Shown here piece by piece: positions 1-64,000 of a stretch of 64,000 nt of DNA. A model generated the notes under the pieces. That model saw only the letters and a program-made list of their open reading frames with translations, was not told the origin of the DNA and searched no databases. This DNA is from Absicoccus porci (GTDB lineage Bacteria; Bacillota_I; Bacilli_A; Erysipelotrichales; Erysipelotrichaceae), in the NCBI RefSeq assembly GCF_003725415.1, contig NZ_RJQC01000001.1, positions 155,611 through 219,610 on the forward strand. The letters run 5' to 3'. How positions within the stretch are numbered: position 1 is the stretch's first letter; the number at the start of each line of letters is the position of its first letter. The position numbers were made by a program, and so were the translations under genes.

Positions 1-186
1 GAAGTTGTTAAATTATGATTTTTCATTTCAAATGCAAAAAGGTGTATTAATGAATTTCGGGATTCTGGAAAAGAGGTGGACTATTTTCTTTCTTTTGCCT
101 TGAAAATGAACGCATTAAATGAAAGGGGTTTCTTACCTATGATATGCGTGTAAACAGAACCTGAGGCGTTCAAAAAGGAGGAGAAT
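1..186. other. Upstream region of the glucitol operon
   Basis: The frame starting at base 2 stays open to a TGA at 101-103, so this could be the last ~33 codons of an upstream gene; the peptide is not recognisable and may be chance. An AAGGAGG-type ribosome site at about 174-182 serves the ATG at 187. I see no clear promoter or terminator. Confidence 0.3.
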
Positions 187-987
187 ATGTCAGAAAGTTG
201 GTTAGGTTTAGAGGATAAAGTTATTATCGTAACTGGTGGTGCTTCCGGTATCGGAAACCATGTAGTCACTACATTGGTCAAGGCCGGTGCCAAAGCGGTT
301 ATCGTGGATCTAACGGTAGAAACCGGTGAAGAAAAAGATGGCGCTTACTGTGTACAATGCAATGTCACTGATCCAGACAGTGTCAATGCGATGACAAAAG
401 CGGTATTGGATAAATATGGACACATTGATGGCTTGGTCAACAATGCCGGTATCAATAAACCAAGATTGCTGGTCGATGTCAAAGGTGAACATCCGGAATA
501 TGAACTGGATGTGAAAACATTCGATCAAATGTTTGCCGTCAATGTCAAAGGTTTATTCTTGGTAGCACAAGCAGTTGCTCGTGAATTGATCAAACAGGGA
601 CATGGAGCCATCGTCAATATGTCAAGTGAATCCGGTAAAGAAGGAAGCCAGGGACAAAGTGCTTATTCCGCTACAAAGGGTGCTTGTGACAGCTTCACTC
701 GTTCCTGGGCAAAAGAACTTGGTAAATATGGTGTTCGCGTCGTAGCCTGTGCACCTGGTATCATGGAAGCAACCGGACTTCGTACTCCAGCGTATAACGA
801 AGCATTAGCGTATACACGCGGTGTGAAACCGGAAGATCTTTCAACCGATTACAGTAAACAGGTACCGCTTGGACGTGATGGAAAATTGGATGAAGTCGGC
901 AACCTGGTTGCATTCTTAGTATCGGATCGTGCAAGTTATATCACAGGTACGACATACAATATTTCCGGCGGTAAATCACGCGGATAG
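187..987 (+). CDS. srlD: Sorbitol-6-phosphate 2-dehydrogenase (SDR family)
   Basis: Cytoplasmic short-chain dehydrogenase expected to oxidise sorbitol-6-phosphate to fructose-6-phosphate with NAD. The 266 residues show the Rossmann motif TGGASGIG at 16-23, NNAG at 85-88, and the catalytic set Ser146/147, Tyr160 and Lys164 (YSATK). The length is normal for a classical SDR. The substrate is inferred mainly from context: the next genes are gutM and the three components of a glucitol PTS, which deliver sorbitol-6-phosphate. The N-terminus (MSESWLGLEDKV) resembles lactobacillar GutF-type enzymes. It is the first recognisable gene of the operon, with a strong ribosome site ending 4 bases before the ATG. 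Confidence 0.88.
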   Translation: MSESWLGLEDKVIIVTGGASGIGNHVVTTLVKAGAKAVIVDLTVETGEEKDGAYCVQCNVTDPDSVNAMTKAVLDKYGHIDGLVNNAGINKPRLLVDVKGEHPEYELDVKTFDQMFAVNVKGLFLVAQAVARELIKQGHGAIVNMSSESGKEGSQGQSAYSATKGACDSFTRSWAKELGKYGVRVVACAPGIMEATGLRTPAYNEALAYTRGVKPEDLSTDYSKQVPLGRDGKLDEVGNLVAFLVSDRASYITGTTYNISGGKSRG

Positions 988-1006
988 AATTTAAAAAGGA
1001 GGAAAC

Positions 1007-1453
1007 ATGATGATCTGGTTATATGCATTGGTGATTGGCATCGCATTTGTCATTCAGTTTGTATTGAGCTCAAAACAAATGTCACAGTTCAATAAAGAGT
1101 TTGTAGCTCTGCGACGAAAAGGTAAGGTGGTTGTCGGTCGAAAATCGGGCGGATTCTTTGCAGGAGCCATCGTCATGTTCCAAATAGATGACAATGGTGT
1201 GATTCAGCAGAGCAAGAAGATCGAGGGAACAACGTTCCTGGCCAAAGTAAAAGATTTTCCTGGATTTGAAGGCATCTATGTGCGAGATCTAAGTCGCGAG
1301 ATGGTCCCCAAGTCACATCGGAATTTGCGCAAAGCCGTGGAGGATGCCGCTTTGACGTATTCTAAATATGTAGCTGGTGAACCAATTCCGGATGCACCAA
1401 GTCCAGCACAGAAGCTGAAGCTCGCCTTTGCCAGAAACAAGTCAACAGATTGA
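1007..1453 (+). CDS. gutM: Glucitol operon activator protein GutM
   Basis: Small membrane-anchored protein of 148 residues with one N-terminal hydrophobic segment (about 3-20) followed by a basic, soluble domain. It matches GutM, known as an accessory activator of glucitol operons in enterobacteria and often present in Firmicute sorbitol PTS operons, although its mechanism is poorly defined. It lies 19 bases after srlD with its own AAAAGGAGG site and is followed 17 bases later by srlA, so it is almost certainly co-transcribed. The C-terminal 35 residues look flexible and basic. Confidence 0.82.
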   Translation: MMIWLYALVIGIAFVIQFVLSSKQMSQFNKEFVALRRKGKVVVGRKSGGFFAGAIVMFQIDDNGVIQQSKKIEGTTFLAKVKDFPGFEGIYVRDLSREMVPKSHRNLRKAVEDAALTYSKYVAGEPIPDAPSPAQKLKLAFARNKSTD

Positions 1454-1470
1454 CGGAAAGGTAGAGAAAT

Positions 1471-2028
1471 ATGAACGCAATTGTTAGTTTCGCAAAAGGT
1501 TTTATGAATTTGTTCGCATTAGGTGGACAGCAATTTACATCGTGGGTTACAGGTATCATCCCGACAGTCGTAATGCTGTTGGTATTGATGAATGCCATCA
1601 TCGCTTTAGCCGGTCAGGAATCGGTAGACAAGGTCGCTAAGGTTTGTGGAAAGAATCCGGTATTACGTTACTTTGTATTGCCATTTATTTCCGCATTTAT
1701 GTTAGGTAACCCGGTTGCATTGTCAATTGGTAAATTCTTGCCAGAATTCTACAAGCCAGCTTATTATGCATCCGCAAGTTATCACTGCCATACCAACAGC
1801 GGTATCTTCCCTCACATCAACGCTTCCGAGTTGTTCATTTACTTGGGAATTGCGAATGGTGTCACTAAATTGGGATTGGATGCAACGCCATTGGCTGTTC
1901 GTTATCTATTAGTAGGATGGGTTGCCAACTTCATCTCTGGATGGGCAACAGAATTCACAACAAAATATGTTGAAAAACAACAAGGTATCAAGTTAAATCG
2001 TAGCTTTGACAAAATGGGTCAAGAATAA
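1471..2028 (+). CDS. srlA: PTS glucitol/sorbitol transporter subunit IIC2
   Basis: Integral membrane half of the glucitol permease, 185 residues, close to E. coli SrlA (about 187). Several hydrophobic stretches are visible (about 25-45, 65-90, 140-160), with the family segment KFLPEFYKPAYYASASYHCH in the middle. It forms the translocation channel together with the IIC1 part encoded by the next gene. ATG at 1471 is preceded by a GGAAAGG-type site. It lies between gutM and srlE with short gaps in a glucitol operon. Confidence 0.9.
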   Translation: MNAIVSFAKGFMNLFALGGQQFTSWVTGIIPTVVMLLVLMNAIIALAGQESVDKVAKVCGKNPVLRYFVLPFISAFMLGNPVALSIGKFLPEFYKPAYYASASYHCHTNSGIFPHINASELFIYLGIANGVTKLGLDATPLAVRYLLVGWVANFISGWATEFTTKYVEKQQGIKLNRSFDKMGQE

Positions 2029-2046
2029 TAGCAAGGGAGAAAGAGT

Positions 2047-3060
2047 ATGTCAGAATTAAGAGCAATTCGTATTGAACGCGGGCCACAGGGATTTGGTGGA
2101 CCATTGGTGATCAAACCAACAGAAAAGAAAAATAAAGTTATGTACATCACAGGCGGTGGAACTCCTCCTGAATGCTTGGATAAGATCGTTGAATTGAGCG
2201 GTATGGAACCTGTCGACGGTTTCCATGGATCGGCACCGGAAGATGAATTGGCGATGGTCATCATCGATTGTGGTGGAACCCTTCGCTGCGGTATCTATCC
2301 GCAAAAACGTATCCCAACTGTCAATGTCATGCCAGTAGGTAAATCCGGACCTTTAGCGCAATATATCACGGAAGATATCTATGTATCAGCTGTTACTTCT
2401 AAACAGATCTCTTTAGCTGATGAAAGCGAAGCCGCTGCTGTGGAAGCTGCTCCAGCCAAAGAAGAAAAACCAAAAGGCAATGGTTTCAATGCGGATCAAA
2501 AAGTATCTGAGACCTTGGCTGCCCAAAAGAATAAATCCATAATGACTCGTATTGGTTTGGGCATGGGAAAATTTGTCAACACATTCTATCAATCGGCACG
2601 TGATGCGATCCAGACATGTATCACAACATTGCTGCCATTCATGGCATTCGTCAGCTTGCTGATCGGTATCATCAATGGATCTGGATTTGGTAACTGGTTT
2701 GCGTCAATCTTGACACCATTAGCTGGTAACGTCTTTGGATTATTGATCCTAGGTATCATCTGTTCCATTCCAGGTTTGTCAGCTTTGTTAGGTCCAGGAG
2801 CCGTTATCGCACAGATCGTTGGTACTTTAATTGGTGCTGAAATCGGTAAAGGAAACATCGCCCCTCAAATGGCATTGCCTGCATTGTTCGCTTGTAATAC
2901 CCAGGCAGCCTGCGACTTCATCCCTGTTGGTTTGGGATTGGCAGAAGCTGAGCCAGAAACCATTGAAGTTGGTGTTGTCAGTGTCATGTATTCAAGATTC
3001 TTGACTGGTTGGATCCGTGTATTGATCGCGTTTGCAGCTAGTGCAGGATTGTATGCTTAA
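2047..3060 (+). CDS. srlE: PTS glucitol/sorbitol transporter subunit IIBC1
   Basis: 337 residues combining the phosphoryl-accepting IIB domain (residues about 1-120) and the membrane IIC1 domain (about 175-335). The N-terminus has the family signature [15 protein letters not shown] and a cysteine in [12 protein letters not shown], the likely phosphorylated region. An Ala/Glu/Lys-rich linker at about 118-145 joins the domains. The membrane part ends in a hydrophobic helix. The length matches SrlE/GutE. IIA~P from srlB phosphorylates IIB, which then phosphorylates sorbitol during uptake through IIC1-IIC2. Confidence 0.9.
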
Positions 3061-3121
3061 TGATATAATTAATTAAGAAAAATAAAATACTACAATATTG
3101 AAGAAAAGGAAGGAATTCGAC

Positions 3122-3487
3122 ATGGAAGAAATTTATAAGAATCAGGTAAAATCAATTGGAAAAGATGTAGGTGCATTTGCAGGAGCTGACTTTCTGATCA
3201 TCTTTGGTGACAGTGCACCAGCCGAATTAAAAGACTACTGCTATGGCGTTGATGTCAATCCGATCAATGGGCAGATCAAAGCAGGGGATGTGCTCCGCTT
3301 TGATGATCAGGAATATACGATCACGAGCATTGGGGATGAAGCCCCCGTTACTTTGACAGGCTTAGGACACTGCACGATCCGTTTCAGCGGTGATACGACA
3401 CCGGAAATGCCTGGCAGCATGTATGTTGAAAAAAAGCCATTGCCTGAGATCCATGTCGGTACCGTCATTCAAATTGTAAGAAAATAG
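3122..3487 (+). CDS. srlB: PTS glucitol/sorbitol transporter subunit IIA
   Basis: Cytoplasmic phosphocarrier of 121 residues, the usual size of IIA(Gut). I start it at the ATG at 3122, which follows an AAGGAAGG site; the frame is open further upstream to a TTG at 3098, but that would place the ribosome site inside the gene. The conserved GLGHCTIRF segment contains the histidine expected to be phosphorylated by HPr. It follows srlE after 61 bases and completes the set IIA, IIBC and IIC2. Confidence 0.88.
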   Translation: MEEIYKNQVKSIGKDVGAFAGADFLIIFGDSAPAELKDYCYGVDVNPINGQIKAGDVLRFDDQEYTITSIGDEAPVTLTGLGHCTIRFSGDTTPEMPGSMYVEKKPLPEIHVGTVIQIVRK

Positions 3488-3497
3488 GTGAAAGTGT

Positions 3498-3851
3498 ATG
3501 GAAAAAGAAGGCATCCATGAATATTTCCAAGTCGATGTCAATCAATTCCTCCACAACAATTCACAAACAGGTAAACTGATGCATCAGTTTACCTTCCATG
3601 AAGATGGCCATGGAGGATTGGTCAAGAAGATTCGTTACGATAAAGGAACGATCATTCCTTGGCATTGGCATCATTGTGGACATGGTTTCTATGTTCTAGA
3701 AGGAACGTTGGAAACCAATCAAGGTTCGTATAAACCAGGTGACTTTGTCTGGTTTGATGCGAAAACGAAACAATGGCATGGTGCTGGTGATAAAGAAGAT
3801 GCTGTTGTGCTCTTTGTCACGGACAGTCCATGTGATATGAATTATTTATAA
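3498..3851 (+). CDS. Single-domain cupin protein
   Basis: 117 residues forming one cupin barrel. The first cupin motif is visible as PWHWHHCGHGFYVLEG (metal-ligand histidines and glutamate) and the second as GDFVWFDAKTKQWHGAG. Members range from isomerases to dioxygenases and sensors, so the reaction cannot be named. It starts 10 bases after srlB and is followed 18 bases later by a SHOCT-domain gene, so it probably belongs to the sorbitol operon transcript. A role in sugar-phosphate handling is only an inference from position. Confidence 0.75.
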   Translation: MEKEGIHEYFQVDVNQFLHNNSQTGKLMHQFTFHEDGHGGLVKKIRYDKGTIIPWHWHHCGHGFYVLEGTLETNQGSYKPGDFVWFDAKTKQWHGAGDKEDAVVLFVTDSPCDMNYL

Positions 3852-3869
3852 AAAAAGGAGGCAGACATT

Positions 3870-4292
3870 GTGGAGTTTGAAATTGAAGGCACGCTAAAAT
3901 TGCCAACCCTCTATTTTGATGATGAGAAATTGGTCGTCAAAGAACGAGATGGTTCAAAAAAAGTTTATGCCTATACAGATATGAGTCATTTTGAACTATC
4001 GTATAAACAAATGTTTGCCAACTTTGCGACCTTTTCCTTTCAATATCAGAAGAAGTCGATTGTCATTCCGTATAATAAACTCTATACAAAGAAACTGGAA
4101 CATGCCGTCGATCAAATCAAAGAAAAACAAAGGCAACCTAAAAAAAACTCTTCTTCCACCTTTGCTTTCGATGATTTACCAACCGATCCTTTTGAATTTA
4201 TGAAAAAATTCAAAGAAATGTTGGATCTGGGTATCATAACCCAAGAGGAATTTGATGAAAAGAAGAAGGAAGCATTTCAATTAAAAAAGTAA
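3870..4292 (+). CDS. PH-like and SHOCT domain protein of unknown function
   Basis: 140 residues, cytoplasmic, starting with GTG at 3870 behind a strong AAAGGAGG site. The N-terminal ~85 residues resemble a bacterial PH-like beta barrel (alternating hydrophobic strands, no membrane segment). The C-terminal ~30 residues (DPFEFMKKFKEMLDLGIITQ and onward) are a typical SHOCT motif: short, charged and helical, often found at the end of membrane or oligomerising proteins. No catalytic motif is seen. It is the last gene before an intrinsic terminator, so it closes the sorbitol operon. Confidence 0.6.
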   Translation: MEFEIEGTLKLPTLYFDDEKLVVKERDGSKKVYAYTDMSHFELSYKQMFANFATFSFQYQKKSIVIPYNKLYTKKLEHAVDQIKEKQRQPKKNSSSTFAFDDLPTDPFEFMKKFKEMLDLGIITQEEFDEKKKEAFQLKK

Positions 4293-4293
4293 C

Positions 4294-4326
4294 TGGAGCA
4301 GAATTATGATTTCTGCTCCTTTTTCG
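4294..4326 (+). terminator. Intrinsic terminator of the sorbitol operon
   Basis: GGAGCAGAA and TTCTGCTCC form a 9-bp stem with a short loop, followed by TTTTT. It lies directly after the SHOCT gene stop and before nagA; a TATAAT hexamer at about 4328-4333 directly downstream suggests a fresh promoter for nagA. Confidence 0.8.
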
Positions 4327-4352
4327 TTATAATGGAAACAGGAGGTTTACTT

Positions 4353-5492
4353 ATGATCATTCAAAGTAAACGTGTCTGGATCCAAAATATTTTTATGCCA
4401 GCACAAATTGAAATTGAAAATCAAAAAATTAAACAAATTTTAGAATATGGGCAAAAACCCGTGGATGTCGATTATGATAATCAACGCATTGTTCCAGGTT
4501 TTATTGATCAACATACCCATGGTGCCTATACCTTTGATACCAACGATGCCAATCCCGAAGGATTGCGCAATTGGACCAAACACATTACCGATGAAGGGGT
4601 AACAGCCCTTTGTCCAACGACCATTACCCAAAGTCATGAAGTGCTTTCCAACGCCTTAAAAAATGTGGCTTATGTGGTTGAAAATGGCTATGAAGGTGCC
4701 GAAATCTTAGGTATTCATTTTGAAGGTCCGTATTTGGATAAAGAACACAAAGGCGCACAACCCGAAGAATATTGTGTGAAACCCAATGTAGAAGAATTCA
4801 AAGCCTATCAAGCCGATGCCCATGGTCTAATCAAAGTCATCACCATGGCTTGTGAACACGATGAAGATTTTGCCCTGACACACTATTGTGCCTCCCATGG
4901 TATCTTGGTTTCCCAAGGCCATTCGGGTGCTACCTATGAACAAGCTTGTCTAGCCATTGCCAATGGAGCTCGTTCCATGACCCATGTCTACAATGGTATG
5001 ACCGGTTTTCATCATCGGAAACCCGGTTTAGTCGGAGCTGCTATGCGCTTTCGTGATGTCTATGCCGAATTGATTTGTGATGGAAGACATGTTGATTCAG
5101 CCGCTATCAATGCGCTGTTTATGAGCAAAGGTAGAGCTTCGGTCATCATGATTTCTGATGGCTTGAATGCCAAAGGTTGTCCTGTAGGCAGTCATCATAT
5201 GTTTGGTGGTCATGAAATTGAAGTCTATCCTGATGGCAGTGCCCATCTGGTTCAAGCTGGAAATTTAGCCGGTAGTACGTTGCGTATTAATCGCGGACTA
5301 CAGGTTGTTGTAGAACAAGCCCAAGTACCATTTGATTATGCAATCAATGCATGTACGATCAATCCAGCCAGAGCTTTGGGTGTCGATGATCGCAAAGGAA
5401 AATTATGTGCTGGCTATGATGCCGATATTGTCGTATTAACGGATACGTATGATGTCGTGCAAACCTATGCACGCGGAAAGGCATGTAAATGA
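4353..5492 (+). CDS. nagA: N-acetylglucosamine-6-phosphate deacetylase
   Basis: Amidohydrolase-superfamily enzyme removing acetate from GlcNAc-6-phosphate to give glucosamine-6-phosphate. I start it at 4353 because GGAGG at 4341-4345 sits just upstream; the frame is open 7 codons further. About 379 residues, as usual for NagA. Visible motifs are FIDQHTHG near residue 55 (metal-binding HxH), the glutamate in HFEGPYL near 128, QGHSG near 190, and HVYNGM near 211, plus DG near 270. A galactosamine-specific relative (AgaA) is possible because a mannose-family IIB follows with a 4-base ATGA overlap. Confidence 0.9.
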   Translation: MIIQSKRVWIQNIFMPAQIEIENQKIKQILEYGQKPVDVDYDNQRIVPGFIDQHTHGAYTFDTNDANPEGLRNWTKHITDEGVTALCPTTITQSHEVLSNALKNVAYVVENGYEGAEILGIHFEGPYLDKEHKGAQPEEYCVKPNVEEFKAYQADAHGLIKVITMACEHDEDFALTHYCASHGILVSQGHSGATYEQACLAIANGARSMTHVYNGMTGFHHRKPGLVGAAMRFRDVYAELICDGRHVDSAAINALFMSKGRASVIMISDGLNAKGCPVGSHHMFGGHEIEVYPDGSAHLVQAGNLAGSTLRINRGLQVVVEQAQVPFDYAINACTINPARALGVDDRKGKLCAGYDADIVVLTDTYDVVQTYARGKACK

Positions 5493-5959
5493 AACTGATT
5501 TTAACGCGTATCGATAATCGTTTGATTCATGGACAAGTTTTGACAGAATGGTGTGAATATGTACAAGCTGATGTGGTCGTTGTGGCCAATGATGCCGTAG
5601 CCAAGGATCATTTACGCAAAAGTTTGATGAAACTGTCCGAACCAAAAACCGTAACAACCTATTATTACACCTTAGAGCAGACGATTCAGGTTTTCAAAGC
5701 ATGGACTGCTTCACAAAATGTTGTTCTTCTTTGTGAAACGCCACAAGATGTATTACAGCTCGTACAAGGTGGTATTCCCATTCATCAAGTCAATGTAGGA
5801 AATATGCATATGGCCCCCGGCAAACAACGCATTGCGACAAGTGTAGCCATTGATGAGAATGATCGAGAAGTCTTTCAAAAATTAAAAGCATGGGGAATCG
5901 AATGTGAAATTCGGCCCATGCCACAAAGTACCATTGAAAAAAGCGATGCTTTGTATTAA
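5489..5959 (+). CDS. PTS mannose/fructose/sorbose/GalNAc family subunit IIB
   Basis: 156-residue cytoplasmic phosphotransferase domain. The N-terminal TRIDNRLIHGQVLTEW contains the histidine (about residue 15) that accepts phosphate from IIA. Full family length. It overlaps nagA by 4 bases (ATGA), so the two are translationally coupled, but no IIA, IIC or IID gene follows; the next gene is convergent. It therefore depends on partners elsewhere or acts as a regulator. The amino sugar specificity is inferred from nagA. Confidence 0.85.
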   Translation: MKLILTRIDNRLIHGQVLTEWCEYVQADVVVVANDAVAKDHLRKSLMKLSEPKTVTTYYYTLEQTIQVFKAWTASQNVVLLCETPQDVLQLVQGGIPIHQVNVGNMHMAPGKQRIATSVAIDENDREVFQKLKAWGIECEIRPMPQSTIEKSDALY

Positions 5960-5968
5960 ACATCGCTT
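5937..5968 (-). terminator. Intrinsic terminator for the minus-strand peptidase operon
   Basis: On the minus strand AAGCGATG and CATCGCTT form an 8-bp stem followed by six Ts. It overlaps the last codons of both convergent genes, the PTS IIB gene and the P1 peptidase gene, so the 3' ends share the same DNA. Confidence 0.7.
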
Positions 5969-6912
5969 GCACTATAGAGATGATAAGCAGCATGCGCATT
6001 TTGTGCTGCTTTTTCAATGGCTTTTTCCATCGCTTTGATGGCTAAGATACCCACCATATCCATATCGGTAGCGACTTCATTGGTTGCCATCGCAAAGATG
6101 GTATCGCCATCATTGGACGTAGCCACTGGATGAATACAATGCGCATAGGCATTATGCGTTAGCGAGGCCACTTTATTCATTTGCGCTTTATTGAGATCCG
6201 CATTGGTAAAAACACAACCAATGGTCGTATTTTCATGGGGATTGGATTGATTTTCTATTCCCTGTATCAATGCGTTTACGGTATCGATGGGTTCTTTCTT
6301 TGCATAATCATAGGCACCAGCGATACGATGGGTAGAATTGGCTTTAAAGACATCCCCACAGGCATTAACAGCAACAATGGCTCCTACTTTTAAATCGTTG
6401 ACTTGTATAGCGGCATGGCCCAATCCGGTTTTCATGGCTTTTTCAAAACCAAAGGCTTTACCAACACTAGCTCCTGTACCAGCCCCAATATTACCGCTAG
6501 ATAAGTCCGTATGTTCACTATTTACACACGCTTGATAGCCCATCGCTTTATCCGGATAGGCTTTTGGATCACCTAAGCCACAATCAAATAACGAAGCCTG
6601 ACAAACAATAGGAATATAAATGCCTTTCATATCAAAGCCAATGTGGTGTTCACTCAAATACTGCATGACTCCACTGCTGGCTTCTAACCCAAAGGCGGAA
6701 CCACCCGATAAGGTAACGGCATGAATCTTTTGCACCATATTTTTAGGATTCAATAAATCTGTTTCTCGTGTGGCTGGTCCACCACCGCGTACTTCCACAC
6801 CAGCGGTTGCACCTTGTGGACAAATAATGACGGTACATCCCGTCCCGCCTTTTTCATCTTGGCTATGACCAATTTGAAAGCCAGGGATTTCATTCCATTC
6901 GATCCATTTCAT
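5956..6912 (-). CDS. P1 family (S58/DmpA-like) aminopeptidase
   Basis: 318 residues in the DmpA/NylC N-terminal-nucleophile fold, a family of self-cleaving aminopeptidases and amide hydrolases. The presumed processing site lies in HENTTIGCVFTNADLN (Thr becomes the new N-terminus of the small subunit); an upstream GGSAFGLEASSGVMQYL segment is typical of the family. I start it at 6912 (MKWIEWNEIPGF) behind an AAGGAG site; the frame is open much further upstream but that overlaps the nitrilase gene. It overlaps that gene by 23 bases, indicating coupling. The natural substrate is unknown. Confidence 0.82.
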   Translation of the reverse strand: MKWIEWNEIPGFQIGHSQDEKGGTGCTVIICPQGATAGVEVRGGGPATRETDLLNPKNMVQKIHAVTLSGGSAFGLEASSGVMQYLSEHHIGFDMKGIYIPIVCQASLFDCGLGDPKAYPDKAMGYQACVNSEHTDLSSGNIGAGTGASVGKAFGFEKAMKTGLGHAAIQVNDLKVGAIVAVNACGDVFKANSTHRIAGAYDYAKKEPIDTVNALIQGIENQSNPHENTTIGCVFTNADLNKAQMNKVASLTHNAYAHCIHPVATSNDGDTIFAMATNEVATDMDMVGILAIKAMEKAIEKAAQNAHAAYHLYSASDV

Positions 6913-7702
6913 TTTCTTTCTCCTTACATGTATATAAATCGGTACGACGAATCTGCCAAAAAGGCATGCGCTGACGAATGCGATCAATTTGCGATAGATC
7001 AATATCGGCCATCGCAATGCCTGGTTTTTCATCCATTTCCATGATTTTTTGACCATTGGGATCCACAATCATCGAATGCCCATAGCTTGTATAGTTTTGA
7101 TACGTATAGGCTGGATTGACCGCACAAAGAAAGACTTCGTTTTCCAATGCACGCGTTCGACATAAGATGTCCCAATGGGCTTTGCCAACGGATTGATTGA
7201 AAGCCGCCGGAACAAATAAGATCTTGGCGCCATGTTGGGCAAGGATGCGTGCTTGTTCGCAAAAGCGAATGTCGTAACAAACCAGTATGCCCATATGGTC
7301 CACGACACAAAATTGATCCCCTGGACGAAAAACATCTGCTTCGGTATAGTCGATTCGTCCATGAAAATGCATCAGATGCATCTTGCGATAGGAAGTAACC
7401 AATTGTCCTTTATCATACACAAAACAGGTATTATAGATAGAGCTGCCTGCTTTTTCGGCCATGGTTCCACCAATGATGCGTTGATGATTTTGATGGGACA
7501 TTTTCTGTAAAAGATCCATTGCTTCCGATTGATAAACAATGGAAGCTTTCATCGCTTTATTTTCATAAGGAACTGTCCACATTTCTGGTAAGAGAACGAT
7601 GTCGGCTTCTTTACATTGGGATAATTGAATTGCCATATTTTCAATGTTTTTAGCGACATCTTTATCCACATACGATTGTATCAATGCGATTTTCATATCC
7701 AT
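6890..7702 (-). CDS. Carbon-nitrogen hydrolase (nitrilase superfamily)
   Basis: 270-residue cytoplasmic amidohydrolase. The catalytic triad is visible: Glu in LLPEMWTVPY (near 40), Lys in SYRKMHLMHF (near 108) and Cys in LVCYDIRFCEQ (near 140). It resembles the omega-amidase/YafV-Nit2 branch, which deaminates 2-oxoglutaramate-type amides; this substrate is an inference. Two starts are possible, 7702 and 7696; the latter makes an ATGA overlap with the stop of the upstream HAD gene. It is in an operon with the HAD phosphatase upstream and the P1 peptidase downstream. Confidence 0.85.
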   Translation of the reverse strand: MDMKIALIQSYVDKDVAKNIENMAIQLSQCKEADIVLLPEMWTVPYENKAMKASIVYQSEAMDLLQKMSHQNHQRIIGGTMAEKAGSSIYNTCFVYDKGQLVTSYRKMHLMHFHGRIDYTEADVFRPGDQFCVVDHMGILVCYDIRFCEQARILAQHGAKILFVPAAFNQSVGKAHWDILCRTRALENEVFLCAVNPAYTYQNYTSYGHSMIVDPNGQKIMEMDEKPGIAMADIDLSQIDRIRQRMPFWQIRRTDLYTCKEKENEMDRME

Positions 7703-8481
7703 TCATTTTCCTTTAACCATGTATAAATGCCACCATCATGGCAACTCGGTGCAATTTGAATGCCTGGTAGTCTTTTTAATTGGGATTCGCCATTGGCCAT
7801 AACGACACCGATTTCAGCACAATCCAACATTTCCATATCCAAGGCCGAATCACCAAAGGCCAGATATTGATTGATGGGTTCATGAAAATGGTTCATCAAG
7901 GCTTCAATGCCTTTGTATTTGGAGATGCCATTGGCACGAATTTCAATCCAATTCTTCATATAGATGGGTACGATGCCAGGCATTTTATCTAATTCGGGAA
8001 TGGGTTTTAAAGGATCATTGGGCTTCAATAATAAATTGGATAAATGATCGGCGGGATGCCATGGATGAATTTTCACATCTTTAAAATGAAAAGTATCGAT
8101 GATTTCTTGTACTTTTGGATCCCATTTGGAAGCAAATTTGACTTTTTTGCCAAAACCAACCACGCCTAATTCATGGATTTCGGCATAATTCATGATTTGT
8201 GCTACATCATCCACTGCAATGGAATGATCAATGAGGGTATGGAAATTTTTATCAAATACATAGGAACCAATGCCAGTAATATATCCATCCCAATCAATCA
8301 AATCTTCAAAATGATGTTCTTTGACTAAGGCAGGAGGGCGACCCGTACACATACAGAGTTTATAGCCTTTGGCTTTTAAGGCATGTAAAGCTTGAATATG
8401 TAACGGTGGAACGATTTGGGAAGCATGATCATAAAGGGTGTTATCTAGGTCGATAAAGATCGTTTGTATGTTGGTTTTCAT
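7693..8481 (-). CDS. HAD-superfamily hydrolase (Cof-like)
   Basis: 262 residues. Motif I is DLDNTL (residues about 11-16), motif II is the threonine in CTGRP near 46, motif III is a lysine in GISKYKG near 200, and motif IV is FGDSALDMEML. The large cap region between motifs II and III fits the Cof/IIB subclass acting on small phosphorylated metabolites. The substrate cannot be told. It is the first gene of a three-gene minus-strand operon; a TATAAT-like sequence lies in the 28-base gap to the divergent mutY. Confidence 0.8.
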   Translation of the reverse strand: MKTNIQTIFIDLDNTLYDHASQIVPPLHIQALHALKAKGYKLCMCTGRPPALVKEHHFEDLIDWDGYITGIGSYVFDKNFHTLIDHSIAVDDVAQIMNYAEIHELGVVGFGKKVKFASKWDPKVQEIIDTFHFKDVKIHPWHPADHLSNLLLKPNDPLKPIPELDKMPGIVPIYMKNWIEIRANGISKYKGIEALMNHFHEPINQYLAFGDSALDMEMLDCAEIGVVMANGESQLKRLPGIQIAPSCHDGGIYTWLKENEWI

Positions 8482-8509
8482 ATTTGTATTATAATGCTAT
8501 GATGGAAAC

Positions 8510-9493
8510 ATGACAAATTTTCAAGAAGATCTATTAACCTGGTATCAGAAAAATAAACGACCTTTATTATTTCGGCAAGATGCCAATGCATATAAGATAT
8601 GGATCAGTGAGATCATGGCCCAACAAACCCGGATCGAAGCGATGCTTCCGTATTTTGAACGATTCATTGAAAAAGTACCGGATATTCCAACCTTAGCTAC
8701 GATTGCGGATGAGCAGCTCAATAAACTCTGGCAAGGATTGGGCTATTATAGTCGGGCGCGGAATCTGAAAAAATGTGCCCAAGTATGTATGGAAAAATAC
8801 GATGGACAGTTACCGAAAACCAAAGCCGAATTGGAACAATTACCAGGCATTGGTCCATATACAGCTGGTGCCATTGCTTCGATTGCGTATCATGAACCGG
8901 TTAGTGCCATCGATGGAAATGTATTGCGAGTCTTTAGTCGTTTGTATGATATCCATGCCGACATCAAGAAAAGTGCCGGTAAGAAACAAGTCAGTGCCAA
9001 AGTTGATGAAAGTTTACCGGATGGACAACATATTTCCGATTATAATCAAGCTTTGATGGAATTGGGGGCTTTGGTTTGTATTCCGAAAAAACCTCGGTGT
9101 GAACAGTGTCCGATTCGTAGCTATTGTCAAACCGAGGATCCGAGTCAATTGCCGGTGATGTCCAAACCCAAACCAAGAAGAGTGGAGCATAAGCATCTCT
9201 ATATTTGGGTGTATCAAAATAAGCTTCGAATCGTGAAGCGAAAAGAAAAAGGGTTGTTGTATGGATTGTATGGATTTGATGAAGAAAAACCAGATCGATA
9301 TTATAAAGAAATTCCATTAAAACCATATACGCATATATTTAGTCATGTAGAATGGCATATGGAAGCCAGTCTGGTTTTTGTGGATAGGGAAGATGAAAAT
9401 TTTCATACATTGGCAGAAATTGATGCTATGTATGCGATTCCTAGTGCTTTTACACCATTTTTAAAGCAAGTTCAATCGGATTTCATGTTCTAA
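8510..9493 (+). CDS. mutY: A/G-specific adenine glycosylase MutY
   Basis: 327-residue base-excision repair enzyme removing adenine paired with 8-oxoguanine. Visible are the catalytic glutamate region (SEIMAQQT, about 33-40), helix-hairpin-helix LPGIGPYTAGAIASIAY near 109-125, the catalytic Asp in AIDGNVLRV, and the [4Fe-4S] cysteines in CIPKKPRCEQCPIRSYC. The C-terminal ~100 residues form the NUDIX-like 8-oxoG recognition domain. Length is slightly short but complete. It is divergent from the HAD operon and 62 bases upstream of secA; the ribosome site (TGGAAA) is weak. Confidence 0.93.
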   Translation: MTNFQEDLLTWYQKNKRPLLFRQDANAYKIWISEIMAQQTRIEAMLPYFERFIEKVPDIPTLATIADEQLNKLWQGLGYYSRARNLKKCAQVCMEKYDGQLPKTKAELEQLPGIGPYTAGAIASIAYHEPVSAIDGNVLRVFSRLYDIHADIKKSAGKKQVSAKVDESLPDGQHISDYNQALMELGALVCIPKKPRCEQCPIRSYCQTEDPSQLPVMSKPKPRRVEHKHLYIWVYQNKLRIVKRKEKGLLYGLYGFDEEKPDRYYKEIPLKPYTHIFSHVEWHMEASLVFVDREDENFHTLAEIDAMYAIPSAFTPFLKQVQSDFMF

Positions 9494-9555
9494 GCGTTTA
9501 AGTTGTGTTATATTATATAAGTCGGAATATACCTTTCGAATGGAGGGAAATAAAC

Positions 9556-11937
9556 ATGGGAATTTTTAATGTTTTTTCAGAAGAACAACGAGAAATTAGA
9601 TCATTAGCGAAAGAAGCAGAAAAAGTCATGGCTTTAGAGCCACAGATGCAAGCTTTAAGCGATGATCAATTGCGCGAAAAAACGAGTGAATATCGAAATC
9701 GACTACAGCATGGTGAAACTGTAGATGATATTTTATATGAAGCATTTGCGACGGCTCGAGAAGCTGCTTATCGTGTCATCAATGAAAAGCCATTTAAAGT
9801 ACAAATCATGGGTGCATTAGCCATGCATAAAGGCGATATTGCCGAGATGAAGACTGGTGAAGGTAAAACTTTGACCGCAACGATGACCGTTTATGCCAAT
9901 GCGTTAGCTGGACAAGGTGTCCATGTCATTACCGTCAATGAATATTTGGCTGGTCGTGATGCCGGATGGATGGGTGAGATTTATCGTTTCTTAGGTTTGA
10001 CTGTCGGTGTCAATAAACGCGAATTAAGTCCGAAACAAAAACGAGAAGCCTATGCGTGTGATATTACCTATACGACCAACTCGGAATTGGGATTTGATTA
10101 CTTACGTGACAATATGGTCACCAGTGTAGATGAGTGCGTCATGCGTGGTTTACATATGGCCATTGTCGATGAAGTCGATTCGGTCTTGATCGATGAATCC
10201 CGTACGCCATTGATCATTTCGGGTGGTAAGAAAAATACCGCGAATCTATATATTCAAGCCGATAAGTTTGTGAAGACACTAACCGCTCCTGAATATGAAA
10301 CGGATAGTTTTACCCATGAAAAGAAATTGATCAGTGGAGATTATGATATTGATGAAAAAACGCGTCAGATCATGTTGAGTGAAGAAGGTGTAACCAAGGC
10401 GGAGAAGTATTTTAAGATTGCGAATCTATATGATACGGATCATACCCAATTGGTGCATCATATCAATCAAGCCTTGCGTGCCAACTATATTATGACTAAA
10501 GAAGTGGAATATGTAGTCACGGATGATAAAGAAATTGTGATTGTCGATCAGTTTACCGGTCGTTTGATGCCTGGTCGTGCTTATTCGGATGGTTTGCATC
10601 AAGCCATTGAAGCCAAAGAGGGCGTTCCAATCAAAGAAGAAACGTCTACATTGGCAACGATCACCTATCAGAACTTCTTCCGTTTGTATGAAAAATTAGC
10701 AGGTATGACTGGTACAGCCAAAACCGAAGAGGAAGAATTCTTGTCTACATATAATATGCGTGTTGTTTGTATTCCAACCAATCGTCCGATTCAACGTAAA
10801 GATTTACCCGATGAAATCTATGCACATAAAAAAGATAAATATGAAGCATTGGTTCGTGAAGTCAAGGCTTTATATCACAAAGGACAGCCGGTATTGGTAG
10901 GTACCATTGCGGTCGAAACGTCCGAATTGATCAGTGGCATGTTGAAACAAGAAGGTATTCCACATAATTTGTTGAATGCAAAAAACCATGCCAAAGAAGC
11001 CGAAATCATTGCGTTGGCTGGTCGTCCAAAGAGCGTAACCATTGCCACCAACATGGCTGGTCGTGGTACCGACATCAAGTTGACACCAGAAAGTCGTGAA
11101 TTGGGTGGATTGGCTGTCTTAGGTTCCGAACGTCATGAATCCCGTCGTATCGATAATCAGTTGCGTGGTCGTTCCGGACGTCAAGGAGATCCTGGTTTCT
11201 CGCGTTTCTATGTATCATTGGAAGATGATTTGATGATTCGTTTTGGTGGTAATAAGCTACAAAAATTGTTTGAGCGTGTGGGCGATGAAAAGATTGAGTC
11301 CAAAGCGGTTACGCGTTCGATCACCCAAGCCCAAAAGCGTGTAGAAGGCTATAACTTTGATATGCGTAAACAATTGTTGGATTATGATGATGTATTGCGT
11401 CGTCAACGTGAAATTATTTATGCAGAGCGTAATAAGATCTTGGAAAGCAGCGAAGTGCACGAAATGGTGCATGATATTTTTGAAAACGCCTTGGATCAAA
11501 CGATTGAGGCCAATTTAACCGAAAACAAGAAAAATGTGGATGCGACTAACTTAGTGAAGTCATTGGAAATGATGGGTCTACAAGATGAGAAGGCCATCCA
11601 TGTATCCGAAATCGAAGGAAAGAGCATCCAGGAAACCAAAGAATATTGTTTGAATAAGATGTGGAATGGTTATGAAGATGAAATTAAGTTGGTCAAAGAT
11701 CAATTTATGCCATTTGAAAAGACCGTGGTATTGCGTAATATCGATCGAAACTGGATTCAACATATTGACCAAATGGATAAGTTGCGTGGTGGTATTTATT
11801 TGCGTAGTTATGCGCAGAATAACCCACTCCAACAATATGTTGAGGAAGGATTTGCGATGTTTGATGAGATGAACCATCGCATCAATCGCGAAATTGCTTT
11901 CTTCTTATTGAAAGTACGTGTACAGGAGAATGCCTAA
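9556..11937 (+). CDS. secA: Preprotein translocase ATPase SecA
   Basis: Motor of Sec-dependent secretion. I start it at the ATG at 9556 with GGAGGG at 9542-9547; an in-frame TTG at 9505 lacks this support. The protein is about 793 residues. Walker A is MKTGEGKTLTA near 100, DEVDSVLIDE is Walker B, and GRSGRQGDPG near 540 is a conserved helicase motif. The protein ends at KVRVQENA: the C-terminal cysteine-rich zinc/SecB-binding tail found in many SecA proteins is missing. The stop codon TAA shares one base with the prfB ATG (TAATG). Confidence 0.95.
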   Translation: MGIFNVFSEEQREIRSLAKEAEKVMALEPQMQALSDDQLREKTSEYRNRLQHGETVDDILYEAFATAREAAYRVINEKPFKVQIMGALAMHKGDIAEMKTGEGKTLTATMTVYANALAGQGVHVITVNEYLAGRDAGWMGEIYRFLGLTVGVNKRELSPKQKREAYACDITYTTNSELGFDYLRDNMVTSVDECVMRGLHMAIVDEVDSVLIDESRTPLIISGGKKNTANLYIQADKFVKTLTAPEYETDSFTHEKKLISGDYDIDEKTRQIMLSEEGVTKAEKYFKIANLYDTDHTQLVHHINQALRANYIMTKEVEYVVTDDKEIVIVDQFTGRLMPGRAYSDGLHQAIEAKEGVPIKEETSTLATITYQNFFRLYEKLAGMTGTAKTEEEEFLSTYNMRVVCIPTNRPIQRKDLPDEIYAHKKDKYEALVREVKALYHKGQPVLVGTIAVETSELISGMLKQEGIPHNLLNAKNHAKEAEIIALAGRPKSVTIATNMAGRGTDIKLTPESRELGGLAVLGSERHESRRIDNQLRGRSGRQGDPGFSRFYVSLEDDLMIRFGGNKLQKLFERVGDEKIESKAVTRSITQAQKRVEGYNFDMRKQLLDYDDVLRRQREIIYAERNKILESSEVHEMVHDIFENALDQTIEANLTENKKNVDATNLVKSLEMMGLQDEKAIHVSEIEGKSIQETKEYCLNKMWNGYEDEIKLVKDQFMPFEKTVVLRNIDRNWIQHIDQMDKLRGGIYLRSYAQNNPLQQYVEEGFAMFDEMNHRINREIAFFLLKVRVQENA

Positions 11938-13038
11938 TGGAAGTGTATGAATTAAAACAAGGATTAACTACTCACCTAGAGAAGTTGGAGTCTCTAGGTG
12001 AGTCTCTTTGACTTAGATACGAAAAAAAAGACCATTAAAGAATTGGATGATCAAACCATGGATCCCAATTTCTGGAGTGATCAGAAAAAAGCCCAGAAAG
12101 TCATTCGGCAAAAGAATAGTTTGAGCCATATTGTCGAAACGTATGTGTCTTTGTTGGAAGAATTTCAATCATTGGATGAAACGGCGGATGCTTTGAAACA
12201 AGATTTTGACGCGGAATTGATGGAAATGGCCGAAGAAGAATATCAAGAGGCCAGCCATACATTTGAAGACTTTGAAATTGAAGTGTTGTTGTCGCATGAA
12301 TACGACCAAAACAATGCAATCTTGGAAATTCATCCAGGTGCTGGTGGTACAGAATCGTGTGATTGGGCCAGCATGTTGTATCGGATGTATACGCGATATG
12401 CTGAAAAACATGGTTTCAAAGTGAAAGTGTTGGATTATCTGCCTGGTGAAGAAGCCGGTATCAAAAGTGTCACCTTCTTAGTTGAAGGGGATAAGGCCTA
12501 TGGCTATCTCAAATCGGAAAAGGGTGTACATCGTTTGGTGCGTATCAGCCCGTTTGATGCGGGTGCACGAAGACATACTTCGTTTGCATCGTTAGATGTC
12601 ATGCCACAGTTTAATGATGAGATTGAAATTGATATCAAACCAGAAGATATTGAATTTGAAACGAAGCGAGCTTCCGGTGCTGGGGGTCAGCACATCAATA
12701 AAACCGATTCGGCGGTTCGTTTGGTGCATAAGCCAACCGGTATTGTCGCAACGTGTCAGAATGGTCGTTCCCAACATGAAAATCGAGAAGAGGCCATGCG
12801 GGTCTTGAAGTCGCGTTTGTATCAGTTGGAAATTGAAAAACAAGAAAAGAAATTGGCGCAGATCAAGGGTGAACAAGCAGCGAATGAATGGGGTTCCCAG
12901 ATTCGTAACTATGTGTTGCATCCTTACAATTTGGTCAAAGATGTGCGTACGGGATATGAAACCAGTCAAGTCCAAGATGTTTTGGATGGCGATTTGGATG
13001 GATTTATCTTTGCGTATTTAAAATCAAAGGTGCAGTGA
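11937..13038 (+). CDS. prfB: Peptide chain release factor 2, +1 programmed frameshift
   Basis: RF2, which terminates translation at UGA and UAA. The short zero-frame reading starts at ATG 11937 and gives 24 codons ending CTT followed by TGA at 12009-12011. Sliding +1 on CTTTGAC continues at GAC 12010 in the long frame to 13038, giving about 366 residues. The internal ribosome-like AGGTGA at about 11996-12001 lies just upstream of the shift site, as in other prfB genes. Specificity loop SPF (RISPFDAG) and catalytic GGQ ([11 protein letters not shown]) are present. It is co-transcribed with secA and ends at an intrinsic terminator. Confidence 0.95.
11996..12012 (+). promoter_or_regulatory. prfB: prfB autoregulatory frameshift signal
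   Basis: AGGTGA pairs with the 3' end of 16S rRNA and lies a few bases before CTT TGA C. When RF2 is scarce the ribosome pauses on TGA and slips +1 to GAC, making full-length RF2; when RF2 is abundant it terminates. This is an established feature of prfB in most bacteria. Confidence 0.93.
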
Positions 13039-13056
13039 TTGCTGCACCTTTATTTT
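13029..13056 (+). terminator. Intrinsic terminator after prfB
   Basis: GGTGCAG and CTGCACC form a perfect stem around a short loop, followed by TTTATTTTA. It overlaps the final prfB codons and the 3' end of the convergent DUF308 gene. Confidence 0.75.
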
Positions 13057-13634
13057 ATGTCTTTGAATTGGCCATCAACGATGTTGTTTTCTTTATCGTA
13101 TTCTTTGGACAGTTTATGAATACGATGTTGAGAAACAAATACGCTGCAGGCTTGAATGATCAATAGGATACCACCAACTTTTAATACGGTAGAGACGGTA
13201 TCGATGGGATTGACAATCAGGATACCACCAATGATCGCAATCAAGATGGAATAAATTAAAGAAATCAACCAATTGGTATAACCAAGATCTTTTTGAACCA
13301 GACTGGTTTGAATATGAACAATACCATTGAATAAGATTACGATTCCAATCAAGATGGAACTCATACCAATCACAAAGCCAGGATTGCGAGCCATGACAAG
13401 TCCAATCAATAGGAAAGGAATCGCAATCAATAAGGGGCCGCTGGATAGGCTGTCTCTGCGAACAAAATAGATATAGAAATTATAGATTGCATACACAAAG
13501 AAGATCCATCCCAAGACTTGAATGATGGTACCCAATGCTTTGACGTCGAAGACCAAAAGAATGATACCTAAAATGGCATATAATATGGCACTAACTATGA
13601 TTTCTCGTTGACATTTTTGTAAAAAATTTCTCAT
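13050..13634 (-). CDS. DUF308/HdeD-family membrane protein
   Basis: About 194 residues, nearly all hydrophobic, with six predicted membrane helices arranged as three similar pairs, the pattern of the DUF308/HdeD family (function unclear; E. coli HdeD is linked to acid tolerance). I start at 13634 (MRNFLQKCQREI) because AAGGAAGG sits about 10 bases upstream; the frame is open 9 codons more. A TATAAT hexamer lies close upstream at about 13664-13669 on this strand, so it has its own promoter. The C-terminal ~25 residues are charged and probably cytoplasmic. Confidence 0.75.
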   Translation of the reverse strand: MRNFLQKCQREIIVSAILYAILGIILLVFDVKALGTIIQVLGWIFFVYAIYNFYIYFVRRDSLSSGPLLIAIPFLLIGLVMARNPGFVIGMSSILIGIVILFNGIVHIQTSLVQKDLGYTNWLISLIYSILIAIIGGILIVNPIDTVSTVLKVGGILLIIQACSVFVSQHRIHKLSKEYDKENNIVDGQFKDIK

Positions 13635-13736
13635 AAAACTTACGCCTTCCTTTTCTCTCATTATACCCTAGGTGTACCATTTGCGCATTCTTTTTATGAT
13701 GAGTATACTAAAGATAACCGATGTGGAGGTATGAAT

Positions 13737-14279
13737 ATGAGAGTCGTTGTGTTGATCGATGATGGATATGAAGAATTGGAAACCATGGGTCCCATCGCTT
13801 TATTAAGACGAGGCGGTGTCGATGTGGATATCGTTCGTTTAGAAAAAGAAGATGTGACAGGACGTTTTGGCGTACAATATACGCCAACTATTCCTTATGA
13901 AGACTATGATTTTGAAAAGGCGGATTGTTTAGTGATACCAGGTGGTCCGCAACATAAGGTCATGCGCAAAGATGAACGCGTATTGAAATTGTTGCATGAA
14001 TTTGCAAAAGATAAGATGATTGGTGCCATTTGTGCTGCACCGACGATTCTTGGACAAGAAGGTCTATTAAAGGGAAAGAATTATACTTGTTTTGAATCGT
14101 TGAATGGTGATTTTGGTGGTCACTTTCATCGTCAATATGTTGTCCGTGATGGTAATTTGATCACGGCTTGTTCAGCAGCTGCGAGTGTTGAATTTGGTTT
14201 TGCACTTTTGGAGGCTTTGACCGGTAAGACCCATGCCGATCAAGTAAAGGAGTCTGTTTATTATGGGTTCGATCACTAA
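13737..14279 (+). CDS. DJ-1/PfpI family protein
   Basis: 180 residues starting MRVVVLIDDGYEELE, with Glu15 and the nucleophile Cys99 in GAICAAPTILG, the pair that defines DJ-1-type members (glyoxalase/deglycase-like or redox-sensing cysteine). GGAGGT at 13725-13730 fits the ATG at 13737 better than the ATG at 13731, which directly abuts it. It is followed, with a 17-base overlap, by a glutamate-cysteine ligase gene, so it is probably part of a thiol or carbonyl-stress operon. The biochemical activity is not certain in this family. Confidence 0.85.
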   Translation: MRVVVLIDDGYEELETMGPIALLRRGGVDVDIVRLEKEDVTGRFGVQYTPTIPYEDYDFEKADCLVIPGGPQHKVMRKDERVLKLLHEFAKDKMIGAICAAPTILGQEGLLKGKNYTCFESLNGDFGGHFHRQYVVRDGNLITACSAAASVEFGFALLEALTGKTHADQVKESVYYGFDH

Positions 14280-15447
14280 CTATATTCGTTCTGGCGAAAA
14301 ACATCGTCAGACCCATTATGTGGGTATGGAAATTGAGCATTTTATTCTTCATAAAGATACGGGTTTGCCCATGCCATATGCAGATATTGAACGTTTGTTT
14401 GATCAAATTGAATCAAACTATCCGCAAAAGACGTATGAAAAAGGCCATATCGTGGCCTTAGGCAATGAAGAGATGTTGATTACGTTGGAACCAGGTTGTC
14501 AATTGGAATTTTCTTTCCGTTATACGGATCATATTGAAGAGATTGAAAAGATGTATCAAAAGGCGATGCGACCCATTCAATCCTTTGTGGAGTCCAATCA
14601 GTATTCAATCGTTTATAGTGGCGGAATTCCAAGTGTACCAGTAGATGCGTATGATCGAATTGATAAAGATCGTTATCAATATATGGAAGCGTATTTTGCC
14701 CATTCAGGTACGCGTGGTAAAGAAATGATGAAGGGTACGGCTTCGATTCATGCTTCCATTGATTTTGCGGATGAGGCAGATTTTATCCAAAAATATCGGA
14801 TGGCCAATATCTTGCATCCACTCTTTGCACTGATTTGTTTCAATACACCGAAGTATGCAGGAAAACCAAATACTGATATCTTATTACGGGATTCGATTTG
14901 GCAACATACCGATCCACAACGATGTCATATCATTGATGATCTTTTTGCACCGACTTTTGGTTATGAAAGTTACGAACGCTATGTATTAGATAATCCATTG
15001 ATTCTCATGCATGAAAAAGATCAATTCATTCCAACAGGAGAACAAACGTGTCGAGAAGTGGCAGAAACGTATGGTTTTGGAAAACCAGAAATTGAACATT
15101 ATTTATCAATGGTTTTTCCGGATATTCGTTTAAAGAAATGTATCGAAATTCGTTCGGCGGATAGTATGCCATTACCGCAATTATTGGCGTATGCCTCTTT
15201 TATCAAGGGATTATTCTACGATGAAAAGATCATCCATACAGTGAATGAATGGACGCATTCGATCGATGCGATCCAAGTAGCCAAACAATCGATTCAAAAG
15301 GATGGATGGCAGGCCCAAGTCTATGGTCACAATGTTCAGTCATTGGTTGAGGAATTGATGGCTGCTTCAAAATCGAATTTATCAATCAAAGAACAAGGAT
15401 ATTTGAAAGCCTTGGGGAGTCAAAATGGCAATCGACCAACAGTATAA
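14263..15447 (+). CDS. gshA: Glutamate-cysteine ligase, GCS2-type
   Basis: 394 residues. The N-terminal VGMEIEHFIL (ATP/metal-binding glutamates) and the later IEIRSADSMPLPQLLAYASF are typical of the GCS2/plant-like glutamate-cysteine ligase family, which joins glutamate and cysteine by a gamma-peptide bond using ATP. It overlaps the DJ-1 gene by 17 bases and the next gene by 23 bases, so three proteins are made in a coupled manner. Relatives can use other amines instead of cysteine; the thiol assignment is supported but not proved by the partner ligase. Confidence 0.8.
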   Translation: MGSITNYIRSGEKHRQTHYVGMEIEHFILHKDTGLPMPYADIERLFDQIESNYPQKTYEKGHIVALGNEEMLITLEPGCQLEFSFRYTDHIEEIEKMYQKAMRPIQSFVESNQYSIVYSGGIPSVPVDAYDRIDKDRYQYMEAYFAHSGTRGKEMMKGTASIHASIDFADEADFIQKYRMANILHPLFALICFNTPKYAGKPNTDILLRDSIWQHTDPQRCHIIDDLFAPTFGYESYERYVLDNPLILMHEKDQFIPTGEQTCREVAETYGFGKPEIEHYLSMVFPDIRLKKCIEIRSADSMPLPQLLAYASFIKGLFYDEKIIHTVNEWTHSIDAIQVAKQSIQKDGWQAQVYGHNVQSLVEELMAASKSNLSIKEQGYLKALGSQNGNRPTV

Positions 15448-16720
15448 AGAATATATCGAGAAGCACTTTTTAGAAAGTAAGAAAAGTGCTTTTCAAATTG
15501 AAAATGCGATTTTGGAAAGCGAGCTAAATGCGGGTGGACAAAACTATACGCATACACTCCACATTCCTAAAATATTCACTCAAGAAGATAAACAACGATT
15601 TCAGGATATTGTCGATAGGACCTATCGAATATTTGAAAAAGTAATTCAAGCATATAAAAAGGATGAAAAGATTCGATCGTTATTTCCATTTTCGAAACAA
15701 TTGGAAAATTTTATTTTGTTGCCCAATCGATACGATGTCAGTATACCGATCTGTCGGATCGATATTTTTTATGATGAGAAGACCAAAGATTTTCGTTTTT
15801 GCGAATTTAATACCGATGGGACCTCGGCAATGCATGAAAATGCCAAATTAGCAGCATTATTATCATTGAACAATGTGTATCAACAAGATTCTCATACGTA
15901 TGAACAAATGGAATTGGAAGATCATTGGGTGGATGCTTTTTTATCGTTGGCCGATGAAAATGTACCCGATCATCCGATGGTAGCTATCGTGGATTTTCTA
16001 GAAAATGCGTATTTAAATGAGCTCTATGTCTTTCAACAAATCTTTAAACGGCATGGTTGTCAATGTGAAGTGCTGGATATTCGTGATTTGGCTTTTGATG
16101 GCAAACATTTGCGGTCCATCTATACGAATCGAAAAATTGATATGGTGTATCGTCGTGCTGTTACAAGTGATATTGCTGATCGTTGTGCAGGCCTTGATTT
16201 TTTAGAAGCTGTTAAACAGCAAGCAATCACTTTGATTGGTGGTTTTCAAACACAGATCATTCATAATAAACAAATCAATCAAGTGTTGCGTCATCCATGG
16301 ATGCAAGCGTATTTGACCGATGAAGAAAATGCATTTATGGATGCACATTTACCGAAGACCTATGATCTCAATCAGAAATTGCCCATTGATATCCAGAATA
16401 AGGATCAATGGATCATTAAGCCCAAAGATTCCTATGGTGCCCAAGGAGTATGGGCAGGTGTGGATTTGAGTCAAGCACAATGGCTAGAACAAGTGCAACG
16501 TTGTATGAACCGGAATTATTTGGTGCAAGAATATATTCAACCCTATCGGAGTCCAAATATTGATTTGGTTAGGGATGATGTATTTAAATCCTTTACCAAT
16601 ATGACAGGTCTTTATGTATACAATGGCCAGTTTGCGGGCGTGTATTCGCGTTGTAGCGATGGTGGTGTGATTTCTACGCAATATAACGAGCGGTCGATAC
16701 CTACTTTATTTGTGTTATAA
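15425..16720 (+). CDS. Glutathionylspermidine-synthase-like ATP-grasp ligase
   Basis: 431 residues related to the C-terminal amide-synthetase domain of glutathionylspermidine synthase. Visible are FRFCEFNTDGTSAMHEN near 125-140 (Mg-ATP/substrate loop, cf. the E-x-N-x-D motif), HNKQINQVLR near 280, WIIKPKDSYGAQGVWAG near 330 (phosphate-binding loop), and YLVQEYIQPYRSP near 363. There is no amidase domain. Its gene overlaps gshA by 23 bases, which suggests it uses gamma-glutamylcysteine and adds a second amine or amino acid, taking the place of GshB. The exact product is unknown. Confidence 0.75.
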   Translation: MAIDQQYKEYIEKHFLESKKSAFQIENAILESELNAGGQNYTHTLHIPKIFTQEDKQRFQDIVDRTYRIFEKVIQAYKKDEKIRSLFPFSKQLENFILLPNRYDVSIPICRIDIFYDEKTKDFRFCEFNTDGTSAMHENAKLAALLSLNNVYQQDSHTYEQMELEDHWVDAFLSLADENVPDHPMVAIVDFLENAYLNELYVFQQIFKRHGCQCEVLDIRDLAFDGKHLRSIYTNRKIDMVYRRAVTSDIADRCAGLDFLEAVKQQAITLIGGFQTQIIHNKQINQVLRHPWMQAYLTDEENAFMDAHLPKTYDLNQKLPIDIQNKDQWIIKPKDSYGAQGVWAGVDLSQAQWLEQVQRCMNRNYLVQEYIQPYRSPNIDLVRDDVFKSFTNMTGLYVYNGQFAGVYSRCSDGGVISTQYNERSIPTLFVL

Positions 16721-16744
16721 TAGGTAAGAAAAGGGGAATTTGGA

Positions 16745-17476
16745 ATGGGAAAACGAGTACGAATTTGGATCATGCGTATCATTGCGATTTTGATCGTTGC
16801 GTTCATGGTTGTTGAATTGGGTGCCAATATCTTTACAAGCAATACGTCTTCAAAAAGTGATAAGACGGAAGAAAAAACGACAACGAAAAAATCAAAATAT
16901 TCGTATGTGAATGAAACTTCGGTCTTTCATTTAGATGGAATCAATCAGGATGTTTTATTGCCAAAAGGCATGACGGTCCAATCAAAAAATGAAGATCAAA
17001 ATACGCATGCGATCACATATAATTTTGGTGGTGTAAAATATGATGGCTTTTCCGCAAGCATTATAATCACAACCAAAGAAAGTAGTAAGAATGGTACATT
17101 TGCGGATGGTGAATTGGTTTCTATGGATACATTGGCTAATGGTTTAAAAGACAATGGGGAATATTCCAATTGGAATTATTTGACTTTCCGCGGTGACACC
17201 AATAATTATCTGGAAGAAGTGCAAACGATTCATCAAGAAAAGGATGCGACAGCGAAATATGAAATTGACTACAACATCTATGATGTAGATGGAAAGAATT
17301 ACTATATGATTTCTTTGTTCCTGGTTACACCAGAGAATCCTGATAAAACGGATCTTTTACATTTGGATCGCATGGGACAGGAAATGATGGATAAGATGTC
17401 ATATATGAAAAAAGATATCTATATGGAATATGCGTTACCTGAAGATAAAGCGGATGAATTCAATCATCTAAAGTAA
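16745..17476 (+). CDS. Membrane-anchored protein of unknown function
   Basis: 243 residues: a basic N-terminus and one transmembrane helix (about 8-29), a Ser/Thr/Lys-rich linker (about 30-55), then an extracellular beta-rich domain of about 190 residues without cysteines. No catalytic motif is recognised; it resembles many small anchored proteins of Firmicutes. A TATAAT hexamer at about 16716-16721 overlaps the stop of the upstream ligase gene, so it may have its own promoter, with an AAAAGGGG ribosome site. It is the last host gene before the mobile region. Confidence 0.65.
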   Translation: MGKRVRIWIMRIIAILIVAFMVVELGANIFTSNTSSKSDKTEEKTTTKKSKYSYVNETSVFHLDGINQDVLLPKGMTVQSKNEDQNTHAITYNFGGVKYDGFSASIIITTKESSKNGTFADGELVSMDTLANGLKDNGEYSNWNYLTFRGDTNNYLEEVQTIHQEKDATAKYEIDYNIYDVDGKNYYMISLFLVTPENPDKTDLLHLDRMGQEMMDKMSYMKKDIYMEYALPEDKADEFNHLK

Positions 17477-17658
17477 AACGAACTGAGTGATATGACCCCT
17501 GTCAAGTAGACAGTGGAAATATCCAAAATAACTACCAAGCAGGGTCAATTGGAGAGTGTAATCTAAACTGTGTAAGTTAGTTAGATGCGTACGGCTAACT
17601 AATGAACACAGTTTTTATTATGCCTATCTCATGATATGGTTGAAGGAGAAAAAGGAAA
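17477..17658. repeat. IS terminal sequences upstream of the IS256-type gene
   Basis: From about 17490 a stretch reading TGACCCCTGTCAAGTAGACA resembles the end of an IS3-type element and may be a remnant. At 17565-17614 AAACTGTGT and ACACAGTTT, with inner TTAGTTAG and CTAACTAA, form a long hairpin, typical of the left end of an IS256-family element. These labels come from sequence style only. Confidence 0.4.
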
Positions 17659-18108
17659 ATGAATGAAATGAGTAAAATTAAAAGAAATCCCGCCGCTGTC
17701 AAGATTGCCAATGAAATCCTTAAAGAATATGACTGTGATTCATTAGCCGATATGCAGGATGCTCTCAAAGAAATCTTTGGTCCATTGTTTGAAGGCATGC
17801 TTCAGGGGGAAATGGACAATCATCTTGGTTATAAATCCAATTCAAAAGAGCCAAAATCTACAAAGAACAGAAGAAATGGTTCCAATCCCAAAACTTTAAA
17901 AACCACAATGGGAGAAGTAGAAATCAATGCGCCAAGAGACAGGAATGGATCCTTCGAACCAGTCATTGTTCCCAAACGATCAAAGGATGTTTCCGATATC
18001 GAAGGAAAGGTATTATCCATGTATGCACGTGGAATGTCACAACGGGATATCTCATCAACGATCGAGGATATTTATGGTTTTAAAGTATCCCATGATATGA
18101 TTGTATAT
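17659..18108 (+). pseudogene. IS256-family transposase, 3' truncated
   Basis: About 150 codons of a mutator-type (IS256) transposase remain, out of the usual ~390-400. The N-terminal part is clear: KEIFGPLFEGMLQGEMDNHLGY, NRRNGSNPKTLKTTMGEVEI and then RDRNGSFEPVIVPK, followed by VLSMYARGMSQRDISSTIED. The reading breaks at about 18108, where IS21-type terminal sequence begins; the remaining frame codes a meaningless tail to 18243. The DDE catalytic core is lost, so no active enzyme is possible. The missing 3' part is not found on the far side of the IS21 element, so DNA was deleted. Confidence 0.85.
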
Positions 18109-18217
18109 TGTAATTTAAAACTGATCAATTTTTGGACAAATCGCAATTCAAAATTGACCAGTTTTTTTATTATGCTTCTTTATGGTTTTTATAATCAAAA
18201 GGAGGCAAAAAAAGGAG

Positions 18218-19681
18218 ATGAAAACCATTATGCAAAAGTATGAAATTATTCGGTTAAAGAAAGAGGGGTGGAGCGATAACCGGATATCCAAAACATTTGG
18301 TGTTTCCAGAAATACGATTCGAAAGTACTGGAAATCCTATTGCAGTAATTTGGATGAATTGCTGAAACTGGATCCAAATGTGGATACACGGAAAGTTATT
18401 GAAACTTTAATTGATGATCCTTCCTATGATTCATCAAAACGGACTGCTAGAAAGTATTCTGAAGAAATGGATATTCAATTGCGCAAGATTCTTGCCGATG
18501 AAGAAAACAAGACCAGACTACTGGGACCGGGTCATAAACAGGCCTTGAATGACAGACAGATCTACCAGCTGTTGATCAATCAGGGATTTGATATTGGTGA
18601 AACAACGATACGAAAACGGCTGCGAGTCATTAGAGATGAAAAAAAAGAAGCTTTTATTAAACAGAAATATGATTACTGTGACCGATTTGAATACGATTTT
18701 GGCGAAGTAAGACTGATTATCGATGGCAGGAATATAAAAGGATACCTGGCCGTCCTGGTCTGTCCTGCATCCGGATTTCGCTGGGCCTATCTGTATCGCA
18801 ATTCGAAGATGGATGTCTTCCTGGATTCACATGTACGTTTCTTCGAGATGCTTGGTGGATCATTCAAGGAAGGTGTCTATGACAATATGAAGAATGTGGT
18901 CGCCCGTTTTATTGGAAAAAATGAAAAGCAACTGAATGAACAGCTTATAAAGCTGGCACTCTATTATGATTTCACCATCAATGTGACCAACTGTTTCAGC
19001 GGCAATGAAAAAGGGACCGTTGAAAGTGCTGTCAAATGGATACGAAATAAAGTATTCGCTTATAAATATGCGTTTGATACATTTGAGAATGCATGTGACT
19101 ATCTGCAGGAAAAACTGGTTGAGATCAATAAGAATTCGAATATCGAAGAAGAAAAGAAACATCTTAAACCATACCGGCCAAGATATGAGACGGCCCGTAT
19201 CACAAAAAACAGAGTGGATAAATATTCATTTGTTCATATCGACAATAACTGTTATTCCGTTCCGGAGGATCTGTGTCAAAAATGGGTGATCGCAAAGCTG
19301 TATCCAAATGATCTGATCATCATGTATAAGCAGGAGATCGTTGCACGGCATGCCCGTATTGCCGGGAAAGGAAAAACGCGCATAGACATTCGGCACTATC
19401 TACACACGTTTTCCCGAAAACCTGGTTCGCTCTCGAATTCTCTGGCATTGAAGAGCGAACCTGAACTAAAAAATATGTTCAATAAATATTATAAAGAAAA
19501 ACCCAAAGTATTTATAGAAATACTTAGAAGATATTCCGACAGTGATCTGAAAACATTGCTCGAAGCACTTGAACCCAGACAACAGGAGGCAAAGATACAG
19601 CAGGCTGTCGATGATAAGACGATGGAACAGATCAACGAATTATGTGAAATGTTCATTGGAGGAAATCAATATGTCCATTAA
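18218..19681 (+). CDS. istA: IS21 transposase IstA
   Basis: 487 residues from the ATG at 18218 (the frame is open 12 codons further up; GGAGG at 18201-18205 and GGAG at 18214 both lie nearby). An N-terminal helix-turn-helix reads KKEGWSDNRISKTFGVSRNT. The DDE integrase core follows: YDFGEVRLIIDGRNIKGYLA, then NCFSGNEKGTVESAVKWIRN containing the glutamate. The C-terminus has the beta-barrel segment around NCYSVPEDL. It overlaps istB by 11 bases. Full length, presumably active if both ends are intact. Confidence 0.9.
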   Translation: MKTIMQKYEIIRLKKEGWSDNRISKTFGVSRNTIRKYWKSYCSNLDELLKLDPNVDTRKVIETLIDDPSYDSSKRTARKYSEEMDIQLRKILADEENKTRLLGPGHKQALNDRQIYQLLINQGFDIGETTIRKRLRVIRDEKKEAFIKQKYDYCDRFEYDFGEVRLIIDGRNIKGYLAVLVCPASGFRWAYLYRNSKMDVFLDSHVRFFEMLGGSFKEGVYDNMKNVVARFIGKNEKQLNEQLIKLALYYDFTINVTNCFSGNEKGTVESAVKWIRNKVFAYKYAFDTFENACDYLQEKLVEINKNSNIEEEKKHLKPYRPRYETARITKNRVDKYSFVHIDNNCYSVPEDLCQKWVIAKLYPNDLIIMYKQEIVARHARIAGKGKTRIDIRHYLHTFSRKPGSLSNSLALKSEPELKNMFNKYYKEKPKVFIEILRRYSDSDLKTLLEALEPRQQEAKIQQAVDDKTMEQINELCEMFIGGNQYVH

Positions 19682-20429
19682 AGAATCAGCATATATACTA
19701 CGTCTTCCATTCATTCGTAACAATTATGAAGAATGTGCCAAAGAGGCACGATTAAAAGACATGAGCTTTGAAGATTTTTTGGAAGAACTGTTAAAAAATG
19801 AAGTGGAGCTCCGAACCAGAAACAGCATAAAAACGAGGATAAGACGGGCAAAGTTTCCCTATCAGATGATCTTGCAGGATTATCAAAGAGAACATCTCAG
19901 CATAGAGATCCGACAAAAAATTCACGAACTGGAGACGCTTGAATTCATCGACAATAAGCAGAATATCATATTGATTGGCAATCCGGGAACAGGCAAAACA
20001 GCACTGAGCATCGCATTGGGAACAGAAGCATGTCAGCAGGGCAAGAAAGTATTGTTTGTAAGCATACCGACCCTATTGATAGAACTGAAAGAAGCGATGA
20101 ATCAAAATCAAATAACGATGTACAAAAGAAAATTTGAAAGCTATGACCTGGTCATACTGGACGAGCTGGGGTACTGCACATTCGACCAAGAACGAGGAGA
20201 GATATTGTTCAATCTGTTATCCAGCCGAAATGAAAAAGGAGCCATGATCATCACATCCAATCTGACATTTGATCGGTGGAATGAAGTTTTTAAAGACCAG
20301 GTATTAACGGGAGCAATCATTGACAGACTGGCATACATGTCTTACCTGATTGACATGTCTGGAGATAGTTATAGAACTCTGGCAACAAAGAATTGGAATA
20401 CAAAAAATGGTTCAACCACCAATCAATAG
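19671..20429 (+). CDS. istB: IS21 helper ATPase IstB
   Basis: 252 residues, an AAA+ ATPase related to DnaC. Walker A is LIGNPGTGKTALS, Walker B is LVILDELGYCTF, and the arginine-containing region ITSNLTFDRWNEVF follows, as in all IstB proteins. The ATG at 19671 has GGAGG nearby and overlaps the end of istA by 11 bases, allowing coupled translation. It selects target DNA and stimulates IstA. It is complete. Confidence 0.9.
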   Translation: MSIKESAYILRLPFIRNNYEECAKEARLKDMSFEDFLEELLKNEVELRTRNSIKTRIRRAKFPYQMILQDYQREHLSIEIRQKIHELETLEFIDNKQNIILIGNPGTGKTALSIALGTEACQQGKKVLFVSIPTLLIELKEAMNQNQITMYKRKFESYDLVILDELGYCTFDQERGEILFNLLSSRNEKGAMIITSNLTFDRWNEVFKDQVLTGAIIDRLAYMSYLIDMSGDSYRTLATKNWNTKNGSTTNQ

Positions 20430-20449
20430 CTATTAAAGTATTCAGAAAA

Positions 20450-20492
20450 AATCGAAGATATTCATCCTGAAATATGATGAAATATCTTCGAT
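20450..20492. repeat. Long hairpin in the IS21 right end
   Basis: AATCGAAGATATT and AATATCTTCGATT are inverted around an 18-base loop, just after the istB stop. No strong T-run follows; it probably terminates or insulates IS transcription. Confidence 0.55.
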
Positions 20493-20550
20493 TCGAGAGT
20501 GAGTAGTTGATCAGTTTTCAATTGCGAAGTTGGTCAGTTTTCAGTTGACA

Positions 20551-21046
20551 AATACACACGACCATTGAATTATTATCGGTTTCTATGCTGATTGTGATTA
20601 GTACCTTTGCCCTTGATTTTATCCATTCGGACAGAAGTATTTTTAAGATTGTAGACCTTGACGAAGCGTGGGCGTTCTTAAATGTGGCACAAGGAGAAAC
20701 GCTCTCTAACAAGCTGGTTCGTGCTGGACGAGCTATGCAGGCAGGCGTTTATTTTGTTACCCAGTCTGCCTATGATGTTTCAAAGGAAAGTCTGAAAAAC
20801 AATATCGGCTTGAAGTTTGCCTTTCGTTCTACTGACATTAACGAGATAAAACAGACCTTAGAGTTTTTTGGTATCGACAAGGACGACGAGAACAACCAGA
20901 AACGCTTGCGTGATTTAGAGAACGGACAATGCTTATTGCAGGACTTATACGGACGTGTCGGTGTGGTGCAGATACACCCCGTCTTTGAAGAACTGCTACA
21001 CGCCTTTGATACCAGACCGCCCGTACAGAGAAATGAGGTGGAGTGA
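20551..21046 (+). pseudogene. orf16: VirB4-like conjugation ATPase (Tn916 orf16), 3' fragment
   Basis: The frame is open from the IS21 junction and encodes about the last 164 residues of the type IV secretion ATPase. Visible are the Walker B region FKIVDLDEAWAFLN, the GRAMQAGVYFVTQSA segment and the C-terminal half of the motor domain. The first ~650 residues, including Walker A, are gone. The stop TGA shares a base with the ATG of orf15 (TGATG), as in an intact transfer operon. Without its N-terminus the ATPase cannot work. Confidence 0.85.
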
Positions 21047-23241
21047 TGAAAGAAAGGATAAAAGGTGCGTTCACAAAAAAGAAGATTTTCCACTTTCTCA
21101 AAATGGTTCTGTTCGTGGTGGCACTCTCCCTTATCCTGCTTTCACTTCTGGGGACGGTGGCTCATGCGACGGGGCTTGTGGACGATACCATAAATGCAGA
21201 AAATCTTTACTCAAAATATCCGCTGTCGAATTACCAGCTTGATTTTTATGTGGATAATAGCTGGTCGTGGCTTCCGTGGAACTGGCTGGACGGTATCGGA
21301 AAATCGGTGCAGTATGGGCTTTACTGCATTACCAACTTTGTCTGGACGATAAGCCTTTATTTAAGCAATGCCACGGGCTATGTGGTGCAGGAAGCCTATA
21401 AACTGGACTTCATTAACGATATGGCAGACAGTATCGGAAAAAGCATACAGACCATTGCAGGCGTAACACAGAACGGTTTTTCTTCTACGGGCTTCTATGT
21501 TGGTTTCCTGCTTCTCATTATCTTAGTGGTGGGACTTTATGTTGCCTATACGGGACTGATAAAACGGGAAACCAGCAAGGCACTTCATGCCGTTATTAAC
21601 TTTGTGGTGGTGTTCGTGCTGTCCGCTTCGTTTATTGCCTACGCTCCCGACTACATCAAAAAGATAAATGAATTTTCAAGTGATATTAGTACCGCTTCGT
21701 TGGACTTGGGAACAAAAATCATGCTCCCAAACTCTGACAGCAAGGGCAAGGACAGCGTGGACTTGATAAGGGACAGCCTATTTTCTATTCAAGTGGAACA
21801 GCCGTGGTTACTCTTACAATTCGGGAACAGCAACGCAGAAGAAATCGGGGCAGACCGTGTAGAAGCTCTGGTATCGGCAAGCCCAGAGGACGAGGACGGA
21901 AAGACCAGAGAGGAAGTCGTGAAAACAGAAATCGAGGACAACGACAACAACAATCTGACGATACCGCAGGTCGTGAACCGTTTAGGTATGGTGTTCTTCC
22001 TACTGTTCTTCAACTTAGGGATAACGATATTTGTATTCTTGCTTACGGGCATGATGTTATTCAGCCAGATACTTTTTATTATCTTTGCTATGTTTCTGCC
22101 TATCAGCTTTTTACTTTCCATGATACCGAACTATGAAAGCATGGCAAAGCAGGCAATCGTGAGGGTGTTTAATACCATAATGACACGAGCAGGAATAACG
22201 CTCATTGTAACGGTGGCGTTCAGCATTTCCAGTATGTTTTATAACATATCCACGGACTATCCGTTTTTCATGGTGGCGTTCTTACAGATAGTGTGTTTCG
22301 CTGGTATCTACATGAAGCTGGGTGACTTAATGAGTATGTTCTCTTTGAACGCTAATGATAGTCAAAGCATGGGACGAAGAATTTTCCGCAGACCATATCT
22401 ATACTTGGCACATAGGGCTAGACGTATGGAAAGACGGCTTGCTGGTGCGGTTACTGCTGGTGGTGTTGCTGGTGCGGTGGCTGGTAGCACGATTTCAAAC
22501 AGAAAAGCGACAAGGAACACAGCTACAAAAGATAGTCGGGGTAATACATCTTCCAGCATGGGACAGCGTGTAGGTTCAAAGGTGGGTGCTGTCTTAGATA
22601 CAAAAAATAAAGTGAAAGATAAGGCAAGTGCTGTCAAAGAGAATATCAAGGATATGCCGACACAGACCGCTTATGCCGTCCACTCCGCAAAGGAAAAGGC
22701 AAAGTCCAGCGTGTCCGACTTCAAGCGTGGCATGGTGCAGGAACAGCAGTCCAGACAGTCGGGACGTATGGAAAAACGGGAACAGCATAGGCAGAATATC
22801 GCCGATAAGCGTATGGAGCTTCAAAAGGCACAAGAAGCAAGGCAGGCACAGCGAAAGGCTGACGGATCAGCGACAACGGGAGCTACCCGTCCCCATGAGC
22901 GACCAGCCACAGCTTCAACCATTCCAAAGCCGAGTGCTGAAAAAACGCAGGAAGTCAAACGCCCTGCCACAGCGACGACTTCAAAAACAAATGAGCCAGT
23001 CAAGACAACGGTTATCAAAGAGCGTCCCTTATCTTCGGGTACTTCTGATAGGAAAACGAGCCAGCCTACACAGCCAGTACATAGGCAGAATGTAGAAAAA
23101 GTGGTATCGCAGGAAACACGCCAGAATGACACCAAAGACCGCAGGACAAAAGTTCAGCAGACGCAAAGCGTCCAGAAAAACCAGCAGACCACAGAGAAAA
23201 CCCGTAACCTTGTAATGAAGAAAGGACAGAAGAAAAAATGA
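21046..23241 (+). CDS. orf15: Conjugation channel membrane protein (Tn916 orf15/VirB6-like)
   Basis: 731 residues, starting at ATG 21046 coupled to the upstream stop; a GTG at 21043 is an alternative. An N-terminal hydrophobic segment (about 13-36) is followed by several membrane helices around 85-105, 130-200 and 310-440. The C-terminal third (from about 470) is a basic, Lys/Gln/Arg/Thr-rich, disordered tail. This is the large membrane-spanning component of the Gram-positive mating channel. It appears intact, but its operon partners upstream are deleted. Confidence 0.88.
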   Translation: MKERIKGAFTKKKIFHFLKMVLFVVALSLILLSLLGTVAHATGLVDDTINAENLYSKYPLSNYQLDFYVDNSWSWLPWNWLDGIGKSVQYGLYCITNFVWTISLYLSNATGYVVQEAYKLDFINDMADSIGKSIQTIAGVTQNGFSSTGFYVGFLLLIILVVGLYVAYTGLIKRETSKALHAVINFVVVFVLSASFIAYAPDYIKKINEFSSDISTASLDLGTKIMLPNSDSKGKDSVDLIRDSLFSIQVEQPWLLLQFGNSNAEEIGADRVEALVSASPEDEDGKTREEVVKTEIEDNDNNNLTIPQVVNRLGMVFFLLFFNLGITIFVFLLTGMMLFSQILFIIFAMFLPISFLLSMIPNYESMAKQAIVRVFNTIMTRAGITLIVTVAFSISSMFYNISTDYPFFMVAFLQIVCFAGIYMKLGDLMSMFSLNANDSQSMGRRIFRRPYLYLAHRARRMERRLAGAVTAGGVAGAVAGSTISNRKATRNTATKDSRGNTSSSMGQRVGSKVGAVLDTKNKVKDKASAVKENIKDMPTQTAYAVHSAKEKAKSSVSDFKRGMVQEQQSRQSGRMEKREQHRQNIADKRMELQKAQEARQAQRKADGSATTGATRPHERPATASTIPKPSAEKTQEVKRPATATTSKTNEPVKTTVIKERPLSSGTSDRKTSQPTQPVHRQNVEKVVSQETRQNDTKDRRTKVQQTQSVQKNQQTTEKTRNLVMKKGQKKK

Positions 23242-24245
23242 AACTGAAACATATTGCTATTATCGGCAGTCTGTTTCCTATCCTCTTTTCACTGGTGCTT
23301 TTCTTTGGGGTGTTGATTAGTGCGGACAGCGACGACGAGAACAGCAACTTTTCTTCTGGCATTACGGGTATGAACTTATCCGCAGAAGTCTTGAAACATC
23401 AGCCTATGGTGGAAAAGTACGCCAGAGAATACGGCATTTCCGAGTATGTCAATGTGTTGCTGGCAATCATACAAGTGGAAAGTGGCGGTACAGCCGAGGA
23501 CGTTATGCAAAGCTCTGAAAGTCTGGGACTACCGCCCAATTCATTAGATACAGAAAGTTCAATCAAGCAGGGGTGTAAATATTTTGCGTCCCTGCTTTCG
23601 TCCTGCAAAAATCAAGGTATGGACGATTTGAATGTAGCGATACAGTCTTATAACTATGGCGGTGGTTATGTGGGATATGTGGCAGGAAAAGGAAATAAAC
23701 ACACTTTCAACCTTGCAGAGAGCTTTGCCCGTGAAAAATCGGGTGGAAAGAAAGTAACATACACCAATCCAATAGCTGTTGCGAAGAATGGAGGCTGGCG
23801 GTATAGCTATGGAAATATGTTCTATGTGGAATTAGTCAATCAGTATTTAACTGTTCCGCAGGTGTCGGGAGAGCTGGCACAAAAGGTAATGAATGAAGCG
23901 TTGAAGTATCAAGGCTGGAAGTACGTCTATGGTGGTAGTAATCCCAACACTTCCTTTGACTGTTCGGGACTGACACAATGGTGTTATGGAAAAGCTGGTA
24001 TCTCCTTACCGAGAACGGCACAAGCACAGTATGATGCTACCCAACATCTCCCACTCTCGCAGGCAAAGGCTGGGGACTTGGTATTTTTCCATTCTACCTA
24101 TAACGCTGGTTCGTATGTAACCCACGTCGGCATTTATGTAGGAAATAACCAGATGTACCATGCAGGCGACCCGATAGGATTTGCAGACCTAAGCAGTAGT
24201 TACTGGCAACAACACTTAATCGGTGCAGGACGAGTAAAACAATAG
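23238..24245 (+). CDS. orf14: Bifunctional cell-wall hydrolase (Tn916 orf14)
   Basis: 335 residues. One N-terminal transmembrane helix (about 5-28) anchors a lysozyme-like domain (about 50-190; catalytic glutamate in QVESGG, GGGYVGYV) and an NlpC/P60 domain (about 220-335; Cys in FDCSGLTQWC, His in VTHVGIYVG). It cuts peptidoglycan so the mating channel can pass the wall. It overlaps orf15 by 4 bases (ATGA). Both domains look complete. Confidence 0.9.
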   Translation: MKLKHIAIIGSLFPILFSLVLFFGVLISADSDDENSNFSSGITGMNLSAEVLKHQPMVEKYAREYGISEYVNVLLAIIQVESGGTAEDVMQSSESLGLPPNSLDTESSIKQGCKYFASLLSSCKNQGMDDLNVAIQSYNYGGGYVGYVAGKGNKHTFNLAESFAREKSGGKKVTYTNPIAVAKNGGWRYSYGNMFYVELVNQYLTVPQVSGELAQKVMNEALKYQGWKYVYGGSNPNTSFDCSGLTQWCYGKAGISLPRTAQAQYDATQHLPLSQAKAGDLVFFHSTYNAGSYVTHVGIYVGNNQMYHAGDPIGFADLSSSYWQQHLIGAGRVKQ

Positions 24246-24260
24246 AAAGGACTTGAAGAT

Positions 24261-25172
24261 ATGTTTAAGAAAAATAAGAAACAGACAGAAACTATCAAAG
24301 AACCAAAAGAAAAAAAGGTGCGTACTGTCAAGGTAGGCACACATAAGAAAACTGTGATTGCCTTGTGGGTGGTGCTTATCGCAAGCGTGAGCTTCGGGGT
24401 GTATAAGAATTTTACCGCTATCGACCAGCACACCACCCATGAAAAAGAAATCATTGAGCTTCGCTTGCAGGACACCAACGGGATAGAAAATTTCGTGAAG
24501 AACTTTGCGAAGTCATATTACACATGGAATAACAGCAAAGAAGCGATTGAAGCAAGGACGCAGGCAATCAGCGGTTATCTGACAAAGGAATTGCAGGACT
24601 TGAATATAGATACCATTAGAACCGACATACCGACCAGCTCCACAGTTACAGATGTGATTGTATGGCATATCGAGCAATCGGGAACGGATACTTTTTCTGC
24701 TACCTACGAAGTAGATCAGCAGATAAAAGAGGGCGAACAGACAAGCAATGTGAAAGCAACCTATACTGTAAAAGTTCATGTAGACGCTGACGGGGATATG
24801 GTAATCGTTCAGAACCCTACTCTTGCACCAGCAATCGAAAAATCAGACTATGATCCAAAGACACCAGAAACAGACGCAAGTGTAGACGCTGATACTGCAA
24901 ATGACGCTACCGCATTTCTGGAAACATTCTTTAAGTTGTACCCAACAGCCACAGAAAACGAACTTGCTTATTATGTGTCGGGGAATGTGCTTGAACCTAT
25001 CGGCAGGGACTACCTTTATTCTGAACTGGTAAACCCTATCTTTACAAAAGACGGGGAGAATGTAAAAGTTAAGGTTGCTGTAAAATTCCTTGATAATCAG
25101 ACAAAGGCAACGCAAGTATCGCAGTATGAGCTTGTGCTACATAAGGATAGTAACTGGAAGATTGTAGGATAA
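24261..25172 (+). CDS. orf13: Conjugal transfer protein TcpC-like (Tn916 orf13)
   Basis: 303 residues: a basic cytoplasmic N-terminus, one transmembrane helix (about 30-50), then two NTF2-like domains outside the membrane (about 70-180 and 205-300). This is the VirB8-like TcpC family of Gram-positive conjugation systems, which nucleates the membrane complex. It is preceded by AGAAAGGAC and lies 15 bases after orf14. It is the last transfer gene; an intrinsic terminator follows. Confidence 0.88.
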   Translation: MFKKNKKQTETIKEPKEKKVRTVKVGTHKKTVIALWVVLIASVSFGVYKNFTAIDQHTTHEKEIIELRLQDTNGIENFVKNFAKSYYTWNNSKEAIEARTQAISGYLTKELQDLNIDTIRTDIPTSSTVTDVIVWHIEQSGTDTFSATYEVDQQIKEGEQTSNVKATYTVKVHVDADGDMVIVQNPTLAPAIEKSDYDPKTPETDASVDADTANDATAFLETFFKLYPTATENELAYYVSGNVLEPIGRDYLYSELVNPIFTKDGENVKVKVAVKFLDNQTKATQVSQYELVLHKDSNWKIVG

Positions 25173-25175
25173 TTG

Positions 25176-25218
25176 TAAAAGGCTTGTATCATATTTTTAT
25201 GCTCTGCAAGCCTTTTAA
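25176..25218 (+). terminator. Terminator of the remaining transfer genes
   Basis: AAAAGGCTTG and CAAGCCTTTT form a 10-bp stem with a 20-base loop followed by a T-poor tail (AATATT). It separates the conjugation genes from the GntR/ABC cassette. Confidence 0.6.
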
Positions 25219-25220
25219 TA

Positions 25221-25271
25221 TTGACAACTGTATTTTTAAGTATTATGCTGTACTTGTATAAGCTATACAGT
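25221..25271 (+). promoter_or_regulatory. Promoter and operator of the GntR/ABC cassette
   Basis: TTGACA at 25221-25226 and TATGCT at 25244-25249 are separated by 17 bases. Immediately overlapping is the dyad CTGTA-N12-TACAG (25248-25269), a likely operator for the YtrA-type repressor encoded just downstream, implying autoregulation. Confidence 0.65.
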
Positions 25272-25292
25272 ATAGAACAAGGCGGTGTTTAA

Positions 25293-25670
25293 ATGGAAAT
25301 CTTTATCAATAATCATGCAAGCATACCTATTTATGAACAAATTTCTTCGCAAATAAAAGCATTGATTATAAATGGGGAATTAAAGGCTGGCGAAGCTCTA
25401 CCATCAATAAGAGGACTTGCAAAATCATTGCATATAAGTGTATTGACTGTTCAAAAATCTTATGATGTGCTTCAAAAAGACGGTTTTATCGAAACAACAG
25501 CAGGCAAAGGGTGTTTTGTATCTGCTCAAAATCAAGATTTTTATATAGAAGAACAACAGAAAAAAATCGAAGATAGATTTGTAGAAGCTATTGAAATAGC
25601 CCGTGCAAGTGGCATAAACCTTGATAAATTGATTGGATTATTAAAATTATTATATGAGGAGGACGAGTAA
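25293..25670 (+). CDS. GntR-family repressor, YtrA subfamily
   Basis: 125 residues with an N-terminal winged helix (about 10-75; IPIYEQISSQIKALIINGEL, then LPSIRGLAKSLHISVLTVQKSYDVLQ) and only a short C-terminal helical tail, which defines the YtrA branch. These regulators usually repress a neighbouring ABC transporter and respond to cell-wall-active compounds. The ATG follows AAGGCGG and the next gene starts directly at its stop. Lower GC than the transfer genes suggests separate acquisition. Confidence 0.88.
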   Translation: MEIFINNHASIPIYEQISSQIKALIINGELKAGEALPSIRGLAKSLHISVLTVQKSYDVLQKDGFIETTAGKGCFVSAQNQDFYIEEQQKKIEDRFVEAIEIARASGINLDKLIGLLKLLYEEDE

Positions 25671-26534
25671 ATGGCTGAAAATATTTTAGAAGTTAAAAAC
25701 CTTACAAAAGATTATGGCGATTTTGTATTAAATGACTTAAGTTTTTCCATTCCTAGAGGTGTAATTATGGGGCTTATTGGCGAAAATGGAGCTGGAAAAT
25801 CGACCACAGTAAATTGTATTTTGAACGAAATTAAGAAAAACAGTGGAAACATTTTGATTTTTGGAAAAGACCACATAATTGATGAATGTGAAATAAAAGA
25901 TAAAATCGGAATTGTATTTGACGAAAACCACTTTCCAGATATTTTTACACCAAAAGAAATTGAAAAATATATGTCGGGAATATATACCAATTGGGACAGT
26001 ATAGCATTTCGTAATTATTTGAAACAGTTCGAATTACCAGCAAAGAAGAAAATTAAAGATTTTTCTAAAGGAATGAAAGTAAAACTTGCATTCGCTGTTG
26101 CTCTTTCACATAAAGCAGAATTACTTATATTAGATGAAGCAACAAGTGGATTGGACCCTATTATTCGAGATGATATTCTTGATATACTGATTGATTTTGT
26201 GCAAGATGAAAATTACTCTATTTTGTTTTCATCACATATTACAAGTGATTTAGAAAAAATAGCAGATTATATTACTTTTATTCATAAAGGACGGTTAGTT
26301 TTCTGCTCATTAAAAGACGACTTAATTGATAACTATGGTGTTGTAAGTTGTGGAGCAAGTGTCTTTGATACGCTAGATAAGACAGAAATTATTTCCTATC
26401 AAAAAGAAGATTATCAATATAAGGTTCTTGTTCGTGATAGAAACAAGATTGCAAAAGATTTTCCAAAAGCACTTGTAGAACCTGCTACTATTGAAAATAT
26501 TATGTTGTTTTACGTAAAGGGGGAATTACAATGA
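25671..26534 (+). CDS. ABC transporter ATP-binding protein
   Basis: 287 residues. Walker A GENGAGKSTT (near 39-48), signature FSKGMKVKLAFA near 130, Walker B LLILDEATSGLD near 155 and the H-loop SSHIT are all present. It belongs to the single-domain exporters paired with YtrA regulators and ABC-2 permeases. The gene starts 1 base after the regulator stop and overlaps the permease by 4 bases. The likely role is self-protection against, or sensing of, a peptide or envelope-active compound; this is inferred from family and context. Confidence 0.88.
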   Translation: MAENILEVKNLTKDYGDFVLNDLSFSIPRGVIMGLIGENGAGKSTTVNCILNEIKKNSGNILIFGKDHIIDECEIKDKIGIVFDENHFPDIFTPKEIEKYMSGIYTNWDSIAFRNYLKQFELPAKKKIKDFSKGMKVKLAFAVALSHKAELLILDEATSGLDPIIRDDILDILIDFVQDENYSILFSSHITSDLEKIADYITFIHKGRLVFCSLKDDLIDNYGVVSCGASVFDTLDKTEIISYQKEDYQYKVLVRDRNKIAKDFPKALVEPATIENIMLFYVKGELQ

Positions 26535-27175
26535 AAGGCTTATTGATGAAAGATTTATTAGTAATTCAGAAAAAATATGGAATTACTAGAATTATTATGG
26601 ATATATTCATTATAGTAGCTTTGATGTTATTTTTAAAAGGGACAGGAGCTATTTACATTAGTTTATTGTTAATTCCAGTTGAAATAATGACAATGATAAT
26701 TTCCTTAACGACTTGCGACGAACAATGGAAATGGGGGAAATATGTTGTTGCACTACCCGTTTCAAAAACTACGATTGTAAAAAGCAGATATATAGTTGCT
26801 TTGATTATGACTTGTATTGGCTTTGGGGTAGCTTTGCTTGTTAATACCATAACATATTTTATATTCCCTCAATTTGCATTTGGTTATTATATGTTTATTG
26901 CTTGTGCTTCTTTTGCCGTAACCTTAGTATTTTTGTCATTTGTATTGCCTTCAAATTATTCACTTGGAGTTAATGCAGGTTTTGCGGTTATGTTTACTCT
27001 AGTGATTATTCTTGTTGTATTGGCAGTTTGGACAAATGTGACTAACAATTCTATTTTATGGTTTGTAGTCGATAATTTTGAATTGAGTATCGGCATAGCT
27101 TTTATAATAGTTATAGCTCTTGCTTTCAGTTCTTATCTTCTATCAAAAGCATTTTTTACTAGAAAATACAATTAG
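26531..27175 (+). CDS. ABC-2-type transporter permease
   Basis: 214 residues with six predicted membrane helices (roughly 20-40, 42-65, 85-110, 115-140, 150-170, 185-205), corresponding to an ABC-2 permease that dimerises with the ATPase encoded immediately upstream (ATGA overlap). There are no large extracellular domains. The transported substrate is unknown. It completes a regulator-ATPase-permease cassette occupying the usual tet(M) position of Tn916-like elements. Confidence 0.82.
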   Translation: MKGLLMKDLLVIQKKYGITRIIMDIFIIVALMLFLKGTGAIYISLLLIPVEIMTMIISLTTCDEQWKWGKYVVALPVSKTTIVKSRYIVALIMTCIGFGVALLVNTITYFIFPQFAFGYYMFIACASFAVTLVFLSFVLPSNYSLGVNAGFAVMFTLVIILVVLAVWTNVTNNSILWFVVDNFELSIGIAFIIVIALAFSSYLLSKAFFTRKYN

Positions 27176-27187
27176 TGAGGTATTGTT

Positions 27188-27379
27188 ATGAGAAAATGTC
27201 TTAGATGTCATGAAGAAATGGTCGAAAATTTAGATGTTAAAGTTGATATGCAGGGATATGGTATTAGAATAACTACTAAAGGCGTTTTTGGAACTACGGT
27301 AGAAAAACCTAAAGTTGCAGTTTGTCCAAAATGTGGCGAAGTTTCCTTATATATTGAAAATTTTAAATCAATAAAATAA
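27188..27379 (+). CDS. Small zinc-ribbon protein
   Basis: 63 residues with two CxxC pairs, CLRC near residue 4 and CPKC near residue 50, expected to bind one zinc. The family is found next to small transporter and toxin-like genes, and its function is not known. The ATG follows AGTGAGGT and lies 12 bases after the permease stop, so it is probably part of the same transcript. Confidence 0.7.
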   Translation: MRKCLRCHEEMVENLDVKVDMQGYGIRITTKGVFGTTVEKPKVAVCPKCGEVSLYIENFKSIK

Positions 27380-27412
27380 ATGATTAAAATCTGCATATAG
27401 ACTGAGGGTTTA

Positions 27413-27574
27413 TTGTTTGCTAACGTCCGAGCGGATATTGAAGAATTTATGAATAGTACATACCCAGAGATGCAAGCAAATTTCAAAAGGTATTTTGGAA
27501 ATAGACATTTTACGCCGAAAAAATATGTTTATATCACTACGAAAAAGCAAAAATTAAATTTCTTAAAAGAATAA
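27413..27574 (+). pseudogene. Small open frame, likely 3' remnant
   Basis: About 53 codons from TTG 27413, after a GAGG, reading NVRADIEEFMNSTYPEMQAN and ending KKQKLNFLKE. It has the composition of a real protein end but no recognisable start domain, and an in-frame TAG lies just upstream. I interpret it as the tail of a gene replaced during module exchange; a genuine short gene is possible. Confidence 0.35.
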
Positions 27575-27583
27575 GGGGGGGCT

Positions 27584-27772
27584 ATGGATAAGCAATTATG
27601 GGTATTATGTCCTATTTGCAATAATAAGACACGAACTAAAGTGCGAGAAGATACAGAACTGATAAATTTTCCTTTGTTCTGTCCGAAGTGCAAAACGGAA
27701 ACTTTAATCAATATAAAGCATGGAAAAGTAACTATTATCAAAGAGCCAGACGCAAAGACGCAGAGCCGATAA
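27584..27772 (+). CDS. Cysteine-rich KTR domain protein (Tn916 orf6 position)
   Basis: 62 residues with CPICNNKTRTKVREDTEL and CPKCKTETLI: two CxxC knuckles and the KTR motif that names the family. It commonly sits immediately after tet(M) or another cargo gene in Tn916-like elements, as it does here after the ABC cassette. It presumably binds zinc; its role is unknown. The run GGGGGG upstream acts as ribosome site. Confidence 0.8.
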   Translation: MDKQLWVLCPICNNKTRTKVREDTELINFPLFCPKCKTETLINIKHGKVTIIKEPDAKTQSR

Positions 27773-27774
27773 TT

Positions 27775-27879
27775 TGTAGGTTATTATGACTTATAGATTG
27801 TTGGCTCTTATTTGTTACCTGCGGAGCAGATCAGCAAATAGATAATGCAGAATAGCAAAAAGGGAAAACAAGAAGCTGA
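27775..27879. other. Gap between KTR gene and orf9
   Basis: No gene seen. The end of orf9 lies at its right edge; no clear hairpin terminator is visible. Confidence 0.4.
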
Positions 27880-28239
27880 TTACTTCTTGCTCTCCCTGCT
27901 GTTCAAGATACCGTCAATCGTACCTTGAATGATTTTTAATTCGTTATCACTCAATAAATCAAGAGAGGTTTCTATCTGACGGCGAGCTGTACTTTTTACG
28001 ACGTTCTCTGCTGGATAGAAATATTCATCGACCGATATATTGAACATGGTAACTAAATCATGGAATAATTGAAAACTAGGGTGTGAACCAACATTTTCAA
28101 TATCTGCGATATGGCGTTCTCCATAGAACACTTTATCGCCTAAATCATTACGAGAAAGCCCTGCTCTCTCACGGGCTTCTCTGATTGCCAGTCCTAAAGG
28201 TCTGAAATCAAAAGTTTGTGTTTCTTTTGCTTTTCTCAT
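27880..28239 (-). CDS. orf9: HTH-type repressor (Tn916 orf9)
   Basis: 119 residues. A helix-turn-helix of the Xre type occupies about 15-70 (LGLAIREARERAGLSRNDLG, then VFYGERHIADIENV). In Tn916 this reverse-strand gene is thought to repress orf7/orf8 and thereby transfer genes. It is complete and in its normal place and orientation, but the DNA between it and orf7 is now split by a plasmid block of about 3.5 kb, so its operator may no longer be next to orf7. Confidence 0.85.
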   Translation of the reverse strand: MRKAKETQTFDFRPLGLAIREARERAGLSRNDLGDKVFYGERHIADIENVGSHPSFQLFHDLVTMFNISVDEYFYPAENVVKSTARRQIETSLDLLSDNELKIIQGTIDGILNSRESKK

Positions 28240-28334
28240 TTTAAATCACCTAGCATGAGTTTATACTTCATGCTGTATATTTAGAATGTGTTAAAATTGA
28301 GCGAATCATTCAATTAGAAAACGAAAAAGAATAG

Positions 28335-28362
28335 AATCACAAATCACTTGTGATTTGTGATT
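28335..28362. promoter_or_regulatory. Omega operator, four heptads
   Basis: Four contiguous 7-base units: AATCACA AATCACT TGTGATT TGTGATT (two direct, two inverted). Heptads of the form ATCACA are the known binding units of the plasmid omega repressor, encoded 40 bases downstream. Fewer repeats than at the delta promoter in this window. Confidence 0.85.
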
Positions 28363-28404
28363 GTTGATGATAAAATAAGAGTAAGAAGAAATAGAAAGAA
28401 GTGA

Positions 28405-28620
28405 GTGGTTGTGGGAAATTTAGGCGCACAAAAAGCAAAACGAAATGATACACCAATCAGTGCAAAAAAAGATATTATGGGGGATAAGACGGTTCGTGTT
28501 CGTGCTGACTTGCACCATATTATAAAAATCGAAACAGCAAAGAATGGCGGAAACGTAAAAGAAGTTATGGATAAAGCCTTAGAAGAATATATTCGGAAAT
28601 ATTTACCTGACAAACTTTAA
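28405..28620 (+). CDS. omega: Omega transcriptional repressor
   Basis: 71-residue ribbon-helix-helix repressor, starting with GTG 28405 (GTG 28411 is also possible). It is nearly identical, as far as I recall, to pSM19035 omega (NLGAQKAKRNDTPISAKKDI, then DKTVRVRADLHHIIKIETAK). It binds heptad repeats and coordinates copy number, partition and toxin-antitoxin genes; with delta it also acts as the centromere-binding protein. Both heptad operators are present in this window, so regulation may still function. It lies 16 bases upstream of the antitoxin gene. Confidence 0.93.
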   Translation: MVVGNLGAQKAKRNDTPISAKKDIMGDKTVRVRADLHHIIKIETAKNGGNVKEVMDKALEEYIRKYLPDKL

Positions 28621-28636
28621 AAGGAGTGAAAATGAA

Positions 28637-28909
28637 ATGGCAGTTACTTATGAAAAAACATTTGAAATAGAGATCATTAACGAATTATCGGCAAGCGTTT
28701 ATAATCGAGTATTAAACTATGTTTTGAATCATGAATTAAATAAAAATGACTCTCAATTATTGGAAGTCAATTTATTAAACCAATTAAAGCTTGCAAAACG
28801 TGTAAATCTTTTTGATTATTCTTTAGAAGAATTACAAGCCGTTCATGAGTATTGGCGGTCAATGAATCGCTATTCAAAACAAGTTTTGAATAAAGAGAAA
28901 GTGGCTTAA
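28637..28909 (+). CDS. epsilon: Epsilon antitoxin
   Basis: 90-residue, all-helical antitoxin of the epsilon-zeta system ([20 protein letters not shown] at the start), which neutralises the UDP-N-acetylglucosamine kinase zeta. Full length. It follows omega and is directly followed by the zeta start, but zeta is truncated, so it is an orphan here. Confidence 0.92.
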
Positions 28910-28910
28910 T

Positions 28911-29069
28911 ATGGCAAATATAGTCAATTTTACTGACAAACAATTTGAAAATCGCTTAAATGATAATTTAGAAGAATTGGTTCAAGGAAAAAAAGCGGTT
29001 GAATCGCCAACCGCTTTTTTACTTGGTGGGCAACCAGGGTCAGGGAAAACGAGTTTGCGAAGAAGATGA
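28911..29069 (+). pseudogene. zeta: Zeta toxin, N-terminal fragment
   Basis: 52 codons remain of about 287. The fragment starts [20 protein letters not shown] and runs through the Walker A motif [12 protein letters not shown], then breaks into RR and a TGA. The kinase core and the UNAG-binding region are lost, so it cannot be toxic. The fusion point is at about 29060, where unrelated DNA begins. Confidence 0.9.
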
Positions 29070-29120
29070 TTGAGCAGGCAGGAACAAAGTGATAAATTCA
29101 AATTGTGAGGGAAAATATAG

Positions 29121-29540
29121 ATGAATCAAGGAAGAATTATTGTGATTACAGGCTCACCGGGGACAGGAAAAACAACAACTGCGTCAATTGTCGCAAAGGA
29201 ATCAGATATGGATAAATCAGTGCATATGCACACCGATGACTTTTTTCATTACTTAAGCAAAGGCGCAATACCACCACATTTGCCAGAATCCAACAAGCAA
29301 AATCTGGTTGTCATTGAAGCCTTTTTAGAGGCTGCAAAGCGATATGCTCGTGGCGGATATGATGTAATTGTAGATGGGATTGTCGGGCCATGGTTTTTGG
29401 AGCCATGGAAAGCTCTTGCCCAAGAAGATTACGAGGTACACTATATTGTATTAAGAGCGAGTATGGAAATAAGACTTAGAAGCAAACTTAAGAGTGTGTT
29501 GATAGTGCAGTATCTTAAAATTTTGTATAATAGGAATTGA
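29121..29540 (+). pseudogene. P-loop kinase-like ATPase, 3' truncated
   Basis: 139 codons with Walker A GSPGTGKTTTAS at residues about 11-22 and a DxDxIVDGIVG-like segment. It resembles small AAA/shikimate-kinase-like nucleotide kinases. The C-terminus changes at about residue 120 into sequence (KSVLIVQYLKILYNRN) that is simply the translated erm(B) promoter region, so the native end was replaced when the erm(B) segment joined. Function unknown. Confidence 0.65.
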
Positions 29541-29586
29541 AGTTAAATTAGATGCTAAAAATTTGTAATTAAGAAGGAGTGATTAC
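29490..29586 (+). promoter_or_regulatory. ermB: erm(B) promoter region without the long leader peptide
   Basis: TTGATA at about 29499-29504 and TATAAT at about 29526-29531 lie 21 bases apart, an unusually long spacing, so the true -35 may differ. Only a six-codon mini-ORF (MLKICN) precedes the AAGGAG site. The 27-36 codon attenuator leader of inducible erm(B) forms is absent, which fits constitutive expression. Confidence 0.65.
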
Positions 29587-30324
29587 ATGAACAAAAATAT
29601 AAAATATTCTCAAAACTTTTTAACGAGTGAAAAAGTACTCAACCAAATAATAAAACAATTGAATTTAAAAGAAACCGATACCGTTTACGAAATTGGAACA
29701 GGTAAAGGGCATTTAACGACGAAACTGGCTAAAATAAGTAAACAGGTAACGTCTATTGAATTAGACAGTCATCTATTCAACTTATCGTCAGAAAAATTAA
29801 AACTGAATACTCGTGTCACTTTAATTCACCAAGATATTCTACAGTTTCAATTCCCTAACAAACAGAGGTATAAAATTGTTGGGAGTATTCCTTACAATTT
29901 AAGCACACAAATTATTAAAAAAGTGGTTTTTGAAAGCCATGCGTCTGACATCTATCTGATTGTTGAAGAAGGATTCTACAAGCGTACCTTGGATATTCAC
30001 CGAACACTAGGGTTGCTCTTGCACACTCAAGTCTCGATTCAGCAATTGCTTAAGCTGCCAGCGGAATGCTTTCATCCTAAACCAAAAGTAAACAGTGTCT
30101 TAATAAAACTTACCCGCCATACCACAGATGTTCCAGATAAATATTGGAAGCTATATACGTACTTTGTTTCAAAATGGGTCAAGCGAGAATATCGTCAACT
30201 GTTTACTAAAAATCAGTTTCATCAAGCAATGAAACACGCCAAAGTAAACAATTTAAGTACCGTTACTTATGAGCAAGTATTGTCTATTTTTAATAGTTAT
30301 CTATTATTTAACGGGAGGAAATAA
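29587..30324 (+). CDS. ermB: 23S rRNA (adenine-N6)-dimethyltransferase Erm(B)
   Basis: 245 residues, the exact length of Erm(B), starting [23 protein letters not shown]-binding motif [13 protein letters not shown] near 36-48 and the catalytic motif GSIPYNLST near 99-107 are intact. It dimethylates A2058 of 23S rRNA and confers resistance to macrolides, lincosamides and streptogramin B. It is flanked by plasmid-derived fragments, the usual setting for this gene. No defect is seen. Confidence 0.97.
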
Positions 30325-30329
30325 TTCTA

Positions 30330-30460
30330 TGAGTCGCTTTTGTAAATTTGGAAAGTTACACGTTACTAAAGGGAATGTAGATAAATTATTAGGTATACTA
30401 CTGACAGCTTCCAAGGAGCTAAAGAGGTCCCTAGCGCCTACGGGGAATTTGTATCGATAA
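30330..30460 (+). CDS. Short ORF downstream of erm(B)
   Basis: About 43 codons beginning MSRFCKFGKLHVTKGNVDKL, ending at TAA 30458. This small ORF follows erm(B) in many plasmid copies of the gene. It lies six bases after erm(B) with a GGAGG site, so it may be translated, but no function is known. Confidence 0.5.
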
Positions 30461-30475
30461 GGGGTACAAATTCCC

Positions 30476-30754
30476 ACTAAGCGCTCGGGACCCCTTGTAG
30501 GAAAATGTCCTAAGTGTGGCAACAATATTGTATTAAAAAAATCGTTTTATGGTTGTTCAAATTATCCTGAATGTACCTTCACTTTAGCTGAACATTTTAG
30601 AAAGAAAAAACTCACCAAAACAAATGTAAAAGAATTACTAGAGGGAAAAGAAACCCTGGTAAAAGGAATCAAAACGAAAGATAGAAAGTCCTACAATGCC
30701 GTTGTAAAAATCGGAGAAAAGGGATATATTGATTTTATCTCTTTTTCAAAATAA
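30476..30754 (+). pseudogene. Plasmid DNA topoisomerase, C-terminal fragment
   Basis: The open frame reads LVGKCPKCGNNIVLKKSFYG and ends DFISFSK: a topoisomerase IA-type zinc-finger domain (CxxC, CxxxxxC) and tail, about 90 residues. The catalytic part is absent and there is no start codon. It matches the end of the topoisomerase gene of pAMbeta1/pSM19035-type plasmids, in which it lies next to delta. Confidence 0.75.
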
Positions 30755-30756
30755 GC

Positions 30757-30787
30757 ATAAAAGCCCTTTAAAGAGGGCTTTTATATA
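30757..30787 (+). terminator. Terminator after the topoisomerase fragment
   Basis: AAAAGCCCT and AGGGCTTTT form a 9-bp stem with a six-base loop and a T-rich tail. It isolates the delta promoter from upstream transcription. Confidence 0.7.
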
Positions 30788-30789
30788 TT

Positions 30790-30852
30790 AATCACAAATC
30801 ACTTATCACAAATCACAAGTGATTAATCACAAATCACTTGTGATTTGTGATT
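30790..30852. promoter_or_regulatory. Omega operator, nine heptads, upstream of delta
   Basis: Nine contiguous 7-base units, all variants of ATCACA or its complement, in the orientations + + + + - + + - -. It is the omega-binding and probable centromere-like site of the delta-omega partition system. Confidence 0.88.
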
Positions 30853-30898
30853 CCTAATGATACAATATTACTATACAAAAAAAGAATGGGGCGTAGTT

Positions 30899-31735
30899 AT
30901 GGAGAAGGAAGAACTCAAAATACTTGAAGAATTAAGACGTATTTTAAACAGTAAAAATGAAGCGATTGTTATCTTAAACAATTATTTTAAAGGTGGTGTT
31001 GGAAAGTCAAAATTATCGACTATGTTTGCTTACTTGACAGACAAATTTAATTTAAAAGTTTTAATGATCGATAAGGACTTACAAGCAACATTGACAAAAG
31101 ACTTAGCAAAAACATTTAAGGTAGAATTGCCACGTGTTAATTTTTATGAAGGACTGAAAAATGGAAACTTGGCTTCTTCTATTGTTCATTTGACTGATAA
31201 TTTAGACTTGATCCCTGGCACGTTTGATTTGATGTTACTGCCAAAATTAACTCGCTCATGGACTTTTGAAAATGAAAGTAGATTGCTTGCTACTCTTTTA
31301 GCACCTTTAAAAAGTGACTATGATCTCATTATTATTGATACTGTACCAACGCCAAGCGTTTATACAAATAATGCAATCGTGGCAAGTGATTACGTCATGA
31401 TCCCTTTACAAGCAGAAGAAGAAAGTACAAACAACATTCAAAACTATATTTCCTATTTGATTGATTTACAAGAACAGTTTAACCCTGGACTAGATATGAT
31501 CGGTTTTGTTCCTTATTTAGTTGATACGGACAGCACAACGATAAAATCAAACCTGGAAGAACTGTACAAGCAACATAAAGAAGATAACTTGGTTTTCCAA
31601 AATATTATCAAGCGAAGTAATAAAGTAAGTACCTGGTCTAAAAACGGCATTACAGAACACAAAGGCTATGACAAAAAAGTTTTATCTATGTATGAGAACG
31701 TATTTTTTGAAATGCTTGCATATAGTATGCAGTAA
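30899..31735 (+). CDS. delta: Delta, ParA-type partition ATPase
   Basis: 278 residues from ATG 30899; the frame opens 14 codons earlier at 30857, which could be the true start. The deviant Walker A motif FKGGVGKSKLS (near 30) and Walker B LIIIDTVPTPS identify a ParA/Soj ATPase. Delta works with omega bound to heptad repeats to segregate Inc18 plasmids. In a chromosome it has no obvious task, but gene and operator are intact. Confidence 0.9.
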   Translation: MEKEELKILEELRRILNSKNEAIVILNNYFKGGVGKSKLSTMFAYLTDKFNLKVLMIDKDLQATLTKDLAKTFKVELPRVNFYEGLKNGNLASSIVHLTDNLDLIPGTFDLMLLPKLTRSWTFENESRLLATLLAPLKSDYDLIIIDTVPTPSVYTNNAIVASDYVMIPLQAEEESTNNIQNYISYLIDLQEQFNPGLDMIGFVPYLVDTDSTTIKSNLEELYKQHKEDNLVFQNIIKRSNKVSTWSKNGITEHKGYDKKVLSMYENVFFEMLAYSMQ

Positions 31736-32182
31736 TAATTCAAAAGCTGTTATCGTGTGCGGTAAATAAAAAAAACCGTTCCTAGATAATACACTTTTGT
31801 GCGTCTTGAAAAATAACGGGACGGTTTTGGATATAACCAGAACTGTCCTTTTTTCTTAGGAGTAAATAAGGCATAGCTCTGGTTAAAGGGGGCTATACCA
31901 TGATTGCATACGGAAGAACGTTCTGCCGTTCTCAACTGAATAAATATTTCAGTCCACTATTACAATCATTACACCCTTTACAAGAATTAAAAATTCATAT
32001 CAATAGAATTTATAAAACAGTCTGTTTGTGTAATTACACATTATCGGGCTGTTTTTGTTTTGTTAAAAATTTTTTTCAACTTTTTTCGGTTTCAACTTAG
32101 CAAATCACACCTGTCGTTCCCTATATGGTGCGGAAAGAGGGATAACCACTTTTCATATCGTAACGGAAAGGGGGTGAGATTG
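31736..32182. other. Junction and leader region upstream of orf7
   Basis: No convincing gene. It contains an imperfect hairpin at about 31772-31827 (AAACCGT with ACGGTTT) and, at 32016-32058, AACAGTCTG pairing with CGGGCTGTT around the palindrome GTGTAATTACAC, followed by TTTTTGTTTTG: a good terminator in the orf7 leader. Somewhere here the plasmid block ends and Tn916-type sequence resumes. Confidence 0.5.
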
Positions 32183-32599
32183 ATGAAACCATCTGACTTC
32201 CAGAAAACAGTTCAATGCCGTTTTGAAAGTTGTTTGAAGAAAGTTGTCCGACATGTTGTTAAGGACTATCAGAAGAAATTAAAGCGACGACAAAAGGGAG
32301 AAACGCTTTTTTGTGAACTTCCAGAAATCGTTGTAGAAAATCTGGCTGTCTAGGACGACTATGATACGGACTATACGATTTTCAATGTATGTGGTAGTGA
32401 TATTCGTATTTGTGATGATGAACTGGCAGAAGCCTTGAAACATTTGTCTGAGCGTAATCGAGAAAATTTGTTGATGTATTATTTCTTGGAAATGAGCGAT
32501 ACCGAGATTGCAAAAAGACAAAATATTTCAAGAAGTGGTGTTTTTCAAAACCGACACAATTCACTAGAGCTTATGAAAAAAATACTAAAGGAGAAATGA
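32183..32599 (+). pseudogene. orf7: Sigma-like regulator (Tn916 orf7) with in-frame amber stop
   Basis: From ATG 32183 (AAAGGGGGTGAG upstream) the frame codes MKPSDFQKTVQCRFESCLKK to LAV, then TAG at 32351-32353 (codon 57), and continues in the same frame as DDYDTDYTIFNVCGSDIRIC through MKKILKEK to TGA 32597-32599. Without the stop it would be 138 residues. The C-terminal half holds the sigma-70 region 4-like helix-turn-helix (MSDTEIAKRQNISRSGVFQN). Orf7 normally activates transfer genes; the stop removes the DNA-binding part. A GAG to TAG change is the simplest explanation. Confidence 0.85.
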
Positions 32600-32605
32600 T
32601 AGCAA

Positions 32606-32854
32606 ATGAAACACACAATGAAGAAGCCGTCCTACTACTTGCTTTCGCAGGCAATGGACGGGGACGAAAAAGCGATTGAAAAGATACTGGCATTTTATGA
32701 CCCTTACATATCAAAGTGCTGTCTACGACCACTCTATGATGAATACGGCAATGTCTATATTGTTGTAGATATGGAATTAAAGGGACTTATCAGAGAAGCA
32801 CTTATTAAAATGATTTTAGGGTTTGATATTGCCTTAGAAATCGAAGAAGAATAA
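32606..32854 (+). CDS. orf8: Conjugative transposon regulator (Tn916 orf8)
   Basis: 82 residues (or 78 from the ATG at 32618), rich in helix, with the family sequence KPSYYLLSQAMDGDEKAIEK and IREALIKMILG. In Tn916 orf7 and orf8 are co-transcribed and stimulate transcription of excision and transfer genes. It follows orf7 by 6 bases with a GGAG site. It is intact. Confidence 0.85.
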   Translation: MKHTMKKPSYYLLSQAMDGDEKAIEKILAFYDPYISKCCLRPLYDEYGNVYIVVDMELKGLIREALIKMILGFDIALEIEEE

Positions 32855-33305
32855 CAAGCAGTAACCGCAGAGCATGATTTGTTCAATCCCCTCTTTCCTG
32901 CTCTGCCCCTGCTTTTATATGAAAGCAACACGCTTTCGCCACAGCTCTTTGACAACTGAATAAAGCAGACAGATACGTTTGTGAGATAGCGAGCCACGGG
33001 AACTGTACGCCACGACCTTTTCAAAAGAAAGCGAGCGACCCACGCAGTGATCCGAGAGCGACTGTTGGAAAAGTCGTTTTGCCATGACCTATCCTCACAG
33101 AATAATGATACGTCCGCATGGTGCGGTTCTGCCCACAAGAATGGGAATAGTTGAGATACTAACGGAGCTTTCCAAAGCCGTCTGCCTGCTTATAATTGAT
33201 AGTTTCAGCAACAAAATCTATCTACTCTTTTTATTTAGGTGTGTTATAATGACCTTATTAGACGAGTGTATTTTGTTGCTGTCACAAATGAAAGGGGTCT
33301 TAATA
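32855..33305. other. Region between orf8 and xis
   Basis: No supported gene. Several short frames on both strands lack any protein-like sequence or conserved start. A TATAAT at 33245-33250 probably belongs to the xis/int promoter. The sequence is GC-richer than its surroundings, as is normal for this part of Tn916 relatives. Confidence 0.5.
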
Positions 33306-33505
33306 GTGATAAGTGATACACAAAATGCACAATCTCCTACAAAGGAAAAAAGACTTATACAGTAGAGGAAATTGCTGAACAACTGGACATTAGCAAAAAG
33401 GTAGCTTATTCATTAGTAAAAAGCGGTCAATTCAGTTATGTTCGTGCTGGTAAAGCCATACGGGTATCAAAGGTTTCTTTCGATAAATGGTTAAATGAAA
33501 TTTAA
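33306..33505 (+). pseudogene. xis: Excisionase-like gene with apparent 1-base deletion
   Basis: GTG 33306, behind AAAGGGG, reads VISDTQNAQSPTKEKRLIQ and stops. One base off, from about 33350, the frame reads KTYTVEEIAEQLDISKKVAY and ends SFDKWLNEI at TAA 33503-33505: a winged-helix excisionase. The two join at a run of six As (33346-33351); seven As would give a 66-residue protein, the size of Tn916 Xis. It is directly followed by the integrase gene. Sequencing error or slippage cannot be excluded. Confidence 0.75.
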
Positions 33506-33523
33506 CTATAAGGAGAGAAAATT

Positions 33524-34969
33524 ATGGCTTCAATCAAACAAAGAAAATCAAGTTTTTCAGTTATTTATTGGTACTTAGATAGTGCAGGAGAAAGAAAACA
33601 AAAATGGGACACGCTGGAAACAAGAAAAGAAGCAAAACAGCGAAAAGCCTTTATAGAATACTATCAAGAGAAATTTGGATATGTGATAGTTCCATTAGAG
33701 GAACAATTTGCACATCAGATTGAAAATTCTAAAAAGGAGTTAGATGTTGTAGACAAAGATATTACATTGCGTGATTTCCTAGAAATTTTTGTTAATTTAT
33801 ATGGCACATCTAAATGGTCGCCGAGTACATTTAGTAGTAAGGTAGGCAGTATTGAAAATTATATCAATCCGATTATTGGAGATTGGAAACTGAATGAAAT
33901 AACTACAAAAAGTCTATCAAAATACTACAATGATTTATTGAGCGTTCCAGAAGTACCACGGGCAAACAGAAAAGCAACTGGTCGTTGTGTTCAACCAGCG
34001 AACATCAAAAAAATACATGATATTATCCGCTGTGCCTTAAATCAAGCTATCCGCTGGGAGTATATTGATACAAACAAAAGAAACCCTGCGTCTTTGGCTA
34101 CGTTACCAAAAATTCCAAAGACTAGGCGAAAAGTGTGGAGTGTTCAAACATTTCGAGAAGCGGTAAAAGCCACGGAAGATGATTTGCTTTCAATTTGTAT
34201 GCACTTAGCTTTTTCCTGCTCTATGCGAATTGGAGAAATTACAGGACTTACATGGGAAGATGTTATTATTGATGAAGAGTCCATTGCTACAAATAATGCA
34301 AAGGTAATCATCAATAAAGAACTTTCAAGAGTAAATGCAGAAGCTATGCAGAAATTAAAGGAAAAGGATATTTTAAAGATTTTCCCAACGCAAAAACCGC
34401 ATTGTACCACAAGGCTTGTCTTGAAAACGCCAAAAACAGAAACAAGTAATCGTGTTGTCTGGTTACCTAAAACAGTTGCGGAACTATTGGTGCAATATAA
34501 AAAAGACCAGCAGGAATTAAAGGAATTTTTAGGAAGTGCCTACAATGATTACAACCTTGTTATTGCGTTGGATAATGGCAATCCCGTGGAAAGCCGTATT
34601 GTTAGAGATAGGTTTCAAAAGCTCTGTGAAGAAAACGATTATGAAGTTGTGGTATTTCACAGCCTACGCCATTTAAGTACGGGTTATAAACTCAAAATGA
34701 CAAACGGAGATGTTAAGTCCGTACAAGGCGATACTGGTCACGCAGAAGCAGAAATGGTTACAGATGTATATTCAGAAATCATTGACGAGGACAGACGTTT
34801 CAATGCACAAAAAATGGATAAAGAATTTTATTCTACGCTTAATGATGATACAGACAATCCAAAGCAAGATACCGACTTAACCGATAGTGATATGGCGTTA
34901 TTGGAACTGATTAAATCTTTATCGCCAGAAATGAAAGAGCAATTTTTAAAGCAGGCACTTCAAAGATAG
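33524..34969 (+). CDS. int: Tyrosine recombinase integrase
   Basis: 481 residues, longer than the 405-residue Tn916 Int, so this is a different integration module. It has an N-terminal arm-binding domain (about 1-60), a SAM-like core-binding domain (about 80-190), and the catalytic domain: Arg in CSMRIGEITGL, HSLRH (HxxR), the second His in GDTGHAEAEMV and the nucleophile Tyr in TDVYSE. The C-terminus has an extra acidic tail of about 60 residues. ATG at 33524 follows AAGGAGAG. It is intact. Confidence 0.9.
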   Translation: MASIKQRKSSFSVIYWYLDSAGERKQKWDTLETRKEAKQRKAFIEYYQEKFGYVIVPLEEQFAHQIENSKKELDVVDKDITLRDFLEIFVNLYGTSKWSPSTFSSKVGSIENYINPIIGDWKLNEITTKSLSKYYNDLLSVPEVPRANRKATGRCVQPANIKKIHDIIRCALNQAIRWEYIDTNKRNPASLATLPKIPKTRRKVWSVQTFREAVKATEDDLLSICMHLAFSCSMRIGEITGLTWEDVIIDEESIATNNAKVIINKELSRVNAEAMQKLKEKDILKIFPTQKPHCTTRLVLKTPKTETSNRVVWLPKTVAELLVQYKKDQQELKEFLGSAYNDYNLVIALDNGNPVESRIVRDRFQKLCEENDYEVVVFHSLRHLSTGYKLKMTNGDVKSVQGDTGHAEAEMVTDVYSEIIDEDRRFNAQKMDKEFYSTLNDDTDNPKQDTDLTDSDMALLELIKSLSPEMKEQFLKQALQR

Positions 34970-34975
34970 AATTTC

Positions 34976-35039
34976 AAAAGTGTTAGCAAATTCCAAAAAA
35001 ACCAGCGATTTTTCTTCAAAAATAAAAAAGTGTTAGCAA
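34976..35039 (+). repeat. Two 14-bp direct repeats, probable integrase arm sites
   Basis: AAAAGTGTTAGCAA occurs at 34976-34989 and 35026-35039, 50 bases apart, right after int. Tyrosine integrases of this type bind short direct repeats near the element end with their N-terminal domain. Confidence 0.6.
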
Positions 35040-35137
35040 GCCTATTTCCTTAAAAGTCTTAAAAAAATATCGAATAAAAAATGACAGATTGAAAACAATT
35101 CGTATTCAGCGTAAATAGAAAGCCATAAATAAAGAAA

Positions 35138-35170
35138 CGCTGAAAACCTTGTAAAATAAGGCTTTCAGCG
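35138..35170. terminator. Hairpin at the element end
   Basis: CGCTGAAA-A-CCTT pairs with AAGG-CTTTCAGCG (stem of about 12). It lies between int and the 3' end of the convergent tRNA and may end transcription from either side. Confidence 0.5.
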
Positions 35171-35177
35171 GAGTTTG

Positions 35178-35254
35178 TGGCGTCCCAGACAGGAGTCGAA
35201 CCTGCGACGTTTCGCTTAGGAGGCGAACCCTCTATCCTGCTGAGGTACTGGGAC
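35178..35254 (-). tRNA. tRNA-Arg(CCT)
   Basis: Complete cloverleaf: acceptor stem GTCCCAG/CTGGGAC, D-arm CCTC-AGCAGGAT-AGAG, anticodon stem TTCGC/GCGAA with loop CTCCTAA (anticodon CCT), T-arm with GTTCGACTC, discriminator G and an encoded CCA. It reads AGG codons. It sits between the integrase and a truncated second copy and is probably carried by the element. Confidence 0.92.
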
Positions 35255-35318
35255 ATTCTTAAAAATCTATTCAATTTTATCTAGTTATCATATCAAAAGG
35301 CGTTTGTTCCACCTAGCC

Positions 35319-35358
35319 CTTAGGAGGCGAATGCTCTATCCAACTGAGCTACAGAAAC
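35319..35358 (-). pseudogene. 5' half of a second tRNA-Arg(CCT)
   Basis: On the minus strand the 5' acceptor arm (GTTTCTG), D-arm (GCTCAGTTGGATAGAGC) and anticodon loop (TTCGCCTCCTAAG) of a tRNA are present, then the sequence diverges, so the 3' half is missing. The last 13 bases (35319-35331 on the plus strand, CTTAGGAGGCGAA) are identical to 35215-35227 in the intact tRNA: likely the integration core. Its 5' end overlaps the stop of the HAD gene. Confidence 0.8.
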
Positions 35359-35984
35359 GAATGTAGTTCAGTGAAATCATGGATCGTTTCAACATGATTC
35401 TTCATAAAATCGCGACGATTCCAATCATTTTCAATACCGATGCAACGAATACCTAAGGAACGAGCGGTTTCAATCGCGTACATGGAATCTTCAAAGACAA
35501 TGGTATCTTTTGGTTGTGCATTTAATTTGTTTAAAGCATATTCATAGATTTCTGGTTCTCGTTTGGTCATATGTAATTCTTCAGCTGAAAAGATTTCTTT
35601 CATGGAATCATACATATCCAATCGTTGGAGAACGGTCTTGGTAAGATGAAAATCATTGGATGTTACAACCGCCATGGTTGTTCCTTTTTTTGCTTGTTCA
35701 TGAACAAACTCAACTGCACCTTTAGTTGCTGGTACATGATGTTGATATTGGTCGATCACAAAGGCCATACAAAAATCATTCATTTGTTGAATGGTGGCAT
35801 GTGGATAGAAATACTTCTTGATATAAACCAGTACTTCACTAAATCGTTTAGCCATAAAGGTTTGTTTAGCGCGTTCAAAGTCCATATCAATGTGAAGCTC
35901 TTTAAATAAGGCTGTAATCGCATCTTCCCATACATACATGGATTGAATCAATGTATCATCTAAATCAAATAATATCGTTGACAT
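35349..35984 (-). CDS. HAD-family phosphatase (beta-phosphoglucomutase-like)
   Basis: 211 residues. Motif I is FDLDDTLIQS near 5-14, motif II is VVTSND near 108, the lysine lies in HMTKREPEIY and motif IV is VFEDSMYAIETA. The helical cap places it with phosphoglycolate phosphatase/beta-phosphoglucomutase relatives. The substrate is unknown. ATG 35984 follows AGGAG. The last codons run into the truncated tRNA-Arg, with the TAG stop inside its acceptor region, which means the tRNA was originally almost contiguous with this gene. Confidence 0.82.
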   Translation of the reverse strand: MSTILFDLDDTLIQSMYVWEDAITALFKELHIDMDFERAKQTFMAKRFSEVLVYIKKYFYPHATIQQMNDFCMAFVIDQYQHHVPATKGAVEFVHEQAKKGTTMAVVTSNDFHLTKTVLQRLDMYDSMKEIFSAEELHMTKREPEIYEYALNKLNAQPKDTIVFEDSMYAIETARSLGIRCIGIENDWNRRDFMKNHVETIHDFTELHSFL

Positions 35985-35998
35985 AGTTTCTCCTGAAA

Positions 35999-36075
35999 TG
36001 GCGCGCCCGACAGGAATTGAACCCGCAACCTTCAGAATCGGAATCTGACACTCTATCCTATTGAGCTACGGGCGC
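35999..36075 (-). tRNA. tRNA-Arg(CCG)
   Basis: Acceptor stem GCGCCCG/CGGGCGC, D-arm GCTCAATAGGATAGAG, anticodon stem TCAGA/TCTGA with loop TTCCGAT (anticodon CCG), T-loop TTCAATT, encoded CCA. It lies 14 bases upstream of the HAD gene on the same strand. Confidence 0.92.
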
Positions 36076-36162
36076 ACAACAGTATTATAACATACTCTAT
36101 ATTGAATGCATGACGAAAAGTATGATATAAATACACATGGAAGTTTCAAAAGGAGAGAAAAA

Positions 36163-37416
36163 ATGGCGAAACGTATTATTCAAGTTCAAGAAAAAGTTCC
36201 TTTTCGTTTATTAGCACCATTGAGTCTGCAACATATGTTTGCGATGTTTGGTGCTTCGGTATTGGTTCCCTTTGTCTTAGGAATCAATCCAGCTGTTGTG
36301 CTATTGATGAATGGAATTGGGACCCTATTGTTTATTTTGATCACAAAAGGAAAAGCTCCTGCTTATTTAGGAAGTAGTTTTGCGTTTTTAGGCCCTGCCT
36401 CGATTGTCATCGCAAAATTTGGTTTTCCTTATGCCCAAGGTGGTTTTGTCGTCACTGGTCTTTGTGGATGTATTCTTGCCTTTATTATCTACAAAGTAGG
36501 AACCAAATGGATCGACATTGTCTTACCAAGTGCAGCGATGGGACCGGTTGTCGCTTTGATTGGTTTGGAGCTTTCGAGCAATGCCGCTTCGAATGCCGGC
36601 TTGTTAGATAAAGTGATTGATCCTGCCAATGTGATCGTATTTGCGGTAACGTTAGGTGTAGCCGTAGTTGGATCGGTTTGTTTCCGTAAATTCTTAAGCG
36701 TTATTCCAATTTTGATTGCGATCATATGCGGTTATATTGCGGCCATCTGTGTGGGCATCGTTGATATGACTCCAGTAAAAGAAGCATCCTTCTTTATGTT
36801 GCCACAATTTCAAGCACCGAAATTTGATATCCATGCGATCTTGATGATCTTACCTGTACTATTGGTCATTACTTCGGAGCACATTGGTCACCAAATTGTA
36901 ACCAGTGAAGTCGTTGGTCGTGATTTATTAAAAGATCCGGGCTTGCATCGCTCTTTGTTTGCGGATAATTTTTCCAGTGCCTTGAGTGGATTGGTTGGAT
37001 CGGTTCCTACCACAACCTATGGCGAAAACATTGGGGTCATGGCCATTACGGGTGTCTATAGTGTCCAAGTCATTGGTGGTGCTGCTGTCTTATCCATTAT
37101 TTGTTCGTTTATTGGTCCATTATCGGCTTTGATTCAAACCATTCCGGGACCGGTCATTGGTGGTATTAGTTTCTTATTGTATGGAATGATTGGAACGTCT
37201 GGATTACGTATTTTGGTCGATAATCATGTTGATTACTCCAAAAGTATCAATATGATCTTAACATCCGTTGTCTTTGTGACCGGTTTATCCGGTGTTACGA
37301 TTCATTTAGGAACGGTTGAATTAACCGGTATGGTCTTGGCCTGTGTCGTAGCCATGCTTCTGAGTTTATTATTCTATCTTTTTGATAAACTCCATTTATT
37401 GAATCCAGAAGAATAA
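36163..37416 (+). CDS. uraA: Uracil permease (UraA/PyrP, NCS2 family)
   Basis: 417 residues with about 12-14 membrane helices. The start at 36163 (MAKRIIQVQEKVPFRLLAPL) follows AAAGGAGAG; the frame opens earlier at 36106. Family signatures are LSLQHMFAMFGASVLVP near the N-terminus, the substrate-site glutamate in ITSEHIGHQ and the region NPxTTYGENIG (VPTTTYGENIG here). It imports uracil by proton symport. It is a single gene ended by a terminator. No pyrR-type leader is visible. Confidence 0.9.
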   Translation: MAKRIIQVQEKVPFRLLAPLSLQHMFAMFGASVLVPFVLGINPAVVLLMNGIGTLLFILITKGKAPAYLGSSFAFLGPASIVIAKFGFPYAQGGFVVTGLCGCILAFIIYKVGTKWIDIVLPSAAMGPVVALIGLELSSNAASNAGLLDKVIDPANVIVFAVTLGVAVVGSVCFRKFLSVIPILIAIICGYIAAICVGIVDMTPVKEASFFMLPQFQAPKFDIHAILMILPVLLVITSEHIGHQIVTSEVVGRDLLKDPGLHRSLFADNFSSALSGLVGSVPTTTYGENIGVMAITGVYSVQVIGGAAVLSIICSFIGPLSALIQTIPGPVIGGISFLLYGMIGTSGLRILVDNHVDYSKSINMILTSVVFVTGLSGVTIHLGTVELTGMVLACVVAMLLSLLFYLFDKLHLLNPEE

Positions 37417-37445
37417 GTGCTTGTGATTAATCAAGCACTTTCTTT
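37415..37445 (+). terminator. Terminator after uraA
   Basis: AAGTGCTTG and CAAGCACTT form a 9-bp stem with an 8-base loop followed by TCTTTG; it overlaps the uraA stop region. Confidence 0.7.
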
Positions 37446-37487
37446 GTATTTATGATAGAATTGTCTATATATTATGGAGGAGAAGAA

Positions 37488-39155
37488 ATGGAAAAAGAAA
37501 CCAATAGTAAGAACTTTATTGAACGAATTATCGATGAAGATCTTGCTGCCGGAACATATACAAAAGTCGTTACGCGATTTCCACCAGAACCCAATGGCTA
37601 TTTACACATTGGTCATGCGAAATCCATCTTACTAAATTATGGACTTGCCCAAGAATATCATGGCGATTTCCATTTACGTTTTGATGATACCAACCCAATG
37701 AAAGAAAACAATGAATTCGTAGAATCCATTGTCAAAGATGTGGAGTGGTTAGGTGCCAAATATGTAGGAGGCGTACGATTCGCATCCAACTATTTTGATC
37801 AGATGTATGAGATTGCCATAAAATACATCAAAAAAGGGGTGGCTTATGTAGATGATTTATCAGCTGAAGAAATTCATGCCTATCGTGGCACATTGACGGA
37901 ACCTGGTAAAGAATCCCCTTATCGTAATCGTTCGGTTGAAGAAAACTTAGACTTGTTTGAACGAATGAAAAATGGGGAATTTGAAGATGGTTCAAAAACA
38001 TTACGTGCAAAGATCGATATGGCTAGTCCCAATATCAATATGCGTGATCCCATTCTTTATCGTGTAGCCCGTATGACCCATCATAATACGGGTGATAAAT
38101 GGTGCATTTACCCAATGTATGATTTTGCCCATCCAATTGAAGATGCCATCGAAGGTGTTACGCATTCTATTTGTACATTGGAATTTGAAGATCATCGACC
38201 TCTTTATAATTGGGTCGTTGAACAAGCAGAATTTCCAAATCCACCAAAACAAATTGAGTTTGCGAAGATGTATTTGACCAATGTCATTACCGGAAAGCGT
38301 TACATCAAACGTTTGGTTGACCAAGGCATCGTGGATGGTTGGGATGATCCTCGTTTAGTCACGATTGCGGCTTTGCGTCGTCGTGGATTTACCCCTGAAT
38401 CCATTCGTAATTTTATGGAAGCAGCCGGTGTATCCAAGAGCAATTCCAGTGTGGATTATGCGATGCTGGAACACTTTGTACGTGATGATCTAAAACCAAA
38501 AGCGCCTCGCTTAATGGCCGTCTTAGATCCAATTAAATTGGTCATTGATAACTATCCAGAAGGACAAGTGGAATATTTGGATGCCCCATTAAATATGGAA
38601 AATCCAGAATTAGGCAATAAGAAAGTACCATTCTCTAGAGAAGTATGGATCGAACGAGATGACTTTATGGAAGAACCACCAAAGAAATACCGTCGTTTCT
38701 TTGTGGGCAACGAAGTGCGTTTGATGAATGCTTATTTTGTGAAGTGTACCGGTTTTGAAAAAGATGAAGATGGAAAAGTGACAGTCGTTCATGGAACCTA
38801 TGATCCAGAAACCAAATCAGGTACGGGATTTACAGGACGAAAAGTCAAAGGTACCATTCATTGGGTAGATTGTGGACATGCCGTACCAGCAACCGTTCGC
38901 TTGTATGAAAACTTAGTGGATGAAGAAAAAGGTGTCTACAATGAAGATGGATCGGTCAATTTGAATCCAAATTCATTGACGATCTTGAATCCATGTTATG
39001 TGGAAGAAACCATCAAGAATTACACCAATGGGGATCGTTTCCAATTCGTTCGTTCAGGTTACTATAATTTGGATCCAAAAGATAGTAAAGACGATGCATT
39101 GGTATTCAATCGAATTGTTTCTTTGAAGAGTTCCTTCAAGTTGCCAAAAAAATAA
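37488..39155 (+). CDS. glnS: Glutaminyl-tRNA synthetase
   Basis: 555 residues, starting at 37488 (GGAGGAG upstream). The class I signature is HIGHAKS near residue 41; the KMSKS loop is degenerate (TGKRYIK), followed by [17 protein letters not shown] as in GlnRS. The [12 protein letters not shown]-like N-terminus and the C-terminal beta-barrel anticodon domains are present. Most Firmicutes make Gln-tRNA by transamidation, so GlnRS is a lineage-restricted or acquired trait. It stands alone between two terminators. Confidence 0.95.
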
Positions 39156-39184
39156 GTCAAGTCGAAAGACTTGGCTTTTTTCAT
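39155..39184 (+). terminator. Terminator after glnS
   Basis: AGTCAAGTC and GACTTGGCT pair around GAAA, followed by TTTTTT. A TATAAT just beyond (about 39185-39190) probably starts the next transcript. Confidence 0.75.
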
Positions 39185-39229
39185 GGTATAATGAAAGTAA
39201 CAAAAACATCGATAGAAAGGAGGATCTAT

Positions 39230-39835
39230 ATGAATCTCGATGTAATGAAAAAACTAACGTATGGTTTATTTGTGTTGACGGCAAGAGATGGCCAAAAAGA
39301 TAATGGTTGTATCATTAATACAGCCGTGCAAGTGGCCAGTGAACCCAATACCATTTCTATTTCGGTCAATAAAGCGAATTATACCCATGATATGATTCTA
39401 AAGACAGGAAAATTCAATGTATCAATCTTAAGCGAAGAAGCAAAGTTTGATACCTTTAAACATTTTGGTTTCCAAAGTGGACGAGATGTGGATAAGTTTG
39501 CCGAAGTTGAAATTTCTCGAGCTGACAATGGCATTGCGATCATTCATAATGAGCAGACAAATGGGTATCTTTCCGGAAAAGTCATTCAATCCATTGATTT
39601 AGGTAGTCATACCTTATTTATTGCTACTGTAGAAGATGGAGAAGTATGGAGTGATACACCTTCGACAACGTATGCGTATTATTTTGCGAACATTAAGCCA
39701 AAACCGCAACCAAAACCGAAACAAAAAGGTTGGATCTGTACCATTTGTGGCTATATCTATGAAGGCGAAGTCTTACCGGATGATTTTATTTGTCCCGTTT
39801 GTAAGCATCCTGCATCGGATTTTCAACCATTATAA
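39230..39835 (+). CDS. Flavin reductase-rubredoxin fusion (Hrb-like)
   Basis: 201 residues. Residues about 1-150 form a flavin reductase-like FMN-binding domain (NGCIINTAVQVASEPNTISI). A proline/lysine linker (KPKPQPKPKQK) joins a C-terminal rubredoxin (CTICGYIYEGEVLPDDFICP with CPVC) holding one iron with four cysteines. This matches the high-molecular-weight rubredoxin that passes electrons to flavodiiron proteins to remove oxygen or nitric oxide. Start ATG 39230 follows AAAGGAGG. It stands alone; no flavodiiron gene is in the window. Confidence 0.87.
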   Translation: MNLDVMKKLTYGLFVLTARDGQKDNGCIINTAVQVASEPNTISISVNKANYTHDMILKTGKFNVSILSEEAKFDTFKHFGFQSGRDVDKFAEVEISRADNGIAIIHNEQTNGYLSGKVIQSIDLGSHTLFIATVEDGEVWSDTPSTTYAYYFANIKPKPQPKPKQKGWICTICGYIYEGEVLPDDFICPVCKHPASDFQPL

Positions 39836-39838
39836 AAG

Positions 39839-39863
39839 AAAACAGGAGCTAAACTCCTGTTTT
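39839..39863. terminator. Bidirectional terminator between hrb-like gene and gltX
   Basis: AAAACAGGAG and CTCCTGTTTT form a perfect 10-bp stem with loop CTAAA and A/T runs on both sides, serving both convergent genes. Confidence 0.8.
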
Positions 39864-41325
39864 AATTTTGTAGATCTTTTTCCAATCGATCAATTCCCAC
39901 TTGAATACGACGAAGACTTTCTTCTTTACCTAATACATACGCAATCTCAAAAGCACCACCTGGTGTTGCACGTTTACCCGATAGAGCCGTACGAATAGGC
40001 CATAAGACTACGCCATTTTTGACTTCCAATTGAGTTGGTAATTTCATCATTTCTTCACCAATCGCATCCACACTATCCCATTGATCAAAGTCTTTTAATA
40101 AATCATAAGCAGCTTTTAAGGAAACGAGGGATTTTTCTTTGGTCGATTTTTGACGTTTATGTTTGTACATCTCCAAATCATAATCTTCTGGTAGTTCTTC
40201 AAAGAAATCAATCTTTTCCGTGATTTCCTCTTGATCAAACCGATCAATGCGGGATTGGATCAATTCGGCAATATATGGAAGATCCAAATCTTTGGTGATG
40301 ACTTTCTTTAAATATGGTTCTACCTTTTGATAGAAGACATCCTTTGGCATGGCTTTGATATATTCACTATTCATCCAAGTCAATTTATCGATATCAAAAA
40401 TGGCTGGACGTTTTGAGATACGATGGGTATCAAATACTTGGATCAATTCATCCATACTGAAGATTTCTTGATCATTTTCTGGTGACCATCCCAAAAGGGC
40501 AATGTAGTTGATGATCGCATCGGGTAAATATCCCTTGGCAACTAGGTCTTGGAACGAGGCATCGCCATTTCGTTTGGATAATTTATGATGTTCATCTTTC
40601 ATAACAGGTGGAACATGTACGTAAATTGGACGTTCCCAACCAAACGCATCATATAAAAGATTGTATTTTGGGGTGGATGATAAGTACTCATTACCACGAA
40701 CAACATGGCTGATTTCCATTTGATGATCATCAATGACATTCGCAAAGTTATACGTAGGGAAACCATCGGATTTGATCAATACTTGTTCATCCAATAAATC
40801 GCCATCTACTTCAATATGACCATAGACTTCATCGTCAAAATCTTGGGAACCCACATGATCAATCGTTTGACGGATGACGTAGGGTTCACCGGCATCTAAT
40901 TTGGCTTGAATTTCTTCTGGTGTCAAATTCTTACATGGATCATGAAAAACAAAGGATTCACCTTGTTCTTGGCGTTGTTTTTCGATTTCTTCTTCACTGC
41001 AGAAACAATAATGGGCTTTGCCTAATTTGATCAATTCTTCGGCATACCCTTTATACATTGGCAATCGTTCGCTTTGAATATAAGGACCATAATTACCACC
41101 AATATCTGGACCTTCATCCCAATTCATACCTACACTTTTTAAGGTATTATAGATAATTTCGGTTGCTCCTTCGACTTGTCGAACTTGATCTGTATCTTCA
41201 ATTCGAAGAATAAAATCACCATTGTCATGTTTGGCAATTAAATATTCAAATAAAGCAGTTCGTAAGTTACCAATATGCATATATCCCGTTGGACTGGGAG
41301 CAAATCGTGTACGCGTTTTTTTCAT
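39862..41325 (-). CDS. gltX: Glutamyl-tRNA synthetase
   Basis: 487 residues, class I synthetase with the HIGH-type motif SPTGYMHIGNLRTAL near residue 10 and KLSKRNGD near 245. The length fits bacterial GltX. Since a GlnRS is also encoded, this enzyme may be discriminating (only tRNA-Glu), which the sequence alone cannot show. The ATG at 41325 follows GAGGATGAAATTG. It stands alone on the minus strand. Confidence 0.95.
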   Translation of the reverse strand: MKKTRTRFAPSPTGYMHIGNLRTALFEYLIAKHDNGDFILRIEDTDQVRQVEGATEIIYNTLKSVGMNWDEGPDIGGNYGPYIQSERLPMYKGYAEELIKLGKAHYCFCSEEEIEKQRQEQGESFVFHDPCKNLTPEEIQAKLDAGEPYVIRQTIDHVGSQDFDDEVYGHIEVDGDLLDEQVLIKSDGFPTYNFANVIDDHQMEISHVVRGNEYLSSTPKYNLLYDAFGWERPIYVHVPPVMKDEHHKLSKRNGDASFQDLVAKGYLPDAIINYIALLGWSPENDQEIFSMDELIQVFDTHRISKRPAIFDIDKLTWMNSEYIKAMPKDVFYQKVEPYLKKVITKDLDLPYIAELIQSRIDRFDQEEITEKIDFFEELPEDYDLEMYKHKRQKSTKEKSLVSLKAAYDLLKDFDQWDSVDAIGEEMMKLPTQLEVKNGVVLWPIRTALSGKRATPGGAFEIAYVLGKEESLRRIQVGIDRLEKDLQN

Positions 41326-41430
41326 ATCAATTTCATCCTCTCGATGTTTCTATTCTACTCTAGAAGTGCCATTCTTTCAATAAATCTGAATAAGTTGAAA
41401 ATCTGAATCATAGATAGATATAATGAAGAC

Positions 41431-41850
41431 ATGAAACCAAATAAAACAGCCTCTTTGATCTTAGGCTTTGCTTCCACTTTATTAGTGATTGCCTTTTTTA
41501 TCATTACGTATACCCATGATCAGAAAGTCAATGAACACACGGCCAATTCCTTTCGTTTTGAAAAAGAAGTATTAGTAGTAAAGGGAACGGCTTCATCGGA
41601 TAAAATTTCCTATGCGTCAATCCAAGATCTCGATTTAGTGAATCAAGTGGCAATGGATGATCCACTTCAAATGGATTATTTCAATGGCGAAGCCGATACC
41701 CAAGCCTATGGAAGCGTACGTTGTTACGTGTATGTGCATCAAAAGCCATTTATCATTATCCAAACCAAAAAACGCACCTTTGTGATCAATGACCATAGTG
41801 AAAAAGCAACTAAACAATTGTATACCAAAATTCAAGATAAAATGAAATAA
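41431..41850 (+). CDS. Small membrane protein with PH-like domain
   Basis: 139 residues: one transmembrane helix at about 8-27 and an external or cytoplasmic domain with alternating beta strands resembling a bacterial PH domain. No catalytic motif. The ATG at 41431 has only a weak ribosome site; a TATAAT lies at about 41418. Function unknown. Confidence 0.55.
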   Translation: MKPNKTASLILGFASTLLVIAFFIITYTHDQKVNEHTANSFRFEKEVLVVKGTASSDKISYASIQDLDLVNQVAMDDPLQMDYFNGEADTQAYGSVRCYVYVHQKPFIIIQTKKRTFVINDHSEKATKQLYTKIQDKMK

Positions 41851-41880
41851 AAATGCATTAGTGTCTCATTTATTTCTCTA

Positions 41881-41926
41881 GTTGCATAAAAGTTGCATAA
41901 AAAGATGGATTTCCATCTCTTTTTTC
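41881..41926 (+). terminator. Direct repeat and terminator before the Y-family polymerase
   Basis: GTTGCATAAAA occurs twice in tandem at 41881-41902. It is followed by GATGG/CCATC hairpin and TCTTTTTT (to 41926), which ends the upstream gene. A CATATAAT-like -10 follows for the next gene. Confidence 0.55.
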
Positions 41927-41950
41927 ATATAATGAAACTATAAAGAGGAA

Positions 41951-43204
41951 ATGAGTATGTATTTATGTATCGATTTAAAGTCATTCTATGCGTCGGTCGA
42001 ATGCAGTGAAAGAGGATTGGATCCGTTTGCGGTGAATTTAGTCGTAGCAGATCCAACCCGAGGAAATGGTGCTTTATGCATGGCCATCACCCCGAAAATG
42101 AAGACGTTGGGCGTAAAGAATCGTTGCCGTATTTTTGAGATTCCCAAGGGCATGGATTATATTGTGGCAAAACCACGTATGCGATTGTATATGGAATATG
42201 CAGCCAAGATTTATAAGATCTTTCTAAAGTATGTTGCGAGAGAAGATATTCATGTGTATTCCATCGATGAATCGTTTTTAAATATTGAACCATATATGAA
42301 ATTATATGGTCTATCCCCCAAAGCATTGGCAAAAAAGATTACGGATGCGATTTTTGAGCAAACGCATATTACCGCAACCGTGGGAATTGGCACCAATTTA
42401 TATTTGACCAAAATCGCCTTGGATATTCTATCCAAACATGTGCCCGATAATATGGGATATCTAGATGAGAGTCTGTATCAGAATTTGTTGTGGCATCATA
42501 AACCATTGACGGATTTTTGGCGAATTGGTCCTGGTATCAGTCGTCGATTGGCACAATTGGGCATTTTTGATATGTATGATCTTGCTCATTATCCAGAAGA
42601 CATTTTACATCAAACGTTTGGGATTCAAGCGGAATATTTGATTGATCATGCCTGGGGCAAAGAACCAACAACCATTCAGGACATCAAAAATTATCATTCC
42701 CAAGCGCATTCGGTTTCCAATAGTCAGATCTTGTTTGAAGATTATTCGTATCAAGATGCATATTTGATCGTCAAAGAAATGGTAGATGTCAATGTCTTAC
42801 GATTGGTGGATGAACATTTAGTAACCAATCGCATTGCGTTGTATATCGGTTATTCCAAGAATTGTCGAAAGGCTTCTTCGGCAACTGCCAAAATTACGAA
42901 TTGTACCAATTCCTATCGAATCTTATTGGCTGAATTTAAACGATTGTATCAACGAATCGTGGATCCGCACTATCCCATTCGTCAAATTGGTTTGTCTTTT
43001 TGTGATGTCAAGGATGAAAGATATGAAAGTTATGATTTGTTTACGGATCCAAATGCCATTGAAAAAGAAGCATCGGTCCAAAAAGCCATTATTGAAATCA
43101 AACAAAAATATGGAAAGAATGCCATTTTAAAGGGCATGAATCTGGAAGAAAAAGCAACGGCTCGAAAGCGAAATTTGTTGATTGGAGGGCACAATGCCCA
43201 ATAA
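41951..43204 (+). CDS. Y-family DNA polymerase (UmuC/UvrX-like)
   Basis: 417 residues. Catalytic residues appear in CIDLKSFYASVECSERGLDP (first Asp) and VYSIDESFLNIEPY (SIDE), with the little-finger domain in the C-terminal third. Close to Gram-positive UvrX/YqjW-type translesion polymerases rather than DnaE. ATG 41951 or 41957 may be used; both follow AAGAGG. Its gene overlaps the YolD-like gene by 11 bases, the pairing seen for SOS mutagenesis operons. No clear LexA site is seen upstream. Confidence 0.88.
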   Translation: MSMYLCIDLKSFYASVECSERGLDPFAVNLVVADPTRGNGALCMAITPKMKTLGVKNRCRIFEIPKGMDYIVAKPRMRLYMEYAAKIYKIFLKYVAREDIHVYSIDESFLNIEPYMKLYGLSPKALAKKITDAIFEQTHITATVGIGTNLYLTKIALDILSKHVPDNMGYLDESLYQNLLWHHKPLTDFWRIGPGISRRLAQLGIFDMYDLAHYPEDILHQTFGIQAEYLIDHAWGKEPTTIQDIKNYHSQAHSVSNSQILFEDYSYQDAYLIVKEMVDVNVLRLVDEHLVTNRIALYIGYSKNCRKASSATAKITNCTNSYRILLAEFKRLYQRIVDPHYPIRQIGLSFCDVKDERYESYDLFTDPNAIEKEASVQKAIIEIKQKYGKNAILKGMNLEEKATARKRNLLIGGHNAQ

Positions 43205-43520
43205 AAATCGAGCAGCTATTTTTCAATCGTTTGATTCTTTAAAGGGCTTAAAAGAATTATTGGCGCAACAAGAGAAGATCATTGTGAAACCAAAAATCTT
43301 GGATGAAGATGCAAGAGATGAATTGGATCGGCAAATTCATTTGATCCAACCAGGCATGATCGTATGTATCACATATTACGATGGCCAACATTATATACAA
43401 AAAGAAGGCATGGTATCCAAGCTGGATCTGAATGAAAAGTATATGCAAATTGTCAAACAAAAGATCCCGCTGATTGCTATTATCGAAATTGAAGGGGCGG
43501 GACTGGAAAGACCCTTATAA
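43194..43520 (+). CDS. YolD-like protein
   Basis: 108 residues from ATG 43194 (GGAGGG at 43184-43189). It resembles YolD-domain proteins, small partners of Y-family polymerases in Bacillus and its phages (FQSFDSLKGLKELLAQQEKI). The beta-rich C-terminal part is typical. It overlaps the polymerase gene and is probably produced with it. Mechanistic role unproven. Confidence 0.75.
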   Translation: MPNKNRAAIFQSFDSLKGLKELLAQQEKIIVKPKILDEDARDELDRQIHLIQPGMIVCITYYDGQHYIQKEGMVSKLDLNEKYMQIVKQKIPLIAIIEIEGAGLERPL

Positions 43521-43523
43521 AAA

Positions 43524-43552
43524 GATCGATCCCAATGGATCGATGCTTTTCT
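43524..43552. terminator. Bidirectional terminator between YolD-like gene and rubredoxin
   Basis: ATCGATCC and GGATCGAT form a perfect 8-bp stem with loop CAAT; A-rich sequence on the left and GCTTTTCTTT on the right. Confidence 0.75.
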
Positions 43553-43711
43553 TTATTCACTTTTAGAGAATTGGTCTTTACCAACGCCACATAATGGACA
43601 AGTAAAGTCAGCAGGAAGATCTTCCCATTTTGTGCCTGGAGCAATACCATTGTCAGGATCACCTACAGCTTCATCATATGTCCATCCACATACATCACAT
43701 GTATATTTCAT
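43553..43711 (-). CDS. Rubredoxin
   Basis: 52-residue rubredoxin, short enough to escape typical size cut-offs. It begins [20 protein letters not shown] and contains the second pair in CPLCGVGKD: the two CxxC pairs hold one iron. Full length for the family. The ATG at 43711 is preceded by AAGGAGG on the minus strand. It likely serves as electron carrier to rubrerythrin or flavodiiron proteins, together with the fused rubredoxin at 39.2-39.8 kb. It is transcribed alone. Confidence 0.95.
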
Positions 43712-43828
43712 CCTTCATTTCCTCCTTATCTTTACTATACAAAAAAATTTGGTCTTTGGCTATATATATGCCTCGATAAAAAAATTAAGAAATATGGTAT
43801 AATGAGCAAACTATGGAGGGAAAAAGCG

Positions 43829-45143
43829 ATGCAAATAACGGTAGTAGGGGGAGGCAAAGTTGGATTTACTTTGGCTTCACAACTCGAAAAAGAGGGACAT
43901 GACATTGCCATCATTGACAATCGTTTAAAAATCATAGAAAAATGTGATGATCAGTTGGATGTTCTTTGTATCCATGGAAATGGTGCGAATGTGAATACAC
44001 TCAAAGAAGGCAACATTGAAGAGGCCGATATGATGATTGCGGTGACCGGCAGTGATGAAGTGAACTTGATTTGTTGCATGTTGGCAAAAAAATTGGGCGT
44101 AAAGAACACCATTGCTCGTGTTCGAAATCCAGAATATGTCAATTCGATCGAATTATTAAAAGATGAATTGGGATTGTCCATGAGCATCAATCCCGAATGA
44201 GGGGCTGCTCGTGAAATTGTTCGCTCTTTACATTTCTCACAAGGTGTCCATGTGAGTACATTTGCGAAAGGACGCGTTGAAATTGTCGAAATCATTGTTG
44301 GTGAAGATAGTTCTTTAAGCAACACAAAAGTACGAACAATTGGATCTCGACATCATGGACATGTATTGATTTGTGCTGTCAATCGGGGAAAAGAAGTCAT
44401 CATTCCCGATGGTGAATTTGTGATTCAAAAAGGCGATCGCATTTCTGTGATTGGTACGACCCAACATATTGAATCTTTCTTGATCACGACGGGTATTTCA
44501 GAATATCGCAATTTTAATGAAATCATGATCGTTGGTGGTGGACGCATCACGTATTATCTAGCCAGTATGATGTTGGGTATGAATATTCGGGTCAAGATCA
44601 TTGAAAAGAATCCGGATAAGTGTCGACAATTGGCTCTACAGTTCCCAGAAGCCAATGTGATTTTAGGCGATGGATGCATTTGTTGCTTTAACAGATAACG
44701 ATGAAGAAAATGTTATTATTTCTATGTTTGCGGCTAGCCAAGGTGTAGGACGTGTCATGCCAAAAATCAATCGAATGTCTTTGGAATTCTTATTGAAAAA
44801 ATTTGATATGATCAATTCCGTATCACCAAAATACATTACGGCCAATCGAATCGTTCGTTATGTACGAGCCATGCAAAATGCGGTCGGATCCAATATCGAA
44901 TCCTTGATCACGTTAAACGATAATACGGTCGAAGCCTTAGAATTCAGGGTCCGGAAAAATTGTAAATTTATTGGCGTTCCATTAAAAAATCTGACCTTTA
45001 AACCAGGTATATTGATTGGTTATATTTCGCACAATGGACATCCGGAAATTGCCAATGGAAATAGTTCGGTGCAATTGGATGATACGATCGTTGTCGTTAG
45101 TTCGATTTCAAAGTTGAGGGATTTAAATGATGTCCTGGCTTAG
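43829..45143 (+). pseudogene. trkA: TrkA potassium uptake regulator, broken twice
   Basis: The gene codes a two-copy RCK (NAD-binding) protein that gates TrkH. From ATG 43829 (GGAGGG upstream) MQITVVGGGKVGFTLASQLE begins repeat one. At 44198-44200 a TGA interrupts SMSINPE-stop-GAAREIV; the same frame then continues to about 44675. There, within ILGDG, sequence is missing and the frame shifts to MDAFVALTDNDEENVIISMF up to TAG 45141. Compared with usual TrkA, about 12-14 residues are absent at the second lesion. Together the pieces would give about 440 residues. A TATAAT at 43797-43802 is its probable -10. Confidence 0.8.
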
Positions 45144-46656
45144 ATATGAATTTCGAAAACTGAATTGGCATGTCATTCTGAATGTGATTGGTCATGTTTT
45201 GTTGGCATTGGCCGGTCTACTGATTGCTCCTTTGATTTGTGGCTTGATCTATCACGAAGATATTTCTTCGTTTGTGATCGTGATTATCCTTTCATTGATC
45301 TTAGGACTTCCATTTTCGCGAGTCAAAGTCAATCATGCATCCTATTTTGCACGGGATGGCTTGATGGCTGTTGGCTTATGTTGGATTGTTTTATCCATCA
45401 TTGGTGCCTTGCCATTTTATCTTTCCGGTACCATTCCTCATTATATTGATGCCTTATTTGAAGCCGTATCCGGCTTTACAACGACTGGATCCAGTATTCT
45501 GACCGAAGTGGAATCTTTACCGAAATGTATGTTGTTTTGGCGCAGTTTCACCCACTGGATTGGTGGTATGGGTATCTTGGTTTTTGTCTTGGCTATTTTA
45601 CCAAAATCCAATGATCGTTCCATGCACATCTTACGTGCTGAATCACTAGGTCCCGTTATTGGCAAGTTGGTTCCTCGCTTACGTCAAAGTGCGATGATCT
45701 TATACTTAATGTATATGGGATTGACCATTATTGAAGTCATTTTATTGTTGCTGGGGCATATGCCATTATTTGATGCGTTATGCAACACGTTTGGTTCTGC
45801 TGGAACTGGAGGCTTTAGTGTAACCAATCAAGGCATTGGCGAATACCATAATGCCTATTATGAATGGATCATTGGTATCTTTATGGCTTTATTTGGCGTA
45901 AACTTTAATTTTTACTTTTTCTTAGTGATCCATGATTTTAAAAATGCCTTTAAACTGGAAGAAGTAAAGACCTATTTCTATGTCATTCTTACATCTACGA
46001 TCCTAATTACGATTAATATTTTATCGATGTATAAGTATGATGTCGTACGTTCCATACGCCTTGCCTTTTTCCAAGTTTCCAGTATTATAACGACCACTGG
46101 TTTTTCATCTTGTAACTTTGACCTATGGCCAACCTTATCAAAGATGATCTTATTGTTGTTGATGGTATTGGGTGCTTGTGCTGGATCAACCGGTGGTGGT
46201 GTAAAAGTAAGCCGTATGATGATCGTGGTTCGTCGTATCAAAGCCGATATTCAAAGAAGCGTGCATCCACAAAAGGTAAAAGTGATTACGTTTGATGGCA
46301 AAGCGGTTCCAGAAAAAGTCGTCGATCAAATCATGAGCTATTTTGGCTGTTACATTTTGATCATGAGCATCTGTTTCTTTTTCGTATCGATTGACGGATT
46401 TGATATGGAAACGACCATTTCCGCTTGTGTTTCTTGTTTAGGTAATATTGGACCTGGATTTAAAGTAGTCGGGCCTTTTGGTAATTTTCATGCCTTTAGT
46501 GACTTATCTAAATTGGTATTATCGTTAGCCATGTTGATTGGTCGATTGGAAATTTTCCCAATACTTATCTTCATTGCACCATTGATTGGACATGGACATA
46601 AGAAAAAGAAACGTTCCAAAGAAGAAATATATCTATATGATGAAAACAACATCTAG
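45127..46656 (+). CDS. trkH: Potassium uptake channel subunit TrkH
   Basis: 509 residues (ATG 45127 or 45130), an integral membrane protein with eight transmembrane helices and four pore loops. Filter-like segments are visible: GFTTTGSSI, SAGTGGFSV, TTTGFSSC and CLGNIGPGF. It takes up K+ (Na+- or H+-coupled) together with TrkA. The gene overlaps the trkA end by 17 bases, so it was translated together with trkA; the trkA lesions might reduce its translation. It is intact, with a terminator at its end. Confidence 0.92.
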   Translation: MMSWLRYEFRKLNWHVILNVIGHVLLALAGLLIAPLICGLIYHEDISSFVIVIILSLILGLPFSRVKVNHASYFARDGLMAVGLCWIVLSIIGALPFYLSGTIPHYIDALFEAVSGFTTTGSSILTEVESLPKCMLFWRSFTHWIGGMGILVFVLAILPKSNDRSMHILRAESLGPVIGKLVPRLRQSAMILYLMYMGLTIIEVILLLLGHMPLFDALCNTFGSAGTGGFSVTNQGIGEYHNAYYEWIIGIFMALFGVNFNFYFFLVIHDFKNAFKLEEVKTYFYVILTSTILITINILSMYKYDVVRSIRLAFFQVSSIITTTGFSSCNFDLWPTLSKMILLLLMVLGACAGSTGGGVKVSRMMIVVRRIKADIQRSVHPQKVKVITFDGKAVPEKVVDQIMSYFGCYILIMSICFFFVSIDGFDMETTISACVSCLGNIGPGFKVVGPFGNFHAFSDLSKLVLSLAMLIGRLEIFPILIFIAPLIGHGHKKKKRSKEEIYLYDENNI

Positions 46657-46677
46657 TTAGCTGGATGTTGTTTTTTT
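46645..46677 (+). terminator. Terminator after trkH
   Basis: AACAACATC and GATGTTGTT form a 9-bp stem with a short loop and a run of seven Ts. Confidence 0.8.
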
Positions 46678-46706
46678 AAAAAAAGAATCGACCTTTTGGT
46701 CGATCC
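46678..46706 (-). terminator. Terminator after purF (minus strand)
   Basis: On the minus strand GGATCGACC and GGTCGATTC pair around AAAA, followed by TTTTTTT. It abuts the trkH terminator. Confidence 0.8.
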
Positions 46707-48121
46707 TATTCTTGATCTTGAATTGGTTGTTCAAAACGATTCTTAGCTGTGCTTGTTGGAACCGGTGTTGGATAATTACCAGAGAAACAAGCATCGCAAT
46801 AATCATGATGATTAATCAGTTTATACAATTGATCCAAAGGCAAGTATTCCAAAGAATCAGCATCAATGATCTTACAAATTTCTGGTACCGTATGATGACA
46901 CGCAATCAAGTTTTCTTTGGAATCAATATCCGTACCATAGAAACAAGGATTTAAGAACGGTGGGGCAGAAATACGCACATGAATTTCTTTTGCACCTGCA
47001 TCTCGTAATAAACGAACGATTTGCGCTGAAGTGGTTCCACGAACGATGGAATCATCGATCAATACGATGCGTTTACCTTTGATTTCACTTGAAATGGGAT
47101 TCAATTTGATATGGACTTTATCCATCCGCGAGTTTTGACCCGGTGAAATAAACGTACGACCAATATAACGGTTCTTCATAAATCCCATCACATAAGGAAT
47201 GCCAGAAGCTTGGCTATAACCTAACGCGGCATCCAAACCAGAATCGGGCACACCAACGATGGCATCGGCTTCCACAGGGCAAGCTTCCCATAAGACTTCA
47301 CCTGCTTTTTTACGGGCTTCATGAATGGAAATTCCATCAATGACAGAATCTGGCCGGGCAAAATAAATATATTCAAAAATACAAATATGTTTCTGTTTTT
47401 TATGAATGTGGTGACGATAACTTTGTACACCATTTTGATAAAAGACCAACATTTCACCTGGTTCCAAATCACGGATGAAATGTGCATTCACAACATCAAG
47501 AGCACAGCTTTCACTCGCAACTACATACGTTCCATCATCGCATTGTCCATAACATAAAGGACGGAAACCGTGTGGATCACGTACAGCGATCATTTTGGAA
47601 GGAGACATAAACAATAAGGAATAGGCACCTTCTAATTGATCCATGGTACGACGAATGGCTTCTTCGATGGATCCTGTTTTTAAGCGTTGTTGCGTGACTA
47701 AATACGCAATTGTTTCTGTATCTGCGGTTGTATGGAAAATGGCACCACCCAACTCTAATTGATTGCGCAATTCATAGGCATTGGTCAAATTGCCATTATG
47801 AGCCAAGGCCAAAGGACCTTTTTGATGGTTCACTTCCAATGGTTGGACATTGGCACGATTCGTTGCACCCGTTGTTCCATAACGACAATGTGCAATCGCC
47901 ATTTTTCCTTGCGGTAAAGAAGCCAGATCTTCTTGATGAAAGACATCACTCACTAGACCCAAATCTTTTTTTGAATAGAATAAGCCATCTTGATTGACGA
48001 CAATGCCACAACTTTCTTGCCCACGATGTTGAAGGGCATACAGGCCATAATAAGCCGTTTTCGCTACATCCATGGGTTGTTTCGCATAGACACCAAAGAC
48101 ACCACATTCTTCATGTATCAT
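46706..48121 (-). CDS. purF: Amidophosphoribosyltransferase
   Basis: 471 residues. It transfers the amide nitrogen of glutamine to PRPP, the first step of purine synthesis. I start it at ATG 48121 (MIHEECGVFGVYAKQ), after AAAGGAG; removal of the short propeptide leaves Cys6 as glutaminase nucleophile. The PRPP-binding motif is VLIDDSIVRGTTS near 350. The C-terminal cysteines (CHHT, DYCDACFSG) fit iron-sulfur-type PurF. It is separate from other pur genes and lies downstream of the glnN-gltD genes with its own promoter and leader terminator. Confidence 0.93.
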   Translation of the reverse strand: MIHEECGVFGVYAKQPMDVAKTAYYGLYALQHRGQESCGIVVNQDGLFYSKKDLGLVSDVFHQEDLASLPQGKMAIAHCRYGTTGATNRANVQPLEVNHQKGPLALAHNGNLTNAYELRNQLELGGAIFHTTADTETIAYLVTQQRLKTGSIEEAIRRTMDQLEGAYSLLFMSPSKMIAVRDPHGFRPLCYGQCDDGTYVVASESCALDVVNAHFIRDLEPGEMLVFYQNGVQSYRHHIHKKQKHICIFEYIYFARPDSVIDGISIHEARKKAGEVLWEACPVEADAIVGVPDSGLDAALGYSQASGIPYVMGFMKNRYIGRTFISPGQNSRMDKVHIKLNPISSEIKGKRIVLIDDSIVRGTTSAQIVRLLRDAGAKEIHVRISAPPFLNPCFYGTDIDSKENLIACHHTVPEICKIIDADSLEYLPLDQLYKLINHHDYCDACFSGNYPTPVPTSTAKNRFEQPIQDQE

Positions 48122-48140
48122 AAATTTCTCCTTTAAAGAC

Positions 48141-48186
48141 AAAAAGTCGAGCACCCAAAACCATTTGTGTACCCGACACTTTGTCG
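48141..48186 (-). promoter_or_regulatory. purF leader terminator with competing hairpin
   Basis: In the purF leader GTCGGGTAC pairs with GTGCTCGAC (with G-U pairs), followed by TTTTT (48141-48177), about 20 bases before the ribosome site. A hairpin CGAC-AAAGT-GTCG (48174-48186) shares GTCG with the 5' arm, so the two exclude each other: an attenuator layout. Confidence 0.65.
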
Positions 48187-48197
48187 TTTACGAACAC

Positions 48198-48226
48198 ATT
48201 ATCAACGACAAAGTTTTTTTTGTCAA
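48198..48226 (-). promoter_or_regulatory. purF promoter
   Basis: TTGACA (48221-48226) and GATAAT (48198-48203) on the minus strand, exactly 17 bases apart. The -35 box overlaps the gltD stop codon. Strong match to sigma-A consensus. Confidence 0.8.
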
Positions 48227-49677
48227 GCATCGATACTTGAATATCCCATCAAGTATGTATCGACCTCTTTTGCGGTTTTTTTGCCTTCCGCAATGGCCCA
48301 TACGACCAACGATTGACCACGACGGCAATCGCCAGCTACAAAGATATGTTCATCTTTGGTCTGATGTTTTTCATTGGTCGCAAAGACATTTCGTGGGGTC
48401 ATCTCCAAATGGAAATCTTTTTTGATCGTATCTTGTACGCCCACAAAACCAGCCGCAATCAATAATAGATCACAAGGCAATATCTTTTCGGAACCTTTGA
48501 CATTTTGTAACTTGCCATCTTTGAATTCGACTTGAACCGTTTTAACAGCGGTTAATTGACCATCTTTTTGAATGAATTCTTCAATGGTTGTTTGATAGAT
48601 TCGAGGATCATGACCAAATTTATAAATGGCTTCTTGTTGACCATAATCGGTCTTACAAACCTTTGGCCATTCGGGCCATGGATTGCTGGCGGCTCTGGTA
48701 TCCGGTGCTTTTGGCATCATTTCCAATTGGGTAATGGACTTACAACCATGACGGATACAAGTACCTACACAGTCATTACCGGTATCACCACCACCAACAA
48801 CGATTACATGCTTGTTTTTCGCACTCACATAAGGTGAATCCGTCAATAAATGCTTCGTATTTTGGCTTAAGAAATCAACCGCAAAATAGATACCTTTCGC
48901 ATCACGACCTGGACCCTTCAGATCACGTGGCTCTTTGGAACCCGTACAAAGTACGATCGCATCGTATGCTTTTTCCAAATCTTTTCGTTTGATATCTTTT
49001 CCTACTTCGGTATTACAGATGAATTTAATACCTTCTTTTTGCATCAAGGTGATCCGACGTTCTACATAGGTCTTATTGAGTTTCATGTTCGGAATACCAA
49101 ACATCAATAGACCGCCTGGATAACTATCTCGCTCATAGACTGTGACTTGATGTCCACGTTGATTTAATAAATAGGCAACGGTCAATCCAGCTGGACCAGC
49201 ACCAATTACGGCCACTTTCTTTTCCGTATGTACAGTTGGAATTTTCTCTTTCATCCAACCATGTTCATAGGCATATTCAATGATTGCTTTTTCATTATCA
49301 TGGCAAGTGACAGGTTCTCCATCAAATCCATTTAAACATGCTTTTTCGCAAAGAGCAGGGCAAACCCGACCTGTGAATTCAGGGAAAGGGTTTGTCTTAA
49401 ATAAACGAGAGAATGCAAAATCCATTTGGTTACGATAGATGGCATCATTCCATTCCGGAATTAGATTATGCAAAGGACATCCTGTAACCATGCCTTTGAG
49501 CTCCATAGCGGATTGGCAATAAGGAGAACCACAATTCATGCAGCGAGCGGCTTGTTGACGACGCTTCTCAAAAGGAAGATCTTGTTGGAATTCACAAAAA
49601 CTTTTGATGCGATCCTTTTCATCCATCCAAGGATTCGCTTGACGTTCATATTCTAAAAATCCTGTATATTTTCCCAT
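48223..49677 (-). CDS. gltD: Glutamate synthase small subunit
   Basis: 484 residues, an iron-sulfur flavoprotein that passes electrons from NADPH to GltB. The N-terminal cysteines CMNCGSPYC, CPLHNLIPEW and CPALCEKAC bind [4Fe-4S] clusters; GAGPAGLTVAYLLNQRG near 155 is the FAD site; GGGDTGNDCVG near 295 is the NADPH site. The gene starts 11 bases after gltB and ends at the purF promoter. It is the last gene of the glnN-asnB-gltB-gltD unit. Confidence 0.94.
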   Translation of the reverse strand: MGKYTGFLEYERQANPWMDEKDRIKSFCEFQQDLPFEKRRQQAARCMNCGSPYCQSAMELKGMVTGCPLHNLIPEWNDAIYRNQMDFAFSRLFKTNPFPEFTGRVCPALCEKACLNGFDGEPVTCHDNEKAIIEYAYEHGWMKEKIPTVHTEKKVAVIGAGPAGLTVAYLLNQRGHQVTVYERDSYPGGLLMFGIPNMKLNKTYVERRITLMQKEGIKFICNTEVGKDIKRKDLEKAYDAIVLCTGSKEPRDLKGPGRDAKGIYFAVDFLSQNTKHLLTDSPYVSAKNKHVIVVGGGDTGNDCVGTCIRHGCKSITQLEMMPKAPDTRAASNPWPEWPKVCKTDYGQQEAIYKFGHDPRIYQTTIEEFIQKDGQLTAVKTVQVEFKDGKLQNVKGSEKILPCDLLLIAAGFVGVQDTIKKDFHLEMTPRNVFATNEKHQTKDEHIFVAGDCRRGQSLVVWAIAEGKKTAKEVDTYLMGYSSIDA

Positions 49678-49688
49678 ACGTCATCCTC

Positions 49689-52600
49689 CTAATCATATAA
49701 TTGCTCAAAGGCTTTGATTTGAGCTTCTTCATGATTGTAGCCCTTATCTTCTAATGCTTTGATCATTTTTGAAATCTTCGCGAAATCTTTTGGCACGATC
49801 TTTTTAAATTGAGGAAGGGAAGCCTCATAATTGGCCAATATTTCTTTTGCCACTTCGGAATGTGTCATTTCAACATGTTCCTTTAAAATGGCTTGTAGCG
49901 TTTCAATATCATTTTTCATTGTGACTGGTTCCATCGAAACCAAAGTAGGATTCAATTGTTTGTAGAGCTCATGATCTTTATCCCATACATAAGCAATACC
50001 ACCACTCATACCAGCCGCAAAGTTTTTACCAGTTTTACCTAAGATAACAGCCATACCACCGGTCATATATTCTAGACCATGGTCACCGCAACCTTCACAA
50101 ACAGCTGTAGCACCGGAATTACGTACACAGAAACGTTCACCAGCAATACCACGAATGAAAGCTTTACCACTGGTTGCACCATATAATGCAACGTTTCCAA
50201 TGATCACATTGTCTTCGGCTACCAATGGACTTGATGATTGTGGACGGATGGCAAGAATACCACCACTTAAACCTTTACCAAAGTAGTCATTGGCATCACC
50301 ATGTACGGATAAGGTTTCACCTTTTGGCAGGAAGGCACCACACGATTGACCAGCGCCACCACGGGCAACAACTTTAAAGGTATTGTCTTTGTATGGACGA
50401 TGTTGTTGTGTGATCGTAGAACCCAACAAAGTACCTAACGTACGATTGGTCGAAGAAATTTCAATCGACACGGTTTTTGGATCCCCCGTTTTAAATGTTT
50501 CTGAGAAAGCTGGAATCAATACTTTCGCATCGACTGTGCGATTCAGTTGTGGATCCACTTTCTTTTCAAAATGCACAGGTTGTGGTTTACGCAAAATCGC
50601 TGCATAATCCAACATATTTTGACGTGCATTATTTGAAGTACGGACTTTTAGACATTCACTATGTCCAACCATTTCATTCACACTATGGAAGCCTAATTGG
50701 GCCATGATTTCACGTAATTCTTGGGCAATAAATTCCATAAAGTGCATGACATATTCTGGTTTCCCTTTGAAGCGTTTGCGCAATTCACTATTTTGAGTCG
50801 CAATACCAAATGGACAAGTATCTAAGTTACATACTCGCATCATACGACATCCCATAGTAACTAATGGTGCTGTCGCAAAACCAAATTCTTCTGCACCTAA
50901 TAGACATGCAATCGCAACATCGCGACCGCTCATCAATTTACCATCGGTTTCGATGGCAACACGATCTCTTAATCCTTGTTCAACTAAGGCTTGATGCGTT
51001 TGTACCAAACCTAATTCCCAAGGCAATCCGGCATGATGAATCGAACTCATTGGTGCAGCTCCGGTACCACCATCAAAACCAGAAATCAAGATGACATTGG
51101 CTCCGGCTTTGGCAACACCACACGCAATGGTACCGACACCACCTTCAGAAACCAATTTGACAGAAACACGTGCTTTATCGTTCGCATTTTTTAAATCATA
51201 AATCAATTGGGCCAAGTCCTCAATCGAGTAGATATCATGATGAGGAGGTGGGGAAATCAAAGCAACACCTGGCGTTGAATAACGAGTTTTCGCTACCCAA
51301 GGATATACTTTACGACCAGGCAAGTGACCACCTTCACCAGGTTTTGCACCTTGGGCCATCTTGATCTGAATTTCTTTGGCAGAAACTAAGAATTCACTCG
51401 TAACACCAAAACGTCCCGAAGCCACTTGTTTGATGGCACTGTTTTTGATCGTTCCATAACGAGAAGGCATTTCGCCACCTTCACCGGAATTGGATTTACC
51501 ACCCAATCGGTTCATCGCAATAGCCATACAAGTATGAGCTTCTTCTGAAATCGAACCATAACTCATAGCACCAGTCTTGAAGCGTTTCACAATATTTTCG
51601 ACTGGTTCTACGTCTTTGATATCAATTGGTTTTCGATCCGAAACCAAGGCAAAATTGGAACGCAATGTGTGTGGATCATCCGGATCATTGACACGTGCTG
51701 TGTATTCTTTAAACAAGGCATAATCATTGGTTTGTGTCGCTCTTTGTAGTAAGACGATCGTTTTTGGATTGTACAAATGCGATTCTTTATTGGCACCAGA
51801 ACGATTCTTATGGAATCCTGGACTATCTAAAGTTGTATCACAAGATAATCCCAATGGATCAAAGGCTTTATCATGGTGATAGGCCAAATCTGCTTCAATT
51901 TCTTTTAAGCCAATACCACCAACTTCGTTGATCGTATTGGTGAAATATTCATCCACAAGATCTTGACTTAAACCAATGGCTTCAAAAATCTGGGCGGATT
52001 GATACGATTGTAACGTTGAAATACCCATCTTAGAAGCAATTTTGACAATACCATTCATGATGGCTTGGTTGTAGTCTTTGATAGCTTGATAGACCTCAAA
52101 ATCCAACATGTCTTTTTCGATCATTTCTTGGATGCATTCATGGGCCAAATATGGATAAATGGCAGTGGCACCAAAGCCTAACAAACAAGCAAATTGATGG
52201 ACATCTCTTGGTTCACCAGATTCTAACACAATGGAGATAGCTGTTCGTTTTTTGGTGCGAACAAAGTATTGATCCACTGCAGATACAGCCAACAAACTAG
52301 GGATGGCCATATGATTTTCATCCACACCACGATCGGATAAGATCAAGATGGATGCACCATGACGGTAAGCACGTTCACATTCAATAAACAAATGGTTAAT
52401 CGCTTCTTTTAGAGGCATACCTCGATAGAACAATAAAGAGATGACTTCATTTTTGAAGCCTTTTTTATCCAATTCAAGGATTTTCAACATATCACGTTCA
52501 TCAAGGATTGGGTTATTGATTTCCAATACGCGACAGTTGGAATCTTTTTCTTGCAGGATATCACCACTGGCACCTAAATAAACCGTTGTATCGGTTACGA

Positions 52601-54149
52601 CTTTTTCTCGTAAGCTATCCATTGGTGGGTTAGTGACTTGAGCAAACAATTGTTTGAAGTAGTGGAACAACAATGGATGTCGTTTACTTAATACAGCCAA
52701 TGGAATATCGGTTCCCATCGAAGCGATAGGTTCCGTCTTCTTTTCAATGGTAGGTACGATCGTTTCAATCACATCTTCATAGGTATAACCAAAGGCTTTA
52801 TATAATTGATCCCGTTCGGTTTGTGAATACATATGAGATTTACGATCCGAAGCTGGAAGATCACCTAAATACAATAAATTTTGATTTAACCATTCGCCAT
52901 ATGGATTTTGGTTCGCATATAGCTTTTTGATTTCTTCATTGGAGATGATACGTTTTGATTTTGTATCCAATAGTAAGATTTGTCCTGGACGCAAACGATC
53001 TTTCTTTACGATATTTTTTTCAGGAATATCCAATACACCGACTTCACTGGCTAAGATCAAGGTGTGATCTTTGGTGAGGTAATAACGACAAGGACGCAAA
53101 CCGTTACGATCTAGAGTTGCACCGGCAATATCACCATCACTGAATAAAACAGCGGCTGGACCATCCCATGGTTCCATTAGGGAAGCATAGTAATGATAGA
53201 AGTCTTTTTCTTTTTGATCGAGTGGTACATGTTTCCAAGGTTCTGGAATCGTGATCAAAACGGCTTTAGAAAGAGGCATACCATTCATCATCAAGAATTC
53301 CAACGTATTATCTAACATAGCGGAATCGGATCCATTCGCATCGATGGCTGGTAAGATCTGATCGCTATATTTTTCCAAGAATGGACTATCCATACTTTCT
53401 TCACGAGCACTCATACGTTTGAAGTTACCACGAATTGTATTGATTTCACCATTGTGTGCAATCAAACGGTTTGGATGAGCTCTTTGCCAAGAAGGTGTGG
53501 TATTGGTTGAGAATCGGGAATGGACGATTGCAATGGCACTCTTATACGAGCAATCTTGCAAATCTTGGTAAAATAAACGCAACTGATTGACCAAAAACAT
53601 TCCTTTGTATACGATTGTGCGACATGACAAAGAGCACACGTAAGTTTCGGGTGCGCTCTTTTCAAATTCTCGGCGAATGATATACAACAATTGATCAAAT
53701 TCAAAATCCGTCATATTCGGATTGGGTTTTTTAATAAATGCCTGTTCAATGTATGGCATACAATCCAATGCTTTTTTACCTAAGATCATTGGTTTACAAT
53801 TGACGGTTCGCCAACCAAGTAATTGGGCATCGTGACTATTGACGATGGTTTGAAATAAACGTTTGGCTTGATTTCTCACAAGATATTTTTGAGGGAAGAA
53901 AAACATTCCCACTCCATATTCTCGCTCATTTCCTAATGGAAAAGGAACTTCTTTGGAGAAGAAATCATGGGAGATTTGAAGGAGAATTCCAACACCATCT
54001 CCAACTTTACCAGAAGCATCTCTTCCGGCACGATGGTCTAATTTTTCGACGATTTTTAATGCAGCATCGACAACGGTATGGGTCTTTTTACCATCGTAAT
54101 TGACAACCATACCAATTCCGCAGGCATCATGTTCTAATTGTTGATTCAT
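49689..54149 (-). CDS. gltB: Glutamate synthase large subunit
   Basis: 1486 residues with the four GOGAT domains: glutaminase (Cys9 in EHDACGIGMV, exposed after propeptide removal; residues 1-400), central domain, FMN-binding synthase domain (about 800-1200; GGKSNSGEGGE, DGGTGAAPMSSI and the 3Fe-4S cysteines in CRMMRVCNLDTCPFG), and the C-terminal beta-helix domain (GGMAVILGKTGKNFAAGMSG). It makes two glutamates from glutamine and 2-oxoglutarate. Starts 11 bases after the asnB stop. Complete. Confidence 0.96.
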   Translation of the reverse strand: MNQQLEHDACGIGMVVNYDGKKTHTVVDAALKIVEKLDHRAGRDASGKVGDGVGILLQISHDFFSKEVPFPLGNEREYGVGMFFFPQKYLVRNQAKRLFQTIVNSHDAQLLGWRTVNCKPMILGKKALDCMPYIEQAFIKKPNPNMTDFEFDQLLYIIRREFEKSAPETYVCSLSCRTIVYKGMFLVNQLRLFYQDLQDCSYKSAIAIVHSRFSTNTTPSWQRAHPNRLIAHNGEINTIRGNFKRMSAREESMDSPFLEKYSDQILPAIDANGSDSAMLDNTLEFLMMNGMPLSKAVLITIPEPWKHVPLDQKEKDFYHYYASLMEPWDGPAAVLFSDGDIAGATLDRNGLRPCRYYLTKDHTLILASEVGVLDIPEKNIVKKDRLRPGQILLLDTKSKRIISNEEIKKLYANQNPYGEWLNQNLLYLGDLPASDRKSHMYSQTERDQLYKAFGYTYEDVIETIVPTIEKKTEPIASMGTDIPLAVLSKRHPLLFHYFKQLFAQVTNPPMDSLREKVVTDTTVYLGASGDILQEKDSNCRVLEINNPILDERDMLKILELDKKGFKNEVISLLFYRGMPLKEAINHLFIECERAYRHGASILILSDRGVDENHMAIPSLLAVSAVDQYFVRTKKRTAISIVLESGEPRDVHQFACLLGFGATAIYPYLAHECIQEMIEKDMLDFEVYQAIKDYNQAIMNGIVKIASKMGISTLQSYQSAQIFEAIGLSQDLVDEYFTNTINEVGGIGLKEIEADLAYHHDKAFDPLGLSCDTTLDSPGFHKNRSGANKESHLYNPKTIVLLQRATQTNDYALFKEYTARVNDPDDPHTLRSNFALVSDRKPIDIKDVEPVENIVKRFKTGAMSYGSISEEAHTCMAIAMNRLGGKSNSGEGGEMPSRYGTIKNSAIKQVASGRFGVTSEFLVSAKEIQIKMAQGAKPGEGGHLPGRKVYPWVAKTRYSTPGVALISPPPHHDIYSIEDLAQLIYDLKNANDKARVSVKLVSEGGVGTIACGVAKAGANVILISGFDGGTGAAPMSSIHHAGLPWELGLVQTHQALVEQGLRDRVAIETDGKLMSGRDVAIACLLGAEEFGFATAPLVTMGCRMMRVCNLDTCPFGIATQNSELRKRFKGKPEYVMHFMEFIAQELREIMAQLGFHSVNEMVGHSECLKVRTSNNARQNMLDYAAILRKPQPVHFEKKVDPQLNRTVDAKVLIPAFSETFKTGDPKTVSIEISSTNRTLGTLLGSTITQQHRPYKDNTFKVVARGGAGQSCGAFLPKGETLSVHGDANDYFGKGLSGGILAIRPQSSSPLVAEDNVIIGNVALYGATSGKAFIRGIAGERFCVRNSGATAVCEGCGDHGLEYMTGGMAVILGKTGKNFAAGMSGGIAYVWDKDHELYKQLNPTLVSMEPVTMKNDIETLQAILKEHVEMTHSEVAKEILANYEASLPQFKKIVPKDFAKISKMIKALEDKGYNHEEAQIKAFEQLYD

Positions 54150-54160
54150 ATAAGTCCTTT

Positions 54161-55744
54161 CTATTTTCCACTATCACCATAGTTAGAAAGTACACGAGCA
54201 GAAGGGTCTTCTACATCGCATCCTGGCCAAGTTTTATTTGGCATCCAGAAATCGATGATCATATCACCTTGTCCTGGATAATATTTCTCGAAAGTCTCAC
54301 GATAGAACAGTGATTCTTTCGTTTTTGGTGGTACATGTAAATATTTTTTTCGCAATTCTTCAAATTCTTCATCGGTGTATTGGCTTTCGGCATATTCGCA
54401 AATATCATCTTTTAGGGAATGACCAACGGCATCGGAGAAAGCGGCTTTTTCACGCATCAAGATGGAATAAGGAAGAATTTTATCGTCTTCAAACGCATGA
54501 CGAAGCAAATATTTACCTTTATTATATGTGTTCATCTTCAATTTTGGATCAATTTCCATCACATATTGTACAAAATCTAGATCGCCGAATGGCACACGGG
54601 CTTCTAACGAGTTCGAGGCAATACAACGATCGGCACGTAATACATCATACATGTATAATTCACGCATTCGTTTTTCGCTTTCTTTTTGGAATTCTTCCGC
54701 ACTTGGTGCAAAATCAGTATATTTATAACCAAAGAGTTCATCACTGATTTCACCAGTCAGCAATACACGAATATCCGTGTTTTCATGAATATATTTACAT
54801 ACCAAATACATACCAATCGAAGCACGAATGGTGGTAATATCATACGTTCCTAAAATATGAATGACAGGTTCAATGGCTGCAATGACATCATCTTTGGAAA
54901 TGATGACTTCCGTATGATCGGAACCAATGTAATCGGCTACTTGTTTGGCATATTTTAAGTCAATGGCATCGACATCCATACCAATCGCAAAGGTACGAAT
55001 TGGTTTTTTGGATAATTTGGCAGCAACGGCACAAACCAAACTGGAATCTAAACCACCACTTAATAAGAAGCCAACAGGGGCATCACTATCTAAACGCTTC
55101 ATGATACCATCCTCTAGTTTGTCATGGATTTCTTTACAGATAGGTTCGATGGAACCCGTATGCATCGTTTTTGTTTCGGTTACATCGTGATAGCACACAA
55201 ACTGACCATTGTAGTAATAATGTCCAGGAGGAAACGGAATGATCTTGTTCACAAATCCGACTAGGTTTTTGGCTTCGGAAGCAAAGACAATGGATCCATT
55301 TGGGGTATATCCATAAAACAATGGACGAATACCGATAGGATCTCTGGCGGCAATGATTGTGTGGTTGGTTTCATCGTATAAGATCAGGGCATATTCAGCA
55401 TCTAATTTGGCGAACATATCCAAACCATATTTCTCATACATTGGAATCAAAATTTCACAATCACTATCGCTAGAGAATGTGTATCCATCTTGAATCAATT
55501 CATCTTTGATGGGGCGAAATCCATAAATTTCACCGTTGCAGACAACCGTCTTGTCATTCAATTGAAAGGGTTGCATGCCGGCTTCGGTCAAGCCCATAAT
55601 GGCAAGTCTTTGGAACGCAATCTTGCCGGCTTCGACCGAAAGGATGCGTTGGTCATCTGGACCACGAGAATGCGTTGGTTCCAACGCTTTCTCAATGGTT
55701 TTCATATCTACATCTTTATCAAAATAACCCAAAATGGTACACAT
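54161..55744 (-). CDS. asnB: Asparagine synthetase, glutamine-hydrolysing
   Basis: 527 residues. Cys2 (MCTILGYF) is the glutaminase nucleophile; residues 1-200 form the Ntn amidotransferase domain, and the C-terminal synthetase domain carries the ATP pyrophosphatase loop SGGLDSSLVCAVAA near 233. It forms asparagine from aspartate using glutamine nitrogen. It lies 10 bases after glnN and 11 before gltB, inside a nitrogen operon. Length close to E. coli AsnB (about 554). Confidence 0.93.
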   Translation of the reverse strand: MCTILGYFDKDVDMKTIEKALEPTHSRGPDDQRILSVEAGKIAFQRLAIMGLTEAGMQPFQLNDKTVVCNGEIYGFRPIKDELIQDGYTFSSDSDCEILIPMYEKYGLDMFAKLDAEYALILYDETNHTIIAARDPIGIRPLFYGYTPNGSIVFASEAKNLVGFVNKIIPFPPGHYYYNGQFVCYHDVTETKTMHTGSIEPICKEIHDKLEDGIMKRLDSDAPVGFLLSGGLDSSLVCAVAAKLSKKPIRTFAIGMDVDAIDLKYAKQVADYIGSDHTEVIISKDDVIAAIEPVIHILGTYDITTIRASIGMYLVCKYIHENTDIRVLLTGEISDELFGYKYTDFAPSAEEFQKESEKRMRELYMYDVLRADRCIASNSLEARVPFGDLDFVQYVMEIDPKLKMNTYNKGKYLLRHAFEDDKILPYSILMREKAAFSDAVGHSLKDDICEYAESQYTDEEFEELRKKYLHVPPKTKESLFYRETFEKYYPGQGDMIIDFWMPNKTWPGCDVEDPSARVLSNYGDSGK

Positions 55745-55754
55745 AATTTCCTCC

Positions 55755-57839
55755 TTAAATGATACCGAACAATAGTTTACCGTAAGTAGGGAATGGCCAT
55801 ACTTCAGCAGATACTAATGTTTCTAATTTGTCGCATGGTTTACGCAATGTGCTCATGGCTGGTAAAATCGCATCACGAACATAGTTTGCGGCTTTTTCAA
55901 AGTCTTCTGTTTCTTCTAATGTTTTGACTTTGGCTTCCAAATCTTTCAAGGCTACATAGGCTTTATCTAGATAGCTTGAAATTTCATCCAGATTGGCTTT
56001 TTCATACGTGGCACTTACGCCCGTTTGTTTCTTCAATGCCAATGTATCAGCCAATGATTGTGTATATTTAGAAACAGCAGGCAAAATGTCTTTACGTGCC
56101 ATACCAACCATTGTACGTGCTTCAATCAATACGATTTTAGTATACTCTTCCATCGTGATTTCGTAACGAGAATATACTTCTTCTTTATTCAAAACGTGTT
56201 GACGTTCAAATAATTCGATGTTTTCTGGTTTGATGGAATATGGCAGAGCATCTGGTGTTGTTGGCAAATTCAATAAGCCACGAGATTCTGCTTCACCAAT
56301 CCAGCTATCATCATAACCATTACCATTGAAGATAATGCGTTTGTGTTCTTTGATCGTTGTTTGAATCAAAGTATGTAACATATCTTCGAAATTATCGGCT
56401 TTTTCCAATGTATCTGCAAATCCTTCTAAGACATCGGCAACAGCGGTATTCAACATGATGTTGCATCCGGCAATCGATGAATTGGATCCTGGCATACGGA
56501 ATTCGAATTTGTTTCCCGTAAAGGCGAAAGGACTTGTACGGTTACGATCGGTCGCATCTTTCTTGATCTTCGGTAAAATATCAATTCCAACACGCATACG
56601 TTCTTGTTTCTTTTGACCATATGGTTGATCCGTTTCGATGGCTTTTAAGACATCGGTTAATTCATCACCTAAGAACATAGAAATGATAGCAGGAGGAGCT
56701 TCGTTCGCACCTAAACGATGATCGTTACCAGCTGTGGCAACACTCAAACGCAATAAGTCTTGATGTTCATCAACGGCTTTGATGACAGCACTTAAGAACA
56801 ATAAGAATTGAGCATTTTCATAAGGTGTATCACCTGGCTCTAACAAGTTCATACCTGTATCTGTAGATAATGACCAGTTGTTGTGTTTACCAGATCCATT
56901 GATATATTCGAATGGTTTTTCATGCAATAAAGCAACCATTCCATGACGTTTTGCGATGCGTTGAATCAATTCCATGGTCAATTGGTTATGATCGGTCGCA
57001 ATGTTTGTGGTTGAGAAGACAGGGGCTAACTCAAATTGAGCGGGAGCAACTTCATTGTGTTCGGTTTTGGCATACACACCCAATTTCCATAATTCAGAAT
57101 TCAATTCTTGCATGAAAGATTGTACACGGGTTTTGATTGTTCCAAAATAATGGTCTTCCAATTCTTGACCCTTTGGACATGGGGCACCAAATAAAGTACG
57201 TCCAGTATACAATAAGTCTTTTCTTTGTTTATAGTCTTCTAGATCGATCAAGAAATATTCTTGTTCAGGACCTACGGTCGTACGTACCGTTTTTACATCA
57301 TCGTGTCCAAACAAATGTAAAATACGAAGAGCTTGGGTATTGATGGCATCCATGCTTCGCAACAATGGCGTCTTTTTATCTAGGGCATGACCTGTATATG
57401 AATAGAAGGCAGTAGGAATACAAAGCACGCCATTTTTAATAAAGACAAAACTCGTTGGATCCCAAGCCGTATAGCCACGGGCTTCAAAAGTAGCACGTAA
57501 TCCGCCACTAGGGAAACTAGAAGCATCGGGTTCTCCTTTAACTAATTCTTTACCAGAGAATTCCAAGGAAATACTGTGATCTTTGCTTGGATTCAAGAAA
57601 CTATCGTGTTTCTCGGCAGTGACACCGGTTAATGGTTGGAACCAGTGTGTGAAATGGGTAGCTCCTTTGGATAGGGCCCATTCTTTCATTCCATGAGCCA
57701 CGGCTTCAGCAATTTTTGGATTTAATGGTTTTCCTTCGCGAATCGTTTTTTCCATTTCTTGGAATGTATCTTTCGCAAGGTACTCTTTCATTTTTGCTTC
57801 ATCAAAGACATTGGAAGCAAATACATCAGTGATTGGCAT
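55755..57839 (-). CDS. glnN: Glutamine synthetase type III
   Basis: 694 residues, the size of GSIII, which is unrelated in length to GSI (about 450). Signatures are [20 protein letters not shown], the ATP/Glu region THWFQPLTG near 82, [20 protein letters not shown] near 270 and the [18 protein letters not shown] motif. It assimilates ammonia into glutamine as a dodecamer. It is the first gene of glnN-asnB-gltB-gltD, behind a strong promoter and an attenuator-like leader, so its expression is likely nitrogen controlled. Confidence 0.95.
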
Positions 57840-57864
57840 AGTGTTCCTCCTTATTTTTGGATAT

Positions 57865-57920
57865 AAAAAAACGGCGACGAAGACAGAAGAAAAGTTTATT
57901 CGTCAGGCTTCGTTGCCGTT
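57865..57920 (-). promoter_or_regulatory. glnN leader terminator with ANTAR-like hairpin
   Basis: AACGGCAACGAAG pairs with CTTCGTCGCCGTT (one mismatch), followed by seven Ts, all before the glnN start: a leader terminator. Its 5' arm can instead fold as GGC-AACGAA-GCC (57906-57917), a six-base loop with A at 1 and G at 4, the loop type recognised by ANTAR proteins. The two folds exclude each other. Confidence 0.7.
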
Positions 57921-57932
57921 TCTATGTCTACT

Positions 57933-57960
57933 ATTTTACACGGTTCGTTTCTTTTGTCAA
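57933..57960 (-). promoter_or_regulatory. glnN promoter
   Basis: TTGACA (57955-57960) and TAAAAT (57933-57938) on the minus strand with 16-base spacing. Transcription should start near 57926, leaving a leader of about 85 bases that contains the terminator. Confidence 0.75.
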
Positions 57961-57997
57961 ACATATAATGAAAATATTTTACATTTCATTGAAAACA

Positions 57998-58018
57998 CGA
58001 TGAAAATAAGGTATATTC
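57998..58018 (+). promoter_or_regulatory. Possible glnA promoter
   Basis: TTGAAA at about 57990-57995 and TATATT at about 58013-58018, 17 bases apart, just ahead of the GAGGTGA ribosome site. No leader terminator here, unlike glnN. Confidence 0.45.
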
Positions 58019-58034
58019 CAGTAGAGGTGAGTCT

Positions 58035-59189
58035 ATGTATACAAAAGAAGATGTTCTTGAATTTGTTGAAGAACAAAATGTGAAATTTATACGTTGTGCG
58101 TTTTTTGATGTACTCGGAACGCAAAAAAACGTGTCGATACAACCCAGCCAATTAAAAAGAGCATTTGAAACGGGTATATCTTTTGATGGCAGTGCCGTAA
58201 CTGGTTTTAATGATGAAAGTCATAGTGATTTGATCTTAAAACCCGATCCAAACACTATGACCGTATTGCCTTGGCGTTCAATCGATGGTTTGGTCATCCG
58301 TATGTATTGTACGATTTATGATACGGATGGATCGTTGTATAAAAATGATACGCGCTATTTATTGAAACAAGCCATTCAGAAGGCAAAAGATATGGGCGTT
58401 TCCATTCATGTGGGAAATGAATTTGAATTCTATCTTTTTGAACAAGGAACGAAAAATCCGATGGACCAAGCCGGATATATGGATATTGCACCGGATGATT
58501 GTGGTGAAGATGTCCGTCGTCAGATTTGTTCGTATCTTTCAGCCATGGATGTGGAACCAGAAGCCAGCCATCACGAACAAGGACCGGGACAAAATGAAAT
58601 TGATTTCCGCTACCAAGATCCATTGATTGCGGCAGATCATGCAGCTACATTCCGTTGGGTCGTTAAGACGGTAGCCCAATCCAATGGCTTAACGGCTGAT
58701 TTTTCACCCAAACCATTGGAAGATCAGCCAGGTAATGGTATGCATATGCATATTTCTACCAATAACAATATGGAAGCGTTTTTGGCTGGCATCTTAAGAC
58801 GAATCAAAGAAATCACGTTATTCTTAAATCCAGGTGCGGATTCGTATTTGCGTTTAGGCCAACAAAAAGCACCGCGTTATATTAGTTGGGGATATGCCAA
58901 TCGAAGTGCATTGGTTCGTATTCCTGCGGTTGGTACCAAGCGATTTGAATTGCGTTCACCGGATTGTTTGGCCAATAGTTATTTGGCATATACCGTATTA
59001 ATTTATGCGGGATTGGAAGGTATTGAAAATCAGACAGAATTAATGGCACCAACCGATAAGAATATCGAAGTGGATGGTGGCGTATTTGAGCATTTGCCTT
59101 TGTCTTTGGATCAAGCCAAAGAAATGGCTTCACACAGTGTATTTGTGAAGAAATATGTACCAGAAAATGTTTTAAAGAGTTATCTGTAG
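58035..59189 (+). CDS. glnA: Compact type I glutamine synthetase-like protein
   Basis: 384 residues; ordinary GSI has 440-470. The beta-grasp N-terminus (NVKFIRCAFFDVLGTQKNV), the glutamate loop (GNEFEFYLFEQG), HHEQGPGQNEIDFRY, the histidine segment GNGMHMHIS and ANRSALVRIPAVGTKRFELR are present. The shortening lies in the loop after GMHMHIS and at the C-terminus, which ends soon after KKYVPENVLKSYL; the adenylylation tyrosine region is absent. It may be an active short GSI or a sensor. It lies 12 bases upstream of the ANTAR gene. Confidence 0.85.
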   Translation: MYTKEDVLEFVEEQNVKFIRCAFFDVLGTQKNVSIQPSQLKRAFETGISFDGSAVTGFNDESHSDLILKPDPNTMTVLPWRSIDGLVIRMYCTIYDTDGSLYKNDTRYLLKQAIQKAKDMGVSIHVGNEFEFYLFEQGTKNPMDQAGYMDIAPDDCGEDVRRQICSYLSAMDVEPEASHHEQGPGQNEIDFRYQDPLIAADHAATFRWVVKTVAQSNGLTADFSPKPLEDQPGNGMHMHISTNNNMEAFLAGILRRIKEITLFLNPGADSYLRLGQQKAPRYISWGYANRSALVRIPAVGTKRFELRSPDCLANSYLAYTVLIYAGLEGIENQTELMAPTDKNIEVDGGVFEHLPLSLDQAKEMASHSVFVKKYVPENVLKSYL

Positions 59190-59201
59190 GAGGAAAGGGC
59201 C

Positions 59202-59771
59202 ATGCGTACGAAAGTATTTGTACTCGCGACCCATCCAATGAAGTTCTCACAGATCCTACCTTCAACGGTTTATAATCCATTGGAAAGTTTTAAGAGTGTT
59301 TCGAGTTTGAAACAACAATTACGCATACAAAGACCGGATATCTTGATCATTCAAGAACCCATCGATGAAGGGGTTTCTTGGCGTCTAGCGTATGAATGGA
59401 AACAAGCGATTGGTTGCGAAATTTTATTGATGGTTCCATTGCGACAATATGATCAGATCGTGTATCAATTAAATGGTTCTGGTGTCTTTGTGGTTTCGGA
59501 TCCATCCAATGCGCAAACGGTGTATCAAGCGTGTGAGCAATTAAGGATCAAGCGTGAAGAAATTCAAAAGTATCAAGGGGAAATCGAGCGATTAAAGAAG
59601 AAGATCCGTAATGATAAATTGGTCAATCGAGCCAAATTGGTATTGATTGAAAGTTATCATTGGTCGGAAGAGAAGGCACATCATTATATTGAACAAATTG
59701 CGATGAATAATTCCATCACCAAAGTGGATGTAGCCAAAGAATTATTGAAAAATGTGGATGAAAAAAAGTGA
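59202..59771 (+). CDS. ANTAR-domain RNA-binding antiterminator (NitR-like)
   Basis: 189 residues. The N-terminal ~115 residues form a pseudo-receiver-like alpha/beta domain (DILIIQEPIDEG) without a clear phosphorylated Asp set. A coiled coil (REEIQKYQGEIERLKKKI, about 118-140) leads to a C-terminal ANTAR domain (LVNRAKLVLIESYHWSEEKA, then IEQIAMNN and ITKVDVAKELL). ANTAR proteins bind leader RNA hairpins and prevent termination. Located 12 bases after glnA; it resembles the NitR arrangement known from clostridia. Likely targets are the leaders of glnN, pyrG and perhaps purF. Confidence 0.82.
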   Translation: MRTKVFVLATHPMKFSQILPSTVYNPLESFKSVSSLKQQLRIQRPDILIIQEPIDEGVSWRLAYEWKQAIGCEILLMVPLRQYDQIVYQLNGSGVFVVSDPSNAQTVYQACEQLRIKREEIQKYQGEIERLKKKIRNDKLVNRAKLVLIESYHWSEEKAHHYIEQIAMNNSITKVDVAKELLKNVDEKK

Positions 59772-59793
59772 GGTCAATGATCTCACTTTTTTG
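59762..59793. terminator. Bidirectional terminator between ANTAR gene and pyrG
   Basis: AAAAAGTGAG and CTCACTTTTT form a 10-bp stem with a 9-base loop; the T/A runs serve both convergent genes and the arms overlap both stop codons. Confidence 0.8.
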
Positions 59794-61384
59794 CAGCCTT
59801 TGATGCAGCAACAAATCCTTTAAATAAAGGATGTGCGTTGTTTGGACGGGATTTAAATTCGGGATGGAATTGAACACCAATAAAGAATGGATGATCTTTG
59901 GCTTCAATGGCTTCCACTAATTTCTTATCGGGGCTAGTACCAACGATAGGGATACCGGCTTCCTCGAATTCAAAGCGATAGGCATTATTGAATTCGTAAC
60001 GATGACGATGACGTTCTTCAATGATTTCTTTTTGGTAACAATGATGGATGTGGCTTTCTTGTTTTAAACTGCATGGATAAGCTCCTAAACGCATGGTACC
60101 GCCTTTGCGGATATCGTTACTTTGATCTTCCATAAAATCAATGATCGTATGTTGGCTGGTTTCATCAAATTCAAAGCTATTGGCATCGGCATAACCCAAT
60201 AGGTCACGAGCTACATAAATAGCCATGATCTGCATACCTAAACAAATACCGAAATAAGGAACTTTGTGGGTATAGGCATAACGAGCGGTTTCAATCATAC
60301 CTTCAATACCACGTTCACCAAAGCCACCAGGTACGATGATACCTGTTACGTCCTTAAATGTTTCTTCAACATTTTCTGGCGTAATTTGTTCTGAATCGAT
60401 CCAATGAATATGGACGTCGGCACCATTCGCAAAGCCAGCATGATATAAGGCTTCGGATACAGATAAATAAGCATCATGCAGTTGGACATATTTACCAACT
60501 AGGGCAATATGAACAGGATCTGTAGCTTGATGGATGGAATCAATTAAGTTTTCCCATTCTGTTAAATTAGCGGGGCGAACTTCACAATTTAATTTCTTAC
60601 AAATGGTATCGGCTAAATGTTGTTTCTCTAACATTAGAGGTACTTCATATAAGGAACTTAAGGTACGGTTTTCAATAACACATTCTTTTTCGACATTACA
60701 GAATAAGGAGATCTTATCTAATACGGACTGTGGAATTTCATGATTGACACGAGCAATGATAATGTCTGGGTTAATTCCATAAGAACGTAATTCTTTGACA
60801 CTGTGTTGGGTTGGTTTGGATTTAAATTCTCGCGATCCTTCCAAATAAGGGATATAGGTAACATGGATAAATAAACAATTTTCTTGTCCTACTTCCAAAC
60901 GAACTTGGCGAATGGCTTCCAAGAAAGGCAAACTTTCAATATCACCGGTCGTACCACCAATTTCGGTGATCACAAAATCGGCATTGGCATGTTTACCGGC
61001 TTGGTAAATGAAATGTTTGATTTCATCCGTGATATGAGGGATGACTTGGACGGTTTGTCCTAAGTATTTTCCTTCTCGTTCTTTATTGATGACATTGGAA
61101 TAAACTTTACCGGTTGTTAGGTTGGAATATTGATGAAGATCTTCATCGATAAAGCGTTCATAATGGCCTAAATCTAGATCGGCTTCCAATCCGTCATTGG
61201 TGACATAAACTTCACCATGTTGAAGGGGAGACATCGTCCCAGGATCGACATTAATATATGGATCGAGCTTTTGTGAGGTAACGCGATAGCCACGGCATTT
61301 TAATAAACGACCAAGACTTGCTGCGCTGATGCCTTTACCAATTCCAGAAACAACACCACCAGTTACAAATATGTATTTTGTCAT
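59783..61384 (-). CDS. pyrG: CTP synthase
   Basis: 533 residues, starting at 61384 ([20 protein letters not shown]) behind AAGGAGG. The amidoligase domain (1-265) has the [11 protein letters not shown]-loop and [15 protein letters not shown]; the glutaminase domain carries GICLGMQIM with the nucleophile Cys near 380 and a His/Glu pair near the end (HPEF). It aminates UTP with glutamine. It is transcribed alone from a promoter just after dapH, through a leader with an intrinsic terminator. Confidence 0.95.
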
Positions 61385-61406
61385 GATTGACCTCCTTATT
61401 ATCATG

Positions 61407-61455
61407 AAAAAATCCGGTCAGTAAAAAGACTGTCCGGAAGGGCTTCTTTGCCGAA
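61407..61455 (-). promoter_or_regulatory. pyrG leader terminator with ANTAR-like hairpin
   Basis: TCCGGACAGT pairs with ACTGACCGGA (one A-A mismatch), then TTTTTT (61407-61438). Just upstream GGC-AAAGAA-GCC (61441-61452) is a six-base-loop hairpin with A1 and G4, as in the glnN leader. TTCGG (61451-61455) can pair with CCGGA of the terminator stem, giving an antiterminator fold. Confidence 0.68.
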
Positions 61456-61471
61456 AAAAATCAACACATTC

Positions 61472-61499
61472 ATGTTACCATGAAAAAAATCGATGTCAA
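61472..61499 (-). promoter_or_regulatory. pyrG promoter
   Basis: TTGACA (61494-61499) and TAACAT (61472-61477) on the minus strand, 16 bases apart, the same spacing as the glnN promoter. The -35 box abuts the dapH stop codon. Confidence 0.7.
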
Positions 61500-62186
61500 T
61501 TAGATTTGACGGAGTGCGTCAACCAATCCAGTTTTTTCTTCGGTTTGTTCATTTTTGGCTTTGATGACACGAGCTGGATTGCCACCAACCACTTGGTTTT
61601 CACCAACATCTTCTAAGACGATGGCACCAGCACCTATGACAGCTCCTTTACCAATGTGCACACCTTCAATGACTACGGCATTCGCACCAATTAATACATT
61701 ATCTTCGACGATAACAGGGGTTGCACTGGCTGGTTCGACAACGCCGGCCAAGACGGCTCCAGCACCAATATGACAATTGTTTTTGACGATGGCACGACCA
61801 CCTAATACTGCGCCCATATCAATCATGGTATTATCACCAATTTGGGCACCAATGTTAATAACGGCTCCCATCATGATGACAGCGTGATCACCGATTTCGA
61901 CATTGTCACGGATAATAGCGCCGGGTTCAATACGGGCATTGATATTTTTGGTATCTAATAGAGGGATGGCGGTGTTGCGTCCATCGTTTTCCATATATAG
62001 ATTGGTAATGTTGTCTTTTTGGGCTTCTAAAACCGGTTGAATATCTTCCCAAGGGCCAATGGCTACATGGCCAAACACTTGCACGGTTTCAGGGAATGGA
62101 ATTGGTTCTTTGGCGTTAAAATACACTTTTACAGTTGTTTGTTTCTTTGATGTTTGAATGATACGAATAATTTCTTCTGCGTTCAT
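61500..62186 (-). CDS. dapH: Tetrahydrodipicolinate N-acetyltransferase
   Basis: 228 residues. An N-terminal alpha/beta domain (1-85) precedes a left-handed beta helix of hexapeptide repeats (about 90-200: [20 protein letters not shown] and onward), with the acetyl-CoA site at the trimer interface. It acetylates tetrahydrodipicolinate in the acetylated lysine/diaminopimelate branch. Its ATG overlaps the dapF stop by 4 bases (ATGA), so the two are coupled. Confidence 0.9.
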
Positions 62187-62947
62187 GCGGTTTCTCCTTC
62201 TAATATTTTTTGGGCAGGACCGGTCATAAAGATCCGGCCATCGGGATCGATATCAATGTGTAATTGTCCTTTGATCAATTGTACATTGACCGAATTTGCA
62301 CATTTTCCTAAGGTATAGGCCGTATACACACTGGCACAAACCCCGGTTCCACAAGCTAGGGTAGGGCCACAACCACGTTCATATGTGCGAATGGATAAAT
62401 GGGTAGGATCTTGAATTTGCACAAAGTTCACATTGGTTTGTTCGGGATAGTTCGGATCATGGCAAATGTCATGGCCAACAGTTTGGTCCCAGGGTTCAAA
62501 TAGAACGGTATGGACAGTGGATACAAAGCCAGAATAACAAGTATGTGGACCAATTTGGATAGGCCATTTGTCTTTATATTCTTCGGCATATCCCATATCT
62601 ACGCGAACGAGGAATGGATCTTCCGATTGGCGATAGACGACTTTTTTTCCAGCCAGTGTTTGGACAACGAGCTTTTCGCTTCGATCGATGTTTTCGTCAA
62701 AACAATATTTTGCGAAACAACGGATGCCATTGCCACACATAGGGGCTCTCGATCCATCTTGGTTGTAGTAGACCATTTCTAATGGATTGGTTTTGACAAA
62801 GATGGCGCCATCGGCACCGATACCAGTATGTCGATCACAAACGGATCGAATAAAGGATACAATATCTTCGTTTTCTACGTAGGAATAGCGTGTAATGATA
62901 AAGTCATTCCCCAATCCGTGATATTTCGTGATTGGAATGGATTTCAT
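62183..62947 (-). CDS. dapF: Diaminopimelate epimerase
   Basis: 254 residues. The two catalytic cysteines are seen in [13 protein letters not shown] near 72 and [13 protein letters not shown] near 197; GNDFIITRY near 14 is also conserved. It converts LL- to meso-diaminopimelate for peptidoglycan and lysine. Start ATG 62947 follows GGAGAA. First gene of the dapF-dapH pair, divergent from the M20 gene with a 91-base shared promoter region. Confidence 0.92.
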
Positions 62948-63038
62948 AGTTGGATTCTCCTTTGTTTAAACCCTATCATTGATTGAAAAGAATTTCAATT
63001 ATCTTGAAAAAAATTGAAAATAATAATACCATAAGGCC

Positions 63039-64000
63039 ATGTTAAAAGAATATCGACAAGAATTACATCAAATTCCCGAGTTGGAATTGGATTTACCAAA
63101 AACACAAACTTATATTAAACAACATTTACAATCCTTACGATGTGAATTGTTTGAACCCATTCCTTCCAGCGTAGTGGCTTATTTTGATTTTGGTAAAAAA
63201 GATACTTTCGCATTTCGAAGTGATATGGATGCCTTACCAGTTCAAGAACAAAATGATCTACCTTATAAGAGTAAGCATCCGGGTTGTATGCATGCTTGTG
63301 GCCATGATGGGCATATGGCCATCTTATTGGGGTTTGCCCAATGGGTAAACGAACAACAAGATCTTCCCCATAATGTATTATTGGTTTTTCAACCCGGAGA
63401 AGAATCGCCAGGTGGTGCCAAATTGATCGTGGATACGGGTATTTTTGAAAAGTTCCATGTAACAAGTATTTTTGGTTTGCATCTTTGGCCTTCCATTGAT
63501 AAAGGAGCCGTGGCGACGCGTCCCAAAGGTCAATTGGCACAGAGTAGTGAAATCCATGTAGATATTGAAGGGAAAACAAGTCATGTGGCCAAAGCCGAAG
63601 AGGGAATCGATGCGATGGTGGCAGGTGCGCATTTCTTATTGCGTTGTTACGAATATGAAAAAAGTATTGATCCAGGTGTTCATCGATTGTTGAAATTTGG
63701 TTTGATGCGCTCTGGTGTGGTTTGTAACTCAATCAGTGGACATACCCATATGGAAGGAACGATGCGTGTATTTGATCCGGTTTTATTTGATGAGATCCAA
63801 CAAAATATCAAACGAATTGCCAACGAAATTGAACAAGAAGAAAAGGTCAAGATCGATGTGCAGTTTAAGAATGGATATCCAGCGGTTATCAATGATGAAG
63901 CCTTGGTTGAGAAGATTTATCAACAAATTCCATATGTCCATCATTTGGAACATCCGGAAATGATTGCGGAAGATTTTGCGTATTATCAACAAGCTTTACC
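63039..64000 (+). CDS. M20D amidohydrolase, likely N-acetyldiaminopimelate deacetylase (partial)
   Basis: The frame opens at ATG 63039 (AAGG upstream) and runs off the window after about 320 codons. MLKEYRQELHQIPELELDLP is the family start; FRSDMDALPV, HACGHDGHM near 87 and PGEESPGGA near 120 hold the metal-binding and catalytic residues; the lid domain includes GKTSHVAKAEEGIDAM. It probably removes the acetyl group added by DapH, as in Bacillus (dapH-ykuR). Divergent position to dapF supports this. The end, about 50 residues, lies outside. Confidence 0.85.
   Translation, partial: MLKEYRQELHQIPELELDLPKTQTYIKQHLQSLRCELFEPIPSSVVAYFDFGKKDTFAFRSDMDALPVQEQNDLPYKSKHPGCMHACGHDGHMAILLGFAQWVNEQQDLPHNVLLVFQPGEESPGGAKLIVDTGIFEKFHVTSIFGLHLWPSIDKGAVATRPKGQLAQSSEIHVDIEGKTSHVAKAEEGIDAMVAGAHFLLRCYEYEKSIDPGVHRLLKFGLMRSGVVCNSISGHTHMEGTMRVFDPVLFDEIQQNIKRIANEIEQEEKVKIDVQFKNGYPAVINDEALVEKIYQQIPYVHHLEHPEMIAEDFAYYQQAL

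Follow-up and report, generated by a model that had tools for sequence, protein, structure and literature searches.

Predicted ANTAR-type hexaloop attenuator in the pyrG leader of Absicoccus porci and its likely connection with nitrogen supply

The stretch of DNA analysed here (the window, 64,000 nucleotides of the Absicoccus porci genome) carries, in this order, glnN for a type III glutamine synthetase (GSIII, minus strand), a glnA-like gene for a type I glutamine synthetase (GSI, plus strand), the gene of an ANTAR protein, antR (plus strand), and pyrG, the gene encoding CTP synthase (minus strand). A preliminary description of the pyrG leader had listed a TTGACA/TAACAT promoter with a spacing of 16, a GGC-AAAGAA-GCC hairpin and a terminator, and all of these parts were found again at the same coordinates on the minus strand (Table 1). 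The promoter matches the consensus at 10 of 12 positions. Two promoter-like sites occur in 181 bases, compared with 0.4 expected, and transcription is predicted to start just past TAACAT. The arms of the terminator, TCCGGACAGT (61438-61429) and ACTGACCGGA (61422-61413), contain one A.A mismatch, and this was the cause of the automatic terminator scan overlooking it. The pyrG start given in the list of open reading frames (61405) was discarded since it sits upstream of the Shine-Dalgarno sequence, and the ATG downstream of that sequence was taken instead.

Table 1. Coordinates of the genes and leader features in the window and of related elements elsewhere in the genome
Feature	Position	Strand	Basis or remark
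glnN, type III glutamine synthetase	55755..57839	-	profile match
glnN leader, hexaloop within terminator 5' arm	57870..57920	-	hexaloop 57906-57917
glnN promoter TTGACA-16-TAAAAT	57933..57960	-	sequence
glnA-like type I glutamine synthetase, upstream of antR	58035..59189	+	profile match
antR, pseudo-receiver + coiled coil + ANTAR domain	59202..59771	+	only ANTAR gene found in the genome
pyrG, CTP synthase	59783..61384	-	ATG at 61384; CTP_synth_N, GATase
pyrG Shine-Dalgarno sequence AGGAGG	61391..61396	-	sequence
pyrG terminator T6 tract	61407..61412	-	sequence
pyrG intrinsic terminator stem-loop TCCGGACAGT-CTTTTT-ACTGACCGGA	61413..61438	-	folding, sequence
Possible weak antiterminator UUCGG(CA)AAG...CUUCCGGA	61433..61455	-	folding, about -4.2 kcal/mol; excludes hexaloop and terminator
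ANTAR-type hexaloop hairpin GGC-AAAGAA-GCC before pyrG	61441..61452	-	loop 61444-61449, A1 and G4
pyrG -10 box TAACAT, TG just before	61472..61477	-	16-nt spacer to TTGACA
pyrG -35 box TTGACA	61494..61499	-	sequence match
amtB leader, two tandem hexaloop-terminator elements behind TTGACA/TAAAAT	C1:221606-221656 (L277)		2 kb past the window end
Hexaloop GGC-AAAGAA-GTC overlapping terminator	C1:242838-242879 (L278)		before cytosine/purine/allantoin-type Transp_cyt_pur permease gene, after PucR-like gene
Consensus hexaloop in last codons of class-III aminotransferase gene	C8:55648-55694 (L252, L281)		is the terminator 5' arm

The pyrG hairpin has the form by which ANTAR targets are recognised, a hexaloop that starts with A and has G as its fourth base, carried by a stem of 3 bp or more. 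Loop position A1 lies 22 nt past the -10 box, and in 64 of 65 promoter-linked elements this distance was between 10 and 28 nt. The hairpin also agrees at every position with the consensus of the relatives, C-AANGRN-G. When the pyrG leader was shuffled 20,000 times with its dinucleotides preserved, any A1/G4 hexaloop hairpin appeared in 2.9% of the shuffles and a hairpin of the consensus form in 0.09%, while the window as a whole holds six consensus hairpins when both strands are summed. If the prior interest in pyrG is set aside, a frequency of 0.09% for each shuffled leader is no longer negligible once all the leaders of a genome are considered. The core (GCAANGRRGC) of the eut 13-mer AGCAANGRRGCUY (PMC3369931) is present as GCAAAGAAGC in pyrG and as GCAACGAAGC in glnN, with flanks that differ from those of the 13-mer. 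A second, upstream hexaloop (P1) was looked for in the pyrG and glnN leaders and was seen in neither, and neither the window nor the pyrG loci of the relatives gave a relevant match in Rfam scans.

It had been proposed that pyrG shares the design of the glnN leader. This holds for the hairpin type and for the promoter spacing of 16, and the glnN hairpin (GGC-AACGAA-GCC, 57917-57906) differs from that of pyrG, as stated at the time, in a single loop base, at position 3; the overlap between hairpin and terminator, however, was found in glnN only. There the 5' arm and the loop of the hairpin are part of the terminator 5' arm (arms AACGGCAACGAAG and CTTCGTCGCCGTT, at 57908-57920 and 57870-57882), whereas in pyrG a gap of 2 nt separates the 3' end of the hexaloop hairpin from the terminator 5' arm and no base is shared. 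One hairpin type is present in two geometries, overlapping in glnN and separate in pyrG. The pyrG leader of the window is the sole one with separate hairpin and terminator among about 40 family elements examined, a count to which the clostridial scan described below adds nothing as it demanded overlap. The glnN element of G039 showed a large offset in the scan, yet its hairpin is included in the full terminator. The second GSIII gene of the window genome has no element.

The 2.2-Mb genome was searched for GCAANGRNGY followed by a T-run after a gap of 14-44 nt, the T-run being required because GGCANNGNNGCC by itself is far too frequent (60 sites). Eight distinct sites were obtained, compared with three for the backward control pattern. 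They include glnN, pyrG, amtB, the gene of the Transp_cyt_pur permease and the end of the aminotransferase gene, and the remaining three resemble coding sequence or an ordinary terminator. The loop of the permease element, AAAGAA, is identical to that of pyrG, and the element at the aminotransferase gene end precedes a cytidylate-kinase-like gene and an amino-acid permease gene. The most forceful single reason to regard the predicted pyrG hairpin as real is that one pattern retrieves glnN, amtB and pyrG together. Several matches were dropped, four as lying within genes (L273, L280, L282, L285), one as an ordinary terminator behind an ABC transporter (L279) and one for its weak AU stem (L286). 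The sister pattern ACAANGRNGT with a T-run was given no weight, having fewer matches than its own backward control. The purA gene of the window genome has no element, though one is present in G038 and a partial one in G086.

The ANTAR domain encoded by antR scores 50.4 bits with PF03861 (Pfam cut-off 27.3). The AlphaFold model of the protein (pLDDT 95) consists of a pseudo-receiver, a long coiled coil and the ANTAR domain; its best PDB match is RNA-bound EutV (TM 0.72), and AmiR is also among the closest solved structures. Residues K149, E160 and M172, with which EutV contacts RNA, correspond to K145, E156 and M168 of antR and are invariant in 55 of 55 homologues. The place of Tyr164 of EutV is taken by His160, a residue that is His in all 55 homologues, as in AmiR. 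The phospho-acceptor position of the receiver is mostly Asn or Gln, with Asp in 10 of the 55, which suggests that a partner protein, and not phosphorylation, controls the antR product. The product of the adjacent glutamine synthetase gene (GlnA), whose active-site motifs are largely intact in appearance, would be a natural candidate for this partner. The pyrG hairpin is very probably a target of the antR protein.

The family set comprised 146 genomes, of which 42 had a clear ANTAR gene and 40 of these a located pyrG; it includes no second genome of the genus of the window, and the comparison rests on other genera. The glnN or glnA leaders of ANTAR-bearing family genomes usually have a single A1/G4 hexaloop overlapping the terminator. 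Across 1,037 terminator-like sites in these regions, A1/G4 hexaloops numbered 49, as against 9-30 for the 15 other letter pairs, and in the clostridial scan the corresponding figures were 52 and 2-17. The clostridial elements lie upstream of glnN, glnA, gdhA, amtB, a glutamate-synthase-type gene, purC, dapF and pyrG, the gene names having been assigned by eye from the protein starts. The family elements before the expected genes are all closed by C-G and have A1, A2, G4 and a purine as the fifth loop base. The invariance of the elements is partly by construction, since a 3-bp stem and A1/G4 were search conditions, terminator overlap was demanded in the clostridial scan, and clostridial matches with other loops or no plausible gene were removed by eye (for example ACTGGC in L194, before glnN).

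In 18 of the 40 ANTAR-bearing family genomes pyrG follows antR immediately and in the same orientation, and an element is located upstream in 14 of these 18. Ten of the 14 have the operon glnA-antR-pyrG with the element in front and the other four have antR-pyrG with an element, three of them preceded by a short open reading frame resembling the N-terminus of GlnA. In these three (L111, L122, L123) the short frame replaces glnA between the hexaloop leader and antR, and could be either a remnant or a small regulatory partner. The convergent arrangement of pyrG and antR seen in the window recurs in G042, where pyrG has a leader of its own (GAAAC-AAAGGC-GTTTC) that overlaps the terminator. Of 80 further pyrG loci, most of them clostridial, 26 had antR within the fetched flank and nine had it immediately upstream of pyrG, and three clostridial pyrG genes (L172, L197, L222) have a hexaloop-terminator leader of their own. 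In about half of the ANTAR-bearing relatives pyrG has no recognisable element or link with antR. G011 has a homologous pyrG promoter but was left uncounted because its loop is closed by U-G. Two more consensus-like hairpins, near the pyrG start in G057 and G053, overlap the Shine-Dalgarno region and look accidental. The earlier suggestion that one regulator links nitrogen with CTP synthase is supported at the sequence level by the fit to the consensus, by the retrieval of glnN, amtB and the permease gene with the same pattern, and by the recurrence of antR-pyrG operons with an element.

The elements resemble the attenuators controlled by EutV, AmiR and NasR (eut, amiE and nasF; PMC3369931, PMC8934654) in the A1/G4 hexaloop, the short stem and the intrinsic terminator nearby, in the receiver-type protein with a coiled coil and an ANTAR domain, and in the core GCAANGRRGC common with eut. 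However, the targets of those proteins have two hexaloops (P1 and P2), with P2 inside the terminator, whereas here a single hexaloop stands at the extreme 5' end of the transcript. Other differences are that the pyrG hexaloop of the window is clear of the terminator and that the receivers are mostly devoid of the phospho-acceptor Asp. A promoter-like pair was present just upstream of 65 of 81 elements, with the loop at a median of 15 nt past the -10 box, a distance in which a P1 hairpin could hardly be accommodated; an upstream A1/G4 hairpin was found in four of the 81, which is no excess over other loops. EutV was found to engage a single hexaloop at a time and its minimal binding motif has been redefined as one hexaloop, and both hexaloops are stated to be needed for eut antitermination in vivo (PMC8934654). 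The family elements would be natural single-hexaloop attenuators and could serve as a natural test of the dual-hairpin need stated as obligatory for EutV in vivo.

ANTAR regulons acting on nitrogen genes are established in Desulfotomaculum and others (PMC3369931), and a clostridial NitR is cited in PMC4676874. With these the present elements share the location of glutamine synthetase, ammonium transporter and glutamate-synthase-type genes behind hexaloop-terminators and of the ANTAR gene beside glnA. They differ in the antR-pyrG operons and the occasional purA or purC elements; pyrG is unnamed among the targets in PMC3369931 and PMC4676874. A literature search outside subscription journals yielded no report of ANTAR in connection with CTP synthase or pyrG.

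The direction in which antR would act on pyrG was considered from the folding of the leader. The hexaloop, with its stem of 3 bp, reaches about -3.9 kcal/mol and has as competitors a 5' hairpin (-4.3 kcal/mol) and the pairing of UUCGG with CCGGA, which as UUCGG(CA)AAG:CUUCCGGA reaches -4.2 kcal/mol. This alternative fold, put forward in the preliminary description, is possible on paper, with TTCGG at 61455-61451 and the partner stretch CTTCCGGA at 61440-61433, but it is too weak unaided against a terminator of about -12 kcal/mol. As the hexaloop and the terminator of pyrG share no bases, the published mechanism of mutual exclusion is not directly applicable. With an ANTAR protein sitting two bases upstream, the terminator could be hindered, or it could be favoured through the exclusion of UUCGG:CCGGA. 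An effect of the second kind would mean that the free leader forms UUCGG(CA)AAG:CUUCCGGA and partly spares pyrG, and that ANTAR on the hexaloop blocks this pairing, lets the terminator form and lowers pyrG when nitrogen is short. Such an arrangement would save glutamine, of which CTP synthase is a consumer, and is in line with the hexaloop and UUCGG:CCGGA sharing bases and being mutually exclusive while hexaloop and terminator can coexist. We hold it to be unlikely, given that the antiterminator is some 7-8 kcal/mol weaker than the terminator and that pyrG of the relatives is either in an operon with glnA and antR or preceded by the overlapping design, and activation is expected from either arrangement. 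The geometry of the window is itself neutral; the relatives argue for activation, and ANTAR-dependent antitermination is the favoured reading for pyrG.

Control by pyrimidines was also considered. Three pyrimidine-type pyrG leaders were recognised in the family, one with GGGC at the expected start (six members, all without an ANTAR gene), one with an A7-A10 run and then C inside the terminator (about a dozen more members) and one of the CGGCCG type (about ten members). None of the three is seen in the pyrG leader of the window. They are nearly absent from ANTAR-bearing genomes, with G141 as the exception and a match in G042 that lies upstream of the promoter. The exclusion is striking, in counts made over the genomes as they stand with shared descent included, and it suggests that one regulatory input was exchanged for another in evolution.

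The pyrG gene of Bacillus subtilis is subject to attenuation via CTP-sensitive reiterative transcription, as cited in PMC4448216, and like the window it has a leader terminator upstream of pyrG. Reiterative transcription of this type, with G addition at a GGGC start, is highly improbable for the window even though a C/U-rich stretch, GCCCUUCC, is present on the 5' side of the terminator. GGGC is missing from the predicted start region GAATGTGTTGA, in contrast to the six ANTAR-less family members, which bears out the earlier remark that no G/C run can be identified at the leader start, and there is no sign of CTP sensing. A second explanation would take the hairpin as a product of chance or decay, and the leader as a plain terminator or as one under some other pyrimidine control, for example slippage on the U7 that is followed by C in the leader. 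The 3-bp stem, the separation from the terminator and the lack of a genus-level comparison speak for it, as does the existence of several pyrimidine-type leaders among the relatives. We nevertheless give it a low probability, for the hairpin matches the consensus, with a shuffle frequency of 0.0009, at the very gene most often linked to antR, and the other three leader types are missing here and confined almost wholly to genomes without ANTAR.

It is fairly probable, in our judgement, that the leader acts as a transcription attenuator of pyrG within the ANTAR nitrogen regulon of the genome, in which antR is active when nitrogen is short and read-through into pyrG is raised. RNA polymerase would start just past TAACAT, make GGC-AAAGAA-GCC early and then reach the terminator before pyrG. 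On shortage of nitrogen (glutamine) the antR protein would become active, probably in the form of a coiled-coil dimer that a partner releases or switches, the best candidate for this partner being the glnA-encoded neighbour. The antR protein would bind the hexaloop on its emergence from the polymerase, the terminator 2 nt downstream would form less readily, and pyrG would be transcribed along with glnN and amtB. As the hairpin is common to glutamine synthetase and ammonium-transporter genes, nucleotide synthesis is apparently wired to nitrogen supply; if this is true, CTP synthesis would answer to that supply and not to CTP only, via an RNA-binding protein whose target is very short. More tentatively, and with somewhat less than even chances in our estimate, CTP synthase may be one of the core targets of a single-hexaloop ANTAR nitrogen regulon that is widespread in Erysipelotrichaceae and Clostridia and replaces the usual CTP-sensing pyrG attenuators. 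The window element, with its separate hairpin and terminator, would then be a rearranged form and a second mode of ANTAR control, without mutual exclusion or with reversed sign.

Some further observations were made in the relatives. The A7-A10 run, the C and a small hairpin are all inside the terminator stem in the pyrG leaders L014, L020, L023-L025, L028, L030, L137, L138, L140, L142 and L155, which have no Rfam match and may possibly act by CTP-dependent pausing or slippage. In L141, L144-L151, L154 and L156 (about ten ANTAR-less genomes) the conserved sequences GUACGGCCGUAC ... GGUUUUAAAACCC ... GAUGUUCUUUUU precede pyrG, again with no Rfam match, and are a candidate for an undescribed cis-regulatory RNA or operator. 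Elements of the hexaloop-terminator kind precede purA and purC (L105, position 474, plus strand; L171 and L175, position 886, plus strand) and hint at purine genes as further targets in some genomes. An element before dapF (L197, position 4421, minus strand) occurs in a clostridial MAG of 1.7 Mb, perhaps incomplete, in which no ANTAR gene was found. Finally, a second GSIII gene is placed directly 3' of pyrG in G001, G021, G070, G088, G101, G112 and others, another linkage of CTP synthase with glutamine synthetase.
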